A DNA stretch of 64,000 nt from Ferruginibacter sp. GTDB taxonomy: Bacteria > Bacteroidota > Bacteroidia > Chitinophagales > Chitinophagaceae. How positions within the stretch are numbered: position 1 is the first letter of the stretch; each line of letters opens with the position of its first letter. Both the position numbers and the translations under genes were made by a program. The stretch lies in the NCBI GenBank assembly GCA_016786725.1, contig JAEUVU010000007.1:62001-126000 (forward strand), in the 5' to 3' direction. Under the pieces are notes generated by a model, which ran no database searches, was not told where the DNA came from, and saw only the letters and a program-made list of their open reading frames with translations. This document shows, one piece after another, positions 1 through 64,000 of the stretch.

Positions 1-15
1 CTTTAAACGAATTAT

Positions 16-172
16 TTATTTCTTCCTCCCCTTCTTCTCCTTCACAAACAACCCCGCCGTGTACTTATCGTACAATTCAAATAAAAACTCTATTCTTTTG
101 GTTTCGTTTATTAAGGGCTGGGGGCGGTAGCAATGGTCAACCGCTTTATTTAACTGCTGGTGGTCTTTAACA
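16..172 (-). pseudogene. Orphan second copy of the MmeI-type enzyme C-terminus
   Basis: Reading on past the TGA that ends the Bro-N gene, in the same frame, gives about 58 codons up to a TAA at 16-18. They closely match the last 50 or so residues of the MmeI-type enzyme at 1023-3965, sharing for example YRPQP, INETKRIE and YDKYTAGLFVKEKK. There is no start codon or catalytic part, so this is a duplicated tail and not a gene. With the true 3' end at 1023-1187 it forms imperfect direct repeats around the Bro-N gene. Whether it is left from a second enzyme gene or made by tandem duplication cannot be told from this window. Confidence 0.8.
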
Positions 173-189
173 ATACCGCAATGAATTGC

Positions 190-1014
190 TCATTTCAATT
201 GCCTGCCGCTTTTCTTTATTGCTTTTGCATTTAAGCTGTTTACAATCTTTTTACCGGTTTTGGCTTCTATGGCTTTACGGGTGTTGCCGGCAATGGTGCC
301 GCCTTCCCTTGCCACTTTTTTATTTGCTGCAATATCTTTTGGTTTTTTTTGTTTGCTTATTTCGGTAGTGCTGGCCTCGGCAAGCATGTTTAAAACCAGC
401 TCCAGGTTGGTCATATTATCACGCAGGTTTTCTTTTTTAAGGCCTTTGTGTTTTTTATATTCTTTTACTGTTTTACCGCTCCATGCTTTGGTAATGATAT
501 CGGTAAGCGTGGCATACTCCTGTCCTTTTTTTACGCCCCGGTTTTCCCATTCATCGGTTAAGTCTTTTCTTACCTCAATGCTTTTTAACCGCTGGTTTAT
601 CCATTCTTTGCTATAGCCCAGGTTTAAATAATTTTCCATAGCCCGGTCAATACTTTTTTCGGGGTCCTGTGTTTCTTCTATACGTTCGTAACCGGTTTTG
701 GCCAGCCACTGTTTAAAAGGTTCGGCTTTGGGCGAGGGGATGGATTGAATAAGGCGCAATAACTGCTCTGTGCTGGCAACATCGGTATTATAAAATTTGC
801 CATCTTCCGACTGCATTTTCAGTTGTCCCAGATTATGGGACAACTCACTTCCCTCTGCCTTTAGTTTTGTTTTAAGGGCATTCCAGTATTTTCTTGCACG
901 GGTGCTGCCGGTTAATACTTCTATTACATCCACAATACTGAAGTACCACATTTCTTCCTCCTCATTATAATGCGTACGCACTTTTTTATCTTCAAATAAT
1001 TTTATGCTGCTCAT
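190..1014 (-). CDS. Bro-N domain protein (DinD-like)
   Basis: A 274-residue soluble protein. The N-terminal 110 residues look like a Bro-N domain, the DNA-binding fold of phage antirepressors and baculovirus Bro proteins (WYFSIVDVIEVL, then RKYWNALKTKLK). A central block (SIPSPKAEPFKQWLA, WINQRLKSIEVRKDLTDEW) is typical of stand-alone bacterial Bro-N/DinD-like proteins. The C-terminus is rich in Lys and Ala. It starts 8 bp after the stop of the MmeI-type gene and is probably cotranscribed with it. It may regulate or accompany the restriction-modification enzyme, but no function is established. Directly repeated copies of the enzyme's 3' end flank it, which suggests it arrived as a cassette. 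Confidence 0.85.
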   Translation of the reverse strand: MSSIKLFEDKKVRTHYNEEEEMWYFSIVDVIEVLTGSTRARKYWNALKTKLKAEGSELSHNLGQLKMQSEDGKFYNTDVASTEQLLRLIQSIPSPKAEPFKQWLAKTGYERIEETQDPEKSIDRAMENYLNLGYSKEWINQRLKSIEVRKDLTDEWENRGVKKGQEYATLTDIITKAWSGKTVKEYKKHKGLKKENLRDNMTNLELVLNMLAEASTTEISKQKKPKDIAANKKVAREGGTIAGNTRKAIEAKTGKKIVNSLNAKAIKKSGRQLK

Positions 1015-1022
1015 CAGGTTAA

Positions 1023-3965
1023 TTATTTTTTTTGCTTTTTGCTCTTCTTCTCCTTCACAAACAACCCCGCCGTGTACTTATCGTACAGCTCAAATAAATA
1101 CTCAATGCGCTTTGTTTCGTTGATAAAGGGTTGGGGGCGGTAGCAAAGGTCAACGGCTTTATCCAACTGCTGGTGTGCTTTTACTAATGCCGGTGGCATG
1201 CTGTTAGGATCGTACAGATCGGCGAGAGAGGCGCCGGGTTGGTTCAGGCCGCCTGCAGCGTCCCGACCCGGGTACATAAACTGCGCCCTGGCATCCAGCA
1301 CAGCCTGTGCTGCTTTTTCTACCGCTTCTTTTTGCTTATCAGTTGGGTTTTCGGGCCAGGGGAAGTTGTTGTAAACGATGGAATTTGAATATCGGAAATC
1401 ACTCTTCATTCGTCCACAAGTAGTTTTAACCCATGCCATGTGCATTGTAGAATTTAGTATGCCGAAATGAAAGAATGTAGCGTTGGAGATTATGTAACAA
1501 GTATTATTAGGAATGAAATCTGAATTAAAATAGCTTATAGGTATATATTTTCTATTTTCTGAAGAGGTTTCTGGTATCGCTAGAAATCTTTCTGGATTAT
1601 TTAAACTGCTAAATAAATAAGGAGTAGCTGCTAAATTATTAGTACTTTTTGCTGTTGCTTTTAACCTGTCCTTTTTTACTAATTCAAGCCTTGTAAGTAC
1701 ATGACTCATATTTCTTAATTCACTTGGGGTTACATTTTTAAACCACAAACAATATCTTATATCGCCATTGACTATTGAATTTCCACCAAGGAATCGCTTA
1801 AAATATTTTTTAGAATCAGGCTCGTTTTTTACAAAATCATCCATTTCGTCTTTAGAAAATATAAGGTGTCCATAATCCAATGCTAAATTTCCCTTTTCCA
1901 TTGTCGGCGCACTACGAGAAATAGGGCTAGATTTTCTTTTGATAAAAGCGTTCTTGGAATCGACCAAGTATGGGTTAATATTTTTTGCTTTTATTTCATG
2001 AGCTTCACCTTTTATATCTTCATATTCAAATAGTCTTTTTGGCGTTTTCTCTTTTTTCGCAAAACCGATTATTACGCAATAGACTGCCGCATTTCCTTTC
2101 GCTTCATTACTCCATTTAAAAGTACGATGAGCAAAGTTTATCTTAATGTTATTTTTATTGATGAGTTCATTCCATAGTATTCCAACTTGTTCACCTTGTG
2201 AAATTGAGTTGGTTGAAACGAATGCAACTTGTGTTTGGTTTTCTTGTATGTACTCGGCCGCAAGCTTATACCAGCCTGTTACATAGTCTAAAATACCAGA
2301 GCCATCAACATTACGGTAAAGCATTTTTATATCATTGCGCTGTTGTTCTGTCATTAATTTAGAACCAATAAACGGCGGATTACCCAGTATATAGTCAAAG
2401 TGCGTTGCAGGTTTTTCTTTTTCAAATTCATCTACAACCCTATAGGTTTCTACTTTTAATTTTACATTACCGTATGGAATTTCGGGCTCTTTTATTACCG
2501 ACCGTACAACTATATCTGCATGTTTCGCCTCAATAGTAATAGTATTATCATTGTTAAGGAGGCTTTGCCAGTCAATTCGCAATGCATTACCCTGAATAAT
2601 GGTTGAGCTTTTTATTAAAGGTATCCGGGAAAGCCTTTTTCCTGTATCAACTCCAAAATCCATATTCATTTGATGATCGATAAGCCACATTGCTACTTGT
2701 GCTATCTGCGCCGGAAACTCTTCATACTCTATTCCAAAATATTTATCAACATTTACTTTTGCAAACAATGAAATATCCAAAAACTCCATCCCGTAAATCT
2801 TCAGGTTTAAATCCTGAAGCTGCAGAATAATTTTTGTTTCCAGCTTTCGTATTTCCCGATAGGTAATGATTAAAAAATTACCACTTCCACAAGCAGGGTC
2901 TAAAAAACGAAGGGAGGCAATTTTTTCATGTAAGGCTGTAAGTGCTGGTATACTGTTTTTATCCTTTTCAAATTCGGCCCACAGCTCGTCTAAAAAAAGG
3001 GGCTTTATGAGTTTAAGTATATTTTTTTCGCTGGTGTAATGGGCGCCCAGGTTGCGGCGCTCTTTGGGGTTCATAATACTCTGGAACATGCTGCCAAAAA
3101 TGGCGGGGCTTATGCGGCTCCAGTCCATATAGCAGCAGTGCAGCAGGGCCTGGCGCATGGCGCTGTCGAAACTGGCGGTGGGTAATGCTTCTTCAAACAG
3201 CTTACCGTTTACATAAGGGAAGGCGGCCAGTTGTTCATCCAGATTGGTAAAGCGTTTTTCGTTTGGCGTGTTCAATACCTGGAAGAGTTCCTGCAGGCGG
3301 GCAGCAAGGTCGCTGCCATCGGCAGCAGTACGCTGCTCAATATAATCCTGAAACTGCTGCTTGTTAAAAATAGTAGTGTCCTCGGCAAACAGGCAAAACA
3401 AAATGCGTACTAAATAAATTTCCAGTGCATGGCCGCTGTAGCCGATCTCTTCCAGCCGGTCGTGCAGTTTGCCCATGCGCAGGGCGGCATCTATATTGGC
3501 AGGGTCCTGCTCTTTATAAATTTTCTTTTGGTAGCCGCTTATAAAACCAAACAGGCCCACATGCTTTACAAAATCGGCCAGTAAAAATTCATGCGTGGTT
3601 TGTTCTTCGGTGTCGTACAGTTTAAAGGTATTAAAGTCGCACACCAGAATATATTTGGGCAGCTCATGCTCCGGCAGTTTTTGTGCATATTCTTTTGCCT
3701 GTGCAAATGCTTTGGTAAGGTCTTTACCCAGGCTTTTCATCTCCACCAGTATCACACCTTTCCACAGCAGGTCAATATACCCGTCGGCATCGTTTAGTTT
3801 TTTAACCTTATGCTCAAAAGTGCCCACCTTTTTACGGCTTACATCAAACACATTGAAGAAGGCATCCAGAAAGGGTTTTGCATCTGCCCCTTCCCGCTGT
3901 GTATGCTGCCACTCTTTGCTAAAGGTGGTTGCACGTGCTTTTATTTCGTTCCAGCTTAAGGGCAT
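1023..3965 (-). CDS. MmeI-type (type IIG) restriction-modification enzyme
   Basis: About 980 residues joining nuclease, methyltransferase and target recognition in one chain, as in the MmeI family. Near the N-terminus a PD-(D/E)XK-like site is visible (D65, then E75 and K77 in VEMKSLGKDL). Around residue 355 is SAM-binding motif I of an amino-methyltransferase (FLDPACGSGNFL), and around 527 the catalytic NPPF. The C-terminal part should hold the target-recognition domain. The open frame extends eight codons upstream to a TTG, but the ATG at 3965 is the more natural start. The recognition sequence cannot be read from the sequence. Bro-N and an orphan copy of its own 3' end follow on the same strand. 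Confidence 0.88.
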   Translation of the reverse strand: MPLSWNEIKARATTFSKEWQHTQREGADAKPFLDAFFNVFDVSRKKVGTFEHKVKKLNDADGYIDLLWKGVILVEMKSLGKDLTKAFAQAKEYAQKLPEHELPKYILVCDFNTFKLYDTEEQTTHEFLLADFVKHVGLFGFISGYQKKIYKEQDPANIDAALRMGKLHDRLEEIGYSGHALEIYLVRILFCLFAEDTTIFNKQQFQDYIEQRTAADGSDLAARLQELFQVLNTPNEKRFTNLDEQLAAFPYVNGKLFEEALPTASFDSAMRQALLHCCYMDWSRISPAIFGSMFQSIMNPKERRNLGAHYTSEKNILKLIKPLFLDELWAEFEKDKNSIPALTALHEKIASLRFLDPACGSGNFLIITYREIRKLETKIILQLQDLNLKIYGMEFLDISLFAKVNVDKYFGIEYEEFPAQIAQVAMWLIDHQMNMDFGVDTGKRLSRIPLIKSSTIIQGNALRIDWQSLLNNDNTITIEAKHADIVVRSVIKEPEIPYGNVKLKVETYRVVDEFEKEKPATHFDYILGNPPFIGSKLMTEQQRNDIKMLYRNVDGSGILDYVTGWYKLAAEYIQENQTQVAFVSTNSISQGEQVGILWNELINKNNIKINFAHRTFKWSNEAKGNAAVYCVIIGFAKKEKTPKRLFEYEDIKGEAHEIKAKNINPYLVDSKNAFIKRKSSPISRSAPTMEKGNLALDYGHLIFSKDEMDDFVKNEPDSKKYFKRFLGGNSIVNGDIRYCLWFKNVTPSELRNMSHVLTRLELVKKDRLKATAKSTNNLAATPYLFSSLNNPERFLAIPETSSENRKYIPISYFNSDFIPNNTCYIISNATFFHFGILNSTMHMAWVKTTCGRMKSDFRYSNSIVYNNFPWPENPTDKQKEAVEKAAQAVLDARAQFMYPGRDAAGGLNQPGASLADLYDPNSMPPALVKAHQQLDKAVDLCYRPQPFINETKRIEYLFELYDKYTAGLFVKEKKSKKQKK

Positions 3966-4128
3966 GGGTTGTTGTTGATGAAACAACAAATTAGGGAATA
4001 TATGGGAGATGGCAAGGAGGGAGGGGATACCGTGATTTAACGGGAGTAAAAAGGGGTTTAATACGGTTGCGGGGGGGTGGGGGTTTAGGAATATTTGTGG
4101 GAGAATTATTTATCTAAAAAAACAGCTT

Positions 4129-5550
4129 ATGAAAAAGATTATTGTACTGTGTTGCTTTTTATTTGTTAAGGCAACAGGTTTATATGCTCAATTAGAGGCA
4201 TCTTTCAAAAATGATACGATTGTGATTTCCAGAAATGCAGAGAATGGCACGATTCTTCACCTGCCGGTTGATATTACAGGGTTAAATGCTCCTGGTGGCA
4301 TAGCAAACACAATTACATTCACAGTTAATACTGCGGCTAGTACTATGCCTGCAAATGGTTACTCGTTTTCACCATTTGCCATTACGGTTGTTAGCGGTGT
4401 TACACAAGTTGAGTGTCCTGTTACTATTAACCGGGGAAAAAATGCCGGGGGAACAGCTTTGTTTTTAGCTGTTCAAATGTCGTATACAAATTCAACAGGG
4501 CAAACAAAGAATATAGTAATTAAAGTGATAGCAGAAGAAGAAAAGAAGCCACAGGCAAGTGATAATGATGATGACAAAGGCAAGTCAGGAAGAATAAAAG
4601 ACCCCTACAATTACTTTAAAGCAGAAGTTGTACAATACACGGACATTGCGGGCATCAAAAATGACAAGCCCAATGGGCTGCTTCAGTTTCAGGGGATTAT
4701 AAAAGTTCCACTGAATCATCATAAAACAATTACAAAAGGCGGGTGGTTTTACCAGGGCATGAGGGCAGTTTTATTTGATGTATTGCTCAACAGAATAGAT
4801 AAATCAAAAGAAGAGGTTGATTATAACTATACCGCTTACCTATATCAAAACGATACCGCAAAAAAGGCCCCCCGGCCATGGCTTGCCACCACCGATATCT
4901 GGCGGTTTTCTAATCTCCACGTGGGTGCCCGTTTGGTGCCATTCACTATTGGTAAAGGTGATTTCAGGGTGCAACTTCAGACGGGTGTGAAGTTGATTAA
5001 GAATCAGCCTTATTCAGAAGATACAATAAGGTCTGGTATTGATTCAGGCAAGGTCAAAGCCGACTTTAGATCCGTTTATTCTTTTGCAAAGTATATAGAG
5101 CTTTATTTTAAATATTATAATGCCAAAGAAAAAGTTGAAATATCGCTTAATACCGGATTTATGTGGCTAAAGCTACTCGATTCATATTATGAGCAGGTTG
5201 ACATATATCAGCAAGATCCATTTCAAAAGGCTGTTGCTCTTTCTACCGTAAATGATACCAAACGCAGTAAGCCCATGTACTTCATATCCGTCAGAGGGGG
5301 GAAAGGCCTTGGGAAAGAAGATGCAGTATCCGCATTTATAAGGCTTAATTACACATTACAATCCGGTACCTATCTCAGGCCTCTTACAACAATAATAGAC
5401 GGCCGCCCTATAGCATTTGAGAAGAAGAGCTTTTATAATAATTTCTTCCAGGTACACTTTGGTACCACTTTCGATCTTGATAAGATTTTTTCAAAAAAGG
5501 AGGAAGAAAAGAAAAAGGGTGACGGCCCTATCAGTAATTCAGTACAATAG
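4129..5550 (+). CDS. Secreted protein of unknown function
   Basis: 473 residues. The first 20 form a clear signal peptide (MKKIIVLCCFLF...LYAQ), so it is exported. Residues 20-140 look like a beta-sandwich rich in Thr, Asn and Val. An acidic linker follows (DNDDDKGKSGR, about 145-155), then about 300 residues with alternating hydrophobic pattern resembling an outer-membrane or surface beta-rich domain. The C-terminus is charged (KKEEEKKKGDG). I do not recognise the family. It is the first of five genes on the same strand before a terminator at 9544, 44 bp ahead of the nuclease-like gene. It could be the envelope component of that group. Confidence 0.75.
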   Translation: MKKIIVLCCFLFVKATGLYAQLEASFKNDTIVISRNAENGTILHLPVDITGLNAPGGIANTITFTVNTAASTMPANGYSFSPFAITVVSGVTQVECPVTINRGKNAGGTALFLAVQMSYTNSTGQTKNIVIKVIAEEEKKPQASDNDDDKGKSGRIKDPYNYFKAEVVQYTDIAGIKNDKPNGLLQFQGIIKVPLNHHKTITKGGWFYQGMRAVLFDVLLNRIDKSKEEVDYNYTAYLYQNDTAKKAPRPWLATTDIWRFSNLHVGARLVPFTIGKGDFRVQLQTGVKLIKNQPYSEDTIRSGIDSGKVKADFRSVYSFAKYIELYFKYYNAKEKVEISLNTGFMWLKLLDSYYEQVDIYQQDPFQKAVALSTVNDTKRSKPMYFISVRGGKGLGKEDAVSAFIRLNYTLQSGTYLRPLTTIIDGRPIAFEKKSFYNNFFQVHFGTTFDLDKIFSKKEEEKKKGDGPISNSVQ

Positions 5551-5594
5551 TTTCACAAAAATCTAACAGTAAAACTTTTTTTAAAATCAATATT

Positions 5595-6644
5595 ATGGGA
5601 ATATTAAGGATCAAAGGAACAATTGATATTGCTCAGTTCTGGCCAATCGGCTCAGCCGATGCAGATACCACCAAAATTAAACTTATAGTAAGTGAAAATT
5701 CATTTGAGTATAAGAAAGAAGGAGATACCAAGTTTATGCCTGTTTCGATTTTCTGGGATGCAATTTCCAGGGGACAGGTTTCGAAATCAGTTGTAACAAC
5801 CAGTAAAAAGACAGGGGATAAAACCATTACCGTGCGGTTGCAGGGAGTAGATACACCTGAACTCCATTATCATGCGGCACCGTTAAGCAAAAGTGGAGAT
5901 GCAACGGAAGAAAAAAGAAAAGCATTTAATGAGATCAATAAGGACAGGAGACAATGTTTTGCTGAGTCGGCAACCGTAGCCCTTGCCAAACATCTAAAAC
6001 AGTTTGCAGATGCTGCAGGTCTTATAAAGGCGGTATTTGAAACAAATGTAGGTGAGCCAGCAGACTCTGTTGATACCTATGGCCGCTTTGTAGGCAACAT
6101 AAGCATAAACGGGGCTCAGGATATTAATCTATGGCTGATTGAGAACGGGTGGGGGCACCCTGGATTTTATACCTCTATGACAAAAGAAGAAATTGAGACT
6201 ATAATGGATGCCTGGGAAAAAGGAAAAAAGAAATCCAACCGCCCCGGAAGTGCAGTTTTGAAAAACGCAAATAAGTTTGATTTTAACCTGATGTACCGTA
6301 AACCTAAAAAGGGTGTGGAAATACCTTTTACCATGGGTGAAGATGCTGGTGAGGTATTAATGCCCAAAATATACCGCCGCCAGGTTTCCTGGCTGGTTTC
6401 AAAAAAAGCAAAAGTGATTTCATCTGCTACTTCTTTTCAGTCATACCTCAAAAAGAAGCCGGACCAACTCGTTTTGTTAAAGGATTTTCTGGATAACGAC
6501 CTTAACTCTGCAACGGTATTGAACCTGAACGAGTTTATTTCTCCTGAAAATTTTGTTCTTAAAAGTCCTGAAGATTTTGTTTTTAAAGAGAAGCCCGGAA
6601 CGCTTGTAAATGGTTCAGGAAAAAAAATAGCTGAATGGAAGTAG
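5595..6644 (+). CDS. Staphylococcal-nuclease-like (thermonuclease family) protein
   Basis: 349 residues without a signal peptide. The central part carries the SNase signature: VRLQGVDTPELHY around residue 77 matches the Arg/Asp/Glu calcium and catalytic segment, and DTYGRFVGNI around 158 supplies the second catalytic Arg. NLWLIENGWG follows, as in the family's core. SNases cut DNA or RNA using Ca2+. The first 60 residues and the last 130 are additions I do not recognise, making it much longer than a minimal SNase of about 150 residues. Lack of an export signal is unusual for this family and suggests a cytoplasmic role or export by a partner. It lies in an unannotated five-gene group. Confidence 0.8.
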   Translation: MGILRIKGTIDIAQFWPIGSADADTTKIKLIVSENSFEYKKEGDTKFMPVSIFWDAISRGQVSKSVVTTSKKTGDKTITVRLQGVDTPELHYHAAPLSKSGDATEEKRKAFNEINKDRRQCFAESATVALAKHLKQFADAAGLIKAVFETNVGEPADSVDTYGRFVGNISINGAQDINLWLIENGWGHPGFYTSMTKEEIETIMDAWEKGKKKSNRPGSAVLKNANKFDFNLMYRKPKKGVEIPFTMGEDAGEVLMPKIYRRQVSWLVSKKAKVISSATSFQSYLKKKPDQLVLLKDFLDNDLNSATVLNLNEFISPENFVLKSPEDFVFKEKPGTLVNGSGKKIAEWK

Positions 6645-6853
6645 CTTTTTAGCTGGGCTAACCAGGTATGGTAATCAACAGTCATCTTGCCCCTTTAAAG
6701 CAGATATTGGCAATGTGAACCGGTAGTTTAAAAAACACAATACTGGTACTTGTAATGTTTGAATAATAGTAGTAAGTTAGCATCCTGTTCCTGCATGTAA
6801 AAAATCTGCTCAGCATTTTACAACCCTGTTCTAAACCTGTAAAATCTTTTTTT

Positions 6854-7867
6854 ATGGCAGATACTACACCTACAACCAATAACCAGATAAACTTCTGGGG
6901 TAAACTGTCAGCAGGCCTGCTGCTGATATTTTTTACGGCCGCAGCCATTTATATGCTGATGGCATACTGGCCCAATAAAATGCCGCCCATTAAAGATGGT
7001 GATGACGGCGCCTGGTACACCAACACTTGTTTTAAGGTAACATTGATTGACAAGGCCGATACTGCCTTGTTGCAAAAAAGCAAAATGATACAGGGCAATA
7101 TAGACTCGGTACAGAACAGGATAAAAACTGACAGTACACTGAAAAAGGATTCTGCTTTATTAAAAAAACTTACTGATTCTTTAAATAACCTAAAGGCAAG
7201 CAAGGAAAATATTGCAAAAATAAACCCGGCAATTGATGAGGATAAAAAAATACACCTGAACACCATACTGCTGATACTGGTGGCGCTCATGGGCTTTTTG
7301 GGCAACATGGTACATATTGCCAGTTCGTTTACCAGCTATGTTGGCAACGGAACATTTTTACGTAACTGGGTGCTTTGGTATTTTGTAAAACCCTTTACTG
7401 CCGCCGGTTTAGCCATTATCATCTATTTTATCATCCGTGCCGGATTTTTGAGCTACGGTGCCGGGGCAGGCGGCATTAGTTTATATGGCATCATGGCCCT
7501 TTCGGCACTGGCAGGCCTGTTTACCGACAGCGCCACGCTTAAACTAAAAGAAGTGTTTGAAGTGATATTTAAACCCAGGGACGACAGGTCGGGCAAATTA
7601 CAGGGCGATGCCTTGACCATTTCAACTATATCGCCAGACCCGTTGATTGCAGGTACAGAAAATACCGTGGTGATCACCGGTAAAAATTTAAATGCAGCAG
7701 GATTAAAAATTACGATTGATGGTAATGCTGTAACACCGGTAACAAATACCAGCGAAAAGCTTGAAATTAAATACAGCCCGGCTGCAGGAGCTGCCAAGGC
7801 GGTACTTGTTTTTGCAGATAAGTCAGGCAATGTTTTATCTAACAAAGAAGTTACTGTAAAACCATAA
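6854..7867 (+). CDS. Polytopic membrane protein with C-terminal IPT/TIG-like domain
   Basis: 337 residues. A hydrophobic helix lies at about 18-40, followed by a polar region of about 90 residues with a probable coiled coil (lysine, serine and leucine rich, 75-125). Three more hydrophobic segments follow at about 138-155, 172-195 and 203-222. The last 80 residues (ISTISPDPLIAGTENTVVI and on) look like an IPT/TIG immunoglobulin-like fold. The gene precedes two smaller ones by short gaps and probably belongs to their transcription unit. The function is unknown. The layout suggests a membrane anchor displaying a binding domain, but which side that domain faces cannot be decided here. Confidence 0.7.
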   Translation: MADTTPTTNNQINFWGKLSAGLLLIFFTAAAIYMLMAYWPNKMPPIKDGDDGAWYTNTCFKVTLIDKADTALLQKSKMIQGNIDSVQNRIKTDSTLKKDSALLKKLTDSLNNLKASKENIAKINPAIDEDKKIHLNTILLILVALMGFLGNMVHIASSFTSYVGNGTFLRNWVLWYFVKPFTAAGLAIIIYFIIRAGFLSYGAGAGGISLYGIMALSALAGLFTDSATLKLKEVFEVIFKPRDDRSGKLQGDALTISTISPDPLIAGTENTVVITGKNLNAAGLKITIDGNAVTPVTNTSEKLEIKYSPAAGAAKAVLVFADKSGNVLSNKEVTVKP

Positions 7868-7892
7868 ACCAACGCCCCACAATACGAATTAA

Positions 7893-8306
7893 ATGAAAAA
7901 AGACAAACACCAAAGCATTAACCGGCAGGCTGCAAAAATTGCCATGCTTAAAAAAAGCAGTGCAGCCGCTGCAAAGCCGGCAAAACCTAAAAAGCCAAAA
8001 GCTGCGGCTGCGGCAGGTGTGGCACCCGAAGCCATTGCCATCCAGGTTGCGAACCTGGTGGTTGAGTTTCATGACGTGGACGCTGGCCTGAGCGATTTTA
8101 CGGCAACACATAACGGGGCAGATCAAACCATTCACGAAAGCGGCACCATCAGCTTTAAAAATGTTAAGACAAATGATACCATAACAATAAAGGGCGACAG
8201 CGCAGGCAGCACCATTGTAAATATCAACGGTGTGCAGGCAGTGCCCATGCAAATGAGTTTTGATGCAGGCCAGCATATTGGCGGCCTGTTTCTTATTACA
8301 TCATAA
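7893..8306 (+). CDS. Small protein with basic Ala/Lys/Pro-rich N-terminus
   Basis: 137 residues. Residues 1-45 are basic and low in complexity (KKSSAAAAKPAKPKKPKAAA), which suggests a flexible, nucleic-acid- or membrane-surface-binding tail. Residues 50-137 look like a compact beta domain (VVEFHDVDAGL, TISFKNVKTNDTITIKGDS). There is no signal peptide. It starts 25 bp after the IPT/TIG membrane protein and ends 12 bp before the next gene, so cotranscription is likely. I do not recognise a family. Confidence 0.65.
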   Translation: MKKDKHQSINRQAAKIAMLKKSSAAAAKPAKPKKPKAAAAAGVAPEAIAIQVANLVVEFHDVDAGLSDFTATHNGADQTIHESGTISFKNVKTNDTITIKGDSAGSTIVNINGVQAVPMQMSFDAGQHIGGLFLITS

Positions 8307-8318
8307 ATCCGCACGGTA

Positions 8319-9509
8319 ATGAAAACCATCAAAAGGCGATTATTGATATTGATTTTAATGCTGGCTGTAAAAAATTCTTTTGCCCAGGTAACGCCTGCAA
8401 CAAATTTTTTATTTGCAGCAGATTCGGTAAAAAGCGGAGCGGCCAAAGATATACTAACCAGCTTTTTTCAGCTCGGATTAAGCAGCCTGCTGGGGCCCGA
8501 TAAGGAGTTGTCTATAAACTCCAACCCCTTTGCTGTGATGCTGAAACGGAACCCCGCCCTGAGCCTGGATAAAAATTATAAAAAATACAAGCCGCTTCGC
8601 CGGCTTAATTTCCGGCTGGGTGTACGGTTCGATTCTTCTTTCGGCTTCAACGGGTTTTCATCCGGCCTGCAGTATTCACTGATTGATCAAACGGATGCCA
8701 CTACCTCGGATTATATATTTCACCGGTTGAGAACAGATGAGCTTAATAAGGAAAGGGATGTTTTGTTATCGGCATTAAATGATTACCTGGTAAATGAAGT
8801 ACCGGCAGCCGATAAGCCGGCTTTTGCCAGCAATGTAAATAAAGTGTTGCAGGATGTGCCTTTCAATAAGCTGGATGCAGGGTTTCAGAAGATAGTGAAA
8901 CAACTGGCCGCAGAAAAAAACCTGGGTAAAGTAAATGATGTTTTTGCAAACCGGGGCGACTCCAGCTTTAAACAGATTGATGCAGCGAAATACACGGCAC
9001 TGAAAAACAAAATAAAAAACAACCTGCTGTGGACGATCGGCATCAGCGATTCGACCTATAAAGATAAATTCCAGTTCAGCAATGTGGCCATTGTTTCAAA
9101 ACTAACCAAAGGCATTTTTGATGCCGACCCGGGAGATAATAACCTGGAAGTAAATATGATGGCGGCTTATACTTTCAGTAACGACACCATGAGGCAGGGC
9201 AGAAATTTAAAGCGTGAAATTTTTACGGTTGAATCGGGCATTAACTGGATCATCCGTGATAAAAGAACGGACAGGCCTTTTTGCGAAATGAAGTTCAGCG
9301 GAAGCTACTATCACAATTTTGCAAATGTATATGCAAGCGAAAACAGGGACAGTTTAACCATCAATGGCACTCTCCGTATCCGTGTGCTGGAAGATATCTG
9401 GATACCGCTTGAGATCAAATACGCTCCAAAAACGGGGAATATTTTCGGGTTCTTAAATATAAGGGCAAACTTTACAGGCCTTAATAAACTGTTGAAGGGG
9501 CCTTCCTGA
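8319..9509 (+). CDS. Secreted or outer-membrane protein of unknown function
   Basis: 396 residues with an N-terminal signal peptide (MKTIKRRLLILILMLAVKN, cut near SFAQ). The middle is mixed helical (residues 140-260). The last 130 residues have alternating polar and hydrophobic strands with aromatic ends (EVNMMAAYTFSNDTM, MKFSGSYYHNF, DIWIPLEIKYAPKTG), as in outer-membrane beta-structure proteins. It is the last gene of the group at 4129-9509 and is followed by a strong hairpin terminator. No family is recognised. Confidence 0.7.
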   Translation: MKTIKRRLLILILMLAVKNSFAQVTPATNFLFAADSVKSGAAKDILTSFFQLGLSSLLGPDKELSINSNPFAVMLKRNPALSLDKNYKKYKPLRRLNFRLGVRFDSSFGFNGFSSGLQYSLIDQTDATTSDYIFHRLRTDELNKERDVLLSALNDYLVNEVPAADKPAFASNVNKVLQDVPFNKLDAGFQKIVKQLAAEKNLGKVNDVFANRGDSSFKQIDAAKYTALKNKIKNNLLWTIGISDSTYKDKFQFSNVAIVSKLTKGIFDADPGDNNLEVNMMAAYTFSNDTMRQGRNLKREIFTVESGINWIIRDKRTDRPFCEMKFSGSYYHNFANVYASENRDSLTINGTLRIRVLEDIWIPLEIKYAPKTGNIFGFLNIRANFTGLNKLLKGPS

Positions 9510-9543
9510 ATAAAAAGAGAATATGTACTATAAATAATTTATC

Positions 9544-9567
9544 AGCGGCCTGAAGGCCGCTTTTTTT
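9544..9567 (+). terminator. Rho-independent terminator after the five-gene group
   Basis: A 7-bp GC-rich stem (AGCGGCC / GGCCGCT) with a TGAA loop is followed at once by seven T's. It separates the unknown group at 4129-9509 from the ribosomal-protein genes. Confidence 0.9.
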
Positions 9568-9655
9568 GTGAATTAAAGCAGCTATTAATTTTTTAAGTCA
9601 AAAATTTTACTGAAAATCAATCTGTTATAAACACCCTTCAAAAAATACTTTCTGT

Positions 9656-9743
9656 TTTCTTTGGAACTTAACCCTGTTTGCTGTTACCTTCGCCGTCCAA
9701 ATTAAAAACCGCAGGGATGGCTGCGGATAATGCCGGAAGGCGA
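9656..9743 (+). promoter_or_regulatory. rplM promoter and possible leader hairpin
   Basis: TTTG at about 9656-9660 and TACCTTCG at about 9685-9692 resemble Bacteroidota -33 and -7 boxes, with a spacer near 21 bp. A hairpin CCGCAG-GGATGG-CTGCGG at 9709-9726 would then lie in the 5' leader, ending 34 bp before the rplM ATG. Ribosomal-protein leaders often bind their own product, so autoregulation by L13 is possible but unproven. Confidence 0.4.
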
Positions 9744-9760
9744 AACTTAAAAAAAACAAA

Positions 9761-10204
9761 ATGAGCAAATTACATTTCACTACAAAACATGCGAACACGG
9801 CTACCGTAAAGCACAACTGGTACGTTGTGGATGGTACTAATCAAACCGTAGGTCGTATGTGTGCCCGTATTGCGGCTGTTCTTCGTGGAAAGAACAAAGC
9901 ATACTACACTCCCCATGTTGATTGCGGAGATTTCATCATTGTTACCAATTGCGAAAAGGTAAAACTTACCGGTAATAAAATGGATGAAAAAGTATATGAC
10001 AACTTCAGTGGTTATCCTGGTGGCCGTAAAGAAGAGATTGCCAAAGATCTTTTAAAACGCAGGCCGGAAGTGATTATCGAAAGGGCCGTTAAAGGTATGT
10101 TGCCTAAAAACCGTTTAGGCCGCCAGATGTACAAAAAATTATTTGTTTACCAGGGTGCTGAGCATCCACACGGTGCACAACAACCGAAAGAACTTAAATT
10201 TTAA
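9761..10204 (+). CDS. rplM: 50S ribosomal protein L13
   Basis: 147 residues, the usual length. It has the conserved L13 segments: WYVVDGTNQTVGRMCARIA near the N-terminus, then VTNCEKVKLTGNK and VKGMLPKNRLGRQMYKKL. L13 is an early-assembly protein of the large ribosomal subunit. It is followed by rpsI, the almost universal L13-S9 pair, and by rpsB and tsf, as commonly found in Bacteroidota. Confidence 0.98.
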   Translation: MSKLHFTTKHANTATVKHNWYVVDGTNQTVGRMCARIAAVLRGKNKAYYTPHVDCGDFIIVTNCEKVKLTGNKMDEKVYDNFSGYPGGRKEEIAKDLLKRRPEVIIERAVKGMLPKNRLGRQMYKKLFVYQGAEHPHGAQQPKELKF

Positions 10205-10205
10205 C

Positions 10206-10262
10206 CCTTCGACTTCGCTCAGGATCAACAAAAATTAAAAAAACTCCCGATAGCAATCGGGA
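10206..10262 (+). repeat. Short dispersed repeat and hairpin between rplM and rpsI
   Basis: 10206-10226 is a copy of the CTTCGACTNCGCTCAGGAT repeat that recurs twice upstream of metH (35965-36016). Just after it, CCCGAT-AGCA-ATCGGG at about 10243-10260 forms a small hairpin followed by A's. It may modulate read-through between the two ribosomal genes. Confidence 0.6.
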
Positions 10263-10276
10263 CCAAATAAAATAAA

Positions 10277-10666
10277 ATGGAAAAACAAACAAACGCAGTC
10301 GGCCGCAGAAAAGAAGCTGTTACCCGTATCTTCCTTAGTAAAGGAGACGGTAAGATAACAGTGAACGGCAAAGACTACAAAACCTATTTCCCGCTGGTTT
10401 ATTTACAAAACCAGGTAGAAGCGCCTTTAAAAACTGTTGAGAGTGCCGATAAATTTGATGTGGTAGTTAATGCTACCGGTGGTGGTGTAAAAGGACAGGC
10501 AGAAGCAGCCAAACTGGGTATTGCCCGTGCTTTGGTTGAAGTAAGCGCTGATTACCGCCCGGCTTTAAAAGCTGCCGGTTTATTAAAGCGTGACCCACGT
10601 TCGGTTGAACGTAAAAAACCAGGACGTAAGAAAGCAAGAAGAAGCTTCCAGTTCAGTAAACGTTAA
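10277..10666 (+). CDS. rpsI: 30S ribosomal protein S9
   Basis: 129 residues. It has the S9 start (NAVGRRKEAVTRIFL), the central glycine-rich loop (VNATGGGVKGQAEAAKLGIARAL reduced here to its core GGGVKGQ) and the basic C-terminal tail ending in SKR that reaches the P-site tRNA. It lies 72 bp after rplM, with which it is probably cotranscribed. Confidence 0.98.
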   Translation: MEKQTNAVGRRKEAVTRIFLSKGDGKITVNGKDYKTYFPLVYLQNQVEAPLKTVESADKFDVVVNATGGGVKGQAEAAKLGIARALVEVSADYRPALKAAGLLKRDPRSVERKKPGRKKARRSFQFSKR

Positions 10667-10680
10667 TAAATTGGTTGAAA

Positions 10681-10740
10681 ATTGAAAGTTGATAGTTGAA
10701 AAAGCTAACAACTTTCAACCTTCAGCCTTCAACTTTCAAT
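10681..10740. repeat. 12-bp perfect inverted repeat between rpsI and rpsB
   Basis: ATTGAAAGTTGA at 10681-10692 is the exact reverse complement of TCAACTTTCAAT at 10729-10740, with further near-repeats of the same words between them. Three other AT-rich 12-bp pairs of this kind lie in the window (29240, 42641 and 41740). Confidence 0.75.
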
Positions 10741-10764
10741 ACATAACATTTTTAATAATAAACA

Positions 10765-11643
10765 ATGGAAAATACTTCCTTACAACAGCAACTTTTAGAA
10801 GCAGGTGTACACTTTGGGCATTTAAAGAAAAAGTGGAACCCTAAGATGCTGCCTTACATCTTTGCTGAAAAGAAAGGCATTCACATCATTGACCTGAACA
10901 AAACCGTAGAAGGTTTGCAGGAAAGCGCTGCTGCTTTAAAAGCAATTGCACGCAGTGGTAAAAAGATCATGTTTGTGGCTACTAAAAAACAGGCTAAAGA
11001 AATTGTTAGCGACTGTGCACAACGTGTAAACATGCCGTTTGTAACCGAGCGTTGGCTGGGTGGTATGTTAACCAACTTCAACACTGTTCGTAAAAGCGTT
11101 AAGAAAATGCAGAGCATTGAAAAAATGCTGGCTGATGGCAGCGCTGAAAGCTTAACCAAAAAAGAGCGTTTGACTTTAAGCCGCGATAAAGAAAAAATGG
11201 AAAAAGTACTGGGTGGTATCGCACAGATAAGCCGTGTACCTGCCGCTTTGTTTATGGTTGATATAGGCCACGAGCACATTGCACTTGCCGAAGCAAGAAA
11301 ACTGGGCATCAACACTTTTGGTATGGTTGATACCAACTGCGATCCTAATAAAGTTGATTTTGCTATTCCTGCAAATGATGATGCTACCAAATCAATCGCA
11401 ATCGTGGTTAATTATTTAACTGCTGCTATTGCAGAAGGTTTGCAGGAGCGCCAGGCTAATAAAGACGAGGAAGATAACAGCGATACAGAAGAAAGTGCCG
11501 AAGCCAAAGCAGCCCGCTTTGAGTCGAAAGAAGACGGAGGAGACGACAGGAACAAGCGTGGTGGCGGCAGAGGAGTAGCTTCTCAACCAAAGCGCAGGGT
11601 TGCAGGTCCGGGCCAGGGTGGAAGAAAGCCGGCGGGCAAATAA
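10765..11643 (+). CDS. rpsB: 30S ribosomal protein S2
   Basis: 292 residues. The S2 core covers residues 1-230 (LLEAGVHFGHLKKKWNPKM, FVTERWLGGMLTNF, ALFMVDIGHEHIALAEA, GMVDTNCDP). After the core comes a charged extension of about 60 residues rich in Glu, Asp, Gly and Arg, which is longer than in E. coli and typical of some Bacteroidota. S2 binds the 30S head-body junction and is needed for S1 binding. The gene directly precedes tsf, a linkage conserved across bacteria. Confidence 0.98.
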   Translation: MENTSLQQQLLEAGVHFGHLKKKWNPKMLPYIFAEKKGIHIIDLNKTVEGLQESAAALKAIARSGKKIMFVATKKQAKEIVSDCAQRVNMPFVTERWLGGMLTNFNTVRKSVKKMQSIEKMLADGSAESLTKKERLTLSRDKEKMEKVLGGIAQISRVPAALFMVDIGHEHIALAEARKLGINTFGMVDTNCDPNKVDFAIPANDDATKSIAIVVNYLTAAIAEGLQERQANKDEEDNSDTEESAEAKAARFESKEDGGDDRNKRGGGRGVASQPKRRVAGPGQGGRKPAGK

Positions 11644-11660
11644 AAAATGAAAAGGCAAAA

Positions 11661-11726
11661 TTCAAAAGTCAAAAATGTGCTTTTGAAGGCCCCTTCTTTT
11701 TTAATTTTTAATTTTTAATTTTTAAT
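11661..11726 (+). promoter_or_regulatory. Hairpin and TTTTTAA heptamer repeats before tsf
   Basis: TTCAAAAG at 11661-11668 pairs with CTTTTGAA at 11680-11687. A run of about four tandem TTTTTAA units follows (about 11696-11724), ending a few bases before the tsf ATG. The AT-rich, unstructured region could help translation initiation where Shine-Dalgarno sites are absent. Repeat-number changes could alter expression, but this is speculative. Confidence 0.45.
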
Positions 11727-11730
11727 TCAC

Positions 11731-12555
11731 ATGAGTGTTACAATAACAGCAGCAGACATAAATAAATTACGCCAGACAACAGGTGCCGGTATGTTAGATT
11801 GCCGCAAAGCATTAACAGAAAGCAATGGCGATTTTGAAGCAGCCATTGACTGGTTGCGTAAACAAGGCCAGAAGGTTGCCGCCAAGCGCAGCGACCGTGA
11901 AGCCAAAGAAGGTGTGGTAATTGCACAAACAACAGCCGACGGCAAAAGCGGTATCGTTCTTTGCATCAGCTGCGAAACCGATTTCGTAAGCAAGAATGCT
12001 GAGTTTGTTGCCTTTGCACAATCTATTGCAGATGCGGCAATCGCCAACAATGTAAAAACAGTTGAAGAGTTAAATGCTGTAAGCATCAATGGCTCTACAG
12101 TTGAACAAATGATCAACGATAAACTGGCAGCAATCGGCGAAAAGATCGCTATCTCTAAATTTGAAAGAGTAGATGCCCCTTATGTTGCTTCTTACATTCA
12201 CGGTGCCAACCGTATGGGTGTGTTGGTAAGCATGACCAAAGAAGCTGCTGAAGCCGGTAAAGATGTTGCGATGCAGATTGCAGCGATGAACCCGCTGGCA
12301 GTTGACGAAACCTCTATCAGCCAGGAAACAAAAGACAGGGAAAAAGCCATTGCTATTGACATGATCAAAGCAGAAGGCAAACCTGCTGAAATGGCCGAGA
12401 AGATCGCCGAAGGCAAAATGAACAAATTCTTTAAAGACAATACGTTGATGGCACAGGCTTTTGTAAAAGATAACAGCAAATCTGTTGCTGATTACCTGAA
12501 AGGCGTTGATGCCGACCTGAAGGTTACTGATTTTAAGCGGGTGGCTTTGGGTTAA
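11731..12555 (+). CDS. tsf: Translation elongation factor Ts
   Basis: 274 residues. The N-terminal UBA-like part (ADINKLRQTTGAGMLDCRKAL) and the core dimerisation motifs (CISCETDFVSKNAEFVAFA, VASYIHGANRMGVLV, DVAMQIAAMNPLAV) are all present. EF-Ts exchanges GDP for GTP on EF-Tu. It follows rpsB by 87 bp and is ended by a strong terminator. Confidence 0.98.
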   Translation: MSVTITAADINKLRQTTGAGMLDCRKALTESNGDFEAAIDWLRKQGQKVAAKRSDREAKEGVVIAQTTADGKSGIVLCISCETDFVSKNAEFVAFAQSIADAAIANNVKTVEELNAVSINGSTVEQMINDKLAAIGEKIAISKFERVDAPYVASYIHGANRMGVLVSMTKEAAEAGKDVAMQIAAMNPLAVDETSISQETKDREKAIAIDMIKAEGKPAEMAEKIAEGKMNKFFKDNTLMAQAFVKDNSKSVADYLKGVDADLKVTDFKRVALG

Positions 12556-12574
12556 GATGATTTGATGTCATTGG

Positions 12575-12604
12575 AAAAAGGGAATCCGCGGATTCCCTTT
12601 TTCA
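12575..12604 (+). terminator. Terminator of the rplM-rpsI-rpsB-tsf unit
   Basis: AAAAAGGGAATCC and GGATTCCCTTTTT form a near-perfect hairpin around a CGC loop, with flanking A and T runs that let it work in either direction. It closes the ribosomal-protein block. Confidence 0.9.
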
Positions 12605-12635
12605 TTTTACTTTACTTAAAATTTGCTCACCGTTC

Positions 12636-13559
12636 ATGTTGATACATAGCGCACTGTTTCTTATTAGTATTGTTATACCGGTTGTATCGCTGTTTTTCCG
12701 GCCTGTATTAACTAAGGAAATTTTGAGAGACCTGCGGTTTTTACGGATACTTCACTATGTAATCCTGGCGATTTTGGGTTTTTCGATCTACTTATCCGGC
12801 AAAGGCATTCAGTTAAATTTTTTTCAGCAACATCAACTGCTTGTTTTTCTTTTGTACATTATAGCCTTGATTTATGCAGCAGTGTTTGCAATTGTTACAA
12901 ACAATATAGCCGATATAGAAACAGATAAAATTTCAAATACAACAAGGCCGCTTGTAAAAGGAACTGTAAATTCTACAATATATTTATCAGCAGGCATTTT
13001 TTGCCTGATTTATTCTCTTGCTGTTTCATATGTAATAAACAGCTTAGTGTTTTTCTGTATTCTGCTGATCAGCGCTGTGTATTTTGTTTATTCCTGCAAA
13101 CCATTTCGCTTAAAAAGAATTCCGGTAATAGCTAAACTACTGATCGGTTTCAACTCACTGGCAGTTGCCGTTTGCGGCTTTGTACTTGCCGGGGGCAGGC
13201 TCAATGATTTTCCTGTTATATGGGCTGTGTTCATTACAGTGCCTCTGGCTCTTGCGGCAAATTTCATAGACCTGAAAGACACAGCGGGAGATAGCAAAAC
13301 AGGAATAAAAACACTTCCTGTTATTTTTGGAGAAAGAAAAGCAATTCATTTCATTGCTTTTTTTACAGCCTGCACCTACGTGATGGCAGCGGCGATTATT
13401 GATCTTTTGTGGGTATATCCTTTGTGTGGCATCATGGCGTTTCTGCATATTGCTTTGCTTTATAGGGAGCCCTTTAACGAAAAGCCGGTTTTCCTTATTT
13501 ATATTTCGGCCTTGTTTGGATTAAACATAATATTGCTGTTCAATAAATATTTAAGTTAA
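12636..13559 (+). CDS. UbiA-family prenyltransferase or terpene cyclase
   Basis: 307 residues and about eight or nine hydrophobic segments. Both Asp-rich metal-pyrophosphate motifs of the UbiA superfamily are present: N90-N-x-x-D-x-x-x-D97 (NNIADIETDK) in the second helical loop and DLKDTAGD at 212-219. UbiA enzymes transfer or cyclise isoprenoid diphosphates in the inner membrane. The stop is directly followed by the ATG of a squalene-cyclase-like gene, so the two are almost certainly cotranscribed. The substrate is unknown: quinone, tocopherol-like, ether-lipid and UbiA-type terpene-cyclase roles all remain possible. The context favours an unusual terpenoid over ubiquinone or menaquinone. 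Confidence 0.8.
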   Translation: MLIHSALFLISIVIPVVSLFFRPVLTKEILRDLRFLRILHYVILAILGFSIYLSGKGIQLNFFQQHQLLVFLLYIIALIYAAVFAIVTNNIADIETDKISNTTRPLVKGTVNSTIYLSAGIFCLIYSLAVSYVINSLVFFCILLISAVYFVYSCKPFRLKRIPVIAKLLIGFNSLAVAVCGFVLAGGRLNDFPVIWAVFITVPLALAANFIDLKDTAGDSKTGIKTLPVIFGERKAIHFIAFFTACTYVMAAAIIDLLWVYPLCGIMAFLHIALLYREPFNEKPVFLIYISALFGLNIILLFNKYLS

Positions 13560-14612
13560 ATGCAGGCGGGCAGGTTTATACCACCACTATATTTTTTTAA
13601 AAACTTTTGTATAATAGCAATCATTTCGATCTGTAACATTTCCTTCAACTACAGAAAGGTAACAGGCGATAAGGAATTGATCAGGCTTGCGCAACAGAAG
13701 GGTGTAAGTTTTTTAATAAAAATCCAGCGGCATAATGGGGCTATTTGCGATACTATAAACCCGCTTTTTGATACCTGGGAGACTATACTTGCTGCAACTG
13801 CTATCTACAGGTCAGACACTGGTGAAAAAAACAGCGGGCCTGTAAAAAAGGCACTTGCTTTTTTGAAGAACAGTGAGAATAACAAAGGGCTTATCTGCCA
13901 CAACCAAAAATGTAAAAAAGCTTATTGCCTCGAAACCACTTCTGTTTATTTTAACCTGTTGCAACTTACAGGTAAAGATGAAAAGATAACCTCCGCATTA
14001 AAAACAATCGCTTCGCTTCAAAAGCAGTCCGGAGAATGGGAGATTGGTAATCCTGACGTAACCGTTCAGAAAGCTTTTCCTTCTGTAACAGCATTTGTAT
14101 TAAATACCCTGCAAAATAAAAAGGCAGAACCTTTGTATAAAAAGAATGCCATTGACTGGCTTTTGCAAAAGCAAACAGCACAGGGAGATTGGGGAGCCGC
14201 CTGGGAATACTACGGATGCCCGGCGTATGCATTATGGCCGATCATGAAAGTGCTTCAAAATGAAAATGCAAAAGAAGCAGTATCTGCAAAAGATAAAGCC
14301 ATTACATTTATTCTTGCTTCGCAAAATGATGATGGCAGTTGGTTTTATAGAGATGCGGCACTTCAAAAACAAACATCACCAGCGTTGCAAACGGCTTTAA
14401 TGCTTTCGGCCTTACAAAATGCAGGGATAAAAAGCACCGAAGCTGTTTTGAAAGGGATTAATTTTCTTGTAAAAAACCAACAGGAAAACGGTGGTTGGGA
14501 GGGTGGTTTTTTTCCAATACCCCAGGAAAGATACACCAAACAGGAGTATGTTTTTGCCACAGCTCTTGCGGTTGATTTGATGCGTACGTATTTACTTAAC
14601 AACAACAATTGA
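13560..14612 (+). CDS. Prenyltransferase/squalene-oxidase-repeat protein (terpene-cyclase-like)
   Basis: 350 residues beginning right after the UbiA stop. A hydrophobic N-terminal stretch (about 8-28) may be a membrane anchor or signal. The rest is an alpha-barrel of repeated QW-type motifs: LQKQSGEWEIG, LLQKQTAQGDWG, LASQNDDGSWFY and LVKNQQENGGWEGG. This is the fold of squalene and other terpene cyclases. It is about half the length of a full squalene-hopene cyclase (about 630 residues), so it would form a single barrel. I do not see the DxDD protonation motif, so class II cyclase activity is uncertain. Confidence 0.75.
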   Translation: MQAGRFIPPLYFFKNFCIIAIISICNISFNYRKVTGDKELIRLAQQKGVSFLIKIQRHNGAICDTINPLFDTWETILAATAIYRSDTGEKNSGPVKKALAFLKNSENNKGLICHNQKCKKAYCLETTSVYFNLLQLTGKDEKITSALKTIASLQKQSGEWEIGNPDVTVQKAFPSVTAFVLNTLQNKKAEPLYKKNAIDWLLQKQTAQGDWGAAWEYYGCPAYALWPIMKVLQNENAKEAVSAKDKAITFILASQNDDGSWFYRDAALQKQTSPALQTALMLSALQNAGIKSTEAVLKGINFLVKNQQENGGWEGGFFPIPQERYTKQEYVFATALAVDLMRTYLLNNNN

Positions 14613-15622
14613 TGTTTAGGATTTTTTTTATCTCGCTGCTGGTTGCTTTAAGCTTTGCATCTTGTGTTACACACCGTGTGGCACAAAACGAAACCGTACT
14701 TTTTCCTGAAACCGGAAAAGGAAAGTGGTGGATCATTAATACCGTTTTGTATAACAGGCAGTATAAAGAAGTGCATTTTAATGCATTGGTAAGTATGGAT
14801 GAAATGGCAGGTAAAAAATATGCGGCCTGTTATGTTTCAGCCTGGAATGCTGCTGATACTACTAATTATTATACAGGTATACGAACTGTTGCAATACCTG
14901 TATCCGGTTTTCGCAGAAAATTTCCATTGAAGTTATGGTTGCCCGCTAATGACTCAGCAGGCATGGATTGGAGCCTGGTGCTCAAACGAAATAGTTTCAA
15001 CCTGTTAACTGATCTTAAAAGTAAAATGACCACACAGGCAAAAGGCTACACAGAATTTTCAGCCTCTTTTGGTAAACAATACCCTTTTACGGTTACTTCA
15101 ATAAGTGCAGCGCCACAGGCCTGGGCGGTCAATCCCTTAACGGCAACTGCCTGGCTTAAAGGAAGTATATCTTCAGCCGGTACCGGTAACTTGCAGGTCC
15201 GGATTTTTTCCGATAAAGACCTGTTGTTAAAAAAATCTGCCGCGGCTTATGTGCATTGGCTCGATCTTGAACTGCAAGATGGCAAACACCTGGCTCTTTT
15301 GTTTAGTACATATGCTGAAGCAAGTGTCAAAACAGAAGCAGCCATGCTATGGGATGAACAACACCAGATTATGGCAAAGCCGCAGGTTACTATGAAATTG
15401 TTGGGTAAGGAAAACGTTGTTGCAACATCTTTAAAATTGTACCCACTGTTTTTTTCTATAGAAATACCACAACAGCAATTTAGTATAATGTTGAGGCCAC
15501 GCATGCGGCAGCAGGAGATAACAGCTAATAAAAATTCATTCTGGATGGGTGCTGTTGAAGCGATTGATAAAGCAACCTTGCAGTTTGCGGGCAAAGGCAA
15601 CATGTACATATTTAAACAATAG
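14612..15622 (+). CDS. Lipoprotein, possibly CrtC/AttH lipocalin-like
   Basis: 336 residues. The ATG at 14612 overlaps the previous stop (TGATG), which suggests translational coupling. A TTG three bases upstream could extend it by one codon. The N-terminus is a lipoprotein signal with lipobox LSFASC. The mature part is beta-rich and contains WW and W-x-H-x-N-like patterns (GKGKWWIINTVLYN, KEVHFNALVSMDE) that faintly recall the CrtC/AttH lipocalin-like family, which includes carotenoid hydratases. That assignment is weak. Its position in the terpenoid-like group makes it at least plausible. Confidence 0.6.
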   Translation: MFRIFFISLLVALSFASCVTHRVAQNETVLFPETGKGKWWIINTVLYNRQYKEVHFNALVSMDEMAGKKYAACYVSAWNAADTTNYYTGIRTVAIPVSGFRRKFPLKLWLPANDSAGMDWSLVLKRNSFNLLTDLKSKMTTQAKGYTEFSASFGKQYPFTVTSISAAPQAWAVNPLTATAWLKGSISSAGTGNLQVRIFSDKDLLLKKSAAAYVHWLDLELQDGKHLALLFSTYAEASVKTEAAMLWDEQHQIMAKPQVTMKLLGKENVVATSLKLYPLFFSIEIPQQQFSIMLRPRMRQQEITANKNSFWMGAVEAIDKATLQFAGKGNMYIFKQ

Positions 15623-15629
15623 GGTAGTT

Positions 15630-16858
15630 ATGTTAAAAAGAGTTCAGTCATTTTTTGTTAAAACAGTTAACCACGTTGAAAGCCGGCAAACACCTTTTAC
15701 CCGGTATTATTATTTGTTTGCAGCGATACTTGCCGTTAGGCTGGCTCTCGAGTTTTTTCAAGCCGCAGGTTGTTTACCATGGACGATATTTTACACATTG
15801 GCCTTTGGTTCATCTTCATTGTACTGGCTTTCCTGGTGCAGCTACATATTTTCTCGGGCGAAAAAATTATTAAAGTAGCAAAACTGGTGATCGTGTTTTT
15901 CAGCATAGCGCTTACCGCCCCCATCATTGACCTGATCCTTACAGGTGGTGTTGGGGCTAAAATGAATTACCTTTCTCTGCATTCATGGAAAGATATCGTT
16001 TGGTCGTACATTACAGTAGGCGGCTCCAGTTTATCACGTGGAGCAACACCCGGCATTCGTATTGAGATTACCCTGCTGGTATTGGCAAGTTTTAACTATG
16101 TACGTACAAAGAAGAACAGCATACTTAAAGGAATTATTGCAGCTGTTTCTATTTATACAGTTTTGTTTTTATCGGGCGCAATACCGCTTTTTCTCGGTTA
16201 TATCGTAAACACATTTCACCTGCAGTACCAGCAAGATGATCAAAGTACGGTGTTGCTGTTATTAACGTTTGATATTTTTCTTTTTTGTTTTGCGCTTTTC
16301 CTTCATTCTTCTTCACACATTTACAAAATACTAAGTTCAGCTCCCTGGATACAGGTCATCATATGTATCCTTTTGCTTGGCTTTGGCGCTTCACTGGCAT
16401 TAGAAAACTATCCGGGCAACTGGATATTAACCCCTACCACTTTATTTTGGTTTCCACTGCTTTTAGCATGTTGCGTTTTTTTTGCTGCATATGCCGGTGT
16501 TTTAAAGCTACAGGCGGCTGCAACAGAGAAAAATCAATACAACATTGTTAAAAACGGATTGATATTTTTATTGCTGATAATAACCGGAATGTTGTCGGCA
16601 AAAATATTTTTTTCAGCAACCTTGTTGTGGGGTTTGCTTTTCCTTTTAAGCGAAGTTCCGCTTGAACTTAAAAAGATTCCTGTACTTTGCAATGTAATAG
16701 AAGCAATGATATTAACTGCTGCAGCATTCGCAGGTTTCTGCATTTTTAATGCACCCATGATCGGTTTTCCGCCGGTATGGATATTGATGATTTTTTCCGC
16801 AGGTTTTGCAGGCGGCGTTGCTATTAAAATATTGCACAATCGGAAAAATGCTGCTTAA
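15630..16858 (+). pseudogene. Polytopic membrane protein with apparent -1 frameshift
   Basis: An ATG at 15630, 7 bp after the lipoprotein stop, opens a frame reading MLKRVQSFF...AVRLALEFF. It then leaves the sense frame at a run of six T's (about 15752-15757). One extra T would join it smoothly to the frame used from 15770 to 16858 (SSRRLFTMDD, then at least nine hydrophobic segments). The fused product would be about 409 residues. No ATG for the downstream part lies before 15779, where it would begin inside a hydrophobic region. The cause could be a homopolymer sequencing error, a real mutation or slippage. The family is not recognised. It ends the UbiA/cyclase group. Confidence 0.7.
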
Positions 16859-16927
16859 AAAAACGACGGTGCGTCTTTTAAAATAATTCTAAACCTTTAC
16901 CTTTACGCAAATTGCCTGCTTAAACTC

Positions 16928-18226
16928 ATGACCAATCTTTTTTTTACAACCCGCTTTAAAACAAGCACAGTTTTAATCATCACCCTTTTTTTATCACTTT
17001 ATACAAAAGCACAGGTAACTATCTGGTCAGATAATTTTAATAATGGCTGTACTGCAAATTGTTTAGCCAATACCTGGAACAGCTGGACCATACAGAATAA
17101 TATAGGAGGAACAAGCGGCGGATCCGCCAACAATTGGTACATAAGCTGTGCCGAAGAAGGTATAGTGCCACCCGGCTGTGGCAGCAGTTGTGTAGGCGAT
17201 GCCAGTATGCATATTGGCGCTGATCCCGGTTCCGGGGGCGATATGGGTGCTACGTACAACGAAACCGGCGCAACCAATGCCACTTTCAGGCGGGTTGTTT
17301 CTCCGTTAATAAGCACCGTTAACAGGCAAACACTTACCCTTAAATTTGATTTTATTGCTTACGGAAGTGCGTCCTGTTCAGAAGACCGGGCCCAGCTTCA
17401 TCTTAGTACCGATGGAGGGTCTACCTGGCCGGTGGGATATCAATACTGCCTTACCAGCGTTTGTTGCGGAGCCTGCAATGGCTACAGCCAGGGGCAATGG
17501 ACAACCTATACACTGAATTTGCCTGCTGCCTTTGAAGGAAATCCTAATTTGCGTATCGGCTTTCACTGGAGAAACAATGGTAACGGAAGCGGAACCGATC
17601 CTTCTGTTGCTATTGACGATATTGTTTTAAGCGGATTGGTTGCGCTTTCAGCCAATGTAACAAAATTTAATGCCGTTAAAGAAACAGCAAAAGTTAAATT
17701 AAGCTGGACTACCAACGCAGAAAACCAGGTGAAAAACTATGAGATAGAGCGATCAACATCAACTGCGGGATTTGCAAAAATTGCAACTGTTGCTGCAAAA
17801 GGAAATCAGCAGGCCGGCAATTTTAGTTACACAGCAAATGATCCACAGCTATTTTCAACGCCGGTTTTTTACAGGCTTAAAACAGTTGATAATACAGGAG
17901 GATTCAAATATTCAAATATCATCAGGGTAGGCAATAATACTGCGGGGGCGGATGATATTGCATTGATAGCTATAAATGGGGCACAGGGAATTGTTAAAGC
18001 CTCGCTTTGGTCGGAACAAAGCTGTGACGCAAATATTATTTTGTATGATATGGAAGGTAAGCTGATCAGGGATCTAGGAAGAAGACCCATTATGAAAGGA
18101 GAAAATCAACTTTCATTGAATGTGCCCCGTATACCGGTTGCCAACTATATGCTTAAGATTGAAGTTCCGAAATCCGCCAATAAGAAAGCGGTATCGCTAT
18201 CGGGCAAATTTTATTACAGTAAATAA
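16928..18226 (+). CDS. Secreted protein with type IX-like C-terminal domain
   Basis: 432 residues. A signal peptide ends near LYTKAQ (about 30). Residues 30-240 are a Cys-, Gly- and Asn-rich beta domain resembling a MAM or jelly-roll module (NSWTIQNN, LTLKFDFIAYGS, LRIGFHWRNNGNGSGTDPS, AIDDIVLSG). A fibronectin-like segment follows (AKVKLSWTTNAENQVKNYEI). The last 80 residues resemble a type IX secretion sorting tail (ANIILYDMEGKLI and ANYMLKIEV). It is probably exported through the outer membrane and bound to the surface. The ligand is unknown. Confidence 0.75.
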   Translation: MTNLFFTTRFKTSTVLIITLFLSLYTKAQVTIWSDNFNNGCTANCLANTWNSWTIQNNIGGTSGGSANNWYISCAEEGIVPPGCGSSCVGDASMHIGADPGSGGDMGATYNETGATNATFRRVVSPLISTVNRQTLTLKFDFIAYGSASCSEDRAQLHLSTDGGSTWPVGYQYCLTSVCCGACNGYSQGQWTTYTLNLPAAFEGNPNLRIGFHWRNNGNGSGTDPSVAIDDIVLSGLVALSANVTKFNAVKETAKVKLSWTTNAENQVKNYEIERSTSTAGFAKIATVAAKGNQQAGNFSYTANDPQLFSTPVFYRLKTVDNTGGFKYSNIIRVGNNTAGADDIALIAINGAQGIVKASLWSEQSCDANIILYDMEGKLIRDLGRRPIMKGENQLSLNVPRIPVANYMLKIEVPKSANKKAVSLSGKFYYSK

Positions 18227-18240
18227 AAAGTCATCGAACT

Positions 18241-18276
18241 AACAAAGGCTGCTTTGCAAGGCAGCCTTTGTTTTTT
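18241..18276. terminator. Bidirectional terminator between convergent genes
   Basis: A perfect 12-bp stem (AACAAAGGCTGC / GCAGCCTTTGTT) with an 8-nt loop and a T run lies between the convergent genes ending at 18226 and 18283. Confidence 0.92.
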
Positions 18277-18282
18277 AATAAA

Positions 18283-18852
18283 TTAATTCCCATCATCTGC
18301 CGGGTAAATATTGTCAGCCATTTTCCATTTGCCGTTTTCTTTTGCAAAAGGAACTACGCTCCAGGACATATCCTTTCCTGAACCTGAACCTATTTTTAAG
18401 GTTGCTTTATTCCCGTTGATGATCACTTTGTATTTATTGGCCTTTGATGTGTACCATTTATAGGTGTATTCAATTGATTCCTGTCCGCCGGCCCAGCGGT
18501 CGTAATCAAAACCTGAAGGCAATTCTTCTTCGGGATAGTCCTTGAAATTTTTTTCAGAATCTTTAAAATGATTTCTTTCAGCATTGATATATGCTTCGCC
18601 AACAAAGGGCACATTAGTACGCAGGTAAGTAAAATATTTTTCTGCTTCTTTCCATTGCAGTTTGTATGGCGGATTATTTTCTTCACCGGTTCCTTTGTAC
18701 AATTTAAATGAATTGAATTTTGCTTCGTTCTTTTTATAAAACGCAAGAAAATCAAAGAACACTTTTTTTATCGCAGCCTGTTCTGCATTAAGCTGGGCAA
18801 AGGCAGGTAATGTAAAAAGCAGCAGCATCAATGCTGATAAAAGTTTTTTCAT
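18283..18852 (-). CDS. Small secreted protein of unknown function
   Basis: 189 residues from the ATG at 18852 (a TTG just upstream would add one residue). A signal peptide is clear (MKKLLSALMLLLFTLPAFAQ). The mature protein is mixed alpha/beta, starting with a helix (EQAAIKKVFFDFLAFYKK) and ending in strands (KYKVIINGNKATLKI, MSWSVVPFAKENGKWKM). That order recalls NTF2-like DUF domains. No catalytic motif is visible. It lies 36 bp downstream of the next minus-strand gene. Confidence 0.7.
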   Translation of the reverse strand: MKKLLSALMLLLFTLPAFAQLNAEQAAIKKVFFDFLAFYKKNEAKFNSFKLYKGTGEENNPPYKLQWKEAEKYFTYLRTNVPFVGEAYINAERNHFKDSEKNFKDYPEEELPSGFDYDRWAGGQESIEYTYKWYTSKANKYKVIINGNKATLKIGSGSGKDMSWSVVPFAKENGKWKMADNIYPADDGN

Positions 18853-18888
18853 CAAAAAAGTATTTGCAATAAACTTATGCGGCTCAGC

Positions 18889-19443
18889 TTACCTGGCATA
18901 TACTCCATTTGGAGCCACCACACTTGCCGGCCCGCCGGTAATGCCAACCGGCGGCACTATAATATTAATGTTTTCTCCGTTAATTTTTACAGAAACCTTA
19001 CGGGCATGTATTTCAACGCCCTGCTGGTGAAACGGTGGCATAGCTGCGGGTTCCCGGTTGATCAGGTAAGGATCGGTAAAATCACTCATCTCCACTTCAA
19101 AAGTATAATCGCCCACAATACATTTGCTGATTGCTTTGTCTGCACTGATATCAATGCTGATGCTTGCATTTAAAACAGGTGCCTGTTCAAAGGGTGTACC
19201 GGCAAAAATATTGGGGCCAAAATATTCGCCAACTTTAGTATCCGTACTTACAAAACCCATCACAGCAGGCATAGCATTGGGGTCGGGCTGCCAGAGAACC
19301 ATACCGCTTGCAGCATTGCCCACAGGTGTGCTTACCATGCGGCCCAGGTGTACAATCAGGTTTGGCATTTGAAGATCGGGAGAAGTTACGGCTACCAGGT
19401 CAATACCGCCTTCCCAGCTCATCCATTTAGAAACGTTGGTCAT
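18889..19443 (-). CDS. Conserved-looking soluble protein of unknown function
   Basis: 184 residues from the ATG at 19443 (MTNVSKWMSWEGGIDLVAVT). The open frame extends 20 codons further upstream, but that part is hydrophobic and overlaps the divergent promoter region, so the inner ATG is preferred. It is beta-rich with a hydrophobic C-terminal half (VSVKINGENINIIVPPVGIT). No signal peptide or known motif is seen. It is transcribed away from the sensor kinase at 19597. Confidence 0.6.
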   Translation of the reverse strand: MTNVSKWMSWEGGIDLVAVTSPDLQMPNLIVHLGRMVSTPVGNAASGMVLWQPDPNAMPAVMGFVSTDTKVGEYFGPNIFAGTPFEQAPVLNASISIDISADKAISKCIVGDYTFEVEMSDFTDPYLINREPAAMPPFHQQGVEIHARKVSVKINGENINIIVPPVGITGGPASVVAPNGVYAR

Positions 19444-19596
19444 AAACTGTTTTTTAGGTTGAATAATAAAGATTAAAACTATCTGAATAAGCAGATGAAC
19501 CATATACCCTTCAGAGGGTATTTTTTAAAGTCAACAATCATGACAACAGTTTGTACAACCAGTATTTGTAGCTTTAAACGAAAAAATAACGGCTTA

Positions 19597-21300
19597 ATGA
19601 AGTACAGGATTTCGATCTTCTTTTTTTTTATTTTTTTTAAAAGCGCTGCATTCGCACAAAATAAACTTGCAGAGAAGCTGGCATTTATTGAAAAGAACCA
19701 GCCTTCGGAGGAAAATATAAAAGAACTGAAAGCATTGCTCATAAGTTCAGAATTACCGGCGAAGGAAAACACAGCTGTGCATACCGTAATTGTTCATCAA
19801 TACCAGCAACTCCGGCAATGGGATAGCTGCCTTCACTATTGCCAACGGCAGATAGCCATTGCACAAAAGCAAAATAATAAACCTGCGGAAGCAGCCTTTT
19901 ATAAGCTGCTGGGAAATACCTGCTACCATATTCCCGACAAAAGCAAAGCGGTAGCGTACTGGAGAAAATGCATTTCCATCAGTGAAACCATTAATGACAA
20001 CCTGCAACTGGAGCAATGCTACCACAATATCGGGTCTGTGATACTGGAAAGCGGTACAGATTATGAAGAAGCAGAAAAAAATTTTCAGAAAGCCATACAG
20101 CTAAGCAAATTAAATAAAACAGACACAAGCGAACTTGGGAACCTGCACTACCGGCTGCTGGCCACCTTATATACTGAAACCCATCGGTATGAAAGAGCAG
20201 ATTCCTTATATATCCATGTAGTTGCAAGGGCCAGGCAATTAAACGACAGCTTATTAATTGCGGAAGCACTTACTTTTTATTCAGGATTACTGGCAGCAGA
20301 AAAAAAATTTGATAAGGCCATTGAAACCGCCAGGGAAGCATTACTCATTTCTAAAAAAATTAATAAGCTGGATATGGAACAAACGGCATTGGGATATTTA
20401 TCCAGATGTTATGCGCAGGCAGGTAACTATAAAGAGGCATACAAATACCTGCTTGAACAGAACGGCTTGTACCAAAAACGCTTTAATACCGATTTAAACA
20501 GCAAAATGAGCGAAGCAGAAGCCAGGTTTAAAACAAGTGAACTGCAGCACGAAAACGATATAGCAGCAATCAAGGCAAGAAAAGAGAAGCAGATTTATAT
20601 AACAGCCTTTGCCGGACTGCTTTTACTGGCCGGTTTTGCATTTTATTATTTTTACCAGAAAAGAAGCGACAGGCAAAAAGCGCAGTTGCACCGGCAGGTT
20701 CAGGACGAAAAAGAACGGTTGAGCCGGGACCTGCATGATAACCTGGGATCGCAAATGGCATTGCTCAGTAACAATATTGAGAATCTTGATTCCGGCTATC
20801 GCCGGCAATTGGTTATAAACGATAATATTGCCCGTGTAAAAGACAGCTCCCGGCAATTGTTGCAAACCCTCAGAGAAACCATCTGGATACTGAACAAAGA
20901 GCAGGTAAGTGCACAGGATTTTTTTGATAAACTGGTTGACTATGCACACAGGTTTTTACAGTCTTACCCCGAGATAGCGCTGCAGGTAAAGGAAGAGTTT
21001 ACCGGCCATAGGCAGCTTAATTCGAATGAAGCGCTGCAGCTTTTCCGGATTTGCCAGGAATCAATCACCAACTCGTGTAAATATGCCGGAAGCAAAACAC
21101 TTGAACTAGCAGCAAAAACAGCAGGCAGATTTTTTAGCATCTGCATTGCCGACAGGGGCAAAGGCTTTGATGGATTGGAAACAACAAACGGAGAGCATTT
21201 TGGACTAAAAAATATGAAACAGCGGGCAAAAGAAATAAATGCAGAGCTCACCATTGATGCTATGAAGGGCGAGGGAGTAAAAATTTCGATAAAATTGTAA
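19597..21300 (+). CDS. TPR-containing sensor histidine kinase (HisKA_3 type)
   Basis: 567 residues from the ATG at 19597, chosen because it gives a proper signal peptide (MKYRISIFFFFIFFKSAAFA). About six TPR-like helical pairs occupy residues 45-330 and should lie in the periplasm. A single membrane helix follows (about 332-353). The dimerisation helix has the NarL-family phospho-acceptor His in RLSRDLHDNLGS (about H380). The ATPase part shows the N box (ESITNSCKYAG) and G box (DRGKGFDG, HFGLKNMKQRA). The partner is the LuxR-type regulator 67 bp downstream. Confidence 0.9.
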   Translation: MKYRISIFFFFIFFKSAAFAQNKLAEKLAFIEKNQPSEENIKELKALLISSELPAKENTAVHTVIVHQYQQLRQWDSCLHYCQRQIAIAQKQNNKPAEAAFYKLLGNTCYHIPDKSKAVAYWRKCISISETINDNLQLEQCYHNIGSVILESGTDYEEAEKNFQKAIQLSKLNKTDTSELGNLHYRLLATLYTETHRYERADSLYIHVVARARQLNDSLLIAEALTFYSGLLAAEKKFDKAIETAREALLISKKINKLDMEQTALGYLSRCYAQAGNYKEAYKYLLEQNGLYQKRFNTDLNSKMSEAEARFKTSELQHENDIAAIKARKEKQIYITAFAGLLLLAGFAFYYFYQKRSDRQKAQLHRQVQDEKERLSRDLHDNLGSQMALLSNNIENLDSGYRRQLVINDNIARVKDSSRQLLQTLRETIWILNKEQVSAQDFFDKLVDYAHRFLQSYPEIALQVKEEFTGHRQLNSNEALQLFRICQESITNSCKYAGSKTLELAAKTAGRFFSICIADRGKGFDGLETTNGEHFGLKNMKQRAKEINAELTIDAMKGEGVKISIKL

Positions 21301-21367
21301 TGCTGTAAAAGCTGATTTACCTCACAGTGGGTATTGCCTGTAATTAACAGCCACTTATTTTTGTATT

Positions 21368-22036
21368 ATGCTGATTGCAATAGTTGACGATAAACCATAC
21401 TTAAGAAATTCGCTTAAAGAAAAGCTGTCGGCTGTTGAGCATGATATCAGCATTATCCTGGAGGCCGGAGATGGTACAGATTTTCTGGACATGATGAAAA
21501 CCGCCATGCCCCAGCCTGATGTGGTGCTGATGGATATTGAAATGCAGGAGCTTAATGGCATTGAAACCATTCAGAGAGCGGCTCCGCTTTACCCGGGTAT
21601 AAAATTTATTATACTTACCGTATTTGATGACGATGAGCGGATATTTAATGCCATTAAAGCAGGGGCTCATGGATACCTGTTAAAAGAAGCAAATGCCCAA
21701 CAGATCATTGATGCTGTTTACCAGGTACATGAAGATGAAGGTGCGCCTATGAGCCCTGGTATTGCACGCAAAGCGTGGAAATGGCTTAACTCTTTACAGC
21801 AACAGCCTGAAGCCGAAAAGGCAAGAGGCAAAAAAAATGAACTGGAGCCGCTCAGCGAAAGAGAAAAAGAAATTCTAAAATGCAGTATGGAGGGAAAGGA
21901 ATATGCACAGATAGCAGAACTGCTGTTTTTAAGCAAACACACGGTGCGCCAGCACATGAAAAATATTTACAGTAAACTGCATGTAAGCAGCAAAATTGAA
22001 GCGCTGCAGATAAGCCTGAAGAATAAATGGATCTGA
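21368..22036 (+). CDS. Response regulator, REC plus LuxR-type HTH
   Basis: 222 residues. The receiver domain (1-125) has the acidic pair DD at 7-8, phospho-acceptor D56 in VVLMDIEMQE and the conserved Lys in LLKEA. The C-terminal HTH (about 157-215) has the LuxR/NarL pattern LSEREKEIL...HTVRQHMKNIYSKL. It is the cognate regulator of the TPR kinase at 19597-21300. Its targets are not evident. Confidence 0.93.
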   Translation: MLIAIVDDKPYLRNSLKEKLSAVEHDISIILEAGDGTDFLDMMKTAMPQPDVVLMDIEMQELNGIETIQRAAPLYPGIKFIILTVFDDDERIFNAIKAGAHGYLLKEANAQQIIDAVYQVHEDEGAPMSPGIARKAWKWLNSLQQQPEAEKARGKKNELEPLSEREKEILKCSMEGKEYAQIAELLFLSKHTVRQHMKNIYSKLHVSSKIEALQISLKNKWI

Positions 22037-22162
22037 TCTTCTTAACAACTTCCCGTATTACACTGATTTTTTAAAAATGCCCTACAAGGGGTATTGTCAG
22101 ACGGTTGCAGTTTTTAAAACTTGCACCAGGTTCTTTTTGAAAACTATATTAAAAAATCACAA

Positions 22163-22612
22163 ATGAAAAAACTAAAGGCCCTTTTTGCAGTATCTGTTAT
22201 GCTTTCTTTTATGGCCTGCAACAAATCTGATCCTGCACCCGACCCGGCAACACCTGCTGCCGGCAGCTTTACCTGCACTATAGATGGCACGGCCTTTACG
22301 GCAGACTCTGCACACTATGTTAAAACGGCAACCCAAACTTTTATTGAGGCCTGGAAGGGCGGTGTTGTAAAGTTTGAAATTAACCTTACCGGCATAACTG
22401 CCAGCACCTATAATGTATTGATGGGAACAAATGATTTTATATACTGGCCTTCGGCAAATTATTCCGGGGGAACCAATGGCTCGGTGATCATAACAAACTA
22501 CGACAATACTGCCAATCAAATTACCGGAACGTTCAGCACCATTAATACTACCGGGCCGGGTGGAGCTTTTACTATTGCAACGGGTGTTTTTACAAAGTTG
22601 CACAAGCTGTAA
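22163..22612 (+). CDS. Small lipoprotein (DUF6252-like)
   Basis: 149 residues from the ATG at 22163, which gives a lipoprotein signal with lipobox SFMAC. A Pro/Asp/Ala linker follows (PDPATPAAGS), then a beta domain beginning FTCTIDGTAFTAD, the usual opening of a Bacteroidota lipoprotein family of this size. It may be secreted to the outer membrane. The function is unknown. Confidence 0.7.
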   Translation: MKKLKALFAVSVMLSFMACNKSDPAPDPATPAAGSFTCTIDGTAFTADSAHYVKTATQTFIEAWKGGVVKFEINLTGITASTYNVLMGTNDFIYWPSANYSGGTNGSVIITNYDNTANQITGTFSTINTTGPGGAFTIATGVFTKLHKL

Positions 22613-22632
22613 ATTTTAACTACTATAAAATT

Positions 22633-22662
22633 AAAAACTGCCGCAACCTGTGGCAGTTTTTT
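22633..22662 (+). terminator. Terminator after the small lipoprotein
   Basis: A 9-bp stem AAAACTGCC / GGCAGTTTT around a 9-nt loop ends in a T run. Confidence 0.88.
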
Positions 22663-22697
22663 GTGTTGTGGCCGCAAACTCTGCTTACATTTGGGCG

Positions 22698-23540
22698 ATG
22701 AAAAGTTATCAATCTTATTTTGAAGAGAACAGGCAAGCCTGGAATAAACGAACAGCGATACATAAAAACTCGGCATTCTACGACCTTGATTCTTTTAGAA
22801 ACGGAAAATCATCTCTTAATAAGATTGAACTGGAAGAACTGGGTGATGTGAAGGGCAAAAGCCTGCTGCACCTGCAATGCCACTTTGGGATGGATACCAT
22901 GAGCTGGGCCAGGGAAGGTGCAATTTGTGTGGGAGTTGATTTAAGCGATGAAGCAATCAAGCTTGCAAAAGAGATTAATGAAGAGTTGCAACTAAACACA
23001 AAATTTATCTGCTCAAATATTTATGACCTGAAAGAAAATACTGAGGCATTGCGTTGTTACTCCTCACCCTTTGGGGGAGGATGGGAGGGGGCAGATATTG
23101 TTTTCACTTCTTACGGCACCATCGGCTGGCTGCCCGGCCTGGATGCATGGGCAGCAATTGTATCTCATTTTTTAAAACCCGGCGGCATTTTCTATATCGC
23201 CGATTTTCACCCGGTGCTGTGGATGATGGATGAAAACTTTGAACAGGTCAAATACAATTACTTTAATACTGAAGTGATCACTGAAGAAATATCCGGTACG
23301 TATACCGACAGGGAAGCGCCCATCAAATCTATTGAGCATGGATGGAACCATCCTTTTTCGGAGATTATCAATGCATTGCTGAAAAATGGTTTGCAGATAC
23401 AGCAGTTTAATGAGTTTCCTTTTTCGCCCTATAATTGTTTCAACAACCTGGAGCAGGGCGCTGACAGGATGTGGCGCATAAAAGGCATGGATGAAAAAAT
23501 GCCCATGATGTATTCAATAAAAGCAGTTAAACAAGTTTAA
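22698..23540 (+). CDS. Class I SAM-dependent methyltransferase
   Basis: 280 residues from the ATG at 22698. Motif I is visible as [16 protein letters not shown], followed by the acidic loop [12 protein letters not shown]. The aromatic catalytic region ([12 protein letters not shown]) and late strands ([16 protein letters not shown]) fit small-molecule methyltransferases. The substrate is unknown. The protein carries an in-frame insertion of about 12 residues ([11 protein letters not shown]) just before the strand ADIVFTSYG. It is encoded by a G-rich palindromic repeat also seen inside metH. pyrH follows after 31 bp. Confidence 0.85.
23059..23092 (+). repeat. In-frame palindromic repeat inside the methyltransferase
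   Basis: A segment of C-run, TTTGGGGGAGG and GGGAGGGGGC sits in frame and adds about 11 residues. A related sequence with the same CTCC...GGGGGAG...GAGGGGGC plan occurs in the minus-strand metH gene at 35289-35320. The protein remains open on both sides. Confidence 0.65.
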
Positions 23541-23571
23541 AAATATATCTTCGCAAAAATTTCTACCAAAA

Positions 23572-24282
23572 ATGCTTCCAAAGTACAAACGAATACTCCT
23601 CAAACTTTCCGGCGAATCTTTAATGGGCAATAAAAATTTTGGGTTAGACAGTGAAGTGATAGCCCGCTATGCACAGGATATAAAATCGGTGATAGAACTG
23701 GGAGTGCAGGTAGCCATTGTGATCGGCGGCGGTAATATTTACCGTGGGATGAATGAAGCTGAAAGCGGCATTGAAAGGGCCCAGGGAGATTATATGGGCA
23801 TGCTTGCTACTGTTATTAATGGTATGGCTGTGCAAAGCGGATTAGAAAAGGCCGGCATTTACACCAGGTTACAAAGCGCCATTAAAATGGAACAGATAGC
23901 TGAACCATACATACGCAGGCGTGCTATGCGCCATCTGGAAAAAGGCAGGGTGGTAATTTTTGGCGCCGGAACCGGTAACCCCTATTTTACTACCGATACA
24001 GCCGGCTCGTTAAGGGCAATTGAAATTAAGGCTGATGTAATTTTAAAAGGCACCAGGGTTAATGGTATTTATTCTGCCGACCCTGAAAAAGATCCGTCAG
24101 CCACCAGGTATGAAACCATTTCATTTAATGAATGCATTCAAAAGAACCTCAAGGTGATGGACATGACCGCCTTTACCCTTTGTATGGAAAACAATTTACC
24201 TATTGTTGTTTTTGATATGAACACAGAAGGCAATCTGCTGAAAGTTGTTACCGGTGAAAAAGTGGGAACACTGGTTACTTAA
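23572..24282 (+). CDS. pyrH: UMP kinase
   Basis: 236 residues of the amino-acid-kinase fold. It opens with [15 protein letters not shown], has the glycine loop [10 protein letters not shown], the nucleotide-binding [15 protein letters not shown] and [15 protein letters not shown], and is the normal length. PyrH phosphorylates UMP to UDP and acts as a hexamer. In many bacteria it follows tsf. Here about 11 kb separate them. Confidence 0.97.
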
Positions 24283-24301
24283 TTCACCAGTAAGAAATAT
24301 A

Positions 24302-24337
24302 GAAAAAGCGGCTGCAAATTTTTGCAGCCGCTTTTTT
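24302..24337. terminator. Terminator between pyrH and the convergent lipoprotein gene
   Basis: GAAAAAGCGGCTGCAAA and its complement form a stem of at least 13 bp with T and A tails, so it can serve both converging genes. Confidence 0.92.
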
Positions 24338-24355
24338 CATTAAACTTTAATAAAT

Positions 24356-25351
24356 CTAAAGCGTGCTGAGATAAGCCAGTATTTCGGGTAAAGATTTTTT
24401 TATGGGTACAACAGGAACGGGCTGGGAGGCTGCGCTGGCAGCCGGTATTTGCGTTGTTGCAGATTCGTAACCTAAATAATAGTCATTTCCCTGTTTGGAG
24501 ATTACAACAACAGTTACCTGTTTTCCAACGGGCAGTTTACCAGTCATAAATTTACGGGTGATAAGATCTGCTTTCAGTTCCACTACAGAGCGTACATCTT
24601 TAAATACAACAAAAGCTGTAGTGTTGGCATTGGTAAAATACGATGCTGCATCAAGGCTTATTTTTACTTTGGGTGTTGAAATATTTGCCTCAAATAAAGT
24701 TGCAGCACTTAACCAACCCTGGCGTTTGGTATAAATTTCATATATCTGGGAGCCCATTATTATTGTATCTGCTGAAGGATCGTTTGTTGGCAGCCAGTTG
24801 TAATGTTGTGCATTGGTTTCGTCTCCAACAAAAAACTTCATTAAAGGGTTTATGGGAAGATCGGTGTAGCGTATGTTGATCCTTACGCCGGGCGCCAGTT
24901 GCAATGGCTGCCCGTTTTGTTTCAACTGGATAAATATTTCTCCGGCTGTTACCAGCATACTGTCATTATATGTGCTTGGCCTGTTAAGGCGTATCATATC
25001 ACCTTTCTTTTTTAATACAATTAACTCTACATCTACTTTGCCTGTTACCGGTTGCCCTGCTCCATTATTGCAACAGTGCGGAGGGAAAGTTAATTGTACG
25101 CCAAACGGTGTAATAATAGTGGCTGTGTTTGCATCAACAATGATGGTGTCTTTATATGGCTCCTGCTTTAAATTGTTTTTTAGGACAGTTACAGGTGCTG
25201 TAGGGGTAATGGTAGTTTGCCAGCTGGTGTCAGGCCCGTTCATTTGTCCCGGATCGGGTACAAAAACATCGATATCCTTTTGACAGGCATTTAATAATAA
25301 GCCGCCTGTAAACAATACCAATATGAATATTTTTGTTTTCATCACTTTCAT
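24356..25351 (-). CDS. Lipoprotein of unknown function
   Basis: 331 residues, or 328 if the inner ATG at 25342 is used. It has a signal peptide with lipobox LLNAC. The mature protein starts with a Pro-rich stretch and then beta structure, including ITPFGVQLTFPPHCCNN with paired cysteines, and an alternating segment VDVELIVLKKKGDMIRL. The C-terminus is Pro/Ala-rich. It is the last gene of the sigma, anti-sigma and lipoprotein row (54 bp after the anti-sigma gene) and could be part of the sensed surface function. Confidence 0.7.
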   Translation of the reverse strand: MKVMKTKIFILVLFTGGLLLNACQKDIDVFVPDPGQMNGPDTSWQTTITPTAPVTVLKNNLKQEPYKDTIIVDANTATIITPFGVQLTFPPHCCNNGAGQPVTGKVDVELIVLKKKGDMIRLNRPSTYNDSMLVTAGEIFIQLKQNGQPLQLAPGVRINIRYTDLPINPLMKFFVGDETNAQHYNWLPTNDPSADTIIMGSQIYEIYTKRQGWLSAATLFEANISTPKVKISLDAASYFTNANTTAFVVFKDVRSVVELKADLITRKFMTGKLPVGKQVTVVVISKQGNDYYLGYESATTQIPAASAASQPVPVVPIKKSLPEILAYLSTL

Positions 25352-25404
25352 TTAAATAACTACGTTACAATTAACAGATACCTGTTGTTTTATTTTCGCT
25401 GCCT

Positions 25405-26808
25405 CTATTTCAGATCAAGCCTGATACCCAGCCTTAAACCGGCTGTCTGATATTTTTGTTTTAGTGTAATACTCTCTTTATTCATGGCCGAAAGGTTATA
25501 CCGGAAATAAGGCTCGGCCATTAAGTGCAGCTTATCATTCAGTTTATAATAAACCGATACGGCGCCCATAAAACCTATACCGGCATTGGTTTTAAACTGG
25601 TAGGGGGATGAACTTTTTCCGGTAGTGATACTTACCGGGTTGCCGGAAGCATCCAGTATATCCCCTTTTTGCCAGCTGTAAATATTAATAACAGGCCCGG
25701 CATTTATATTGGCATGAAGTTTACCATTGCCCAGTTCATAGCCGATCATCAGCGGGATATCAATGGTGCGGTAACGGTTGATGGTTGTTTTGTAACGGGT
25801 GCCGGTGGTGGTATAACTGCCGATGGTATCGCCATTGGCATTCAGTATCCAGGTAACTGTTACAATATTGCCCTGGTTAAAAGTAAACTTCTCATTTATC
25901 TGGCTGAAGTTTACACCGCCACGAACGCTCATGGAATTGTTGAACACTTTGGTATACCGTACACCTGCACTAAAGCCCGATCTGAACTTTGTGCTCTCTT
26001 TTCTTTTTTGCAGGTAAGCAGAGTTGCCGGTATCCTGCAAACTGCGGAATGCATAATCGGCGCTGCCATAAAATTCAAAATATTTTTTATTGGCTGCGGC
26101 ATCTTTTTCAATAGGGCAATCGGGTAAAAAGATAACCGGGTTAAAACGCAGCTTATCTTCTTTGTTACCGCTCTTGCGTTTTTCGGTATATTTTTCTGCA
26201 TTGTAGGTAAGGCGGCCCAGCAAAGTACCTCCATATGCTGCGTATTCATCTCCAGCTTCTTCCAATGCCGGCGAAGTGGTATTCACCAATGTACTTCCAA
26301 TGCCGGTATATTGCTTGCCGGCTCTTACTTTGGGTTCTGTTCCTCCACTTGTTTCTGATTCGGGCAGGGGAGAAGTAACAGAAGATTTTGTAATGCCCCT
26401 GGAAGTTAAGAAAGGGTTATAGCCCGGAACAGGGGTAACAACCGTTGCGATTTCTGTTTTGCCTGTATTTGATTGCTGATCATCTGCGGCAGTCATTATT
26501 GCATTGGCATTATCTGTTTTGTTGCCAGGTTTATTGCTGTTATTTTTTTCTTTGGTTTGTGTTGCTGTAATTTCTTTAGAAGGGGTATTGTTATTGTAAT
26601 AAAGCAATGCGCCACCACTGCTTAAAGCTATGATAAGGAACAGCAACAATAATTTGTTACGGTTATTAAGCATAGAAACCCAAAAACCTGCCGGCCGTTT
26701 TTTATCCTTCTTAGCAATTATTTTTTCCCAGATGCGTGGGTGCACATCAGGCGAGTAGTTGCTGAACTGCTCTTTTATATGTTCATCAAAATGCCGGTTT
26801 GTGTTCAT
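25405..26808 (-). CDS. Membrane anti-sigma-like protein with C-terminal outer-membrane-type beta domain
   Basis: 467 residues. Residues 1-45 are cytoplasmic and charged (HFDEHIKEQFSNYSPDV), a membrane helix lies at about 53-70 and a long Asn/Thr-rich linker follows. The last 240 residues are alternating beta-strands like an outer-membrane barrel (FYGSADYAFRS, GVRYTKVFNNSM, LHLMAEPYFRYNLS). The start overlaps the sigma gene by 4 bp (ATGA), so the two are translationally coupled. The cytoplasmic part is expected to hold the sigma factor. A barrel-like domain on an inner-membrane anchor is topologically odd, though this fusion is frequent in Bacteroidota. Confidence 0.78.
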   Translation of the reverse strand: MNTNRHFDEHIKEQFSNYSPDVHPRIWEKIIAKKDKKRPAGFWVSMLNNRNKLLLLFLIIALSSGGALLYYNNNTPSKEITATQTKEKNNSNKPGNKTDNANAIMTAADDQQSNTGKTEIATVVTPVPGYNPFLTSRGITKSSVTSPLPESETSGGTEPKVRAGKQYTGIGSTLVNTTSPALEEAGDEYAAYGGTLLGRLTYNAEKYTEKRKSGNKEDKLRFNPVIFLPDCPIEKDAAANKKYFEFYGSADYAFRSLQDTGNSAYLQKRKESTKFRSGFSAGVRYTKVFNNSMSVRGGVNFSQINEKFTFNQGNIVTVTWILNANGDTIGSYTTTGTRYKTTINRYRTIDIPLMIGYELGNGKLHANINAGPVINIYSWQKGDILDASGNPVSITTGKSSSPYQFKTNAGIGFMGAVSVYYKLNDKLHLMAEPYFRYNLSAMNKESITLKQKYQTAGLRLGIRLDLK

Positions 26809-27347
26809 ACCGCAACTTTTTGTAGTTGTAAAATTTGTTTCTGCAGCATATTTCTTGCCTTTACCAGCTGGCTCCTGCTGGTGCCCGGTTGAATGCCCAG
26901 CATGTCTGCAATTTCATCGTGCTGGTAGCCTTCAACCACATAGAGGTTAAAAATAAGCCGGTATCCATCGGGTAAATTATTTATTAAAACCAACAGGTCT
27001 TTTTCAGTTAAATGTCCGTAGGCCGGCGGATCTGTAATGCTTTCATCTTTATCTGTTACTTCATAGCCGCTCACTTCCTTTTCATACCTGCGAAGCGAAT
27101 ATTTTTTTAAAGCCGTATTCACTACGATCCTCCTTATCCACCCTTCAAAAGAACCCTCGGATTTAAACTGGTAAATTTTATCAAAAACCTTGATAAAGGC
27201 ATCCTGTAAAATATCTTCGGCATCGGCACTGTTACGGGCATAGCGGTTGCACACGCCCAGCATACGGCCTGCGAAGCGGTCAAAAACCTCCCTTTGGCAG
27301 GAGGCATCATCCTGTAAACATCCTCGTATGAGTTCGTCCTCCGTCAA
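26805..27347 (-). CDS. ECF-type RNA polymerase sigma factor
   Basis: 180 residues. Region 2 (FDRFAGRMLGVCNRYARNSADAEDILQDAFIKVF) and region 4 (INNLPDGYRLIFNLYVVEGYQHDEIADMLG) are well formed. The only start in a sensible place is a TTG at 27347 giving MTEDELIRGC, which matches the usual N-terminus of this family. No ATG lies upstream in frame. The TTG start may keep expression low. The overlapping anti-sigma gene is its probable antagonist. Confidence 0.92.
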   Translation of the reverse strand: MTEDELIRGCLQDDASCQREVFDRFAGRMLGVCNRYARNSADAEDILQDAFIKVFDKIYQFKSEGSFEGWIRRIVVNTALKKYSLRRYEKEVSGYEVTDKDESITDPPAYGHLTEKDLLVLINNLPDGYRLIFNLYVVEGYQHDEIADMLGIQPGTSRSQLVKARNMLQKQILQLQKVAV

Positions 27348-27518
27348 ATTATGCTAAGTTTACAACGGGTTTTTAATGATAAAGATGCTGTAATACAACT
27401 ATACGCTGCCCCAAAAAGCTTTATTGCATAATAAGGTACAAAAAAGGGCTGTAATTTTTTGTTTTGGGGCTTCAAAATCTATAATTTGAAAAAAGAGAAA
27501 TAATCTCGGAGACTTACC

Positions 27519-28025
27519 ATGTTATCAGAAGAACAGATAAAAAAACTGGTTTCGGCCAATGAAAGCCTGCAGGTGCAGCTTGCAGATGCGAATGCTATGC
27601 TGGCAGCCCGAAAGGAAGAGATTGATTTTTTAAGCACTGAACTTGCCGAATCAACCGCCCTGCGCAGCAAATTAGACGGGCAGCTTGCAGAAATTGACAG
27701 TATGCAGGCACAGATTGACAAAAAACAACAGGCAGCAAAAGGAGCTGAAGAAAGAGAGCTGGAGCTGCACCAGGAGCTTACCGAAATGGCACAGCTTAAT
27801 AAAAAATATAGCGAGCTGATACAGGATTATGCTTACCTGCAAAGCCAGTATAAAGACATTCTTAACCAGTTCACCATTTTGCAGCAACGAAATGCCCAAC
27901 TGGAGGCAATTGCAGGGAGTATGGGCGAATTGCAAAGCCGGTTAGATAATAGCTTGCTGGAAAGGGAAACATTAAAGGAAAAGATAAATAAACTGGAAGC
28001 GCAAAAATTAATTAAAGGCATATAA
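27519..28025 (+). CDS. Coiled-coil protein of unknown function
   Basis: 168 residues, almost entirely heptad-like coiled coil rich in Gln, Glu, Leu and Ala (QVQLADANAMLAARKEEIDF, LQSRLDNSLLERETLKEKI). There is no signal peptide or membrane segment. A G-rich GGAGAC lies just before the ATG. Structural or scaffolding roles are possible but nothing specific can be said. Confidence 0.7.
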   Translation: MLSEEQIKKLVSANESLQVQLADANAMLAARKEEIDFLSTELAESTALRSKLDGQLAEIDSMQAQIDKKQQAAKGAEERELELHQELTEMAQLNKKYSELIQDYAYLQSQYKDILNQFTILQQRNAQLEAIAGSMGELQSRLDNSLLERETLKEKINKLEAQKLIKGI

Positions 28026-28133
28026 TGCAATAGCCAGGCAAGGGTTTAAAATAAAACCGTTAAACACTTGCATAGCTGGTGTGTATTTTATATTTTACCC
28101 TCTAAACTTAAAACAACTCAAAACTGAACTATT

Positions 28134-28481
28134 ATGGAAGCACAAAACAATGTTGACAACGGCAAAACTACAGCTATTGTAAGCTACATTACCATCATCG
28201 GCTGGTTGATTGCTTATTTTGCAATGCACCAGAATAACAAAACATCTTTGGGCAGCTACCATTTAAGGCAAACCTTATTATTATTTATCTGTGCAATTGT
28301 GTACCAGATCGTAATAACGGTAATTACAATGGCAGTTCCGGCAATAGGACTGATCTTGTCGCTCGTTGGCCTGGTATTTTTGGTATTATGGATCATGGGA
28401 TTGATTTCTGCAATAAATGGCCAGGAAAAACCGATGCCTTTGATTGGAGAAAAAGCCCAGGAGATTTTTAAAAATATCTGA
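28134..28481 (+). CDS. Small membrane protein, DUF4870/Tic20-like
   Basis: 115 residues with three hydrophobic segments (about 15-33, 47-70 and 72-92). It has the family pattern of a short polar start, SYITIIGWLIAYF, then SYHLRQTLLLFI and LWIMGLISAINGQEKP. Proteins of this family are common in bacteria and of unknown role. A terminator follows. Confidence 0.82.
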   Translation: MEAQNNVDNGKTTAIVSYITIIGWLIAYFAMHQNNKTSLGSYHLRQTLLLFICAIVYQIVITVITMAVPAIGLILSLVGLVFLVLWIMGLISAINGQEKPMPLIGEKAQEIFKNI

Positions 28482-28502
28482 TACAAAACCTGTTCTTTTA
28501 TA

Positions 28503-28535
28503 AAAGCATCCTGATCTAAATCAGGATGCTTTTTT
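28503..28535 (+). terminator. Terminator after the DUF4870-like gene
   Basis: AAAGCATCCTGAT and ATCAGGATGCTTT make a 13-bp stem with a short loop and T tail. Confidence 0.93.
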
Positions 28536-28580
28536 GTTTGGGCTAATTAGCGGAATTTTACATCATTAAACTATTTAGCG

Positions 28581-29225
28581 ATGAATAAAAGCATAGCAGA
28601 TATCAGGAGAGATTACCAGTTACAAACCCTGCTGGAAAGAGATGTAGCCCAAAACCCTTTTGACCAGTTTACCCAATGGTGGGATGAAGCAGTGAAGAGT
28701 GAACCGGATGAAGTAAATGCGATGACACTGGCTACCGCTTCTGCAGCAGGTATGCCTTCGGCAAGAACTGTTTTGCTGAAATCTTTTTCAACAGAAGGCT
28801 TTGTGTTTTTTACCAACTACAATAGTTCGAAAGCAAAAGAAATAGAAGAGAACCCATATGCCTGCCTGGTATTTTTCTGGAAAGAACTGGAGCGCCAGGT
28901 GAGGATAACCGGCGGCATTGAAAAAGTGAGTGAGGGTGAAAGCGATGAATATTTTTATTCGAGGCCTTTGGGCAGCCGTATTGGCGCCTGGGCATCGCCG
29001 CAAAGCAGCGTTATACCTTCAAGGGAAACCATTGAAACCAATCTTGCAAAATATGAACAGCAGTTTGCCGGCGGAGAAATTACGAGACCCCCGCACTGGG
29101 GCGGTTATATTGTTAAGCCGGCTGCAATTGAATTCTGGCAGGGAAGGCCAAGCCGCCTGCACGACCGTATTTTGTATTCAAAACTGGAGGAGGGTATGTG
29201 GAAGATTGAGAGGCTGGCACCTTAA
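28581..29225 (+). CDS. pdxH: Pyridoxamine 5'-phosphate oxidase
   Basis: 214 residues, full length. FMN-binding parts are recognisable (MTLATASAAGMPSARTVLLK, FFTNYNSSKAKEIEENPYA) and the C-terminal signature RPSRLHDRILYSK...WKIERLAP is intact. The enzyme makes pyridoxal 5'-phosphate from PNP or PMP using oxygen and FMN. It stands alone between a terminator and repeats. Confidence 0.97.
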   Translation: MNKSIADIRRDYQLQTLLERDVAQNPFDQFTQWWDEAVKSEPDEVNAMTLATASAAGMPSARTVLLKSFSTEGFVFFTNYNSSKAKEIEENPYACLVFFWKELERQVRITGGIEKVSEGESDEYFYSRPLGSRIGAWASPQSSVIPSRETIETNLAKYEQQFAGGEITRPPHWGGYIVKPAAIEFWQGRPSRLHDRILYSKLEEGMWKIERLAP

Positions 29226-29239
29226 GAAATTAGGAATGT

Positions 29240-29291
29240 GGAATTAGGAATCAGGAGACGTAATATAAGATGACATCCAATTCCTAATTCC
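29240..29291. repeat. 12-bp perfect inverted repeat after pdxH
   Basis: GGAATTAGGAAT at 29240-29251 and ATTCCTAATTCC at 29280-29291 are reverse complements within a stretch of repeated TTAGGAAT words. It lies between convergent pdxH and the THX gene and may act as a weak terminator. Confidence 0.7.
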
Positions 29292-29314
29292 TAATTCTCA
29301 ATTCGTAATTGAGC

Positions 29315-29464
29315 TTAAGCTTTTTTCTTAGCAGCTGGTTTTTTCTTTTCAGCAACTTCAGCAGTAGCTGCAACAGCTTTTTTAGTTACCCTGGCTGGTC
29401 TTGTTTTACCAAATGAACCTGCAAAAATTTTTCCTTTCTTTGATTTGATATCACCACGTCCCAT
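29315..29464 (-). CDS. 30S ribosomal protein THX
   Basis: A 49-residue reading frame that starts MGRGDIKSKKGKIFAGSFGK, the hallmark of the small Thx/S31e-like ribosomal protein. An Ala/Lys-rich tail ends in KKKA. It is strongly basic. Thx sits in the head of the 30S subunit in Thermus and in many Bacteroidota. It is short enough to be missed by length-filtered gene finding. It lies downstream of HU on the same strand, separated from it by a terminator. Confidence 0.9.
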   Translation of the reverse strand: MGRGDIKSKKGKIFAGSFGKTRPARVTKKAVAATAEVAEKKKPAAKKKA

Positions 29465-29495
29465 AATTGTATTTTTTATTTTTTAAAATTATTAC

Positions 29496-29528
29496 AAAAA
29501 AAGCAAGGCACATCAGCACCTTGCTTTT
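29496..29528 (-). terminator. Terminator of the HU gene
   Basis: On the minus strand AAAAGCAAGG and CCTTGCTTTT pair around a short loop, followed by a T run. It separates the HU gene from THX. Confidence 0.85.
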
Positions 29529-29548
29529 CTTTTTGTTGAATTACAGAA

Positions 29549-29818
29549 TTACATTTTAGCTGATAATTCTTTACCGGCTTTAAATTTAGCAACTTTCTTT
29601 GCTTTGATTTTGATAACAGCGCCTGTTTGAGGATTGCGGCCGTTACGGGCAGCTCTTTTTGAAACAGAAAAAGTACCAAATCCTACCAATGTAACTTTAC
29701 CACCACCTTTTAAAGTTTTAGTAACTGCAGCTACAAAAGAATCTAAAGCAGCGTTTGCCTGTGTTTTTGTAATACCTGCATCATCAGCAAGTTTTGAAAT
29801 TAATTCAGCTTTGTTCAT
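29549..29818 (-). CDS. HU-family DNA-binding protein
   Basis: 89 residues from the ATG at 29818. An upstream extension of 11 codons is possible, but MNKAELISKLADDAG is the universal HU start. The DNA-clasping arm is intact (GTFSVSKRAARNGRNPQTG). HU bends DNA and shapes the nucleoid. HU and IHF are alike at this length, and the homodimeric HU form is the more likely. Confidence 0.97.
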   Translation of the reverse strand: MNKAELISKLADDAGITKTQANAALDSFVAAVTKTLKGGGKVTLVGFGTFSVSKRAARNGRNPQTGAVIKIKAKKVAKFKAGKELSAKM

Positions 29819-29848
29819 GTTGATTTTTTTTGAATTTTTTAAGTGGGA

Positions 29849-29879
29849 CAAATATAGATGCTTTTTGATTGCAACAAAA
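29849..29879 (-). promoter_or_regulatory. HU promoter
   Basis: On the minus strand TTTTG and TATATTTG are 18 bp apart, matching the Bacteroidota -33/-7 consensus. They end about 30 bp before the HU start. The 286 bp between HU and the gene ending at 30105 otherwise hold nothing I can identify. Confidence 0.65.
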
Positions 29880-30104
29880 TTTTTTTTAAAAAAGTTTTTA
29901 TTGTAACAGCAGGGCTGTAAACCACAAGGAACAAGGGATTGACCGGTATTGGGCCATCCTCTTTTTGCAGCTCTTTTTTCTGGAACCCGCTACAGCATTG
30001 ATTTTTACGGGAGCAACACATGAAATCCTTTGCCGGTGCGGTTTTTAAAGGGATACAAATGTGTGATAAAATAAAAAAGATATGAATTCAATTGTTTTGC
30101 ACAA

Positions 30105-30410
30105 TTAGTTAACAACCTGCATAACCGACCTGAAAGCGATGAACTGATCGCCCCATTTATCAAAGCTTTTTTGCCTCATTGCCGGCGCATGGTTCTCAAT
30201 ATAATTGTTGTAGAGGCTTTTGCTTTCGGCAAAATACTGAACAGTATAAGTTGGTCCTTCGGTATCATCAACTTCCAGCAAACGCAAAATGGTGGCATGG
30301 GTAAAGCAACCGGTTTGTATCACTTCCGGTACATGTTCTTCTTTTAACCATTGCAGCCAGTCTGCATGAATGGCATGGGCAATTTTTATGGTAACGTTGT
30401 AAACAATCAT
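30105..30410 (-). CDS. DUF4286-family protein
   Basis: 101 residues from the ATG at 30410 (MIVYNVTIKIAHAIHADWLQW). The pattern HVPEVIQTGCFTHATILRLL and YTVQYFAES fits DUF4286, a small ferredoxin-like alpha/beta fold of unknown function common in Bacteroidota. It follows the exonuclease III gene by 11 bp and is probably cotranscribed with it. Confidence 0.8.
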   Translation of the reverse strand: MIVYNVTIKIAHAIHADWLQWLKEEHVPEVIQTGCFTHATILRLLEVDDTEGPTYTVQYFAESKSLYNNYIENHAPAMRQKSFDKWGDQFIAFRSVMQVVN

Positions 30411-30421
30411 ACCGGTACAAT

Positions 30422-31192
30422 CTATTTTACTTTCAGCTCCACATATATCGGACAATGGTCGCTGTGCTTTACATCCGGGAAGATATCTGCATCAACCAAT
30501 TGTTTTTTCAACGGTTCTGTAACAGTTATATAATCAATACGCCATCCCTTATTATTTAACCGCACAGAAGGAAAGCGCTGGCTCCACCAGCTGTAGCGAT
30601 GCGGCTCGGTATGAAATTCACGAAAAGTGTCTATCCAGCCGCTGCCCAGGAATTTTGTCATCCATTCTCTTTCTTCGGGTAAAAAGCCGCTGCTTTTTTT
30701 ATTGCCTTTTGGATCATGAATATCAATTTCATTGTGGGCAATGTTATAATCGCCCACCAAAATAATTTTAGGATGTTTCTTTTTTAACTTTTCAAGATAT
30801 GCATGAAACTCATCCAGCCATACATATTTAAATGCCTGCCTTTCGTCGCCGCTGGTGCCAGAGGGAAAGTAGGCATTGATCAATCGTATATCGCCAAAAT
30901 CAAGTTGTATCACCCGGCCCTCATCATCACTGGATGATATACCGCAACCGATGCAAACATTATCGGGTTTTATTTTGGTGAAGACAGCAACACCACTATA
31001 TCCTTTTTTTTGTGCGCTGAACCAATGGTGATGGAAGCCCAGGTCTTCCAGCAATTTTACATCCACATCGCCCTGCGAAGCTTTGGTTTCCTGCAGGCAA
31101 ATAATATCGGCAGGATTTGTTTTCAGCCAATCAATAAATCCTTTTTTGATGGCGGCTCGTATGCCATTGACATTATAAGAGATGATACGCAT
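30422..31192 (-). CDS. xth: Exodeoxyribonuclease III
   Basis: 256 residues of the exonuclease-endonuclease-phosphatase fold. It has MRIISYNVNGIRAAIKKG, the metal Glu in IICLQETKAS, the catalytic GDYNIAHNEIDIH and the C-terminal SDHCPIYVEL. The enzyme repairs abasic sites and removes 3' blocks from DNA. DUF4286 follows. Confidence 0.95.
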   Translation of the reverse strand: MRIISYNVNGIRAAIKKGFIDWLKTNPADIICLQETKASQGDVDVKLLEDLGFHHHWFSAQKKGYSGVAVFTKIKPDNVCIGCGISSSDDEGRVIQLDFGDIRLINAYFPSGTSGDERQAFKYVWLDEFHAYLEKLKKKHPKIILVGDYNIAHNEIDIHDPKGNKKSSGFLPEEREWMTKFLGSGWIDTFREFHTEPHRYSWWSQRFPSVRLNNKGWRIDYITVTEPLKKQLVDADIFPDVKHSDHCPIYVELKVK

Positions 31193-31230
31193 TGCAAATA
31201 ATTTATTATACTTGTAAAAATAAGGATAAC

Positions 31231-31683
31231 ATGGAAAAGGATAACCAACCGGAAATAAAACCTGAAAATAATACTGAAACGATTTTTAGTGAAAATGAAT
31301 TTTCGATGGAGGGTTATGATAAACATATCCGGCAGGCCAGGAACAGTTTATTTATTGCCGCAGGCATTTTATTGCTTAATGCAGTTATTCTGTTTTCAAA
31401 ATACCCTTTTGATATTGAGTTGATGTGGCTGGATTACCTTTTATGGACGGTTTATATAGTAGGATTTATAGCATTGGCATTGTGGACAAAGAAAAAACCA
31501 TATTACGCAATTGTTGGCGGCCTGATACTGATGGGTGTTTTTATTTTAATTAATGCGCTTATTGATCCTAAAACAATTTTTGGCGGATTGATTTTTAAAA
31601 TAGCAGTAATTGTTTTTCTTATTAAGGGAGTTAATGATGCAAAAGCGGCACAACAGATGAAAGAACAATTCGATAATAAATAA
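31231..31683 (+). CDS. Small polytopic membrane protein
   Basis: 150 residues from the ATG at 31231. A Glu/Asn-rich head (about 1-30) precedes four hydrophobic segments (about 38-55, 65-83, 88-105 and 112-130) and a charged tail (AKAAQQMKEQ). It is divergent from xth and convergent with metH, whose stop lies 3 bp beyond. The function is unknown. Confidence 0.7.
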   Translation: MEKDNQPEIKPENNTETIFSENEFSMEGYDKHIRQARNSLFIAAGILLLNAVILFSKYPFDIELMWLDYLLWTVYIVGFIALALWTKKKPYYAIVGGLILMGVFILINALIDPKTIFGGLIFKIAVIVFLIKGVNDAKAAQQMKEQFDNK

Positions 31684-31686
31684 CAA

Positions 31687-34398
31687 TTACTCAAGAACCG
31701 GCCTTAACCATCTTGTAGTATCATCTATGCTCATTCCTTTTCTGTTAGCATAATCTGCCAACTGGTCTTTTTCAATTTTGCCTACGCCAAAATATTTACT
31801 TTCCGGGTGTGCAAAATACCAGCCGCATACGGATGATGCCGGATACATGGCCAATGATTCGGTAAGATGAATGCCGGTTGCTTCTTCTCCGCCTAATAAA
31901 TTAAACAGCTTGTATTTTTCTGTATGATCAGGACAGGCGGGATAGCCAGGTGCCGGACGGATACCGGGGTATTCTTCTTTGATCAATTGTTCATTGGTAA
32001 GATTTTCTTCTGAAACATATCCCCAATATTCAGTTCTTGTTTTTTTATGAAGCAGTTCGGCAAATGCTTCTGCCAACCGATCAGCTAAAGCCTGTAAGAT
32101 AATTTTGTTGTAATCATCATGATTGGCTTCAAAGTTTTTAGTGTGTGCATCAATACCCTGAATGGTAACGCTGAAGGCGCCGATATGATCCTGGTAATTC
32201 TGTTCTGCCGGTGCAATAAAATCAGCTAATGATAAATTTGGTTGTCCCGCTGTCTTTTTTATTTGCTGACGCAGAAATTCAAGTTTTATTATTTCAGAAT
32301 TATTATCTACATCAATGGTATCATGATCAATTTTATTTGCAGGCCAGAAGCCCACAACACCTTTTGCAGAAAGCCATTTTTCATCAATGACCTGTTGCAG
32401 TAATTTTTTTGCATCATTATAAAGCTTTGTTGCTTCTACACCAATTACACTATCGGTAAGTATGGCCGGGAATTTTCCATGCATTTCCCAGGCAATGAAG
32501 AAGGGTTGCCAGTCAATGTATTCAGCAATTTCTGCAAGATCATAATTGTTTAAAACTTTCGTACCTGTAAAAGCTGGTGTAACCGGGTTGAAATTTGTCC
32601 AGTCAATTACGGCGCCATTTTGCTGCGCCTCAGCAAAAGTTACATATTGTTTGGTAGATTTTTTGTTTCCGAAATCTTCTGCCAGTTTATCGTATTCTGC
32701 TTTTATACTTTGCAGGAAGGCCGGCTTTTGTTCTTTGCTCAGTAAACTGCCGGCAACTGTTACGCTTCGGCTTGCATCCAATACATGCACCACGCCTTCA
32801 TCATACTGAGGTGCAATTTTTACTGCCGTGTGCATACGGGAAGTAGTTGCGCCACCGATCAATAAAGGGAGTTTAATATCACGCCGCTTCATTTCATGTG
32901 CCACATGCACCATTTCATCCAGCGAAGGCGTTATCAATCCGCTTAAACCAATGATATCAACTTTTTCTTTAACTGCTGTTTCTAATATTTTTTCGGTTGG
33001 CACCATTACGCCCAGGTCAATAATATCGTAGCCATTACAACCCAATACCACACCAACAATGTTTTTTCCAATATCATGCACATCGCCTTTTACGGTGGCC
33101 AGCAAAATTTTTGCTGCGCCGGAGGTTTCTTCAGTTGCAGCGCCTGCCAGCTGGTTTTCTTTTTTGCGCTCTTCCTTCTCCTGTTCTATAAACGGTGTTA
33201 ATACTGCTACCGCTTTTTTCATTACCCTTGCACTCTTCACCACCTGTGGTAAAAACATTTTGCCGCTGCCAAAAAGGTCTCCTACCACATTCATTCCATC
33301 CATCAACGGGCCTTCAATAACATCCAATGGTTTGGGATATTTTAGACGGGCTTCTTCTGTATCAGCGTCAATATAATCTGTAATTCCGTTTACCAGGGAG
33401 TGCGATAAACGGCTTTCTACTGATTCTTTTCTCCAGTTTTCATCTTTAACTACTTCTTTGCCCTTTGCTTTAACAGTTTCGGCAAAGGCAATCATTTTTT
33501 CTGTTGCCTCGTTGTTATCGTTATTCCTGTTTAAAATAACATCTTCACAAAGGTTACGTAGTGTAGGTTCTATCTCATCATAAACAACCAGCTGGCCTGC
33601 ATTTACAATGCCCATATCCATACCGGCTTTAATGGCATGAAAAAGGAATACGCTATGTATAGCTTCACGTACATGCTCATTTCCCCTGAAAGAAAAAGAC
33701 ACATTACTTACACCGCCGCTTACTTTGGTAAGCGGCATTAGTTTTTTTATTTCTCTTGTAGCTTCAATAAAGTCAACTGCATAATTGTTGTGTTCTTCAA
33801 TACCGGTTGCAATGGCAAAAATGTTGGGGTCGAAAATAATATCCTGCGGGGCATACCCAACCTGCTCAGTTAAAATCTTATAAGCCCGTTTGCATATTTC
33901 TACTTTACGGTTTTTGGTATCTGCCTGTCCCACTTCATCAAAAGCCATTACAATTACTGAGGCGCCATAACTTTTGCAAATAAAAGCCTGCTCAATAAAT
34001 TTTTCTTCGCCTTCTTTCATCGAAATGGAATTCACGATGCATTTACCCTGTACACATTTTAAACCGGCTTCAATAATTTCAAATTTTGAAGAATCGATCA
34101 TGATGGGAATCTTCGCAATATCGGGTTCTGATTGAACGAGATTAAGGAAGGTGGTCATGGCCTGTACACCATCCAGCAAGGCGTCATCCATGTTCACATC
34201 AATAACCTGTGCGCCATTTTCTACCTGCTGGCGGGCAACAGCCAGGGCTGCTTCATACTGGCCTTCACGAATCAGGCGTGCAAACATTTTGCTGCCGGTA
34301 ACATTGGTGCGTTCGCCAACGTTTATAAAATTTGTTTCAGGGCGAACGATCAAAGGCTCCAGCCCACTTAATCTTAAATATGGTTTTATTATACTCAT
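31687..34398 (-). CDS. metH: Methionine synthase, C-terminal part (folate, B12 and activation domains)
   Basis: 903 residues from the ATG at 34398. It contains the pterin-binding domain ([28 protein letters not shown]), the helical cap, the cobalamin domain with the His-on motif [11 protein letters not shown], and the SAM-dependent reactivation domain ([18 protein letters not shown]). The homocysteine/zinc domain is missing and is encoded separately at 34880-35941. Together they would form a complete B12-dependent methionine synthase. The split lies exactly at the interdomain linker, so both parts can fold independently. Confidence 0.95.
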
Positions 34399-34407
34399 TT
34401 TGATATT

Positions 34408-34875
34408 GAACCACCAAGGCACAAAGGCACGAAGTGGCACTAAGTTTTATAAAATAATTCTTTTGATTCCATCCCGCATTAAAGGCACATGAAAATTCAT
34501 TAAGAAACCTAAACGTTTATCAGTTAGTTTTAAATAACTTATTAATTGTGCTTCCCAAACCGGGTGATAATTTTCCTGGGCTTTAAACTCAATAATAACC
34601 AAATCTTCAATTAAGCAATCCAACCTCAGTCCATCATCTATTTTTAGACCATTGTAAATTATAGGTACTAATTTCTCTCTTTCAAAATTTAAATTCCTAT
34701 TTGTCAATTCATGATAAAAACACTTTGCATATACACTTTCTAATAACCCTGGCCCCAATTGTTTATGAATATTGATAGCAATATCAACCATTTGCTTTGC
34801 TATCCATTCCTCTTTTTCTGATAATGTCAAGTACATAGCTTTGTGTTTCTTCGTGCCTTGGTGTCTTCGTGGTTC
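34408..34875. mobile_element. GxxExxY gene with 37-bp inverted repeats between the metH halves
   Basis: The gene at 34447-34836 is bracketed by inverted repeats at 34408-34444 and 34839-34875, each 37 bp, identical at 30 positions and sharing the core AAGGCACGAAG. The outer ends lie 10 bp from the metH C-part start and 4 bp from the metH N-part stop. This looks like a small inserted cassette. No transposase is present and no target duplication is obvious. Confidence 0.6.
34447..34836 (-). CDS. GxxExxY protein (PD-(D/E)XK-like)
   Basis: 129 residues. The name-giving motif is GLLESVYAKCFYHEL (G-x-x-E-x-x-Y), followed by the nuclease-like strand pair DGLRLDCLIEDLVIIEFKA, whose D and E-x-K match the PD-(D/E)XK fold. 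Such small proteins are frequent in Bacteroidota and lack an established role. Its inverted-repeat flanks and its place between two metH genes suggest insertion. Confidence 0.85.
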   Translation of the reverse strand: MYLTLSEKEEWIAKQMVDIAINIHKQLGPGLLESVYAKCFYHELTNRNLNFEREKLVPIIYNGLKIDDGLRLDCLIEDLVIIEFKAQENYHPVWEAQLISYLKLTDKRLGFLMNFHVPLMRDGIKRIIL

Positions 34876-34879
34876 AGTT

Positions 34880-35941
34880 TTATGCTAAAGCTTCTTCAAT
34901 TACCGGCAATTCTCTTGGTTTGAATTTGCTTACCTCCTCCGCAATATGTTTTATATGATCAGGTGTGGTGCCGCAGCAACCGCCTACAATATTTACAAAA
35001 CCCTCCTTAGCCCATTCTTCAATGATATGAGCCGTTTCGTGCGGCTGCTCATCGTACTCGCCAAAGGCGTTTGGCAAGCCTGCATTGGGATAGGCTGAAG
35101 TATAACAACCGGCTATCTGGCTCAGTTCTTCAATATGCGGCCTCATTTCTGATGCACCCAGGGCACAGTTCAACCCAATACTTAATGGGTTGGCGTGCAT
35201 TACAGAAACATAAAAAGCTTCCAGTGTTTGTCCGCTTAAAGTGCGGCCGCTGGCATCGGTTATAGTACCGGAGATCATGATCGGCAAGGCCCCCTCTATC
35301 TCCCCCGGTGGGGGAGGAAATCCCGAAGATTGGATGGAAGATTGGCGGGTTTTGAAAAAATTAATAGTTGCGTAGATGGCAGCTTTTGCGTTCAGTGTGT
35401 CAAAAATGGTTTCAATTAAAATGATATCAACGCCTCCGTCAACCAGCCCATTTATCTGTTCGGTATAAGCAGTTGCTACTTCATCAAAAGTTACGGCCCT
35501 GAAACCGGGGTTGTTTACATCAGGCGATAAAGACAATGTTTTATTTAACGGCCCGATTGCACCCGCAACAAACCTTGGCTTGTCAGGATTCTTTGCTGTG
35601 TATTCATCCGCAGCATTTCTTGCGCATTTTGCCGAAGCAACATTTAACTCATAAGCCAGCGATTGCATATCGTAATCGGCCTGGGCAATGGAGGTGCTGC
35701 TGAAAGTGTTGGTTTCAATAATATCGGCACCGGCTTCCAGGTATTGTTTGTGGATGCTTTCGATGATTTGCGGCTGCGTAATACTCAACAGGTCGTTGTT
35801 GCCTTTTACATCGGTATGCCAATCCTTAAAACGTTCGCCACGATAATCTTTTTCATCCAGTTTGTGGCGCTGTATCATGGTGCCCATGGCGCCATCAATG
35901 ATCAGGATTCGGTCCTTTAAACAGTCTTGTAATGTTTTCAT
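34880..35941 (-). CDS. metH: Methionine synthase, N-terminal homocysteine-binding part
   Basis: 353 residues. It is the zinc-dependent homocysteine methyltransferase barrel with the start [17 protein letters not shown]. The zinc cysteines are in GLNCALGA and [10 protein letters not shown]. An insertion of about 19 residues ([18 protein letters not shown]) interrupts the usual sequence before [16 protein letters not shown]. It is encoded by a G-rich palindromic repeat. The protein works with the C-terminal part at 31687-34398, from which the GxxExxY cassette now separates it. Confidence 0.93.
35289..35345 (-). repeat. In-frame repeat inserted in metH
   Basis: On the minus strand this stretch reads CCTCCCCC, ACCGGGGGAG, then AGAGGGGGC and encodes about 19 extra residues in a conserved loop of the barrel. 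The core at 35289-35320 is related to 23059-23092 in the methyltransferase gene. Confidence 0.65.
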
Positions 35942-35964
35942 CTTCGCTTAAATTTAAGTTACGT

Positions 35965-36016
35965 ACTTCGACTACGCTCAGTACTTAAGAAATAATCCTT
36001 CGACTACGCTCAGGAT
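35965..36016. repeat. Two tandem CTTCGACTACGCTCAG hairpins in the metH leader
   Basis: 35965-35985 and 35995-36016 share TTCGACTACGCTC but differ in the flanks. The flanks nevertheless stay complementary in each copy (TACT/AGTA and ATCCT/AGGAT). A third copy is at 10206-10226. Covarying ends suggest the hairpin itself is maintained. Confidence 0.65.
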
Positions 36017-36099
36017 CACCATAAACTTATAAACGAGAATCAATCTGGAGAAGGTATTGCAGAATTGCTTTCGTTTATTAGTTCTATTTCCTTCGATTT

Positions 36100-36121
36100 C
36101 CCTGCCTCACAGCAGGCAGGG
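36100..36121. repeat. CCCTGCCT / AGGCAGGG hairpin in the metH leader
   Basis: An 8-bp GC-rich stem with a 6-nt loop. A relative (CCTGCCT / AGGCAGG) lies at 42753-42772. Such elements are dispersed in intergenic DNA of Bacteroidota. Confidence 0.6.
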
Positions 36122-36166
36122 CTCAGGACAGGTTGAACAATAAACAAATCCACCTGTTTGATGGTG

Positions 36167-36198
36167 CAAATTTAGCGTAAGAATGCGGAATGACAAAA
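36167..36198 (-). promoter_or_regulatory. metH promoter
   Basis: On the minus strand TTTTG at 36194-36198 and TAAATTTG at 36167-36174 are 19 bp apart, an exact match to the Bacteroidota consensus. The leader to the metH N-part is about 220 nt and holds the hairpin repeats above. No riboswitch that I recognise is present. Confidence 0.75.
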
Positions 36199-36213
36199 TA
36201 CTGGTGTATGTGC

Positions 36214-36328
36214 AAAAAAGAAGCCCCGGGGGGTAGCGGGGCCTAATTACTTTTTGGTTCTTTGGTAATGTTTGGTTTTCGTTGGATTCGGATACTTTGG
36301 TCTTGTGTTGGGATACTGGATTAAATTT
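36214..36328 (-). ncRNA. Candidate small RNA, array unit 1
   Basis: Predicted from the -7 box at 36335-36342 to the terminator hairpin GCCCCG / CGGGGC at 36223-36242, which is followed on the minus strand by TTCTTTTTT. About 115 nt. The body is rich in A and C, poor in G, repeats ATCC and CCAA words and contains no ATG. It lies 15 bp before the -33 box of metH and is separated from it by its own terminator. Start estimated to within a few bases. Confidence 0.7.
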
Positions 36329-36334
36329 CTGATG

Positions 36335-36426
36335 TAAAAATAATACGCATTAACCCGGAATAAAAATGAAAGGCTGTAAACTGATGTTTCTGGCAGCTGA
36401 AAAGGCATTTTCGGCAACTGAACCGG
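36335..36426 (-). promoter_or_regulatory. Array promoter 1 with two LytTR-type direct repeats
   Basis: -7 box TATTTTTA at 36335-36342 and -33 box TTTTT at 36362-36366 are 19 bp apart. Direct repeats TGAAAAGG at 36398 and TGAACCGG at 36419 (plus-strand reading) start 21 bp apart. The nearer one starts 63 bp from the -7 box, as in units 2 to 5. Confidence 0.75.
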
Positions 36427-36444
36427 AAACAGAACAATGGATAT

Positions 36445-36583
36445 TAAAAAAACCCCCGGTTTATCGGGGGCTTTTAATGAATTCTGATTCAGTGGTTTTC
36501 TGGTTTTTACCGGATAGTGGATACTTTGGTTATCAGGTTTTCTAAGGTAATTGGATGGTCTTTAGTTGGATATTGGTTGGTTT
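36445..36583 (-). ncRNA. Candidate small RNA, array unit 2
   Basis: About 139 nt on the minus strand, ending in hairpin CCCCCG / CGGGGG (36453-36470) and seven T's. The first 25 nt include ACCAACCAATATCC, shared with units 3 and, in part, 4. No ATG occurs in the body. The terminator sequence differs from those of units 1 and 5 while the stem is preserved. Confidence 0.75.
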
Positions 36584-36589
36584 CTGCTG

Positions 36590-36681
36590 TAAAAATAATG
36601 CGGCATTTGTTGTTTAAAAACTAAAAGAGATTAAATGGTATAATTGAGATGCTGAACCGGAAATTTTGGGTATTGAACCGG
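36590..36681 (-). promoter_or_regulatory. Array promoter 2 with two LytTR-type direct repeats
   Basis: -7 TATTTTTA (36590-36597), -33 GTTTT (36617-36621), spacing 19 bp. Two identical TGAACCGG octamers at 36653 and 36674, 21 bp apart and 63 bp from the -7 box. Confidence 0.8.
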
Positions 36682-36708
36682 ATATAGCAGGTTTCAACAG
36701 TTATATGA

Positions 36709-36852
36709 AAAACAAAACCCCGATGCTTCGGGGGTTTGCAAGAACTTTTTGTTCAGTGGTGTTTGGATTTTCGTTGGATTTTTGGATACGATACTTAACC
36801 CTGGTTTTCTTAGTGTATTGGATTGGTTCTTTAAATGGATATTGGTTGGTTT
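36709..36852 (-). ncRNA. Candidate small RNA, array unit 3
   Basis: About 144 nt with hairpin terminator around 36717-36735 and a T tail on the minus strand. The 5' part again carries ACCAACCAATATCC, followed by repeated AATCCAA words. No ATG is present. A plus-strand open frame at 36666-36893 crosses this unit but has no sign of being a gene. Confidence 0.75.
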
Positions 36853-36858
36853 CTGATG

Positions 36859-36950
36859 TAAAAATAGTGCTGCATTTGTTGTTTAAAAACTAAAAGGTAT
36901 TAAACCGTTTGTTCCGGCTTCTGAACAGGTGTTTAGCAGGGCTGAACCGG
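36859..36950 (-). promoter_or_regulatory. Array promoter 3 with two LytTR-type direct repeats
   Basis: -7 TATTTTTA (36859-36866), -33 GTTTT (36886-36890), spacing 19 bp. TGAACAGG at 36922 and TGAACCGG at 36943 are 21 bp apart and 63 bp from the -7 box. Confidence 0.8.
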
Positions 36951-36991
36951 AAATACATTACCTGGTAACCATATGATTGGCGCTTTTTGGC

Positions 36992-37131
36992 AAAACAAAA
37001 CCCCCGTTTACCGGGGGTTTGTAATAACGTAAGAGATTCGTAGGTAATGTTTGGTTTTAAACAGATAATTGGATCAGGATTGGTTTTCGTTGGATCAGGA
37101 TCTGGTTTTTTTAATTGGATATTGGTTGCTT
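36992..37131 (-). ncRNA. Candidate small RNA, array unit 4
   Basis: About 140 nt ending in hairpin CCCCCG / CGGGGG (37001-37017) and a T-rich tail on the minus strand. It shares AACCAATATCC near its 5' end and contains three GATCC words. There is no ATG. Confidence 0.75.
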
Positions 37132-37138
37132 TACGATG

Positions 37139-37230
37139 TAAAAGTAGCATGGGTTTTACTATTATAAAACTAAAATGCACTGTACCGAACTTTCTTGTAA
37201 CCGAACCGGTATTTAGCCAAACTGAACCGG
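37139..37230 (-). promoter_or_regulatory. Array promoter 4 with two LytTR-type direct repeats
   Basis: -7 TACTTTTA (37139-37146), -33 GTTTT (37166-37170), spacing 19 bp. CGAACCGG at 37202 and TGAACCGG at 37223 are 21 bp apart and 63 bp from the -7 box. Confidence 0.8.
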
Positions 37231-37261
37231 AAACCTGCTGTGAAAAGGGTAGTTTATAAAA

Positions 37262-37380
37262 AGAAAAACCCCGGTTGGGACCGGGGCTTTAAGAATGTTG
37301 TGTTTCTTTGGTAATGGATGTTTTCTTTGGATAAGTGAGGTTTTCTATAGGATTACAGAATTTTAAAACGCTTAACTTCT
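37262..37380 (-). ncRNA. Candidate small RNA, array unit 5
   Basis: About 119 nt, the most diverged body. Hairpin CCCCGGT / ACCGGGG (37269-37287) with a T tail. It has no ATG and the same A/C-rich, G-poor make-up (TTATCCAAAG, ACATCCATTACCAAAG). It is the unit nearest the LytTR regulator gene. Confidence 0.75.
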
Positions 37381-37386
37381 GTAATA

Positions 37387-37478
37387 CAAACATACAACGG
37401 GATGCCGGTGTGTAAAACTAAAATGCACCCAGTTAAATGATTTGGCAACTGAACAGGAATTATTGGGGGCTGAACCGG
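37387..37478 (-). promoter_or_regulatory. Array promoter 5 with two LytTR-type direct repeats
   Basis: -7 TATGTTTG (37387-37394, an exact consensus match), -33 GTTTT (37414-37418), spacing 19 bp. TGAACAGG at 37450 and TGAACCGG at 37471 are 21 bp apart and 63 bp from the -7 box. The distal repeat lies 10 bp from the end of the LytTR regulator gene. Confidence 0.85.
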
Positions 37479-37487
37479 AAAGCCTAT

Positions 37488-38261
37488 TTACTTTTCATCG
37501 CCCAGCCAGTGCTTAAAATCGGCCGAACGTTCCGTACTTACAATGGTTTCGTGCTTTGCAGGAGGGTTTAACTTGATAAGCACCCTGCTTTTGCTGTAGG
37601 CAAACATTTCGGCAATAGAGTGGATGCTGATTATGTACTGCCTGTTAATGCGGAAGAATGCTTTGGGGTCCAGGATCGAGTCAAGTGTATCCAGGTTAAA
37701 ATCAACTACAAAACGGCGGGCATCTTTGGTGCAAAGGAATGTGGCTTTATCTTCTGTATAAAAATAAACCACTTCTTCGGTATCAATTGTTTTTATATGC
37801 TCGCCGTATCGAACCACAAAACGTTTTTTGTATTCAGTGCTGTTGGTTGGCTGCAGCGATTGCAGAAGTTTGTTGATATCAATGGCTGGTGCCGCTGAAG
37901 TGGCAGGAGTTAACGACCGGAATTTAGTTACCGCTTTTTCCAGTTCTTCTTTTTTTACGGGCTTTAATAAATAATCAATGCTGTTTACTTTAAATGCCTC
38001 AATAGCATATTGATCGTATGCGGTTGTAAATATGATAGGGCATTTTACATCAACCTGTTTAAAGATATTAAAGCTGATACCGTCTGATAATTGTATATCA
38101 GAAATGATCAGGTCGGGAGCTTCATTTTCTTTGAAAAATTTTACGGCCGATGAAACACTTACGATCTGGTCAGGCATTACATGATCCGGCTCAATATCCT
38201 TCAGCATTTTTTGTAAACGCCTGAAAGCCGGTTCTTCGTCTTCTATAATAAGTATAGTCAT
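37488..38261 (-). CDS. LytTR-family response regulator
   Basis: 257 residues. The receiver (1-120) has E7/D8, phospho-acceptor D55 in LIISDIQLSD, Thr79 and Lys100 in YLLKPV. A linker rich in Ala, Thr and Pro follows. The C-terminal LytTR domain (about 145-250) has FVVRYGEHIKTIDTEEVVYF, FFRINRQYIISI and the strand-loop that enters the major groove. LytTR domains bind paired direct repeats about two helical turns apart. Such pairs precede each of the five array units and this operon. The ATG overlaps the kinase stop (TAATG). Confidence 0.94.
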   Translation of the reverse strand: MTILIIEDEEPAFRRLQKMLKDIEPDHVMPDQIVSVSSAVKFFKENEAPDLIISDIQLSDGISFNIFKQVDVKCPIIFTTAYDQYAIEAFKVNSIDYLLKPVKKEELEKAVTKFRSLTPATSAAPAIDINKLLQSLQPTNSTEYKKRFVVRYGEHIKTIDTEEVVYFYTEDKATFLCTKDARRFVVDFNLDTLDSILDPKAFFRINRQYIISIHSIAEMFAYSKSRVLIKLNPPAKHETIVSTERSADFKHWLGDEK

Positions 38262-41161
38262 TAATCTGCTGAGTTTAGAACGGGTAAAATTACAGTAAAA
38301 TCAATTCCATCGTCGGTTACAGAAACGTTTTCACTACTCAATAAATTGTATCGTTTTACAATATTTTGTAATCCGGTGCCGGTGCCGGCCTCCCTGGTAA
38401 TTTTTGGATTAATGTTGTTTTTAATTACCAGCCTGTCATTTTCAAGATAAATCTTTATCTCCAGCGGTGTTTCTTTGGATACGGCATTGTGTTTAATTGC
38501 ATTTTCAATTAAAAGCTGCAGGGTAAGCGGTGGTATAAATATATGTTTTTTTTCTTCGGCTGATATTGAAATGTTGAGCGATAAATATTTTCCGTGCCTT
38601 TTTTGCTGCAGGTAAAAATAAGTTGTTAATACACCCAGTTCTTCTTCAAGACTAATTATATCCTGGTCACGATAGTTCACAATATTCCTGAAGAAGGAAG
38701 AAAGCTTTTCTACATAATCAACGGCCAGGGCAGGGTCATCTTCAATAAAAGAAATGAGCGTATTAAAACTGTTGAACAGGAAATGAGGATTTACCTGGTT
38801 GCGTAAAACCTGGAACTGAAACTGTATCTTTTCCTGCTCCAGCTTTTGCAGTTTTTTTAAATTGTGTTCCCTGTTTTTTATGTACCGGTAAAGCAAACCA
38901 CCGGTCAGTAAAACGAGCAAAGCAATAAACCAGGGCCTTTTCCAGAGTGGCTTTGCAATTACAAATTCATACGTTGCTTCACTGGCATTTTCAAAATTGT
39001 CACTCAGCGATGACCTTACATGAAATTTGTAAGTACCGGGCTGCAGGCGTAAAAAAGAAACATTTCTATCCCTGGTAGAAACCCAGGCGGTATCAAGCCC
39101 CTCCAGTTTATATTGATAACGGATATCATCAGGATTGGTATAATAAAGGCCAGAAAAATAAAACTGGAATGTATTCTGATCGCTGCTGTAATCGCCACGC
39201 TGATCTTTGTCAACATCAGATAAAAACAATTGCACATTCTCAATAACCGTTTTGGGCTGCAGGCTGATGTTTTCGCCGGGACTGTAGGTAACTATGCCAT
39301 TTGCTGTGCAAAAAATAATATTAGAAGCAGCATCTTTTGCTACGGCACCCGTATAAAGGTTTATATCTGCAATGCCTGTACTGGCAGCATGATAAGAAAA
39401 GGTTCCTGTATTGACCGACAAAATATCAATTCCTTTTTTATTTACTGCAATAATATTTCCCCAGGCATCTGTTTGCAAAGAAGTGATCTCGAGGTCGCTG
39501 AGGCCCCGGGCCGTTGAATAGTTCTTAAAGCTTTTTCCATCAAAGCGATAAATGCCTGCGCTCTTTGTATTGAACCAGATATTGCCTTTTTTATCTTCTG
39601 TTAAAGAAAAAATACGGTCATCAAGCAGCCCGTTTTCTTTTCCGTAATGCAAAAATTTTCCGTTCTGTAAAACATTCAAACCTTTTTCGCCCATGGCAAA
39701 CCATAGCCTGTTGCGGCTGTCTTTGTAAATGGTGTAAATATAATTGGTGCCGATATTCTCGTTGTCGCTGTAGTTGGTGTATTTGTAACGGGCGTTGATG
39801 CTGTTGGCTGTGCCGCTGATATCAAAAGATGCAGCAACACCTTCAAACCCGCCAACACAAGCCGTTTGTCCCTTGCCTGTAACAGATAAAATGCTGGCAT
39901 TTTTCAAGAGCGGATTTTCATCAAGCAAGCGATGCCGGCCTGTTTGCGGATCAAGCAGCAATACACCTTTGCCCATGGTGCCTATCCAGATGTTGTGATT
40001 GTCATCCTGGTACAAACAGGTTATATCTGTTTTATTATTTAACTCTGCAAAGCGATAATCTTTTTTTTTGTAAATACCGTTTGTAAAAGTGTATTTGGTA
40101 AGATAGTTACCTGTAGCTACCCAGTAATTATCCTGATGATCGCAGAGCAGGGCACGAATCTTTTCAAAAACGGCTTTATCGTAAAGCGGTAGCAACTGTA
40201 ATTGTTTGCCTGCTGTTTTGCAAAGTGTTGTTGTTGTGTTGGCCCATATATTTCCTTCATCATCCTGCAGCAGGCCGGTTACTTTATTTCCTATGGTTAC
40301 TGAGCTGCTATAGGGTTGAGCCGGCCCGTTATTTAGACTTTTATATAACAAACCATATTCTTCAGTAGCAATCCACAAATTTTTTTGAGAAACGAGTAAT
40401 GCATTTACCTGTCCATATTGCCAGGCCGAATCAACCGGCTGTACAGTTATTTTTCCATTGTTGTGATTGTACAAACAAAATCCTTTTTCCTGTAAACCTA
40501 TCCAGAACATATTGTTATCCGCCGGTGTTATGGCTGTAACATAATAATCCGGCAATCCTTCATTTGGTGAAATGGATCTGACCTTTATTTTACCGTTTAC
40601 ATTTTGGCAAATATTGAGCCCAGCATCTGTTGCGGCAAGCATATCGCCATTGGCAGCCTGCACCAGTGCATGTATGTGCAGGTCTGTCATTCCATTGGCA
40701 GAGTCAATTAAATAAAGACGATCTTTTACAAAATGATAAATGCCTTCACCGTTGGTAGCTATCCAGATATTATTTTCTTTGTCCTGTAAAAATGAAGTAA
40801 TGGCTGCACCGGGGTGCCCTTCTTCGGGTTCAAAATATTCAAGCTTGGAATTTATTTTTTTTGCAAGGCGGCCGCTTTTAAAACCTATCCAAAGCTGGCC
40901 GCTTTTATCCTGGAATATGGCAGTAACCGTATCTTTTATTCCCGGCTTTGTAAAATTTATCTTTTTGAAACTGATGCCGTCAAATGAGTACAGCCCTTCA
41001 GTGGTGCCGGCAAAGATGTAGCCATCATATGTTTTGTATAAGTTGTTTATTTTAACCGGGTGATTGTTTACTGTAAGATTAAATGACCTGAAGCCCGGCT
41101 CCTGGGCATGAGCAGCCTGCATCAAAACACATACAATCAATATGGTCAGTAAACTTCTCAT
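38261..41161 (-). CDS. LytS-type sensor histidine kinase with two-component propeller domain
   Basis: 966 residues from the ATG at 41161. The open frame begins eight codons earlier with a TTG, but the ATG gives a clean signal peptide (MRSLLTILIVCVLMQAAHAQ). The periplasmic part is a repeated beta-propeller (YKTYDGYIFAGTTEGLYSF, DKENNIWIATNGEGIY, KGNIWFNTKSAGIYRF), then a Y_Y_Y domain (about 610-730). After a membrane helix (about 742-760) come the His-kinase motif NPHFLFNSFN (about H793) and an ATPase with LQLLIENAIKHNA. It lies between the YceI gene and its partner regulator. The ligand is unknown. Confidence 0.93.
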   Translation of the reverse strand: MRSLLTILIVCVLMQAAHAQEPGFRSFNLTVNNHPVKINNLYKTYDGYIFAGTTEGLYSFDGISFKKINFTKPGIKDTVTAIFQDKSGQLWIGFKSGRLAKKINSKLEYFEPEEGHPGAAITSFLQDKENNIWIATNGEGIYHFVKDRLYLIDSANGMTDLHIHALVQAANGDMLAATDAGLNICQNVNGKIKVRSISPNEGLPDYYVTAITPADNNMFWIGLQEKGFCLYNHNNGKITVQPVDSAWQYGQVNALLVSQKNLWIATEEYGLLYKSLNNGPAQPYSSSVTIGNKVTGLLQDDEGNIWANTTTTLCKTAGKQLQLLPLYDKAVFEKIRALLCDHQDNYWVATGNYLTKYTFTNGIYKKKDYRFAELNNKTDITCLYQDDNHNIWIGTMGKGVLLLDPQTGRHRLLDENPLLKNASILSVTGKGQTACVGGFEGVAASFDISGTANSINARYKYTNYSDNENIGTNYIYTIYKDSRNRLWFAMGEKGLNVLQNGKFLHYGKENGLLDDRIFSLTEDKKGNIWFNTKSAGIYRFDGKSFKNYSTARGLSDLEITSLQTDAWGNIIAVNKKGIDILSVNTGTFSYHAASTGIADINLYTGAVAKDAASNIIFCTANGIVTYSPGENISLQPKTVIENVQLFLSDVDKDQRGDYSSDQNTFQFYFSGLYYTNPDDIRYQYKLEGLDTAWVSTRDRNVSFLRLQPGTYKFHVRSSLSDNFENASEATYEFVIAKPLWKRPWFIALLVLLTGGLLYRYIKNREHNLKKLQKLEQEKIQFQFQVLRNQVNPHFLFNSFNTLISFIEDDPALAVDYVEKLSSFFRNIVNYRDQDIISLEEELGVLTTYFYLQQKRHGKYLSLNISISAEEKKHIFIPPLTLQLLIENAIKHNAVSKETPLEIKIYLENDRLVIKNNINPKITREAGTGTGLQNIVKRYNLLSSENVSVTDDGIDFTVILPVLNSAD

Positions 41162-41174
41162 TAGCTTATGCCGG

Positions 41175-41729
41175 TTATTTTTCAACCAGTTCTGTCATCA
41201 CTTCTACCTTAATATCCGTAGCAATTTTTTGTTCGAGAATTTTTGGTATAGCAATATTAAAGTCGGCCAGTAAAACGATAAAATTTGATTTAACGCTAAC
41301 CACACCGTTCTTAATGGTAAGATTGCATTTGATGATACGCTCCTGCACCACACCATGGATTGAGAGGTTTCCTTTTGCCCTTATGTTGTACAAGCCATCC
41401 CGGTGCAGGTCAATATTCTCAATTATTTTTCCTTCAAAAGCAGCGGTTGGAAATTTATTGCTTTCAAGATAATTTTCGTTGAAGTGTTTCTTTTGTGTAG
41501 AAGTCCTGAAACCTTTAAAGGTTTTGATATCAACCGTAAAAGCAAATTGCCGGGTTTCAGGATTCAGCCACCCTTTTAACTGGTTGCTGTTTGCTTTAAT
41601 AAGTTCCAGTGGGGCATCTGAAGTAAAAGTGATGGTACCGGTTTTGGCCAAAAAATTTAAGCCCGGGGCATAAGCATAAGCTGAACTTAATACTACGATT
41701 AATAAAAGTATAAAGTACTTCTGCTTCAT
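41175..41729 (-). CDS. YceI-like periplasmic protein
   Basis: 184 residues from the ATG at 41729. A signal peptide (MKQKYFILLLIVVLSSAYA) is followed by a lipocalin-like YceI barrel: FTVDIKTFKGF, HFNENYLESNKFPTAAFEG and GNLSIHGVVQERII. YceI proteins bind isoprenoid or lipid-like molecules. It is the first gene of the operon with the LytS kinase and LytTR regulator (13 bp to the kinase) and may present or sense the ligand. Confidence 0.9.
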   Translation of the reverse strand: MKQKYFILLLIVVLSSAYAYAPGLNFLAKTGTITFTSDAPLELIKANSNQLKGWLNPETRQFAFTVDIKTFKGFRTSTQKKHFNENYLESNKFPTAAFEGKIIENIDLHRDGLYNIRAKGNLSIHGVVQERIIKCNLTIKNGVVSVKSNFIVLLADFNIAIPKILEQKIATDIKVEVMTELVEK

Positions 41730-41739
41730 TAAGTGGGTT

Positions 41740-41844
41740 CTTTTTAGCAATCGAAACCGGGTTGTTCAAAACAGGAGTGAAATGCGCCGGTAATGAAACC
41801 TCTCTTACGCACTATATCATCCTGATGAATAAATTGCTAAAAAG
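41740..41844. repeat. 12-bp perfect inverted repeat in the YceI leader
   Basis: CTTTTTAGCAAT at 41740-41751 and ATTGCTAAAAAG at 41833-41844 are exact reverse complements 81 bp apart in the predicted leader. The inner arm ends 10 bp before the YceI ATG, so the stem could affect translation of the operon. Confidence 0.65.
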
Positions 41845-41884
41845 GATAATTAGGATGTGTTTTTAATTGATAGCCAAATGCGTA

Positions 41885-41976
41885 TAAAGATAGAGCAGAT
41901 ATACGTATTTCTACGAGAGAGCAAACCAGGCAGGGAAAAATCGCCACCGAACAGGGATTTTTAAAGACTGAACGGG
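41885..41976 (-). promoter_or_regulatory. Operon promoter with LytTR-type direct repeats
   Basis: CGAACAGG at 41948 and TGAACGGG at 41969 are 21 bp apart, and a -7 box TATCTTTA lies at 41885-41892, exactly 63 bp from the nearer repeat. This is the geometry of the five array promoters. The -33 position (41912-41916) is poor (TCGTA on the minus strand), which would fit activator-dependent transcription of YceI, kinase and regulator. Confidence 0.65.
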
Positions 41977-41988
41977 AACAGCAAAAGC

Positions 41989-42630
41989 TTAATTGCCGCT
42001 TACAATGAAATTTTCGACCGGTATGCGGTTGCTGATGCTTTTTGCAAGGGTCATTTCATCGGCATATTCAAGCTCGCCGCCAAAGGCAATGCCCCGGGCA
42101 ATACTGGTAATTTTTACCGGTTGCCCTTTTCCACTGGATCCTGCGGATAGTTTTTTACTGATATAGTAGATGGTTGTGTCGCCCTGTATGGTTGGACTGA
42201 GTGCAAAAATAATTTCCTCAATTTCTTCTTTGGAGATACGGTCAACCAATGCATCTATTGTTAGCTGTGCCGGGCCAATTCCATCGAGCGGCGAGATGAT
42301 ACCACCTAATACATGATATATCCCATTGAACTGTTGGGTACTTTCAATAGCAATCACATCCCGTATATTTTCTACCACGCAGATCATTTCCTGCCTGCGC
42401 ATGGAATTGCTGCAGATATTGCAAAGCGTACTGTCGGAAATATTATAACAACGGCTGCAGAATTTTATTTCGTTGCGCATTTTTGCAATGGTATCGCTGA
42501 AATGGCTTACTTCTCCGGCATCCTGTTTAATCAAATGAAGCACCAGGCGCAAGGCTGTTTTTTTACCAATACCGGGCAGTTTGGCAAATTCGTTAACGGC
42601 ATTTTCTAAAAGAGAAGAGGAGAAGATCAT
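41989..42630 (-). CDS. recR: Recombination protein RecR
   Basis: 213 residues, near the family's usual length of about 200. It has the helix-hairpin-helix (KLPGIGKKTALRLVLHL), the zinc finger (C58, C61, C70, C73) and the Toprim domain (MICVVENIRDVIAIE, YHVLGGIISPLDGIGP). RecR with RecO loads RecA on gapped DNA. The operon promoter at 41885-41976 begins right after its stop. Confidence 0.97.
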   Translation of the reverse strand: MIFSSSLLENAVNEFAKLPGIGKKTALRLVLHLIKQDAGEVSHFSDTIAKMRNEIKFCSRCYNISDSTLCNICSNSMRRQEMICVVENIRDVIAIESTQQFNGIYHVLGGIISPLDGIGPAQLTIDALVDRISKEEIEEIIFALSPTIQGDTTIYYISKKLSAGSSGKGQPVKITSIARGIAFGGELEYADEMTLAKSISNRIPVENFIVSGN

Positions 42631-42640
42631 GCAACAAAGT

Positions 42641-42772
42641 TAATTGATAATGAAGTAATGGATAATTGATAATTTCTTAAAACAAATGCGGTTTGCACGA
42701 TTTGTTAGAGGATTTGATTGAAGGCATTGTCCATTATCAATTAAAAATCATCCCTGCCTACCGGCAGGCAGG
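42641..42772. repeat. Inverted repeats between the Ig-like lipoprotein and recR
   Basis: TAATTGATAATG at 42641-42652 and CATTATCAATTA at 42732-42743 are a 12-bp perfect inverted pair. A GC-rich hairpin CCTGCCT / AGGCAGG follows at 42753-42772 close to the lipoprotein stop. The hairpin could end transcription of the lipoprotein gene, but no T run follows it. Confidence 0.65.
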
Positions 42773-42774
42773 CA

Positions 42775-44160
42775 TTACAACTTTATATCCCGTTCATTAT
42801 CCCAGTTTGCTTTAATGGCTAATTTGTCTTTGAGTGTGATGACCTTTTCGGGCTGCAGTTTTTTAGAAAAATCTCCCGGATCCCATCTGCCATTTTTATT
42901 ATCATCAAACAAAATGCGTATTTCGTAGTCTCCGGGGTTTACAAACTTATTACTCCATTCTGTTGTAGTGAGGGGATAGCTTTTTTTAACCTCCTCGCCC
43001 TGCACCAGTTGCAAAACCGGGCTTTTTGCCAGGTCGAGATTGCTGAAACGCAAAACTGCATTTCCATAATCTGATTGCTGCTTTGTTGTAAAGCGAATGG
43101 TATCTTTTTTTATAAGACGAAGGTTTGCAGAGTCAATAACAGCAGTTGTGTCTATTATAATCCGGTAATCCATTGCTTCCTGCCAGGGGGCAGTTAGTTT
43201 AATTTTTGTCCGGGTACTGTCAATCGTCCAGCTGGTAGAGGGAACAGGTTTATAATTTGTATCTCTTAAGATAAATTTCTCAGCCTCAAATTTTTTTAAA
43301 GGATTAGTAAAACTTATCTCAAGCGGGTTTTGAATATCCTGGCTTTGCCCACCTGTTAAATTATACGATAATCTTTTGGCAAAAACAGTTTTGCCGGGTT
43401 TTACATTGAGGTTTTCCTTTTCAAGTGCGGATGCATATAATATAACAGGATCGGTATTTGCAGAAATGGTTACAGGGGCATCGGCAAAAGCAAATATTTC
43501 TTTTTTTGAATTGTATGTTTTGCCGCCATCGCCATCTTTTAATGCATAAATATTAAAATTGCCGGCCGGTAAATTCACAAAAGTAAAACTGCCATCACCA
43601 CTTAAACGGGCTGCGTAATCGGGCCTGTTTTTGCGTACTGCTGAATCATCTGTTTTTCGGTAAAGCAATGCAAGCAAAGTACTATCTGTTTTACCGGTTT
43701 CGGCAATGATAACTTTTCCGGAAACGGTAAAACTGTCTATTTGCGGCCCGGTAGAAAAAACATACACAAAATCTTTTAAAGGGTTTCCTTCATTATTATC
43801 AACAATGGCATTGCCAAAATTGATGCTGTAAGTGGTGTTGGGTAACAGCGTATCCTTCAGTTTTACCGTAACGGTTTTTAATTTAAAATCAACCGATGGC
43901 TGTTTTTTAGGCAAAGGGGATATGAGCACATTTGTCTGAGGTTCTTTCAGCTCAATATATTCATTAAAAGTTAACGTGATGGTATTGCGGGTAACGTTTG
44001 TGCTTTGCAAAGCAGGAGAAGCATTGACCAACCTTGGCGGAATGCTGTCTTTTGGTCCGCCGGTTGGCATGCCAACCTGGCCACAACCCATATTGCCAAT
44101 GGTAATGATATATAAAAGTGAAATGATAAAAAGAGAAAAAATTATCTGGCTCGGTCTCAT
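42775..44160 (-). CDS. Ig-like domain lipoprotein (Big_5 type)
   Basis: 461 residues from the ATG at 44160 (a TTG three codons upstream is possible). The lipoprotein signal ends in IGNMGC. A Big_5/SbsA-like Ig domain follows at about 35-135 (PPRLVNASPALQSTNVTRNT, ITLTFNEYIEL, FVYVFSTG). A carboxypeptidase-regulatory-like fold may lie at 140-220, then a second Ig-like segment (about 270-360). Homologues are widespread outer-membrane lipoproteins of Bacteroidota of unknown role. Confidence 0.85.
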   Translation of the reverse strand: MRPSQIIFSLFIISLLYIITIGNMGCGQVGMPTGGPKDSIPPRLVNASPALQSTNVTRNTITLTFNEYIELKEPQTNVLISPLPKKQPSVDFKLKTVTVKLKDTLLPNTTYSINFGNAIVDNNEGNPLKDFVYVFSTGPQIDSFTVSGKVIIAETGKTDSTLLALLYRKTDDSAVRKNRPDYAARLSGDGSFTFVNLPAGNFNIYALKDGDGGKTYNSKKEIFAFADAPVTISANTDPVILYASALEKENLNVKPGKTVFAKRLSYNLTGGQSQDIQNPLEISFTNPLKKFEAEKFILRDTNYKPVPSTSWTIDSTRTKIKLTAPWQEAMDYRIIIDTTAVIDSANLRLIKKDTIRFTTKQQSDYGNAVLRFSNLDLAKSPVLQLVQGEEVKKSYPLTTTEWSNKFVNPGDYEIRILFDDNKNGRWDPGDFSKKLQPEKVITLKDKLAIKANWDNERDIKL

Positions 44161-44219
44161 CAATTGCAATTAAAATGCAAACTTAACCTGTTTGTCCTGT
44201 TTTGAAATCATAAAAATTC

Positions 44220-47200
44220 TTAAATCTGTTGATCAGCATCTTCTTCTTGCAGGTCGTGCAGTGCTACAGCCAGTTTGTTGTTCTTTACAAAATTGCACCA
44301 ATGGCAATCTTCTTTACCGCATCCGGTGTAAAAATCACGGGTCTGTATCTTGTGCCACACTTCAGTAAGTTGTTGCTTAACCGTTTCTATATCCTGCGGA
44401 TTGATAACGATCTTTTCTTTCCGGTATTCGCCTTTTTTATCAGGCTCAATAAAATCAAATTCGGTGCTGATCACTTTCCATTCCTTCTGTTCGTAATTAT
44501 CAATGAGTATTTTATAAAATACCGCCTGGCGCCAGTAATCGCCACCATTGGGATCTTTGTCGGAAGGTGGTTTCATTTTAGGCAGCGCATTGTCAATATT
44601 ACCGGTCTTGTAATCAACCACATTCACTTCTTTACCTGTAAACTCCAGTTTATCAAGTTTGCCTTTTAGTGGCACGCCGTTTACAACAATGCCTTTGATG
44701 TTGCGTTCCACAGCTACCACTTTATTCCAGTTGTTGATGTATTTAGTGTAATAGTTTCTCAAAACTTCATCTCCATATTCCATGCGGCGCTCAAAAGCTT
44801 CCTGAGTAAAATTCTCCCGGTGTTTGCGCATATACCAGTTAAAATCTTCAACTAAATCTTCTTTGCTAACAAATGTTTCTTTACCGCCCTCCTGCATTTT
44901 TCGGAACAGCTTTTCCAAGGCATAGTGTATGGCGCTGCCAAATTCCAGCGATTCGCTTTTGCCTGAAGGAATGCGGATAAGATTTTTGTAATAAAACCCA
45001 AGCGGGCAATCCAGGTAAGCATTCAGCGCCGTAACATTCATCACAAATTTTTCCAGCAGGGCTGAGATGAAATCTTCTTCTGCCTGTTCAATCTCCGGTG
45101 CCTGTGCAGTAAATTGCAGCAGTTCGTATTCCATTTGCTGCTGTTCTGTAAGCGTTATTTTTTCAACCGGTAAAAGGTGTTCTTCCAAAATTTCGGCAAT
45201 GAACATAGATGGTTCCAGTTCCTTACCATCGTTCTTATATTTTGCAAAAGAGATGTACAGATGTTTTTCTGCACGGGTTAATGCTACATAAAACAAGCGG
45301 CGCAGTTCCTCATCATCTGATGGTTTGGGCATTGATTCAAACATTGTATCCGGAAATTTGTATCCGCCACCCGGTTTGCGTTTCTTCTCCCAAAAGGAAG
45401 CATTGGCACCTGCAAAGAAAACATATTCAAACTCTAAACCTTTGCTGCCATGCGTGGTTAACAGGTTTACGCCTTTGTCGTTGCCCGCCACTTTATTCAT
45501 CGGTAAAGCAATGCCTTCTTTTTGCATCAGGTCGAAAACGCTGATGAGTTCGTTGAGGTTAAGTAACGGATTGCGGCTTGTTTCGTCTTTAATAAAATCG
45601 AATAGCGCAGTTAGCAATTGCATCAATGCAATTTTATCTTCGCTTTGCATAATGCAGGTTAATACACCTGCATTTTGAATGATATGCTCAAACAATTGCT
45701 GCAAAGTGATATTTGATACATCAGCTATCAGTTTTTCCATCATTAAACTGAACTGCTTTAAGCCTTCATGAATGCCGGTATCAAAAAGATCTTTAGGCGG
45801 CTTATTTGCTTTATCGGATAACAATCTCCGGATGGAAAGCTGATCGTCTTTATATTTCAGATTATTCGTTTCAACTGTAAGTTTGGCAATCTCGATAGGC
45901 GGGATGTTGTAAAAATCAAAATGCAGTATTTCAAACAACATTTCATCTCCGCCATAAGAGGTATCGTGTTCTGCATCTAAATAGCGCAGCAATTGAACGA
46001 TCTTGTTTGTGAACGGGTGCGTTAACACATCAATGCTTCTCTTGCTGTAAAATGGAATATTCTTCAGCCTGAAATAAGTGGCCAGTTCTTCTCCGTATTT
46101 ATTTTCTTTATAGATGATGGCAATTTTGCCCGGTTCAACATTTTGTTTTAGAAGATCCGCAACCCGGTTCGTGATATCGGCCATTTCATCTTTGGCGGTA
46201 TTGTACTCATGCAAAACCGGTTTGTTTGTGAGTGTGTTTATTTTGATGTTGGAAGAAAGCAGATCTTTACTCAAGCCATCAACCTGCTTAACCAGTCTTT
46301 CTTCATTTCTGTTGATAAGCGTTTTTGAAATATCCAGAATCGGCTGTGTACTGCGGTAGTTATTTGTGAGCACTACGGTCATCAGATCCCGGGCGTATTG
46401 GTTTGCAAACGTCAGCATATTCTCCACATTTGCTCCCTGGAAGCGGTAAATACTCTGGTCGTCATCACCTACTACAAACACGTTTGGTTTTTCCCAGTAA
46501 TTGATGAGTAATTGAACGAGTTTGTTTTGTGTGCCGCTGGTATCCTGGTATTCATCCACCAGCAGGTATTGAAATTTTTCCTGGTAACCGGCAAGAACAG
46601 TTTTGTTTTCTTCAAAAACTTTTATCACCCAATTGATCATATCATCAAAATCGTACCGGTTCTTTCTCCGCATCAGGTTTTGAAAATTCTCAAATTCATT
46701 TACCGCTGCCCGAAGCTTTTCCATCTTCTCTTTTTCTTCTTCTATCTTATCGGTGCGTACATCGCCCTTTTTAAATTCTTTTACGGCACGTTTGGTAATG
46801 TATTCATCCCGGTTTGGCAAGTCATTTATATAGGCATCAATTTTTTGGTTAATGAACTCCGGCGTCCAGTATTCCCGTTTCATGGCAGAGAATAAATTGC
46901 GGAGGTTATTTATTTCGAAGTAAACATCGCCCCGGTATCTTTTTAAAGGATGACCTTTTGGAAACGCATCAATCAGTTGCTTGAACAATTCAATACTCTC
47001 CAGTTCCGAAACTGCATCCAGCGAATTTTTTTCAAACAGGTTAAGGTTATCCTGTATCACGTCGTTACAAAAAGCATGAAAGGTGTAGATGTTCACCTTG
47101 TATGCATCAGCGCCAATGAGTTGTTGCAAACGCCTGCGCATGGCAATGGTGCCGGCATCGGTGTAAGTAAGGCAAAGAATGTTTTCAGGCAGGGCATCCG

Positions 47201-47375
47201 TATCTAATAATATCTTGCCAATACGTGCAGCAAGGATCTGTGTTTTGCCTGTACCCGGACCGGCGATCACCATCACCGGTCCTTCAATAGTATCAACAGC
47301 ACGGCGCTGCTGCTCATTTAATTTTTGATATTCTTCATCAAATTTTTTCTGCAATATTTCACGGTAATGGCGCAT
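44220..47375 (-). CDS. UvrD/PcrA-type ATP-dependent helicase with C-terminal nuclease domain
   Basis: 1051 residues. Superfamily 1A helicase motifs are complete: Walker A AGPGTGKT (39-46), motif II VDEYQDT (about 270), motif III VGDDDQSIYRFQGA, motif V TTHGSKGLEFEYVFF and motif VI YVALTRAEKHLY. The C-terminus is a PD-(D/E)XK nuclease (VVDYKTGN, about 918). Cysteines at LDCPLGFYY (about 788) and CGKEDCHWC (about 1013) fit an AddB-like iron-sulfur staple. A role in double-strand break processing is likely. Single-subunit helicase-nucleases of this layout are known in several phyla. Confidence 0.92.
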   Translation of the reverse strand: MRHYREILQKKFDEEYQKLNEQQRRAVDTIEGPVMVIAGPGTGKTQILAARIGKILLDTDALPENILCLTYTDAGTIAMRRRLQQLIGADAYKVNIYTFHAFCNDVIQDNLNLFEKNSLDAVSELESIELFKQLIDAFPKGHPLKRYRGDVYFEINNLRNLFSAMKREYWTPEFINQKIDAYINDLPNRDEYITKRAVKEFKKGDVRTDKIEEEKEKMEKLRAAVNEFENFQNLMRRKNRYDFDDMINWVIKVFEENKTVLAGYQEKFQYLLVDEYQDTSGTQNKLVQLLINYWEKPNVFVVGDDDQSIYRFQGANVENMLTFANQYARDLMTVVLTNNYRSTQPILDISKTLINRNEERLVKQVDGLSKDLLSSNIKINTLTNKPVLHEYNTAKDEMADITNRVADLLKQNVEPGKIAIIYKENKYGEELATYFRLKNIPFYSKRSIDVLTHPFTNKIVQLLRYLDAEHDTSYGGDEMLFEILHFDFYNIPPIEIAKLTVETNNLKYKDDQLSIRRLLSDKANKPPKDLFDTGIHEGLKQFSLMMEKLIADVSNITLQQLFEHIIQNAGVLTCIMQSEDKIALMQLLTALFDFIKDETSRNPLLNLNELISVFDLMQKEGIALPMNKVAGNDKGVNLLTTHGSKGLEFEYVFFAGANASFWEKKRKPGGGYKFPDTMFESMPKPSDDEELRRLFYVALTRAEKHLYISFAKYKNDGKELEPSMFIAEILEEHLLPVEKITLTEQQQMEYELLQFTAQAPEIEQAEEDFISALLEKFVMNVTALNAYLDCPLGFYYKNLIRIPSGKSESLEFGSAIHYALEKLFRKMQEGGKETFVSKEDLVEDFNWYMRKHRENFTQEAFERRMEYGDEVLRNYYTKYINNWNKVVAVERNIKGIVVNGVPLKGKLDKLEFTGKEVNVVDYKTGNIDNALPKMKPPSDKDPNGGDYWRQAVFYKILIDNYEQKEWKVISTEFDFIEPDKKGEYRKEKIVINPQDIETVKQQLTEVWHKIQTRDFYTGCGKEDCHWCNFVKNNKLAVALHDLQEEDADQQI

Positions 47376-47453
47376 GAACCAAAGATAATGGTTAGCCTAT
47401 ATTTGTTATGCTTTTTTACCGAACAAAAAGAAGCGGTAAATGTTATAAGGGCT

Positions 47454-47590
47454 ATGAGTAAAGTTTATTCTTTTAAAACCGTTCAAAAAATACCGATCAG
47501 CCTTGATAAAGCCTGGGATTTTTTCAGCAACCCGGCCAATCTTGCCCACATTACTCCGGGTAATATGGGGTTCAAAACCATTTCAAAATA
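47454..47590 (+). pseudogene. SRPBCC-family gene, 5' part, split by a transposon
   Basis: From the ATG at 47454 the frame reads MSKVYSFKTVQKIPISLDKA and on through FFSNPANLAHITPGNMGF, the start of a ligand-binding START-like protein. It then meets the transposon after TCAAAATA (47583-47590), where a stop TAG spans the junction, giving 45 residues. The rest of the gene lies at 52164-52500 in frame. Joined, they give about 157 residues. It is divergent from the helicase gene. Confidence 0.88.
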
Positions 47591-47671
47591 GGCAACGATA
47601 TACAATTTTACACCAAAAGATTTGGTAGTATGAAATATTGAGCATATCTTTACACCACAAAAGCAAACGAT

Positions 47672-48589
47672 ATGTTACCAGAGTTTAAAAGCATTTTTGA
47701 TTTACTGAAAGCATTTCCAACAGAACAAAGCTGTATCAACCACCTTGAAAACCTTAGCTGGGGCGGCAATCCCGTATCTCCCTTTGATGCCAGTTCTAAA
47801 GTTTACAAATGTGCAGGTAACAAATACAAGTGTAAAAACACCGGTAAATACTTCAATGTACGTACAGGTACAATCTTCGATAATACCAAAATCCCTTTAC
47901 AGAAATGGTTCCTGGCTTTATATGTTTTCAGTTCACACAAAAAAGGCATTAGCAGCCACCAGTTAGCAAAAGATATTAGTGTGACACAAAAGAGTGCTTG
48001 GTTCCTTTTACACAGGTTGCGTTATGCTTTTGACCATCCTAATTTTAAAGCTGCTGTGGGTAATATAGTTGAGATTGACGAATGTGGAATTGGTGGCCAG
48101 TCTTATTACAAACATGCTAACAAAAAAACAAGGAACGAGGACGGTGCTACTATCTCAAACAAAGCATCTGTAATGGGTTTCAGAGAAAGGGGCGGTAATG
48201 TAAAAGCAATGGTTATACCTGACAGGAACAAAGACACATTGCTACCTGTTGTTTATGATAATGTAAAACCAAACAGTATTTTAATGACGGATGAACTGGT
48301 AGCTTATCAGGCTTTAAAAGCAGATTTCAAACATTATTCTGTTAACCACAGCGCAAAGCAATACGTTAACCACATGGCACACACAAACGGTATAGAAAAC
48401 TTTTGGAGCCATTTAAAAAGAGGTATTGACGGTATATATCATCAGATCAGCAAATGGCATTTACAGTCATATATCAATGAATTTACTTTAAGGTTCAACA
48501 CCAGAGATTATAACACACAAGGCAGATTTGATTTAATTTTGTCTGCGGTTTCAAATAAAAGATTAACTTATCAGGAATTAATAAAGTAA
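47672..48589 (+). CDS. IS1595-family transposase
   Basis: 305 residues. It has an N-terminal zinc-ribbon-like part with CAGNKYKC and CKNTGKYF, then an HTH (QLAKDISVTQKSAWFLLHRL). The catalytic ISXO2-like domain shows VEIDECGIGG, LMTDELVAYQ and THTNGIENFWSHLKRG, the usual D, D and Asn/Glu/Lys region. The frame is intact, so the element may still be active. Its stop overlaps the KilA-N start (TAATG). Confidence 0.95.
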   Translation: MLPEFKSIFDLLKAFPTEQSCINHLENLSWGGNPVSPFDASSKVYKCAGNKYKCKNTGKYFNVRTGTIFDNTKIPLQKWFLALYVFSSHKKGISSHQLAKDISVTQKSAWFLLHRLRYAFDHPNFKAAVGNIVEIDECGIGGQSYYKHANKKTRNEDGATISNKASVMGFRERGGNVKAMVIPDRNKDTLLPVVYDNVKPNSILMTDELVAYQALKADFKHYSVNHSAKQYVNHMAHTNGIENFWSHLKRGIDGIYHQISKWHLQSYINEFTLRFNTRDYNTQGRFDLILSAVSNKRLTYQELIK

Positions 48590-49521
48590 TGAGCAAAATA
48601 AAGGTACAGGGTACGGAAATCAACATAATTAGTTTACAGGAGGGGGATTTTATTTCACTGACTAACATGGTTGCAAATCAGGAGGATGGCTCAAAACTGA
48701 TTGAGAAATGGCTCACTAATAAAAACACAATAGAGTTTTTGGGTATATGGGAACAGTTGAATAACAAGAGTTTCAATTCCCCCGAATTCGGGGGAATTAT
48801 GAATGAAGCGGGAACAAACCGTTTCTATATGTCTGTAAAGCAATGGGTATCAAGAACAAACGCAATCGGTATTACTGCAAGAACAGGCAGCCAGGGGGGC
48901 ACGTATGCTCACAGGGATATAGCCTTTAATTTCGGCCTGTATATAAGCCCTGTATTTAACCTGATACTTATAAAAGAGTTTCAAAGGTTAAAAGAAATCG
49001 AAAGCAACCAGTATGGCATAGAATGGAATGTTAAACGTGTTTTGAGCAAGGCTAACTATCAAATACACACGAACGCAGTTAAGAACTATATAGTACCTAA
49101 AGCCGGATATGCACAAGCAAAGGAATGGCTTTTATATGCAGATGAAGCAGACTTGTTGAACATTGTTTTATTTGGATGTACTGCCAAACAATGGCGTGAT
49201 TCAAACCCACAAAGGGTTTTAAATGGGGAGAATATCAGGGATATGGCGAGTATAAACGAACTTGCTATTTTATCAAACCTTGAGAGCCTGAATTCAATTT
49301 TAATAAAAAACGGATTACCAAAAAGGGATAGGTTCAAAATCTTAAAGGAAACTGTGATAGACCAAAAGAGAACATTGGATTCTATGGATATTGTAAAAAC
49401 TATTAAAAAGGAAAGTGATACTACGTTTATAGACCATCAAAAAAATAATACAGAAAACAGCACCTTTGACCAGAAATTAAAGGGCTTGTTAAATGTCCCG
49501 CCGCCCAAAAAAGATAAATGA
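48589..49521 (+). CDS. KilA-N domain protein
   Basis: 310 residues. The KilA-N DNA-binding domain occupies about residues 5-115 (FISLTNMVANQEDGSKLIEKW, then GTYAHRDIAFNFGLYISPVF). The remaining 190 residues are helical with AKEWLLYADEADLLNIVLFG and conserved-looking LNGENIRDMASI. It is directly coupled to the transposase. Such KilA-N proteins are often phage or mobile-element regulators. Here it could control transposition or passenger expression. Confidence 0.9.
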   Translation: MSKIKVQGTEINIISLQEGDFISLTNMVANQEDGSKLIEKWLTNKNTIEFLGIWEQLNNKSFNSPEFGGIMNEAGTNRFYMSVKQWVSRTNAIGITARTGSQGGTYAHRDIAFNFGLYISPVFNLILIKEFQRLKEIESNQYGIEWNVKRVLSKANYQIHTNAVKNYIVPKAGYAQAKEWLLYADEADLLNIVLFGCTAKQWRDSNPQRVLNGENIRDMASINELAILSNLESLNSILIKNGLPKRDRFKILKETVIDQKRTLDSMDIVKTIKKESDTTFIDHQKNNTENSTFDQKLKGLLNVPPPKKDK

Positions 49522-49737
49522 CCGAAAATTATAAAATCTAAAATTTTTAGCTATTTTTACTAAAAGAAAAGAGTAGCTGCGAACTACCCTTTTCCTTAAA
49601 TATTTTACACCCACCTAATAATTTGTCATTCTTGTTGCCAAACAAATAACATGACAAAGGTAATTCTATTGCCTAATTATTGCAAGAAAATTGTAACAAA
49701 AAAATTGCAATAGTACTTTTTTAACGCTAATCATAAA
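49522..49737 (+). promoter_or_regulatory. Hairpin and possible operator before the restriction-modification genes
   Basis: A hairpin AAAAGAGTAG / CTACCCTTTT at about 49565-49592 may terminate the transposase-KilA-N transcript. Nearer to the following gene, ATTGCAAG and TTGCAAT lie as an inverted pair (about 49678-49712) with ATTGTAAC between, in a position for a promoter or operator. Confidence 0.4.
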
Positions 49738-49929
49738 ATGCTTACTGACGATTCGATAATGAAATTTGGTAAGTACAAGGGCAGGAAATTGATAGAATTA
49801 CCTACTGGGTACTTAGTTGGCATTTATGACAGGGGCATAGCCAAGGGAGAACTAAAAAAATACATTGAGGAAACTGTACCGTATATGAACCCTAAGTATA
49901 ACAAGCCTAAAACCGAAACCAAACTATAA
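49738..49929 (+). CDS. DUF3820-like small protein
   Basis: 63 residues. It carries the pattern MKFGKYKGRKLIELPTGYL, as in DUF3820 (putative quorum-sensing-regulated virulence factor family), whose members are short and of unknown role. It begins 12 bp before the methyltransferase and could be a control element of the restriction-modification pair. It is unlike known C proteins, which contain an HTH. Confidence 0.65.
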   Translation: MLTDDSIMKFGKYKGRKLIELPTGYLVGIYDRGIAKGELKKYIEETVPYMNPKYNKPKTETKL

Positions 49930-49941
49930 ACCAACCTTAAC

Positions 49942-51051
49942 ATGAAAAAACAATTTTCTGTCATCGAACTTTTTGCAGGGGCAGGGGGCCTGGCGCTGGG
50001 ATTGGAAGCAGCAGGGATTAAGTGTGTCGCACTTAATGAAATAAACCATTGGGCAGCGGAAACATTAAGGAAAAACCGCCCCAAGTGGAACGTTATTGAA
50101 AACGACATAAAAAATGTTTCCTTCGCTGAATATAAAGGCAAGGTCGATATTGTTACTGGTGGTTTCCCATGCCAGGCTTTTAGTTATGCAGGTAAGAAAT
50201 TAGGCTTTCAGGATGCAAGGGGTACTATGTTTTATGAGTTCGCCAGGATCGTAAATGAAACACGCCCTAAGATATGTATTGGTGAAAATGTAAGGGGTTT
50301 GCTGAACCACGATAAAGGGAAAACTTTGGCCGGTATGATTTCGATTTTGGATGAACTTGGTTACCATGTATTAACCCCACAGGTTTTAAAAGCAGTTAAT
50401 TTTAAAGTACCACAAAAAAGGGAAAGGCTGGTTATTGTAGGTATAAGGAAAGATATTGAAGGGGAGTTTAACTATCCAAAGCCAGACTTAAAAAATACAT
50501 ACACATTAAAAGATGCACTAAAAAAAGGCAGGCTTTACCCTGTTGATGTACCAGCATCTTACGCACCGAAATATCCTAAGAGAAAAAAAGAAATTTTAGA
50601 TATGGTCCCTCCTGGTGGCTATTGGAGGGATTTGCCAATTGAGGTGCAGAAAGAATATATGTTGCAGAGCTTTTACTTAACTGGCGGAAAGACAGGTATT
50701 GCCCGTAGGATTTCATGGGATGAACCTTCCCTGACATTAACATGCAGCCCTGCACAAAAGCAGACAGAAAGATGCCACCCAGACGAAACAAGGCCATTTA
50801 CAATACGTGAGTATGCAAGGATACAAACGTTCCCAGACAATTGGGAGTTTGCCGGTTCAAGTACAGAGCAATATAAACAGATTGGTAATGCAGTACCTGT
50901 AAACCTTGGAAAGGCTATTGGTACATCGGTTGTAAAATTTTTGGAAACATGCAAGGTTAGGCCAAACAAAAAATTACCTGCTGTAAAAAATATTAAATCA
51001 ATAATACCATCGGTAAACAGGGGGTCAATACAAACCTCAATTGCAATCTAA
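49942..51051 (+). CDS. DNA (cytosine-5-)-methyltransferase
   Basis: 369 residues with the C5 motifs in order: I IELFAGAGGLALGLE, IV GGFPCQAFSYAG (catalytic C77), VI ENVRGLL, VIII PQKRERLVIVG and X GNAVPVNLGKAIG. The variable region between VIII and IX (about 190-270) should set specificity. Its position before an Eco47II-like endonuclease makes GGNCC the likely target, inferred from the partner only. Confidence 0.95.
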   Translation: MKKQFSVIELFAGAGGLALGLEAAGIKCVALNEINHWAAETLRKNRPKWNVIENDIKNVSFAEYKGKVDIVTGGFPCQAFSYAGKKLGFQDARGTMFYEFARIVNETRPKICIGENVRGLLNHDKGKTLAGMISILDELGYHVLTPQVLKAVNFKVPQKRERLVIVGIRKDIEGEFNYPKPDLKNTYTLKDALKKGRLYPVDVPASYAPKYPKRKKEILDMVPPGGYWRDLPIEVQKEYMLQSFYLTGGKTGIARRISWDEPSLTLTCSPAQKQTERCHPDETRPFTIREYARIQTFPDNWEFAGSSTEQYKQIGNAVPVNLGKAIGTSVVKFLETCKVRPNKKLPAVKNIKSIIPSVNRGSIQTSIAI

Positions 51052-51061
51052 AATATAATTA

Positions 51062-51760
51062 ATGCCAAGACTTAACTGGATTTCGGATGAAGATTTAAGA
51101 AATGCCGTAGGAAGCCTTTTAGCAACTGCACAGGAAGCCCAAAGGCTTGCAGTTGATGAATTTGGCCGTAATGTTGTTGACCCCTTTTCTGCAATATTTG
51201 AAATGGCTGGGTTTAATATGGATTTTGATACTTGGCTAAAATCTGAACAGGCACGGCAAGCACAAAAGACATTGCAAAATTTTATTGGTGGTTTTCACCA
51301 AATAGTATTAGGCCATTGCCCCGGCTGGACAAATATGAATGTTGGTGGATTGATTGACTTACTCCATACAGACAAAAAAATAATTGCAGAAGTTAAGAAT
51401 AAACATAACACAGTTTCCGGTGGCAAACTTTCTGGTGTATATTCTGGGTTAGAAAATTTAGTAATGGACAAGGCCAGTATTTATAAAGGTTACACAGCCT
51501 ATTTTGTTCAAATTATCCCACCAAGTACAGATCGTTATAATAGGCCATTTACCCCTTCTGATCCAGAGAAAGGACAAAGGCAACCAGAAAATGAGTTAAT
51601 AAGGATAATAGACGGGGCTAATTTTTATGCACTTGCAACGGGCAGCGAAACAGCAATATATGACCTGCATGATGCAGTACCGGATTTCATCCAAGAATTA
51701 ACAGGAACAAAACTTGATAAGGAACGGTTGAAGGGTATTCTAACAATGGCTTATGGGTAA
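51062..51760 (+). CDS. Eco47II-type restriction endonuclease
   Basis: 232 residues, matching the Eco47II family in length and layout. A PD-(D/E)XK site is visible: D99 in GGLIDLLHTDKK followed by E110 and K112 in IIAEVKNKHN. Family members such as Eco47II and Sau96I relatives cut GGNCC. The start lies 10 bp after the methyltransferase stop, so the pair is cotranscribed. Confidence 0.9.
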   Translation: MPRLNWISDEDLRNAVGSLLATAQEAQRLAVDEFGRNVVDPFSAIFEMAGFNMDFDTWLKSEQARQAQKTLQNFIGGFHQIVLGHCPGWTNMNVGGLIDLLHTDKKIIAEVKNKHNTVSGGKLSGVYSGLENLVMDKASIYKGYTAYFVQIIPPSTDRYNRPFTPSDPEKGQRQPENELIRIIDGANFYALATGSETAIYDLHDAVPDFIQELTGTKLDKERLKGILTMAYG

Positions 51761-51762
51761 AA

Positions 51763-51900
51763 CTATTTTGCCTTACTGCTTTTGTCAAATACTACAAGCA
51801 ATACCAGTATAATTACAGCCGATAAGCCAAAGATATAAAGCACCAGGGTCGGGTGCAGTTCCTTCCATGTATCCTGATTGCATTTTTGAAGTTACAAAAA
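51763..51900 (-). pseudogene. Possible remnant of a membrane-protein C-terminus
   Basis: A minus-strand frame ending at 51763 reads QDTWKELHPTLVLYIFGLSA and continues hydrophobically to DKSSKAK. It has no ATG start and the frame closes upstream with TAA. It looks like a membrane-helix tail cut off by an earlier rearrangement within the transposon. It could also be chance. Confidence 0.3.
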
Positions 51901-52163
51901 ATGTTTATCTTTATATCCTTATAAGCCCGTTTTCGAGCGTTTGTCCTATGGTACAGCACGGCTGAGAAATACATTAGGCAGCTTATATTTTACGTTCTTT
52001 CTCTCTAATGATTACAGCGTTGATGCAACTACCGGCATCCCCCTATTTTAGAAATAGGGGTGGATATTATTATATCAAATAGCTGTTTTCAAATCTACTT
52101 TTTCATTCAACATCGGTGCTTTATGCGGTCAAGTGTAAACAGGTATATCATTGCCTCAAAATA

Positions 52164-52500
52164 TCATGGAGATATTATGTATGCCGGACAAGTTATCGAA
52201 TATAAAGTGAGTCCGGTTTTAGGCATTCCTTTTTACTGGATGACGGAAATAACACATGTAGGTGACAAAAAATATTTTGTGGACGAACAGCGCTTTGGCC
52301 CTTACAGCATGTGGCATCACCAGCATCATTTTAAAGAAATTGAAGGCGGGGTGGAAATGACGGACATTGTACATTACAAAGTGCCGCTGTGGTTTTTGGG
52401 AGATATTGCCAATGCTTTATTTGTAAAAAAACAGTTGCAGCAGATATTTGATTACAGGTTTAAGAAAGTGGAGGAACTGTTCGGAACGTTTAACGTTTAA
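52164..52500 (+). pseudogene. SRPBCC-family gene, 3' part
   Basis: In frame with the 5' part at 47454, it continues YHGDIMYAGQVIEYKVSPV, YWMTEITHVGDKKYFVDEQ and the His-rich MWHHQHHF, up to a stop at 52500. An apparent upstream extension (from 52060) is transposon sequence. It is not expected to be translated from its own start. Confidence 0.88.
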
Positions 52501-52568
52501 TTCGTTTAAGGGTTTAAGTCGCTTTTGAGATGCACACCAACCTTTAAACCATTCAACCTTTAAACGTC

Positions 52569-53225
52569 CTACCCCGGCATCCTCGTAATATACTTCTCTA
52601 TCTGCTTTATCTGATCAACGATCTGCGGCGTAGTTGGTTTAAAACCTTTTGCTTTTCTAAAGTAATCTTTTGCAGCCCTGAATTCTCTTTTGTTCATCAT
52701 GATAGAACAAAGCTGTAAATAAGCAGCAGCATTGTTTTCATTATCAGGCAAGCCTGCACGGATGGCCTGGCGAATGAGGCTTTCGGCTTGTTTAATATCT
52801 CCCTTCTGCATCATGAGCATACCCAGTTGCAGTTTGTTTGGCCCTTCGGCCTGTTTGGTTAAAGCGCCGCCACCCAGGGCCAGGCTTTTTTTCATGTTCT
52901 TTTCTGCACTGTCGTAATTCTGTTCAACCATATCGAGGTTGCCTTTGATGGTGTAGTAAACTGAACGAACCGGTTTGATAAGGATACCGGGGAACCAGAT
53001 AGAGTTCACCACTTTTTTAGCGCCTTCCATATCACCCTCTTCCATATAAGATTGTATGAGCCTCATGGGCCCGAAAAGAAAATGGCCAACAATGGCTATT
53101 ACAGCAATAAGATATAATGCAAAAGAAGGCCAGAAACCGGCCTGCATATTGGTAAAGATGGCAAGGCCCAGTAAAACAATGCCAATCCATAAACGGTATT
53201 TGATAAGAACATTCAACCACTTCAT
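52569..53225 (-). CDS. Membrane-anchored TPR protein
   Basis: 218 residues. Two hydrophobic helices at the N-terminus (about 12-28 and 31-52) are followed by TPR-like helices (MEEGDMEGAKKVV, YDSAEKNMKKSLALGG, GDIKQAESLIRQAI, FRAAKDYFRKAK). It probably serves as a membrane-bound scaffold. Its function is not known. AT-rich inverted words (TTTAAACC and GGTTTAA types) fill 52501-52566, between it and the converging SRPBCC fragment. Confidence 0.75.
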   Translation of the reverse strand: MKWLNVLIKYRLWIGIVLLGLAIFTNMQAGFWPSFALYLIAVIAIVGHFLFGPMRLIQSYMEEGDMEGAKKVVNSIWFPGILIKPVRSVYYTIKGNLDMVEQNYDSAEKNMKKSLALGGGALTKQAEGPNKLQLGMLMMQKGDIKQAESLIRQAIRAGLPDNENNAAAYLQLCSIMMNKREFRAAKDYFRKAKGFKPTTPQIVDQIKQIEKYITRMPG

Positions 53226-53493
53226 GATCTTGTAAATTTTAGGAGGGCAAAGATAGGGTTTACAAACAAAAGCCGGAATTGTCTCTTAAAACAATTATTT
53301 CAGTCTCAAAAATGATAACTGCAAACGGTTGCAGCCATTTATGATTAGCCTGTAACTTATCCAAAATGCAGATTGGTATATTGTTTGATTAAGTTATCGA
53401 AGCCACCCTTGCTGCTTTTATTGCGTTATATAATAAAAAATGGTTGTTGTAACATCAATATATAACATATCTTAAGCGCTTAAAATAAACTGC

Positions 53494-56400
53494 ATGAGAC
53501 AAAAAAATTATTTCCTGGATAATTATTTTGTAAAAACCTGCTTAACTGTACTGCTATGTACCGGTAATCTTTGTTTTGCACAAACAATATCTATGGCTTC
53601 ATTAAAAGATATTCCCAATCTAAAACAAGCAGTGAGTCAGCGATATGTATTTACTGAAAATATAGGGCAATACGGTAAAATGCCGGAATCATATCCTGAA
53701 ATGGGTTTAATCAAATTTGGTTATGAAGGGTTCAATATGCCCGTGCTGTTTACACACAAAGGTCTAATTCACCTGCAAAGAAAGGTTGAAAAGCTATCTG
53801 AAAAAGAAGAAAAAAGACTGGAAAAGCTGGGAGTGCCGGAAGATATCCTTGAGAAGAAAAGAACGGTAACAGACAGGGTGATAACGATGGAATGGATAGG
53901 CATTAACCAAGATGTAAAAATTATTGCAGAAGATGTATCAACAGCATACCAGACTTACGGCCTGATCCCTCAAAAAGCCTTTGGTTACAAAAAAATGATT
54001 TATCAAAATGCGTATCCGGGTATAGATATCATTTATTCTTTTACAGAAAACAGTAAAGTTGGTTTTGAATACAGCCTGGCGGTAAAACCCGGAGCTGATG
54101 TTTCGGCCATTAAATTAAAATACGGCGGCGATATAAAATCTATCAGGACGGATGGAAAAGGAAACCTCGTTATCAGATCAGATATTGATGGTATTGTGAG
54201 TTCGGTGCCGGTAAGTTATTATGGTGATCAGTTATCAAAGCATATTACAGGCACAATAAAATCATCTTATAAATTAAGCGGAAAAGAAATTAGCTTTTCA
54301 TTTCCACAGGGTTTTGATAAGTCTAAACCATTGATCATTGACCCTTTTGTTAGCAGCACCACTGGCCTGAGCGGTATTAATAACGGCAAAGCCAAAGATG
54401 TGGATTTTGATTACGAAGGAAATATTTATGTTACCGGCGGCGGTGATGGCACTTCTTACAAATTATCCAAATACGACGCAGCCGGGGTTTTACAATGGAC
54501 CTTTAACGGTACTACCACCATACCGGCATGGCATTATGGTGATTATTATGGAGGTTTTGTTGTAGAAAAAAATACCGGCAAAGTTTACCTGGGGCAAGGA
54601 TTTAGTCCCGGTACAGGTTACCGGGTGGTACGTATCAGCAACAGCGGTTTGTATGATAATTATATTTCTGCAGGCAACACAGCATTTAATGAGAACTGGA
54701 AAATGTACTGGAGCTGCAATGGTGGTTCGCCACAGATATTGGTTGTTGGCGGCGGTACCAGTTCTAACTTAAACCTGGGTGTTTTAACGCCGCCGTCCAC
54801 TACCATCACGGCATTAAATATTACCAATGTGCCGGTATCCTGTTGCCAGGATATGGCCGATATGGTTTTTGATCCGGCCACCAATGATATCTATTCTATT
54901 TTTGCCTCGGCATTTGGAACACCTTCTATCAATAATAAAATTTTTAAAAATACAGCACCTTATAGCGGCGCTTCTATTGCATGGTCGGTACAATCCGGTT
55001 ATAATGTAATGGCCGAGGCCGGCAACCGGCCTTATATGGCCAATGTTGCGGCGGGATATAATGATAACTCAGCCAATATACTTGCTTTAAATCCATCTTA
55101 TTTATTTTACTGGGACGGAAAAAATTTAAAGGCATTTAATAAAGCAACAGGAGCCAATGCAGGCATTCCGTTATCAACCGCCAACACCGCATTGATGCAG
55201 GGCGGTATTATTGCCGATGCCTGTAACAATATTTTTGTAGGAGAGGGCAATGGTGTTATTAAGGTTTACAATTTTAACGGTACAACTTTCAGTGATGCAC
55301 CCGCCGATATTACCATACCTGGCTTTTCCGGCAAAGCGGTTTATGACCTGGCTTATGATGAATCAAGAAAATTAATTTATGCCAGCGGCGATGGTTTTGT
55401 TGGCGCTTTTGATGTAGCATCTTATTGCCCAACCACTACCTATACATTAACTGCAACTCCCAATTGTTTAACAGCCAGTGCAACAGTTACGATAAATCCG
55501 GCACCGCCGGGAGGATCTGTTATAACTTATAATCTTTACAACGGTACCACTTTAACAGCAACCAATACAACAGGTGTTTTTACGGGCTTAAGCCCAAACA
55601 TCACATACACAGTTATTGCAACTGTTAACCAGGCCTGCAGTGGTACGCAGGCCACAACAAGTTTTGTTATTCCAGGCCCAACAATCGGTATTACTTCTGT
55701 CAATACCACCTGCGGTGCAAGCACTGGCTCAATTACTGCAACCGGTTCGGGCACATCAGGCCCATATACCTATAGTATTGACGGAACAATTTTTTTTCCG
55801 TCAGGTAATTTTACAAACCTGGCCGCAGGCATTTATACGGTTACTGTTAAAGATGTAAATGGCTGCAGCAATACAGCAAGCGTAACACTTACCAACACCA
55901 ACGGGCCGCAATTATCTTTTACAAATACCAATGCCACCTGCGGCAGCAATACCGGCACTGTAACTGCCAATGCAACCGGCGGTACGTCGCCGTATCAATA
56001 CAGCATCAACAACGGTACTACTTATCAAACCAATAATTTTTTTACAGGCTTAACTGCGGGGCTTTATGCTTTGGTTGTAAAAGATGCAAACAATTGCATC
56101 AATTCAACCTTAGTTACCATCACCACATCGCCGGCCGTATTTATAACAGCCATTCCTGCTGCTGCAACCTGCGGCAGCAACAACGGAACCATCACTGCAT
56201 TTGGAAGCGGAGGTACTACGCCGTATCAATACAGCATCAATGGAAATATTTATCAGCCCAGCAATATTTTTAACGGAGTAACGCCGGGCACTTATACCGT
56301 GTATATAAAAGATGCAATTGGATGTGTGGCAACAACAGTGGTAACTGTTGCAAACTCGGCAGCTCCAACCGTTACTGCAACATCAACGGCGGCATTGTGT

Positions 56401-59400
56401 AACAATGTAAACGGAACCATTACCGCGACAGGCAGCGGTGGCATTGCTCCTTTGCAGTACAGCCGTGACGGGGTAACCTTTCAGGCCAGTAATGTATTTA
56501 CAGGTTTGGCTGCCGGCAATTATGTAATTACTGTAAAAGATGCAACCAGTTGTACCAACAACACAGCGGTAATTGTTTCAAGCACCGGTGGCCCCGTTGT
56601 TTCTGCATCATCAACGGCTTCAGGCTGTGCAGGCAATACAGGCACCATTACTATTACTGCAACCGGCACGCCAACTTTGCAATACAGCATCAACGGTGTA
56701 AATTTTGTTTTTACAAACACTTTCACGGCGCTGGCGCCGGGTAATTATATTGCGTATGCAAAAGATGGCGCCGGCTGTATAAGTGCGGTGGCTGTAACGG
56801 TTGATGCAATTTCAGGTCCTTCTTTAACGGCTACTGCCACTGCATCATCCTGTAATATAAATGATGGTACCATTACTGCTACAGCCAGCGGTGGTACTGC
56901 ACCATATACTTACAGTATTGACGGTGTTACTTACGGCGGTTCAAATAGTTTTACAGGATTAGCACCGGGCAATTACACTGTTTATGTAAAAGATGATAAC
57001 AACTGTATAAAAACAACAACAGTTACTGTTTTAAATGCAAGCGGCCTAACGTTAACTGTTAGTACCATTAATGCATCATGCAATAGCAATAACGGGCAGA
57101 TTACAGCAATGGCTGCCGGGGGCACAGCGCCACTGCAATACAGCATTGATGGTACCAATTACCAGCTAAGTAGTGTATTTACCGGTTTGGCAATTGGCAC
57201 CTACACGGTGTATGTAAAAGATGCGAATAACTGTATTGTAAGCAGACAGGCAATTGTGGCATCATCGGCTACGCTGTTATTATCGGTAACCGTAGTACTA
57301 CAGGCCACCTGCGGCAGCAGTAACGGCGCAATACAGGCAACAGGCAGCGGCGGTGTGGCGCCATTTACTTACAGCATAGATGGAACTACATACCAGGCAT
57401 CGGGATTATTTATTAATTTATCACCCAACACCTACACGGTTTATGTAAAAGATGCAACGGGTTGTATCGTAACCCAACCGGCCGTTATCACCAATACCGG
57501 TGCCGGGCCTGGTATTACAACATTTACTGTTCGAACCAGTGATGCCTATCCCTGCAATGATAATGTAGGAAAAATTGATCAGTTCAGGGTAAATGGGTCT
57601 AACTGCGGAACTTGTACATACAGTATTAATTTTGGTGCATTTTTGATAGGTAATGAAGCAATATGGAGTAACCTTGCTCCCGGAACTTATGCAATAACAG
57701 CTAAAACTGCTGCGGGATGCACCAAAACAATACTTGCTACCATAGGCATAGCAACCCTCTCAACGGCAACAGCGACAGTTACAGCATCTGACTGTAATTT
57801 AAGTAATGGAACAATCACCCTTACAGGTGTTGGGCCAAACACACCCTATCATGCAAGCATTACAGGAATAGGCGGACCATTTGTAGATTTTGATCCCACC
57901 CATACATTTACTGGTTTGGCGCCCGGCGTGTACGACATCATTATTGCAGATGATGAAGATTTTAACGGTCCCAATGACCCGGGCAATTGCCTGGATACGA
58001 TTCAGGTAATTGTACCTTCCGTCGGCGGGCCATCAATTGCCACTACAAAAACACCCGGTACCTGTGCCGGTTCCAACGGAACCATAACAGCAGTTGGTTC
58101 TGGCGGTGCAGGAGGCTATAGTTATAATATTAACGGAGGTGCTTACCAGGCCAGTGGCGTGTTTAATAATTTAGCGCCAGGTGTTTACATAACCGGTGTA
58201 ATGGATGCAAACGGATGTGTGACTTTTAAAAGAGATACACTTATTAATGGATCATCTCCCGCATTTACAACTGTTACAACGCAAACAACCTGCGGGTTAA
58301 ATAATGCAACAATAACAATTACAGCCAGCAGCGGAACAGCCCCATACGAATACAGCATTAACGGTACTACTTTTCAAGCCGGCAATATTTTTACAGGCCT
58401 TGCAACCGGCACTTACATGGTGTATGTAAAAGATGCCCTTGCCTGTTATGCAAATTCACCGGTAGTAATAACAGCCAAACCAAGGCCAACGGTTACCGCA
58501 TTTGCAGTAGCCGCAACCTGTAATAATAATGATGGGATTATTATAGCAACAGGAGCATCGGGCTCTGCTCCTTACACCTACAGCATTGACGGAACTGTTT
58601 TTCAAAGCAGCAATACATTTACAGGGTTGGCTGCAGGGTTTTATACAATAACTATTAAAGATGCCGGTAACTGCACTAACACAACGGGATTATCTGTTGC
58701 CAATTTGGGAGCACCCACTATTACTTCTACCCCGGTTGTAACAGCAAAATGTGGTAATGCAAATGGCAGCATAACAGTTAATGCAACCGGTGGTGGCGGC
58801 TCTTACCAATATGCCATTGATAACCTGCCTTACCAGGTAAGTAATCTTTTTTCCGGCTTATTGCCCGGCACTTACGTTGTGTTTGTAAAAGACATCAACG
58901 GGTGCATTGTAAGCAAACCTGTTTTGGTTGCCAATGTAAATGGACCGCAAACATTAACTGCAGCCATTTTACATGCAGCCTGCGGTTTGAATAATGGCAC
59001 TATTACAGCAACTGCATCGGGCGGCACAGCACCACTTCAATATTCAATTGACGGCACCACATATCAACCGGGTACTTTCTTTAGCGGTGTAATTGCAGGT
59101 GGCTACACTTTGTATGTACGGGATGCAAATCTTTGCATAAAAACACTGCCTGTTACTGTTTTGAACCTGGCAGGACCAACATTATCGGCAACTTCATCAC
59201 CGGCATCGTGTGGCCGCAGTGATGGAACCATTACTGCCACTGCAATTGGCGGCACCACAGCATTAACGTACAGCAAAGACGGCATCACCTACCAGGCCAG
59301 CAATATTTTTACCGGGCTTGCTGCAAACACTTACCGCATTTGGGTAAAAGATGCAAGAAACTGTAAGGATTCTGTAAACGTAACTGTAAATACCGCCGGC

Positions 59401-60537
59401 AGTTTCTCTGGCTTGTTAGCTGCAACTACAGGCGGGCTGCAGGTTTCTACAACGGCTGCTGTTGCGGCAACCGGCACCGATTATTTAGATACTTTGTGCA
59501 ACCTCATAGCCAGGGTTGTACCTTCGGGTGCATCGCCTGTAAGCGGATCAATCAGTAGCAAAGTTATTATTGATGCAACAATACAAACCTATAATGTGGA
59601 GCCTTATGTACAAAGGCATTTTGATATTGAGCCTGCAACCAATGCAGCTACAGCAACTGCTACGGTAACACTTTATTTCAGAGACCAGGAGTTTGTAGAG
59701 TTTAACCTGAACCGCAATGGTTTTCCTGCACTGCCTACCGTTGCAAATGGTGGCAATGCAGACCCCAACATTACCAACCTACGGGTAACGCAGTATCATG
59801 GCCTGCCCATCTTTCCGCATAATGCAGGCAATCCGGCACCGGGTTTTTACACCACTTCAAATGGGGTATTGATAGTACCGACACTTGTTAATTATAACAG
59901 CACATTTAATTATTGGGAAGTAACCATACCGGTAAATGGCTTCTCCGGATTTTACGTGCATACCAATCTTTTTGCGCCATTACCAATTGTACTTAATTAT
60001 TTTAACGGCACAAGGCATACTAATAAACATTTGCTGAACTGGAAGGTAACCTGTAATGCAACTCCTGCTGCAACACTTATATTAGAACGCAGTGTTGATG
60101 GGCAAAACTTTACCGGCATATACAGCATTACTGCCACCGCTTTACGCTGCAATCAACCTTTCGATCATACAGATGATAATCCATTGCCCGGTGTAAATTA
60201 TTACCGGTTAAAAATGATATCGGCTGATGGTAAAACAGATTACAGCAATACAGTTGCACTTACCAACAGCATGAAAGGATTTGACATTTTCAGTATTTCG
60301 CCAAACCCGGTAACAAATGGCAGTTTTAATCTTAATTTATTCAGCAACTCGGCTGCGGCTGTTGAAATTAAGATAACCGATATGCAGGGAAGGGTAGTGG
60401 AGCGCCAGACAAGAAATATAACTACAGGGCTTAATGATATTTATTGTAATGTAGAAAAGCTGGCAGCGGGAACCTATGCTATATCTGCAAATACGCCAAA
60501 GGATCAATCCAGGGTATTGCGGTTTGTAAAAGAATAA
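53494..60537 (+). CDS. Giant secreted adhesin with 16 SprB repeats
   Basis: 2,347 residues. A signal peptide ends near LCFAQ (about 29). Residues 50-290 resemble DUF7948 (YVFTENIGQYGKM, GLIPQKAFGYKKM). Residues 290-640 form a propeller-like region (VDFDYEGNIYVTGGGDGTSY). From about residue 735 to 1960, 16 SprB-type repeats of roughly 75-80 residues follow, each with CGSNNGTITA-like start, PYTYSIDG, FTGLAPGNY and VYVKDANNC, and mostly two cysteines. The C-terminus carries a type IX sorting domain (FDIFSISPNPVTNGSFN, AAGTYAISANTPKD). SprB-like proteins act in adhesion and gliding. The 268 bp before it hold no gene. Confidence 0.9.
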   Translation: MRQKNYFLDNYFVKTCLTVLLCTGNLCFAQTISMASLKDIPNLKQAVSQRYVFTENIGQYGKMPESYPEMGLIKFGYEGFNMPVLFTHKGLIHLQRKVEKLSEKEEKRLEKLGVPEDILEKKRTVTDRVITMEWIGINQDVKIIAEDVSTAYQTYGLIPQKAFGYKKMIYQNAYPGIDIIYSFTENSKVGFEYSLAVKPGADVSAIKLKYGGDIKSIRTDGKGNLVIRSDIDGIVSSVPVSYYGDQLSKHITGTIKSSYKLSGKEISFSFPQGFDKSKPLIIDPFVSSTTGLSGINNGKAKDVDFDYEGNIYVTGGGDGTSYKLSKYDAAGVLQWTFNGTTTIPAWHYGDYYGGFVVEKNTGKVYLGQGFSPGTGYRVVRISNSGLYDNYISAGNTAFNENWKMYWSCNGGSPQILVVGGGTSSNLNLGVLTPPSTTITALNITNVPVSCCQDMADMVFDPATNDIYSIFASAFGTPSINNKIFKNTAPYSGASIAWSVQSGYNVMAEAGNRPYMANVAAGYNDNSANILALNPSYLFYWDGKNLKAFNKATGANAGIPLSTANTALMQGGIIADACNNIFVGEGNGVIKVYNFNGTTFSDAPADITIPGFSGKAVYDLAYDESRKLIYASGDGFVGAFDVASYCPTTTYTLTATPNCLTASATVTINPAPPGGSVITYNLYNGTTLTATNTTGVFTGLSPNITYTVIATVNQACSGTQATTSFVIPGPTIGITSVNTTCGASTGSITATGSGTSGPYTYSIDGTIFFPSGNFTNLAAGIYTVTVKDVNGCSNTASVTLTNTNGPQLSFTNTNATCGSNTGTVTANATGGTSPYQYSINNGTTYQTNNFFTGLTAGLYALVVKDANNCINSTLVTITTSPAVFITAIPAAATCGSNNGTITAFGSGGTTPYQYSINGNIYQPSNIFNGVTPGTYTVYIKDAIGCVATTVVTVANSAAPTVTATSTAALCNNVNGTITATGSGGIAPLQYSRDGVTFQASNVFTGLAAGNYVITVKDATSCTNNTAVIVSSTGGPVVSASSTASGCAGNTGTITITATGTPTLQYSINGVNFVFTNTFTALAPGNYIAYAKDGAGCISAVAVTVDAISGPSLTATATASSCNINDGTITATASGGTAPYTYSIDGVTYGGSNSFTGLAPGNYTVYVKDDNNCIKTTTVTVLNASGLTLTVSTINASCNSNNGQITAMAAGGTAPLQYSIDGTNYQLSSVFTGLAIGTYTVYVKDANNCIVSRQAIVASSATLLLSVTVVLQATCGSSNGAIQATGSGGVAPFTYSIDGTTYQASGLFINLSPNTYTVYVKDATGCIVTQPAVITNTGAGPGITTFTVRTSDAYPCNDNVGKIDQFRVNGSNCGTCTYSINFGAFLIGNEAIWSNLAPGTYAITAKTAAGCTKTILATIGIATLSTATATVTASDCNLSNGTITLTGVGPNTPYHASITGIGGPFVDFDPTHTFTGLAPGVYDIIIADDEDFNGPNDPGNCLDTIQVIVPSVGGPSIATTKTPGTCAGSNGTITAVGSGGAGGYSYNINGGAYQASGVFNNLAPGVYITGVMDANGCVTFKRDTLINGSSPAFTTVTTQTTCGLNNATITITASSGTAPYEYSINGTTFQAGNIFTGLATGTYMVYVKDALACYANSPVVITAKPRPTVTAFAVAATCNNNDGIIIATGASGSAPYTYSIDGTVFQSSNTFTGLAAGFYTITIKDAGNCTNTTGLSVANLGAPTITSTPVVTAKCGNANGSITVNATGGGGSYQYAIDNLPYQVSNLFSGLLPGTYVVFVKDINGCIVSKPVLVANVNGPQTLTAAILHAACGLNNGTITATASGGTAPLQYSIDGTTYQPGTFFSGVIAGGYTLYVRDANLCIKTLPVTVLNLAGPTLSATSSPASCGRSDGTITATAIGGTTALTYSKDGITYQASNIFTGLAANTYRIWVKDARNCKDSVNVTVNTAGSFSGLLAATTGGLQVSTTAAVAATGTDYLDTLCNLIARVVPSGASPVSGSISSKVIIDATIQTYNVEPYVQRHFDIEPATNAATATATVTLYFRDQEFVEFNLNRNGFPALPTVANGGNADPNITNLRVTQYHGLPIFPHNAGNPAPGFYTTSNGVLIVPTLVNYNSTFNYWEVTIPVNGFSGFYVHTNLFAPLPIVLNYFNGTRHTNKHLLNWKVTCNATPAATLILERSVDGQNFTGIYSITATALRCNQPFDHTDDNPLPGVNYYRLKMISADGKTDYSNTVALTNSMKGFDIFSISPNPVTNGSFNLNLFSNSAAAVEIKITDMQGRVVERQTRNITTGLNDIYCNVEKLAAGTYAISANTPKDQSRVLRFVKE
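55690..59380 (+). repeat. SprB coding repeats
   Basis: Sixteen tandem coding units of about 225-250 bp. The first repeats start with CGASTGSITATG-like and CGSNTGTVTAN-like residues. Units 9 and 10 (PCNDNVGKIDQF and SDCNLSNGTITL) are the most diverged and longest. Copy number could vary by recombination. Confidence 0.9.
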
Positions 60538-60608
60538 AAAAGGGGCTGCAGATTAAATTTTGTACGGAGTTTTAGTGCAAAACGGTTATTTTTGCCATCC
60601 TAATTTAT

Positions 60609-60680
60609 GGCCCTGTAGTTCAATGGATAGAATAGAAGTTTCCTAAACTTTAGATACAAGTTCGATTCTTGTCGGGGCTA
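60609..60680 (+). tRNA. tRNA-Arg (anticodon CCT)
   Basis: A cloverleaf of 72 nt: acceptor GGCCCTG pairs with CGGGGCT (two G-U pairs) before discriminator A. The anticodon stem is GAAGT / ACTTT around loop TTCCTAA, anticodon CCT. The T arm is ACAAG-TTCGATT-CTTGT. CCA is not encoded. It reads AGG codons. Confidence 0.93.
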
Positions 60681-60685
60681 CTGTT

Positions 60686-60712
60686 AACCTTCCGCAATTG
60701 CGGAAGGTTTTT
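60686..60712 (+). terminator. Terminator after tRNA-Arg
   Basis: AACCTTCCGC / GCGGAAGGTT with an AATT loop and T tail starts 6 bp after the tRNA. Confidence 0.93.
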
Positions 60713-60855
60713 CATTTAAATGCCCCAGCAAACGGTACTTTAGAAAAAAATTCCATTGAATGGAAAAGATGATGCAGGCTAATCAGGTAAATAACTGGTT
60801 TTCAAAAACTTAACTTTTGGCATTGATTTGGCAAAACCGGCAGCAAATAATATTT

Positions 60856-61620
60856 ATGAAAACAGCATTACAAAAAAAGATTTTTATTGTTGATGATAAT
60901 GAAATGAACCGCCTGGTGGCCACCACTATTTTACAGGAGTACGGCGTGTTGCTTACAGAAGCGGCCAATGGCGAAGATGCAACCAGGCTTATGGGTGAAC
61001 AGCATTTTGACCTGGTGCTTATGGATATTCAGATGCCGGTAATGAACGGGCTTGATGCAACCAGGCACATCCGTAATGAACTTAAGTCTGCCGTGCCAGT
61101 AATTGCTTTAACCGCCAATGCTATCCGTGGCGAAAATGAAAAATGCTTTGCTGCCGGCATGAATGATTACCTGTCAAAACCTTTTGAAGAAAGCCAACTG
61201 ATAGAGATTATATCAAGGTGGATTGATACAAAGCCAGGAGTAAAAATCAAAGAAGCGGCCACAAGCGTAAACAACAATGGCACACCGTTATATAATCTTA
61301 CCAAATTGACAGACATTGCAAAAGGCAATGAAAATTTCATAACAAAAATGCTGCAGCTTTTTGTTGAGCAGGTTCCTGCCTCGGTTAAAGAGATGAAACA
61401 GGCATTGGCTGCATCTGATTTATCCACGGTTAAATCTATAGCACACCGCATTAAACCATCCATTGACAGCCTGGGTATTGATTGCATTAAAGAAGATATT
61501 CGTAATATTGAAATCAGGGCCGCAGCGTTGCTGGCAGACGGCCAACTGGAAAAACTAATCAGCAAACTGGATACTGTTGTAAGTGAAGTTGTGCTTGATG
61601 TTGAAAATAAAAACAAGTAG
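60856..61620 (+). CDS. Receiver-Hpt phosphorelay protein
   Basis: 254 residues from the ATG at 60856. The receiver (about 8-122) has DDNEMNRL, phospho-acceptor Asp in LVLMDIQMPVMNG and Lys in DYLSKPFEE. The C-terminal half is an Hpt domain with the phospho-His in SIAHRIKPSIDSLG. A REC-Hpt pair without kinase or output domain passes phosphate between other proteins. No partner is adjacent. Confidence 0.9.
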   Translation: MKTALQKKIFIVDDNEMNRLVATTILQEYGVLLTEAANGEDATRLMGEQHFDLVLMDIQMPVMNGLDATRHIRNELKSAVPVIALTANAIRGENEKCFAAGMNDYLSKPFEESQLIEIISRWIDTKPGVKIKEAATSVNNNGTPLYNLTKLTDIAKGNENFITKMLQLFVEQVPASVKEMKQALAASDLSTVKSIAHRIKPSIDSLGIDCIKEDIRNIEIRAAALLADGQLEKLISKLDTVVSEVVLDVENKNK

Positions 61621-61621
61621 T

Positions 61622-62116
61622 ATGAAACACGATAGAAAAGCATTTGATCAGGCAGCGGCATTGCTAAAGCAATTGAATTTCACAATGGTAAAGCAGGATC
61701 TGAACCGCCCTTGGGGCGGATTTTATGTAATTGATGAAACACAGGCTTCGGCTTTTGCCAATGCGTTTTTCCCTGAGGAAGATTTTGAAGCATTGAAGAT
61801 ATCAGAGAAACTAAGCCCTAAGATCTTAATGGTAGCTCCGCATAAAAGATTAAGCTGGCAATATCATCACCGCAGGGCGGAGATATGGAGATGCATTGAT
61901 GGCGAAGTGGCCGTAGCTACCAGCCACAGCGATGAAGAAGAAGAGCAACATGTTTTAAAAACAGGGTATAAAATAAAATTAGAGCAGGGGGAAAGGCATC
62001 GTTTGATAGGCCTGGATGACTGGGGAATTGTTGCAGAAATATGGCAGCATACCGATGCTGATAATCCATCCGATGAAGATGATATTGTGAGGCTGCAGGA
62101 TGATTTTGGAAGATAA
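61622..62116 (+). CDS. Cupin protein, mannose-6-phosphate isomerase type II-like
   Basis: 164 residues from the ATG at 61622, 1 bp after the previous stop. RPWGGFYVI and the metal-binding stretch LSWQYHHRRAEIWR are the signature of the type II mannose-6-phosphate isomerase/GDP-mannose pyrophosphorylase cupin. LEQGERHRL gives the third ligand region. The nucleotidyltransferase half is absent. It may isomerise a sugar phosphate, but a related cupin function is possible. Confidence 0.8.
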   Translation: MKHDRKAFDQAAALLKQLNFTMVKQDLNRPWGGFYVIDETQASAFANAFFPEEDFEALKISEKLSPKILMVAPHKRLSWQYHHRRAEIWRCIDGEVAVATSHSDEEEEQHVLKTGYKIKLEQGERHRLIGLDDWGIVAEIWQHTDADNPSDEDDIVRLQDDFGR

Positions 62117-62127
62117 ATGTGTATTAA

Positions 62128-62943
62128 ATGGACAAAAATTTTGATCCCTCAGATTTTGAAAAGCTAAAAAGCTATGTCATCAGCCTTAAAGTTGATAACA
62201 TACACAACCTGGCTGTATCTGCCCGGCAACAAAAAAGCGAACTTGATTCTTTAAAAAGAACAATCGGCAGTCAGCGGTTTTTCTTTGTGGTTGATCTTTC
62301 AACATTTGAAATAACGCACCAGGCTGGTATAGACCAATGGCTGGGCTATTCGGAAAAAGACTTCTCTTTAAAGCAATACTGGAAACTTGTTCACCCGGGT
62401 TTGCAAAAAACCGCCCACATCGTTTTTGTACAAATGATAGATATTTTGTGCAAAGGAAAATTCAGCCTGGAGTTTATGGTGCAACGCTACAGCAGCCTCA
62501 CGGCGCTTAAACATTATAACGGCGAATACCTGTTATTAAAAAGAACAGCATCGGTATTTCAATACGATAAAGAAAACCGGTTAACAGAATATCTGAACGA
62601 GTTTACGATTGTAGGCAGGTATAATGGAGAGCCGCTTTCGCCTGTCTTTTTTACAGATAAGGGAAAGCCTGAAGAAGAAAGGGGTAAGATTGTGATGGAA
62701 CAGGTGCTTCAGAAATTTTTAGGGCTTAAAATATTTTCAGTAAATGAATTTCACGTTGCCCGTTTGCTGGCTTATGAAACTGCCATAACACAAAAAAGAA
62801 TTGCTGAGATACTCAGCAAATCTCCCAACACAATAGATACATATTGCAAACGGTTTTTGAATAAAGCAAGAAGCTGTTTTCATCACGAATTTTCATCTGC
62901 AGTTGAAGCTGCTATTTACCTGAAAAAGAACGGCTTGTTGTAG
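62128..62943 (+). CDS. PAS-like sensor with C-terminal HTH regulator
   Basis: 271 residues. The N-terminal helical and PAS-like region (FFFVVDLSTFEITHQAG, DQWLGYSEKDFSLKQYW) is followed by a second alpha/beta part (about 100-180). The last 65 residues are an HTH (LAYETAITQKRIAEILSKSPNTIDTYCKRF), close to LuxR-type. It probably regulates transcription in response to a bound ligand. It starts 11 bp after the cupin gene. Confidence 0.8.
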   Translation: MDKNFDPSDFEKLKSYVISLKVDNIHNLAVSARQQKSELDSLKRTIGSQRFFFVVDLSTFEITHQAGIDQWLGYSEKDFSLKQYWKLVHPGLQKTAHIVFVQMIDILCKGKFSLEFMVQRYSSLTALKHYNGEYLLLKRTASVFQYDKENRLTEYLNEFTIVGRYNGEPLSPVFFTDKGKPEEERGKIVMEQVLQKFLGLKIFSVNEFHVARLLAYETAITQKRIAEILSKSPNTIDTYCKRFLNKARSCFHHEFSSAVEAAIYLKKNGLL

Positions 62944-63032
62944 AACCCACAGAATTTCCCGGGTAATTAATATTATTTGTTTGAGTAATAAGGATTGTGC
63001 AGCTACATTTGTACCATACTTATTCAAGCTGC

Positions 63033-64000
63033 ATGTTTAAAGTATTAAACTCCTTTTTTCTGACAGTAAGCTTTCAGGTTTTACTATCTCCAGATATTTA
63101 TGCTCAAAACAACACAGCCTACCAGGCAGATTCACAAAGAGTAAGAATGCTTCTGTCCGCCGCCGACAACTGTGTGTTGCTGGCAAAAGAAGACTGCAGA
63201 AAAAATCTTGATAACGCCTTAAAAAAATCCCTGGCACTCAATTCTCCTTTTTTAATATCACTGTGTTACAGATCTTTTGCCAATGCAGAAAGAAGAAACC
63301 GTACGCCCCGCCTTTTCAAATATGATTCGCTAAGTGTAATATATGCCAGAAGCAGTGCAAATGATTCTTTAATTATCTCAGCAATCTTAAACCAGTCGCA
63401 CGATTTTTGTTTGATTAACAAGCCTGAAAAAGCCAAGCGCCTTATTGAAGAAGCATTGGTATTGGTAGAGAAAAATGAAAGCAATTACTTAAAGCTGCTG
63501 TTGCAGTATGAGTACGGCCTGTACTTTTTAAAAAGCAGAAAATTTACGGAAGCCGGTAACAGATACAGGCAGGCTTTAGCCTATGCCGAGAAACTTAAAG
63601 ACCCTTATTGGACCGCAATTTTGCACCGGTCTGTTTATTACACAAATGTGCTGGGCTATAAAAAAACAGATACCAGTGTTGCTGTTTTTGATGCGTTGGA
63701 GTATCTGCGCAAAAATGATAAGTTTGAAGCAGCCAATTGCCTGTATATAATTGGATTTGGCTACAAGGCAAAGGGAAATTTAGAAAAGGCCAATGCTTAT
63801 TTTACCGAGGCTGCCGCACTTTACAAAGCAAAAAAATACTACCTGCACGAAGCAGATATGTATAATGCAATGGCGGAGCACAGTATTATAACCAAAGAAT
63901 TTTCCAAAGGTCTTTCTTTAACCGCCCAAAGTGAAAAGATATTTACCTCAATAGGCTACACCGATGGCATTATAACAACCTATTTTAACTACGCCAGGTT
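63033..64000 (+). CDS. TPR-containing secreted or sensor protein (partial)
   Basis: An open frame from the ATG at 63033 runs off the window (322 codons visible). It starts with a signal peptide (MFKVLNSFFLTVSFQVLLSP, then DIYAQ) and continues with TPR-like helices (KAKRLIEEALVLVEKNE, FTEAGNRYRQALAYAEKL, GNLEKANAYFTEAAALYKAK). The layout resembles the N-terminal half of the TPR kinase at 19597-21300. A membrane helix with kinase or HTH output domain may lie beyond the window. Confidence 0.8.
   Translation, partial: MFKVLNSFFLTVSFQVLLSPDIYAQNNTAYQADSQRVRMLLSAADNCVLLAKEDCRKNLDNALKKSLALNSPFLISLCYRSFANAERRNRTPRLFKYDSLSVIYARSSANDSLIISAILNQSHDFCLINKPEKAKRLIEEALVLVEKNESNYLKLLLQYEYGLYFLKSRKFTEAGNRYRQALAYAEKLKDPYWTAILHRSVYYTNVLGYKKTDTSVAVFDALEYLRKNDKFEAANCLYIIGFGYKAKGNLEKANAYFTEAAALYKAKKYYLHEADMYNAMAEHSIITKEFSKGLSLTAQSEKIFTSIGYTDGIITTYFNYAR

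Follow-up and report, generated by a model that had tools for sequence, protein, structure and literature searches.

Organization of the locus

The window, by which we mean the whole 64,000-nucleotide stretch of DNA analysed, comes from a Ferruginibacter genome (Chitinophagaceae) of 3.87 Mb in 27 contigs, here called G000, and its minus strand carries in succession a YceI-like gene, a sensor kinase gene, a LytTR response regulator gene, a 1.5-kb array stretch, and metH. The YceI-like protein (41175..41750; Pfam PF04264, E 7.1e-12) is likely encoded by the first gene of an operon with the sensor histidine kinase (38261..41185) and the regulator (37488..38261). The regulator, a predicted activator, unites a Response_reg domain (PF00072, E 9.9e-14) with a LytTR domain (PF04397, E 6.7e-17) and is 90% identical to that of Ferruginibacter sp. 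JAOAUI010000035.1. A preliminary description of this DNA had labelled the kinase LytS, but Pfam gives a Reg_prop/Y_Y_Y/His_kinase protein and not a classical LytS.

Between the regulator gene and metH the same description had placed five tandem minus-strand units, and all five are present as it had them, each composed of an operator pair, a promoter, a CCAA-rich and G-poor body without ATG, and a terminator. The repeat pairs do lie at 36398/36419, 36653/36674, 36922/36943, 37202/37223, and 37450/37471, and in every unit the repeats are 21 bp apart with the nearer one 63 bp from the -7 box, such that the 9-mers begin 84 and 63 bp before the first base of a TAnnTTT[AG] box starting, on the minus strand, at 37394, 37146, 36866, 36597, and 36342. 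Of the two promoter boxes originally assigned, the -7 box stands, while the -33 element is merely loosely TTTT/TTG-like by eye.

Unit 1, next to the regulator gene, has the LytTR pair CCGGTTCAG / CCTGTTCAG (37449..37478), followed by the -7 box (37387-37394), the predicted sRNA, and a terminator at 37265-37290 (37258..37394 altogether). Unit 2 has CCGGTTCAG / CCGGTTCGG (37201..37230) with a weaker third copy at -42, and extends from -7 box through predicted sRNA to terminator over 36992..37146 (terminator 36998-37020); unit 3 again has CCGGTTCAG / CCTGTTCAG (36921..36950), its promoter, predicted sRNA, and terminator (36718-36733) occupying 36708..36866. The corresponding features are CCGGTTCAA / CCGGTTCAG (36652..36681) and 36441..36597 in unit 4 (terminator 36453-36470), and CCGGTTCAG / CCTTTTCAG (36397..36426) and 36214..36342 in unit 5 (terminator 36221-36244). 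A GC hairpin with T's does end all five units; four are in the minus-strand scan list, and that of unit 4, which the scan lists on the plus strand only, was read from the sequence, where the minus strand gives a CCCCCG/CGGGGG hairpin and then seven T's. On both strands together there are 8 terminator-like sites as compared with 1.6 (sd 1.3) in shuffles. The predicted RNAs would be about 115-145 nt long.

The operator-promoter arrangement

LytTR operators consist of two 9-11-nt repeats with an 11-13-nt spacer, according to PMC4847170, and the 9-mers of the tabulated units, separated by a 12-nt spacer and located upstream of an RNA promoter, bear out their initial identification as operators of this type. 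A regulator with receiver and LytTR domains (Pfam) is encoded right beside them, as expected for a LytTR-activated regulatory RNA.

We searched for the arrangement as a pattern consisting of the repeat pair, 54 nt, and the -7 box, allowing up to 3 mismatches and using the reversed pattern as control. The 3.87 Mb of the source genome gave six matches, one for each of the five units and one for the promoter of the operon that encodes the regulator, and none for the control. The sixth pair lies beyond the interval first described (41885..41976, minus strand; 3 mismatches), upstream of the YceI-kinase-regulator operon, and with repeats at -84/-63 and the -7 box TATCTTTA it has the same geometry and is predicted to be an autoregulatory promoter. 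Over 93 Ferruginibacter genomes there were 21 matches in 6 genomes, with 0 control matches in each: 6 in G000, 6 in G010, 4 in G041, 3 in G037, and 1 each in G069 and G015. The match in G069 sits after the regulator gene. Those of G010 comprise 4 units, the operon promoter, and one site before a gene, and the regulon is therefore not RNA-only in that genome. This last site (L094; G010:C39:3115-3206) matches the LytTR promoter pattern with 3 mismatches, and the gene behind it is sigma-factor-like by eye.

The -84/-63 spacing occurs in 16/16 units found with a regular expression for the -7 box in G000, G041, G010, and G037, and unit 4 of the window, which that expression missed (TATTTTTACAGC), has it as well. 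It holds throughout 18 tabulated units and 2 operon promoters, a set in which one unit of G037 (G37_d) was first found by that spacing and later also by the RNA model described below, and in which the two operon promoters were found by the pattern itself. In G010 all three registers of the operon promoter are filled, a third repeat lying at -42. A third repeat at -42 was also considered for the RNA units, where the mean score is 4.5/9 (two operon promoters included) against a background of 2.1, but the signal is weak because offsets of -90 (4.4) and -79 (4.1) score as high.

Occurrence of the units in related genomes

The preliminary description had made the presence of a similar array beside the same kinase-regulator genes in relatives one test of its proposal, and such arrays were found in G041 and G010. 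G041 has five units after the same kinase and regulator genes (regulator 77% identical) and then metH; G010 has four units after the same genes (regulator 90% identical), and its contig breaks off in the metH leader that follows. The four units of G037 are scattered over three contigs, with no operator beside the orthologue of the regulator in that genome. At the G037 loci L022, L030, and L031 the units stand singly, and no relative of the kinase or regulator of the window was seen in the stretches read there.

The covariance search of related genomes that had been suggested was carried out with a model (R1) extending from -7 box to terminator and built from 17 units. At E <= 1e-3 it returned 32 matches in 17 of the 93 genomes: 18, all of the LytTR type, in G000, G010, G041, and G037, and 14 weaker matches spread over 13 further genomes. 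Units of the LytTR type are thus rare, being present in 4/93 Ferruginibacter genomes, and this weighs against the explanation favoured below. With a stricter setting and 344 genomes of the family, the source genome and some of the same genus included, only the source genome and G338 were matched, the G338 match being weak and having the other, palindromic operator type described below. Applied to 23 loci without an array (regulator orthologues, paralogues, and other relatives), R1 gave only matches of E >= 0.04, which were discarded.

Given that the units of G037 are dispersed and that the copy number of the array varies among relatives, one might regard the units as leftovers of promoter-terminator duplication or as a small repeat element, from which no RNA has been selected. 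We consider this very improbable. When orthologous units of G000 and G010 are compared, the RNA bodies prove as conserved as the terminators (324/406 and 115/144 identical positions, 80% each) and more so than the promoter spacer (57/84, 68%), the distal repeat is identical at 36/36 positions, and yet the spacers between units differ in both length and sequence. Of six inverted-repeat pairs reported, moreover, not one borders a unit, and the spacing of CC pairs within the bodies, described below, is far from that of shuffled sequences.

The slot downstream of the regulator

At E <= 1e-75 regulator orthologues are found in 20/93 genomes (23 loci). A CCGGTTCAG-like pair lies in the slot directly after the regulator gene (within 1.5 kb) at 10/17 of the closer loci, among them loci with no RNA array, in a scan made without a shuffled control, nine of them by the standard test and that of G064 by a looser one. 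Weighing on the other side, no pair was seen beside the orthologue in G037, G025, G004, G063, G032, or G034, and the G002 contig ends 45 nt after the regulator. In G069 the regulator gene is followed by a perfect pair, but there is neither an R1-detectable unit nor the gene that occupies the slot in other relatives.

That gene, of ~133-144 codons, is found in six genomes (G044, G064, G092, G033, G013, and G070), and its product, judged by eye from a signal-like start followed by a cysteine, would be a small predicted lipoprotein. The G044 protein has no Pfam match. Its close relatives in the 93 genomes (E <= 1e-34) are exactly those six, each beside the regulator, and in the RNA-bearing genomes the search found nothing nearer than remote paralogues at other places (E 1e-10 to 1e-19). 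In 5/6 of the lipoprotein-gene promoters the repeat pair is at -63/-42, one 21-bp period closer than in the RNA units, which gives a register rule of -84/-63 for the RNAs and -63/-42 for the protein gene; for G070 there was no -7 match at the latter distance. G033 has a short promoter-terminator unit before the lipoprotein gene, with weak repeats (6, 5, and 6 of 9) at -84/-63/-42. The lipoprotein gene may be the older output of the slot, later exchanged for RNAs. Such an exchange would not have been one clean event, because in the tree the lipoprotein-bearing G092 is nested within the RNA-bearing clade (94/88 support).

In a paralogous clade of regulators (44-50% identity), CAGGTTCAG-type pairs come immediately after the gene at 6/6 loci (L144-L149), where they precede a gene of 430-444 codons that by eye is lipoprotein-like with internal repeats. 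The pairs shift from CCGGTTCAG to CAGGTTCAG with the paralogous regulator, and therefore operator and regulator vary together. These six loci appear to be another regulator-operator-target module.

The pairs might nonetheless be bound by another LytTR regulator, or another factor, and not by the neighbour: three genomes have a second match at E <= 1e-75, a first look gave 3-51 candidates per genome, and in G037 the regulator gene and the units do not share a contig. Set against this are the position of the operators directly after the regulator gene, the way they vary with the regulator in the paralogous clade, and the presence of one before the regulator's own operon, and we judge it unlikely. 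That the neighbouring regulator controls five small RNAs, as originally proposed, is strongly supported by the recurrence of the array, the operators after the gene, and the co-variation with paralogues, transcription being predicted from sequence, and a noncoding RNA array under this regulator is in our estimation very probable.

Properties of the RNA bodies

The 17 bodies are 47% A, 24% C, and 10% G. RNAalifold on the unit alignment (A1) places pairing in the terminator only, and the minimum free energies of the bodies are between 0 and -7.3 kcal/mol in 16/17 and -15.9 in one. No Rfam family reaches the gathering threshold in the window except tRNA; apart from tRNAs there were only sub-threshold matches, mostly terminator-like, which were set aside. 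No CsrB/RsmX-type Rfam match to the units appeared, even at E up to 5.

Whether the units instead encode short peptides can be judged from their reading frames. A mechanical 96-aa frame starting with GTG (36890-37180) covers unit 2 and the start of unit 3, and one G010 unit has a 28-aa frame. The 96-aa frame, however, has no Pfam match, begins before the -7 box of unit 2, and crosses both the terminator of unit 2 and the operator of unit 3; the five window units contain no ATG and no complete frame from ATG, GTG, or TTG; and ATG is depleted over the 17 units (4 versus 12.3 in shuffles). Coding units appear to us exceedingly improbable.

What the bodies do have is a repeated short motif. ATCCAA occurs 39 times in the 17 bodies versus 4.1 times in dinucleotide shuffles, and 66/145 isolated CC pairs over the 17 RNAs read A[AU]CCAA. 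Each RNA has 4-12 CC, spaced mostly 5-12 nt apart. Steps of 6 nt (20 versus 2.1 in shuffles) and 10 nt (21 versus 2.1) between isolated CC pairs are in excess, part of which reflects the smaller number of isolated CC in the shuffles overall, and steps of 5-12 nt make up 101/125 (81%) of those of 3-21 nt versus ~48%; the bodies are related to each other, and these counts are therefore not independent. CCC is avoided (12 versus 44 in shuffles). Between G000 and G010, C's inside CC are kept in 60/71 cases and other C's in 16/25. Such spacing and conservation would be the pattern expected of an RNA with multiple protein-binding sites.

Proposed mode of action

We think it probable, on balance, that the five cassettes are regulator-driven paralogous noncoding RNAs acting in trans as multi-site decoys. 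The kinase would phosphorylate the LytTR regulator, which would then bind the repeat pairs and switch on the five RNAs together with its own YceI-kinase-regulator operon. The five copies may serve to supply dose, and the RNAs would titrate an RNA-binding partner that recognises the evenly spaced A[AU]CCAA motifs, candidates for which are RRM-type RNA-binding proteins, Rho, or a ribosomal protein. The source genome encodes two RRM_1 proteins; RRM proteins do not track the RNAs, because they are present in 17/20 genomes searched, the source genome included. The regular CC spacing lends itself to a direct search for the binding partner.

Regulator-driven RNAs could alternatively be antisense sRNAs that pair with mRNAs, for example those of outer-membrane proteins, the copies widening or strengthening control. 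The single-stranded 5' stretch with a terminator is as in FopS of Bacteroides (PMC11697453), paralogues have largely retained the 5' block CAGAAA..CCAATATCC, which also turns up in the palindrome group described below, the conserved 5' end CAGAAACCAATATCC might just as well serve as a seed, and the lipoprotein-like appearance of the protein targets of this regulator family fits envelope control. Pairing with 279 start regions (in ~364 kb, roughly a tenth of the source genome) nevertheless showed little or no excess over shuffled RNAs, with 100, 104, 127, 114, and 57 pairings at or below -14 kcal/mol for the five RNAs as against 92, 98, 120, 115, and 57. Moreover, conservation of C's is higher within spaced CC pairs than elsewhere, and neither CCTCC nor CTCC, a C-rich anti-Shine-Dalgarno motif, occurs in any of the 17 bodies. 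We accordingly place the antisense explanation well below even, while regarding the narrower choice of decoy over antisense action, taken by itself, as evenly poised.

Mimicry of mRNA leaders was considered and dropped: CCAA and ACCAA are slightly up before start codons and TTGG is down, and by our estimate base composition explains most of this.

A predicted second switch upstream of similar RNAs

Outside the LytTR genomes, 12/14 of the weak R1 matches have the inverted repeat A[AC]GTA-N4-TAC[GT]T (at most 1 mismatch) exactly 87 bp before the -7 box, outside the region covered by the R1 model; L060 and L061 have no palindrome at -87. The exact pattern, AAGTA-N4-TACTT at -87, has 66 matches in 35/93 genomes, and because its reversed control has 22, single matches are no proof. 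None was found in G000, G010, G041, or G037. The sequence AACC[CG]AATTTTTA is found downstream of AAGTA-N4-TACTT promoters.

Of 30 palindrome loci read, 17 lead by eye to CCAA/ATCC-rich, G-poor RNAs and the others to genes or nothing clear; at L123 the palindrome promoter stands before a lipoprotein-like gene. The palindrome promoters (L095-L124, L169-L196) often appear to drive CCAA-rich RNAs, several per genome. Among them, 27 bodies chosen for low G and a C content of at least 17% measure 102-377 nt, and their CC spacing is similar, peaking at 5 and 6 nt. In two further genera of the family (G438, G480, G379, and G346; G111), for which L199-L203 were read, RNAs with the same 3' hairpin module score >49 bits. 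Raw tallies with a model of this module (R2), 78/93 and 107/394, were set aside and not used as family counts, because weak matches can be bare terminators (L204, 47.7 bits).

These observations lead us to suggest, tentatively and at somewhat less than even probability, a new class of sponge RNAs in the Chitinophagaceae with evenly spaced A[AU]CCAA, plugged as a ready output into unrelated sensor systems, the RNA being kept while the switch is swapped, and here having taken the slot of a lipoprotein. If so, LytTR pairs would drive the class at this locus and the AAGTA-N4-TACTT palindrome in relatives.

Relation to known systems

RNAIII (AgrA), VR-RNA, VirT, and VirU (VirR), and SpoZ (RgaR, which we take to be a LytTR-type regulator) resemble the array in having an AgrA/VirR-like regulator with a small direct regulon that includes noncoding RNA. 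Firmicutes have LytTR-type regulators that switch on regulatory RNAs from repeats spaced by 21 bp (PMC10602386, PMC4227749), and for SpoZ PMC10602386 gives repeats at G-51/G-72, with this same spacing ahead of the RNA promoter, as in the array. Unlike RNAIII, VR-RNA, and SpoZ, the present RNAs are CCAA-rich, have a promoter of the Bacteroidota type, and form a tandem array of five beside the regulator, and in relatives the output at the array slot is a small predicted lipoprotein. The layout had been put forward as an undescribed family; the RNA family does look new, but LytTR-driven regulatory RNAs as such were already known. As far as we have searched, novelty lies in the RNA family, in its arrangement as a tandem array next to the regulator, in the register rule, and in the exchange with a lipoprotein-like gene.

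Several paralogous sRNAs are also known from other bacteria. The csRNAs are under one response regulator, CiaR, and csRNAs and LhrC use a C-rich anti-Shine-Dalgarno motif, whereas CCTCC is missing from the bodies of the array, as noted above. The Cia-dependent csRNAs of Streptococcus, five in number, and LhrC of Listeria are among the examples in the available text of PMC11697453, which also describes FopS and GibS of Bacteroides thetaiotaomicron, multicopy sRNAs with a single-stranded 5' part and a terminator, and the RNA-binding protein RbpB. Like the array, FopS and GibS represent many paralogous sRNAs in one Bacteroidota genome; the FopS genes number 14, with no LytTR operator mentioned in that text (PMC11697453), as against five with LytTR operators here. 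In a general Rfam screen, which does not necessarily hold a FopS model, the units have no match at threshold.

In sponges of the CsrB/RsmZ type, a two-component regulator drives RNAs with many copies of a short motif. The array likewise has many copies of one short motif per RNA, its recognition being predicted, but CsrB/RsmZ present GGA in hairpin loops and the array A[AU]CCAA in mostly unstructured RNA. The open-access literature yielded nothing on noncoding RNA or sRNA in Chitinophagaceae and nothing on CsrB-type sponge RNA in Bacteroidota, and Ferruginibacter is unnamed among the matches listed from the open-access small-RNA literature. Outside Bacteroides, post-transcriptional control in Bacteroidota is, as far as we are aware, poorly understood. 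The locus offers a complete testable module of sensor, regulator, operator rule, and five RNAs, and it comes with natural comparisons, namely the same switch with a small predicted lipoprotein and the same kind of RNA with another switch.

The metH gene and its leader

Downstream of the array, metH of the window (31687-35941, minus strand) is broken into two frames of 353 and 917 aa. A 129-aa ORF (34447-34836) lies between the halves, and in L021 the aligned halves are ~40 nt apart. A conserved leader precedes metH at 36031-36156 (minus strand) and is found at 11 loci of Ferruginibacter and its kin. It has no Rfam match at threshold. Its motif is CAGG[CT][GA]GATTTGTTTATTGTTC[AG][AG]CCTG, a variable linker, and GAACTAATAAACGA, to which the nearest relatives add TCTCGTTTA. 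By eye the leader could fold as a hairpin with its loop pairing with GAACTAATAAAC in a pseudoknot. The outer stem, imperfect in L036, shows compensated changes to GGGG/CCCC in L140 and GGGA/TCCC in L141, and we regard the leader as a riboswitch-like candidate.
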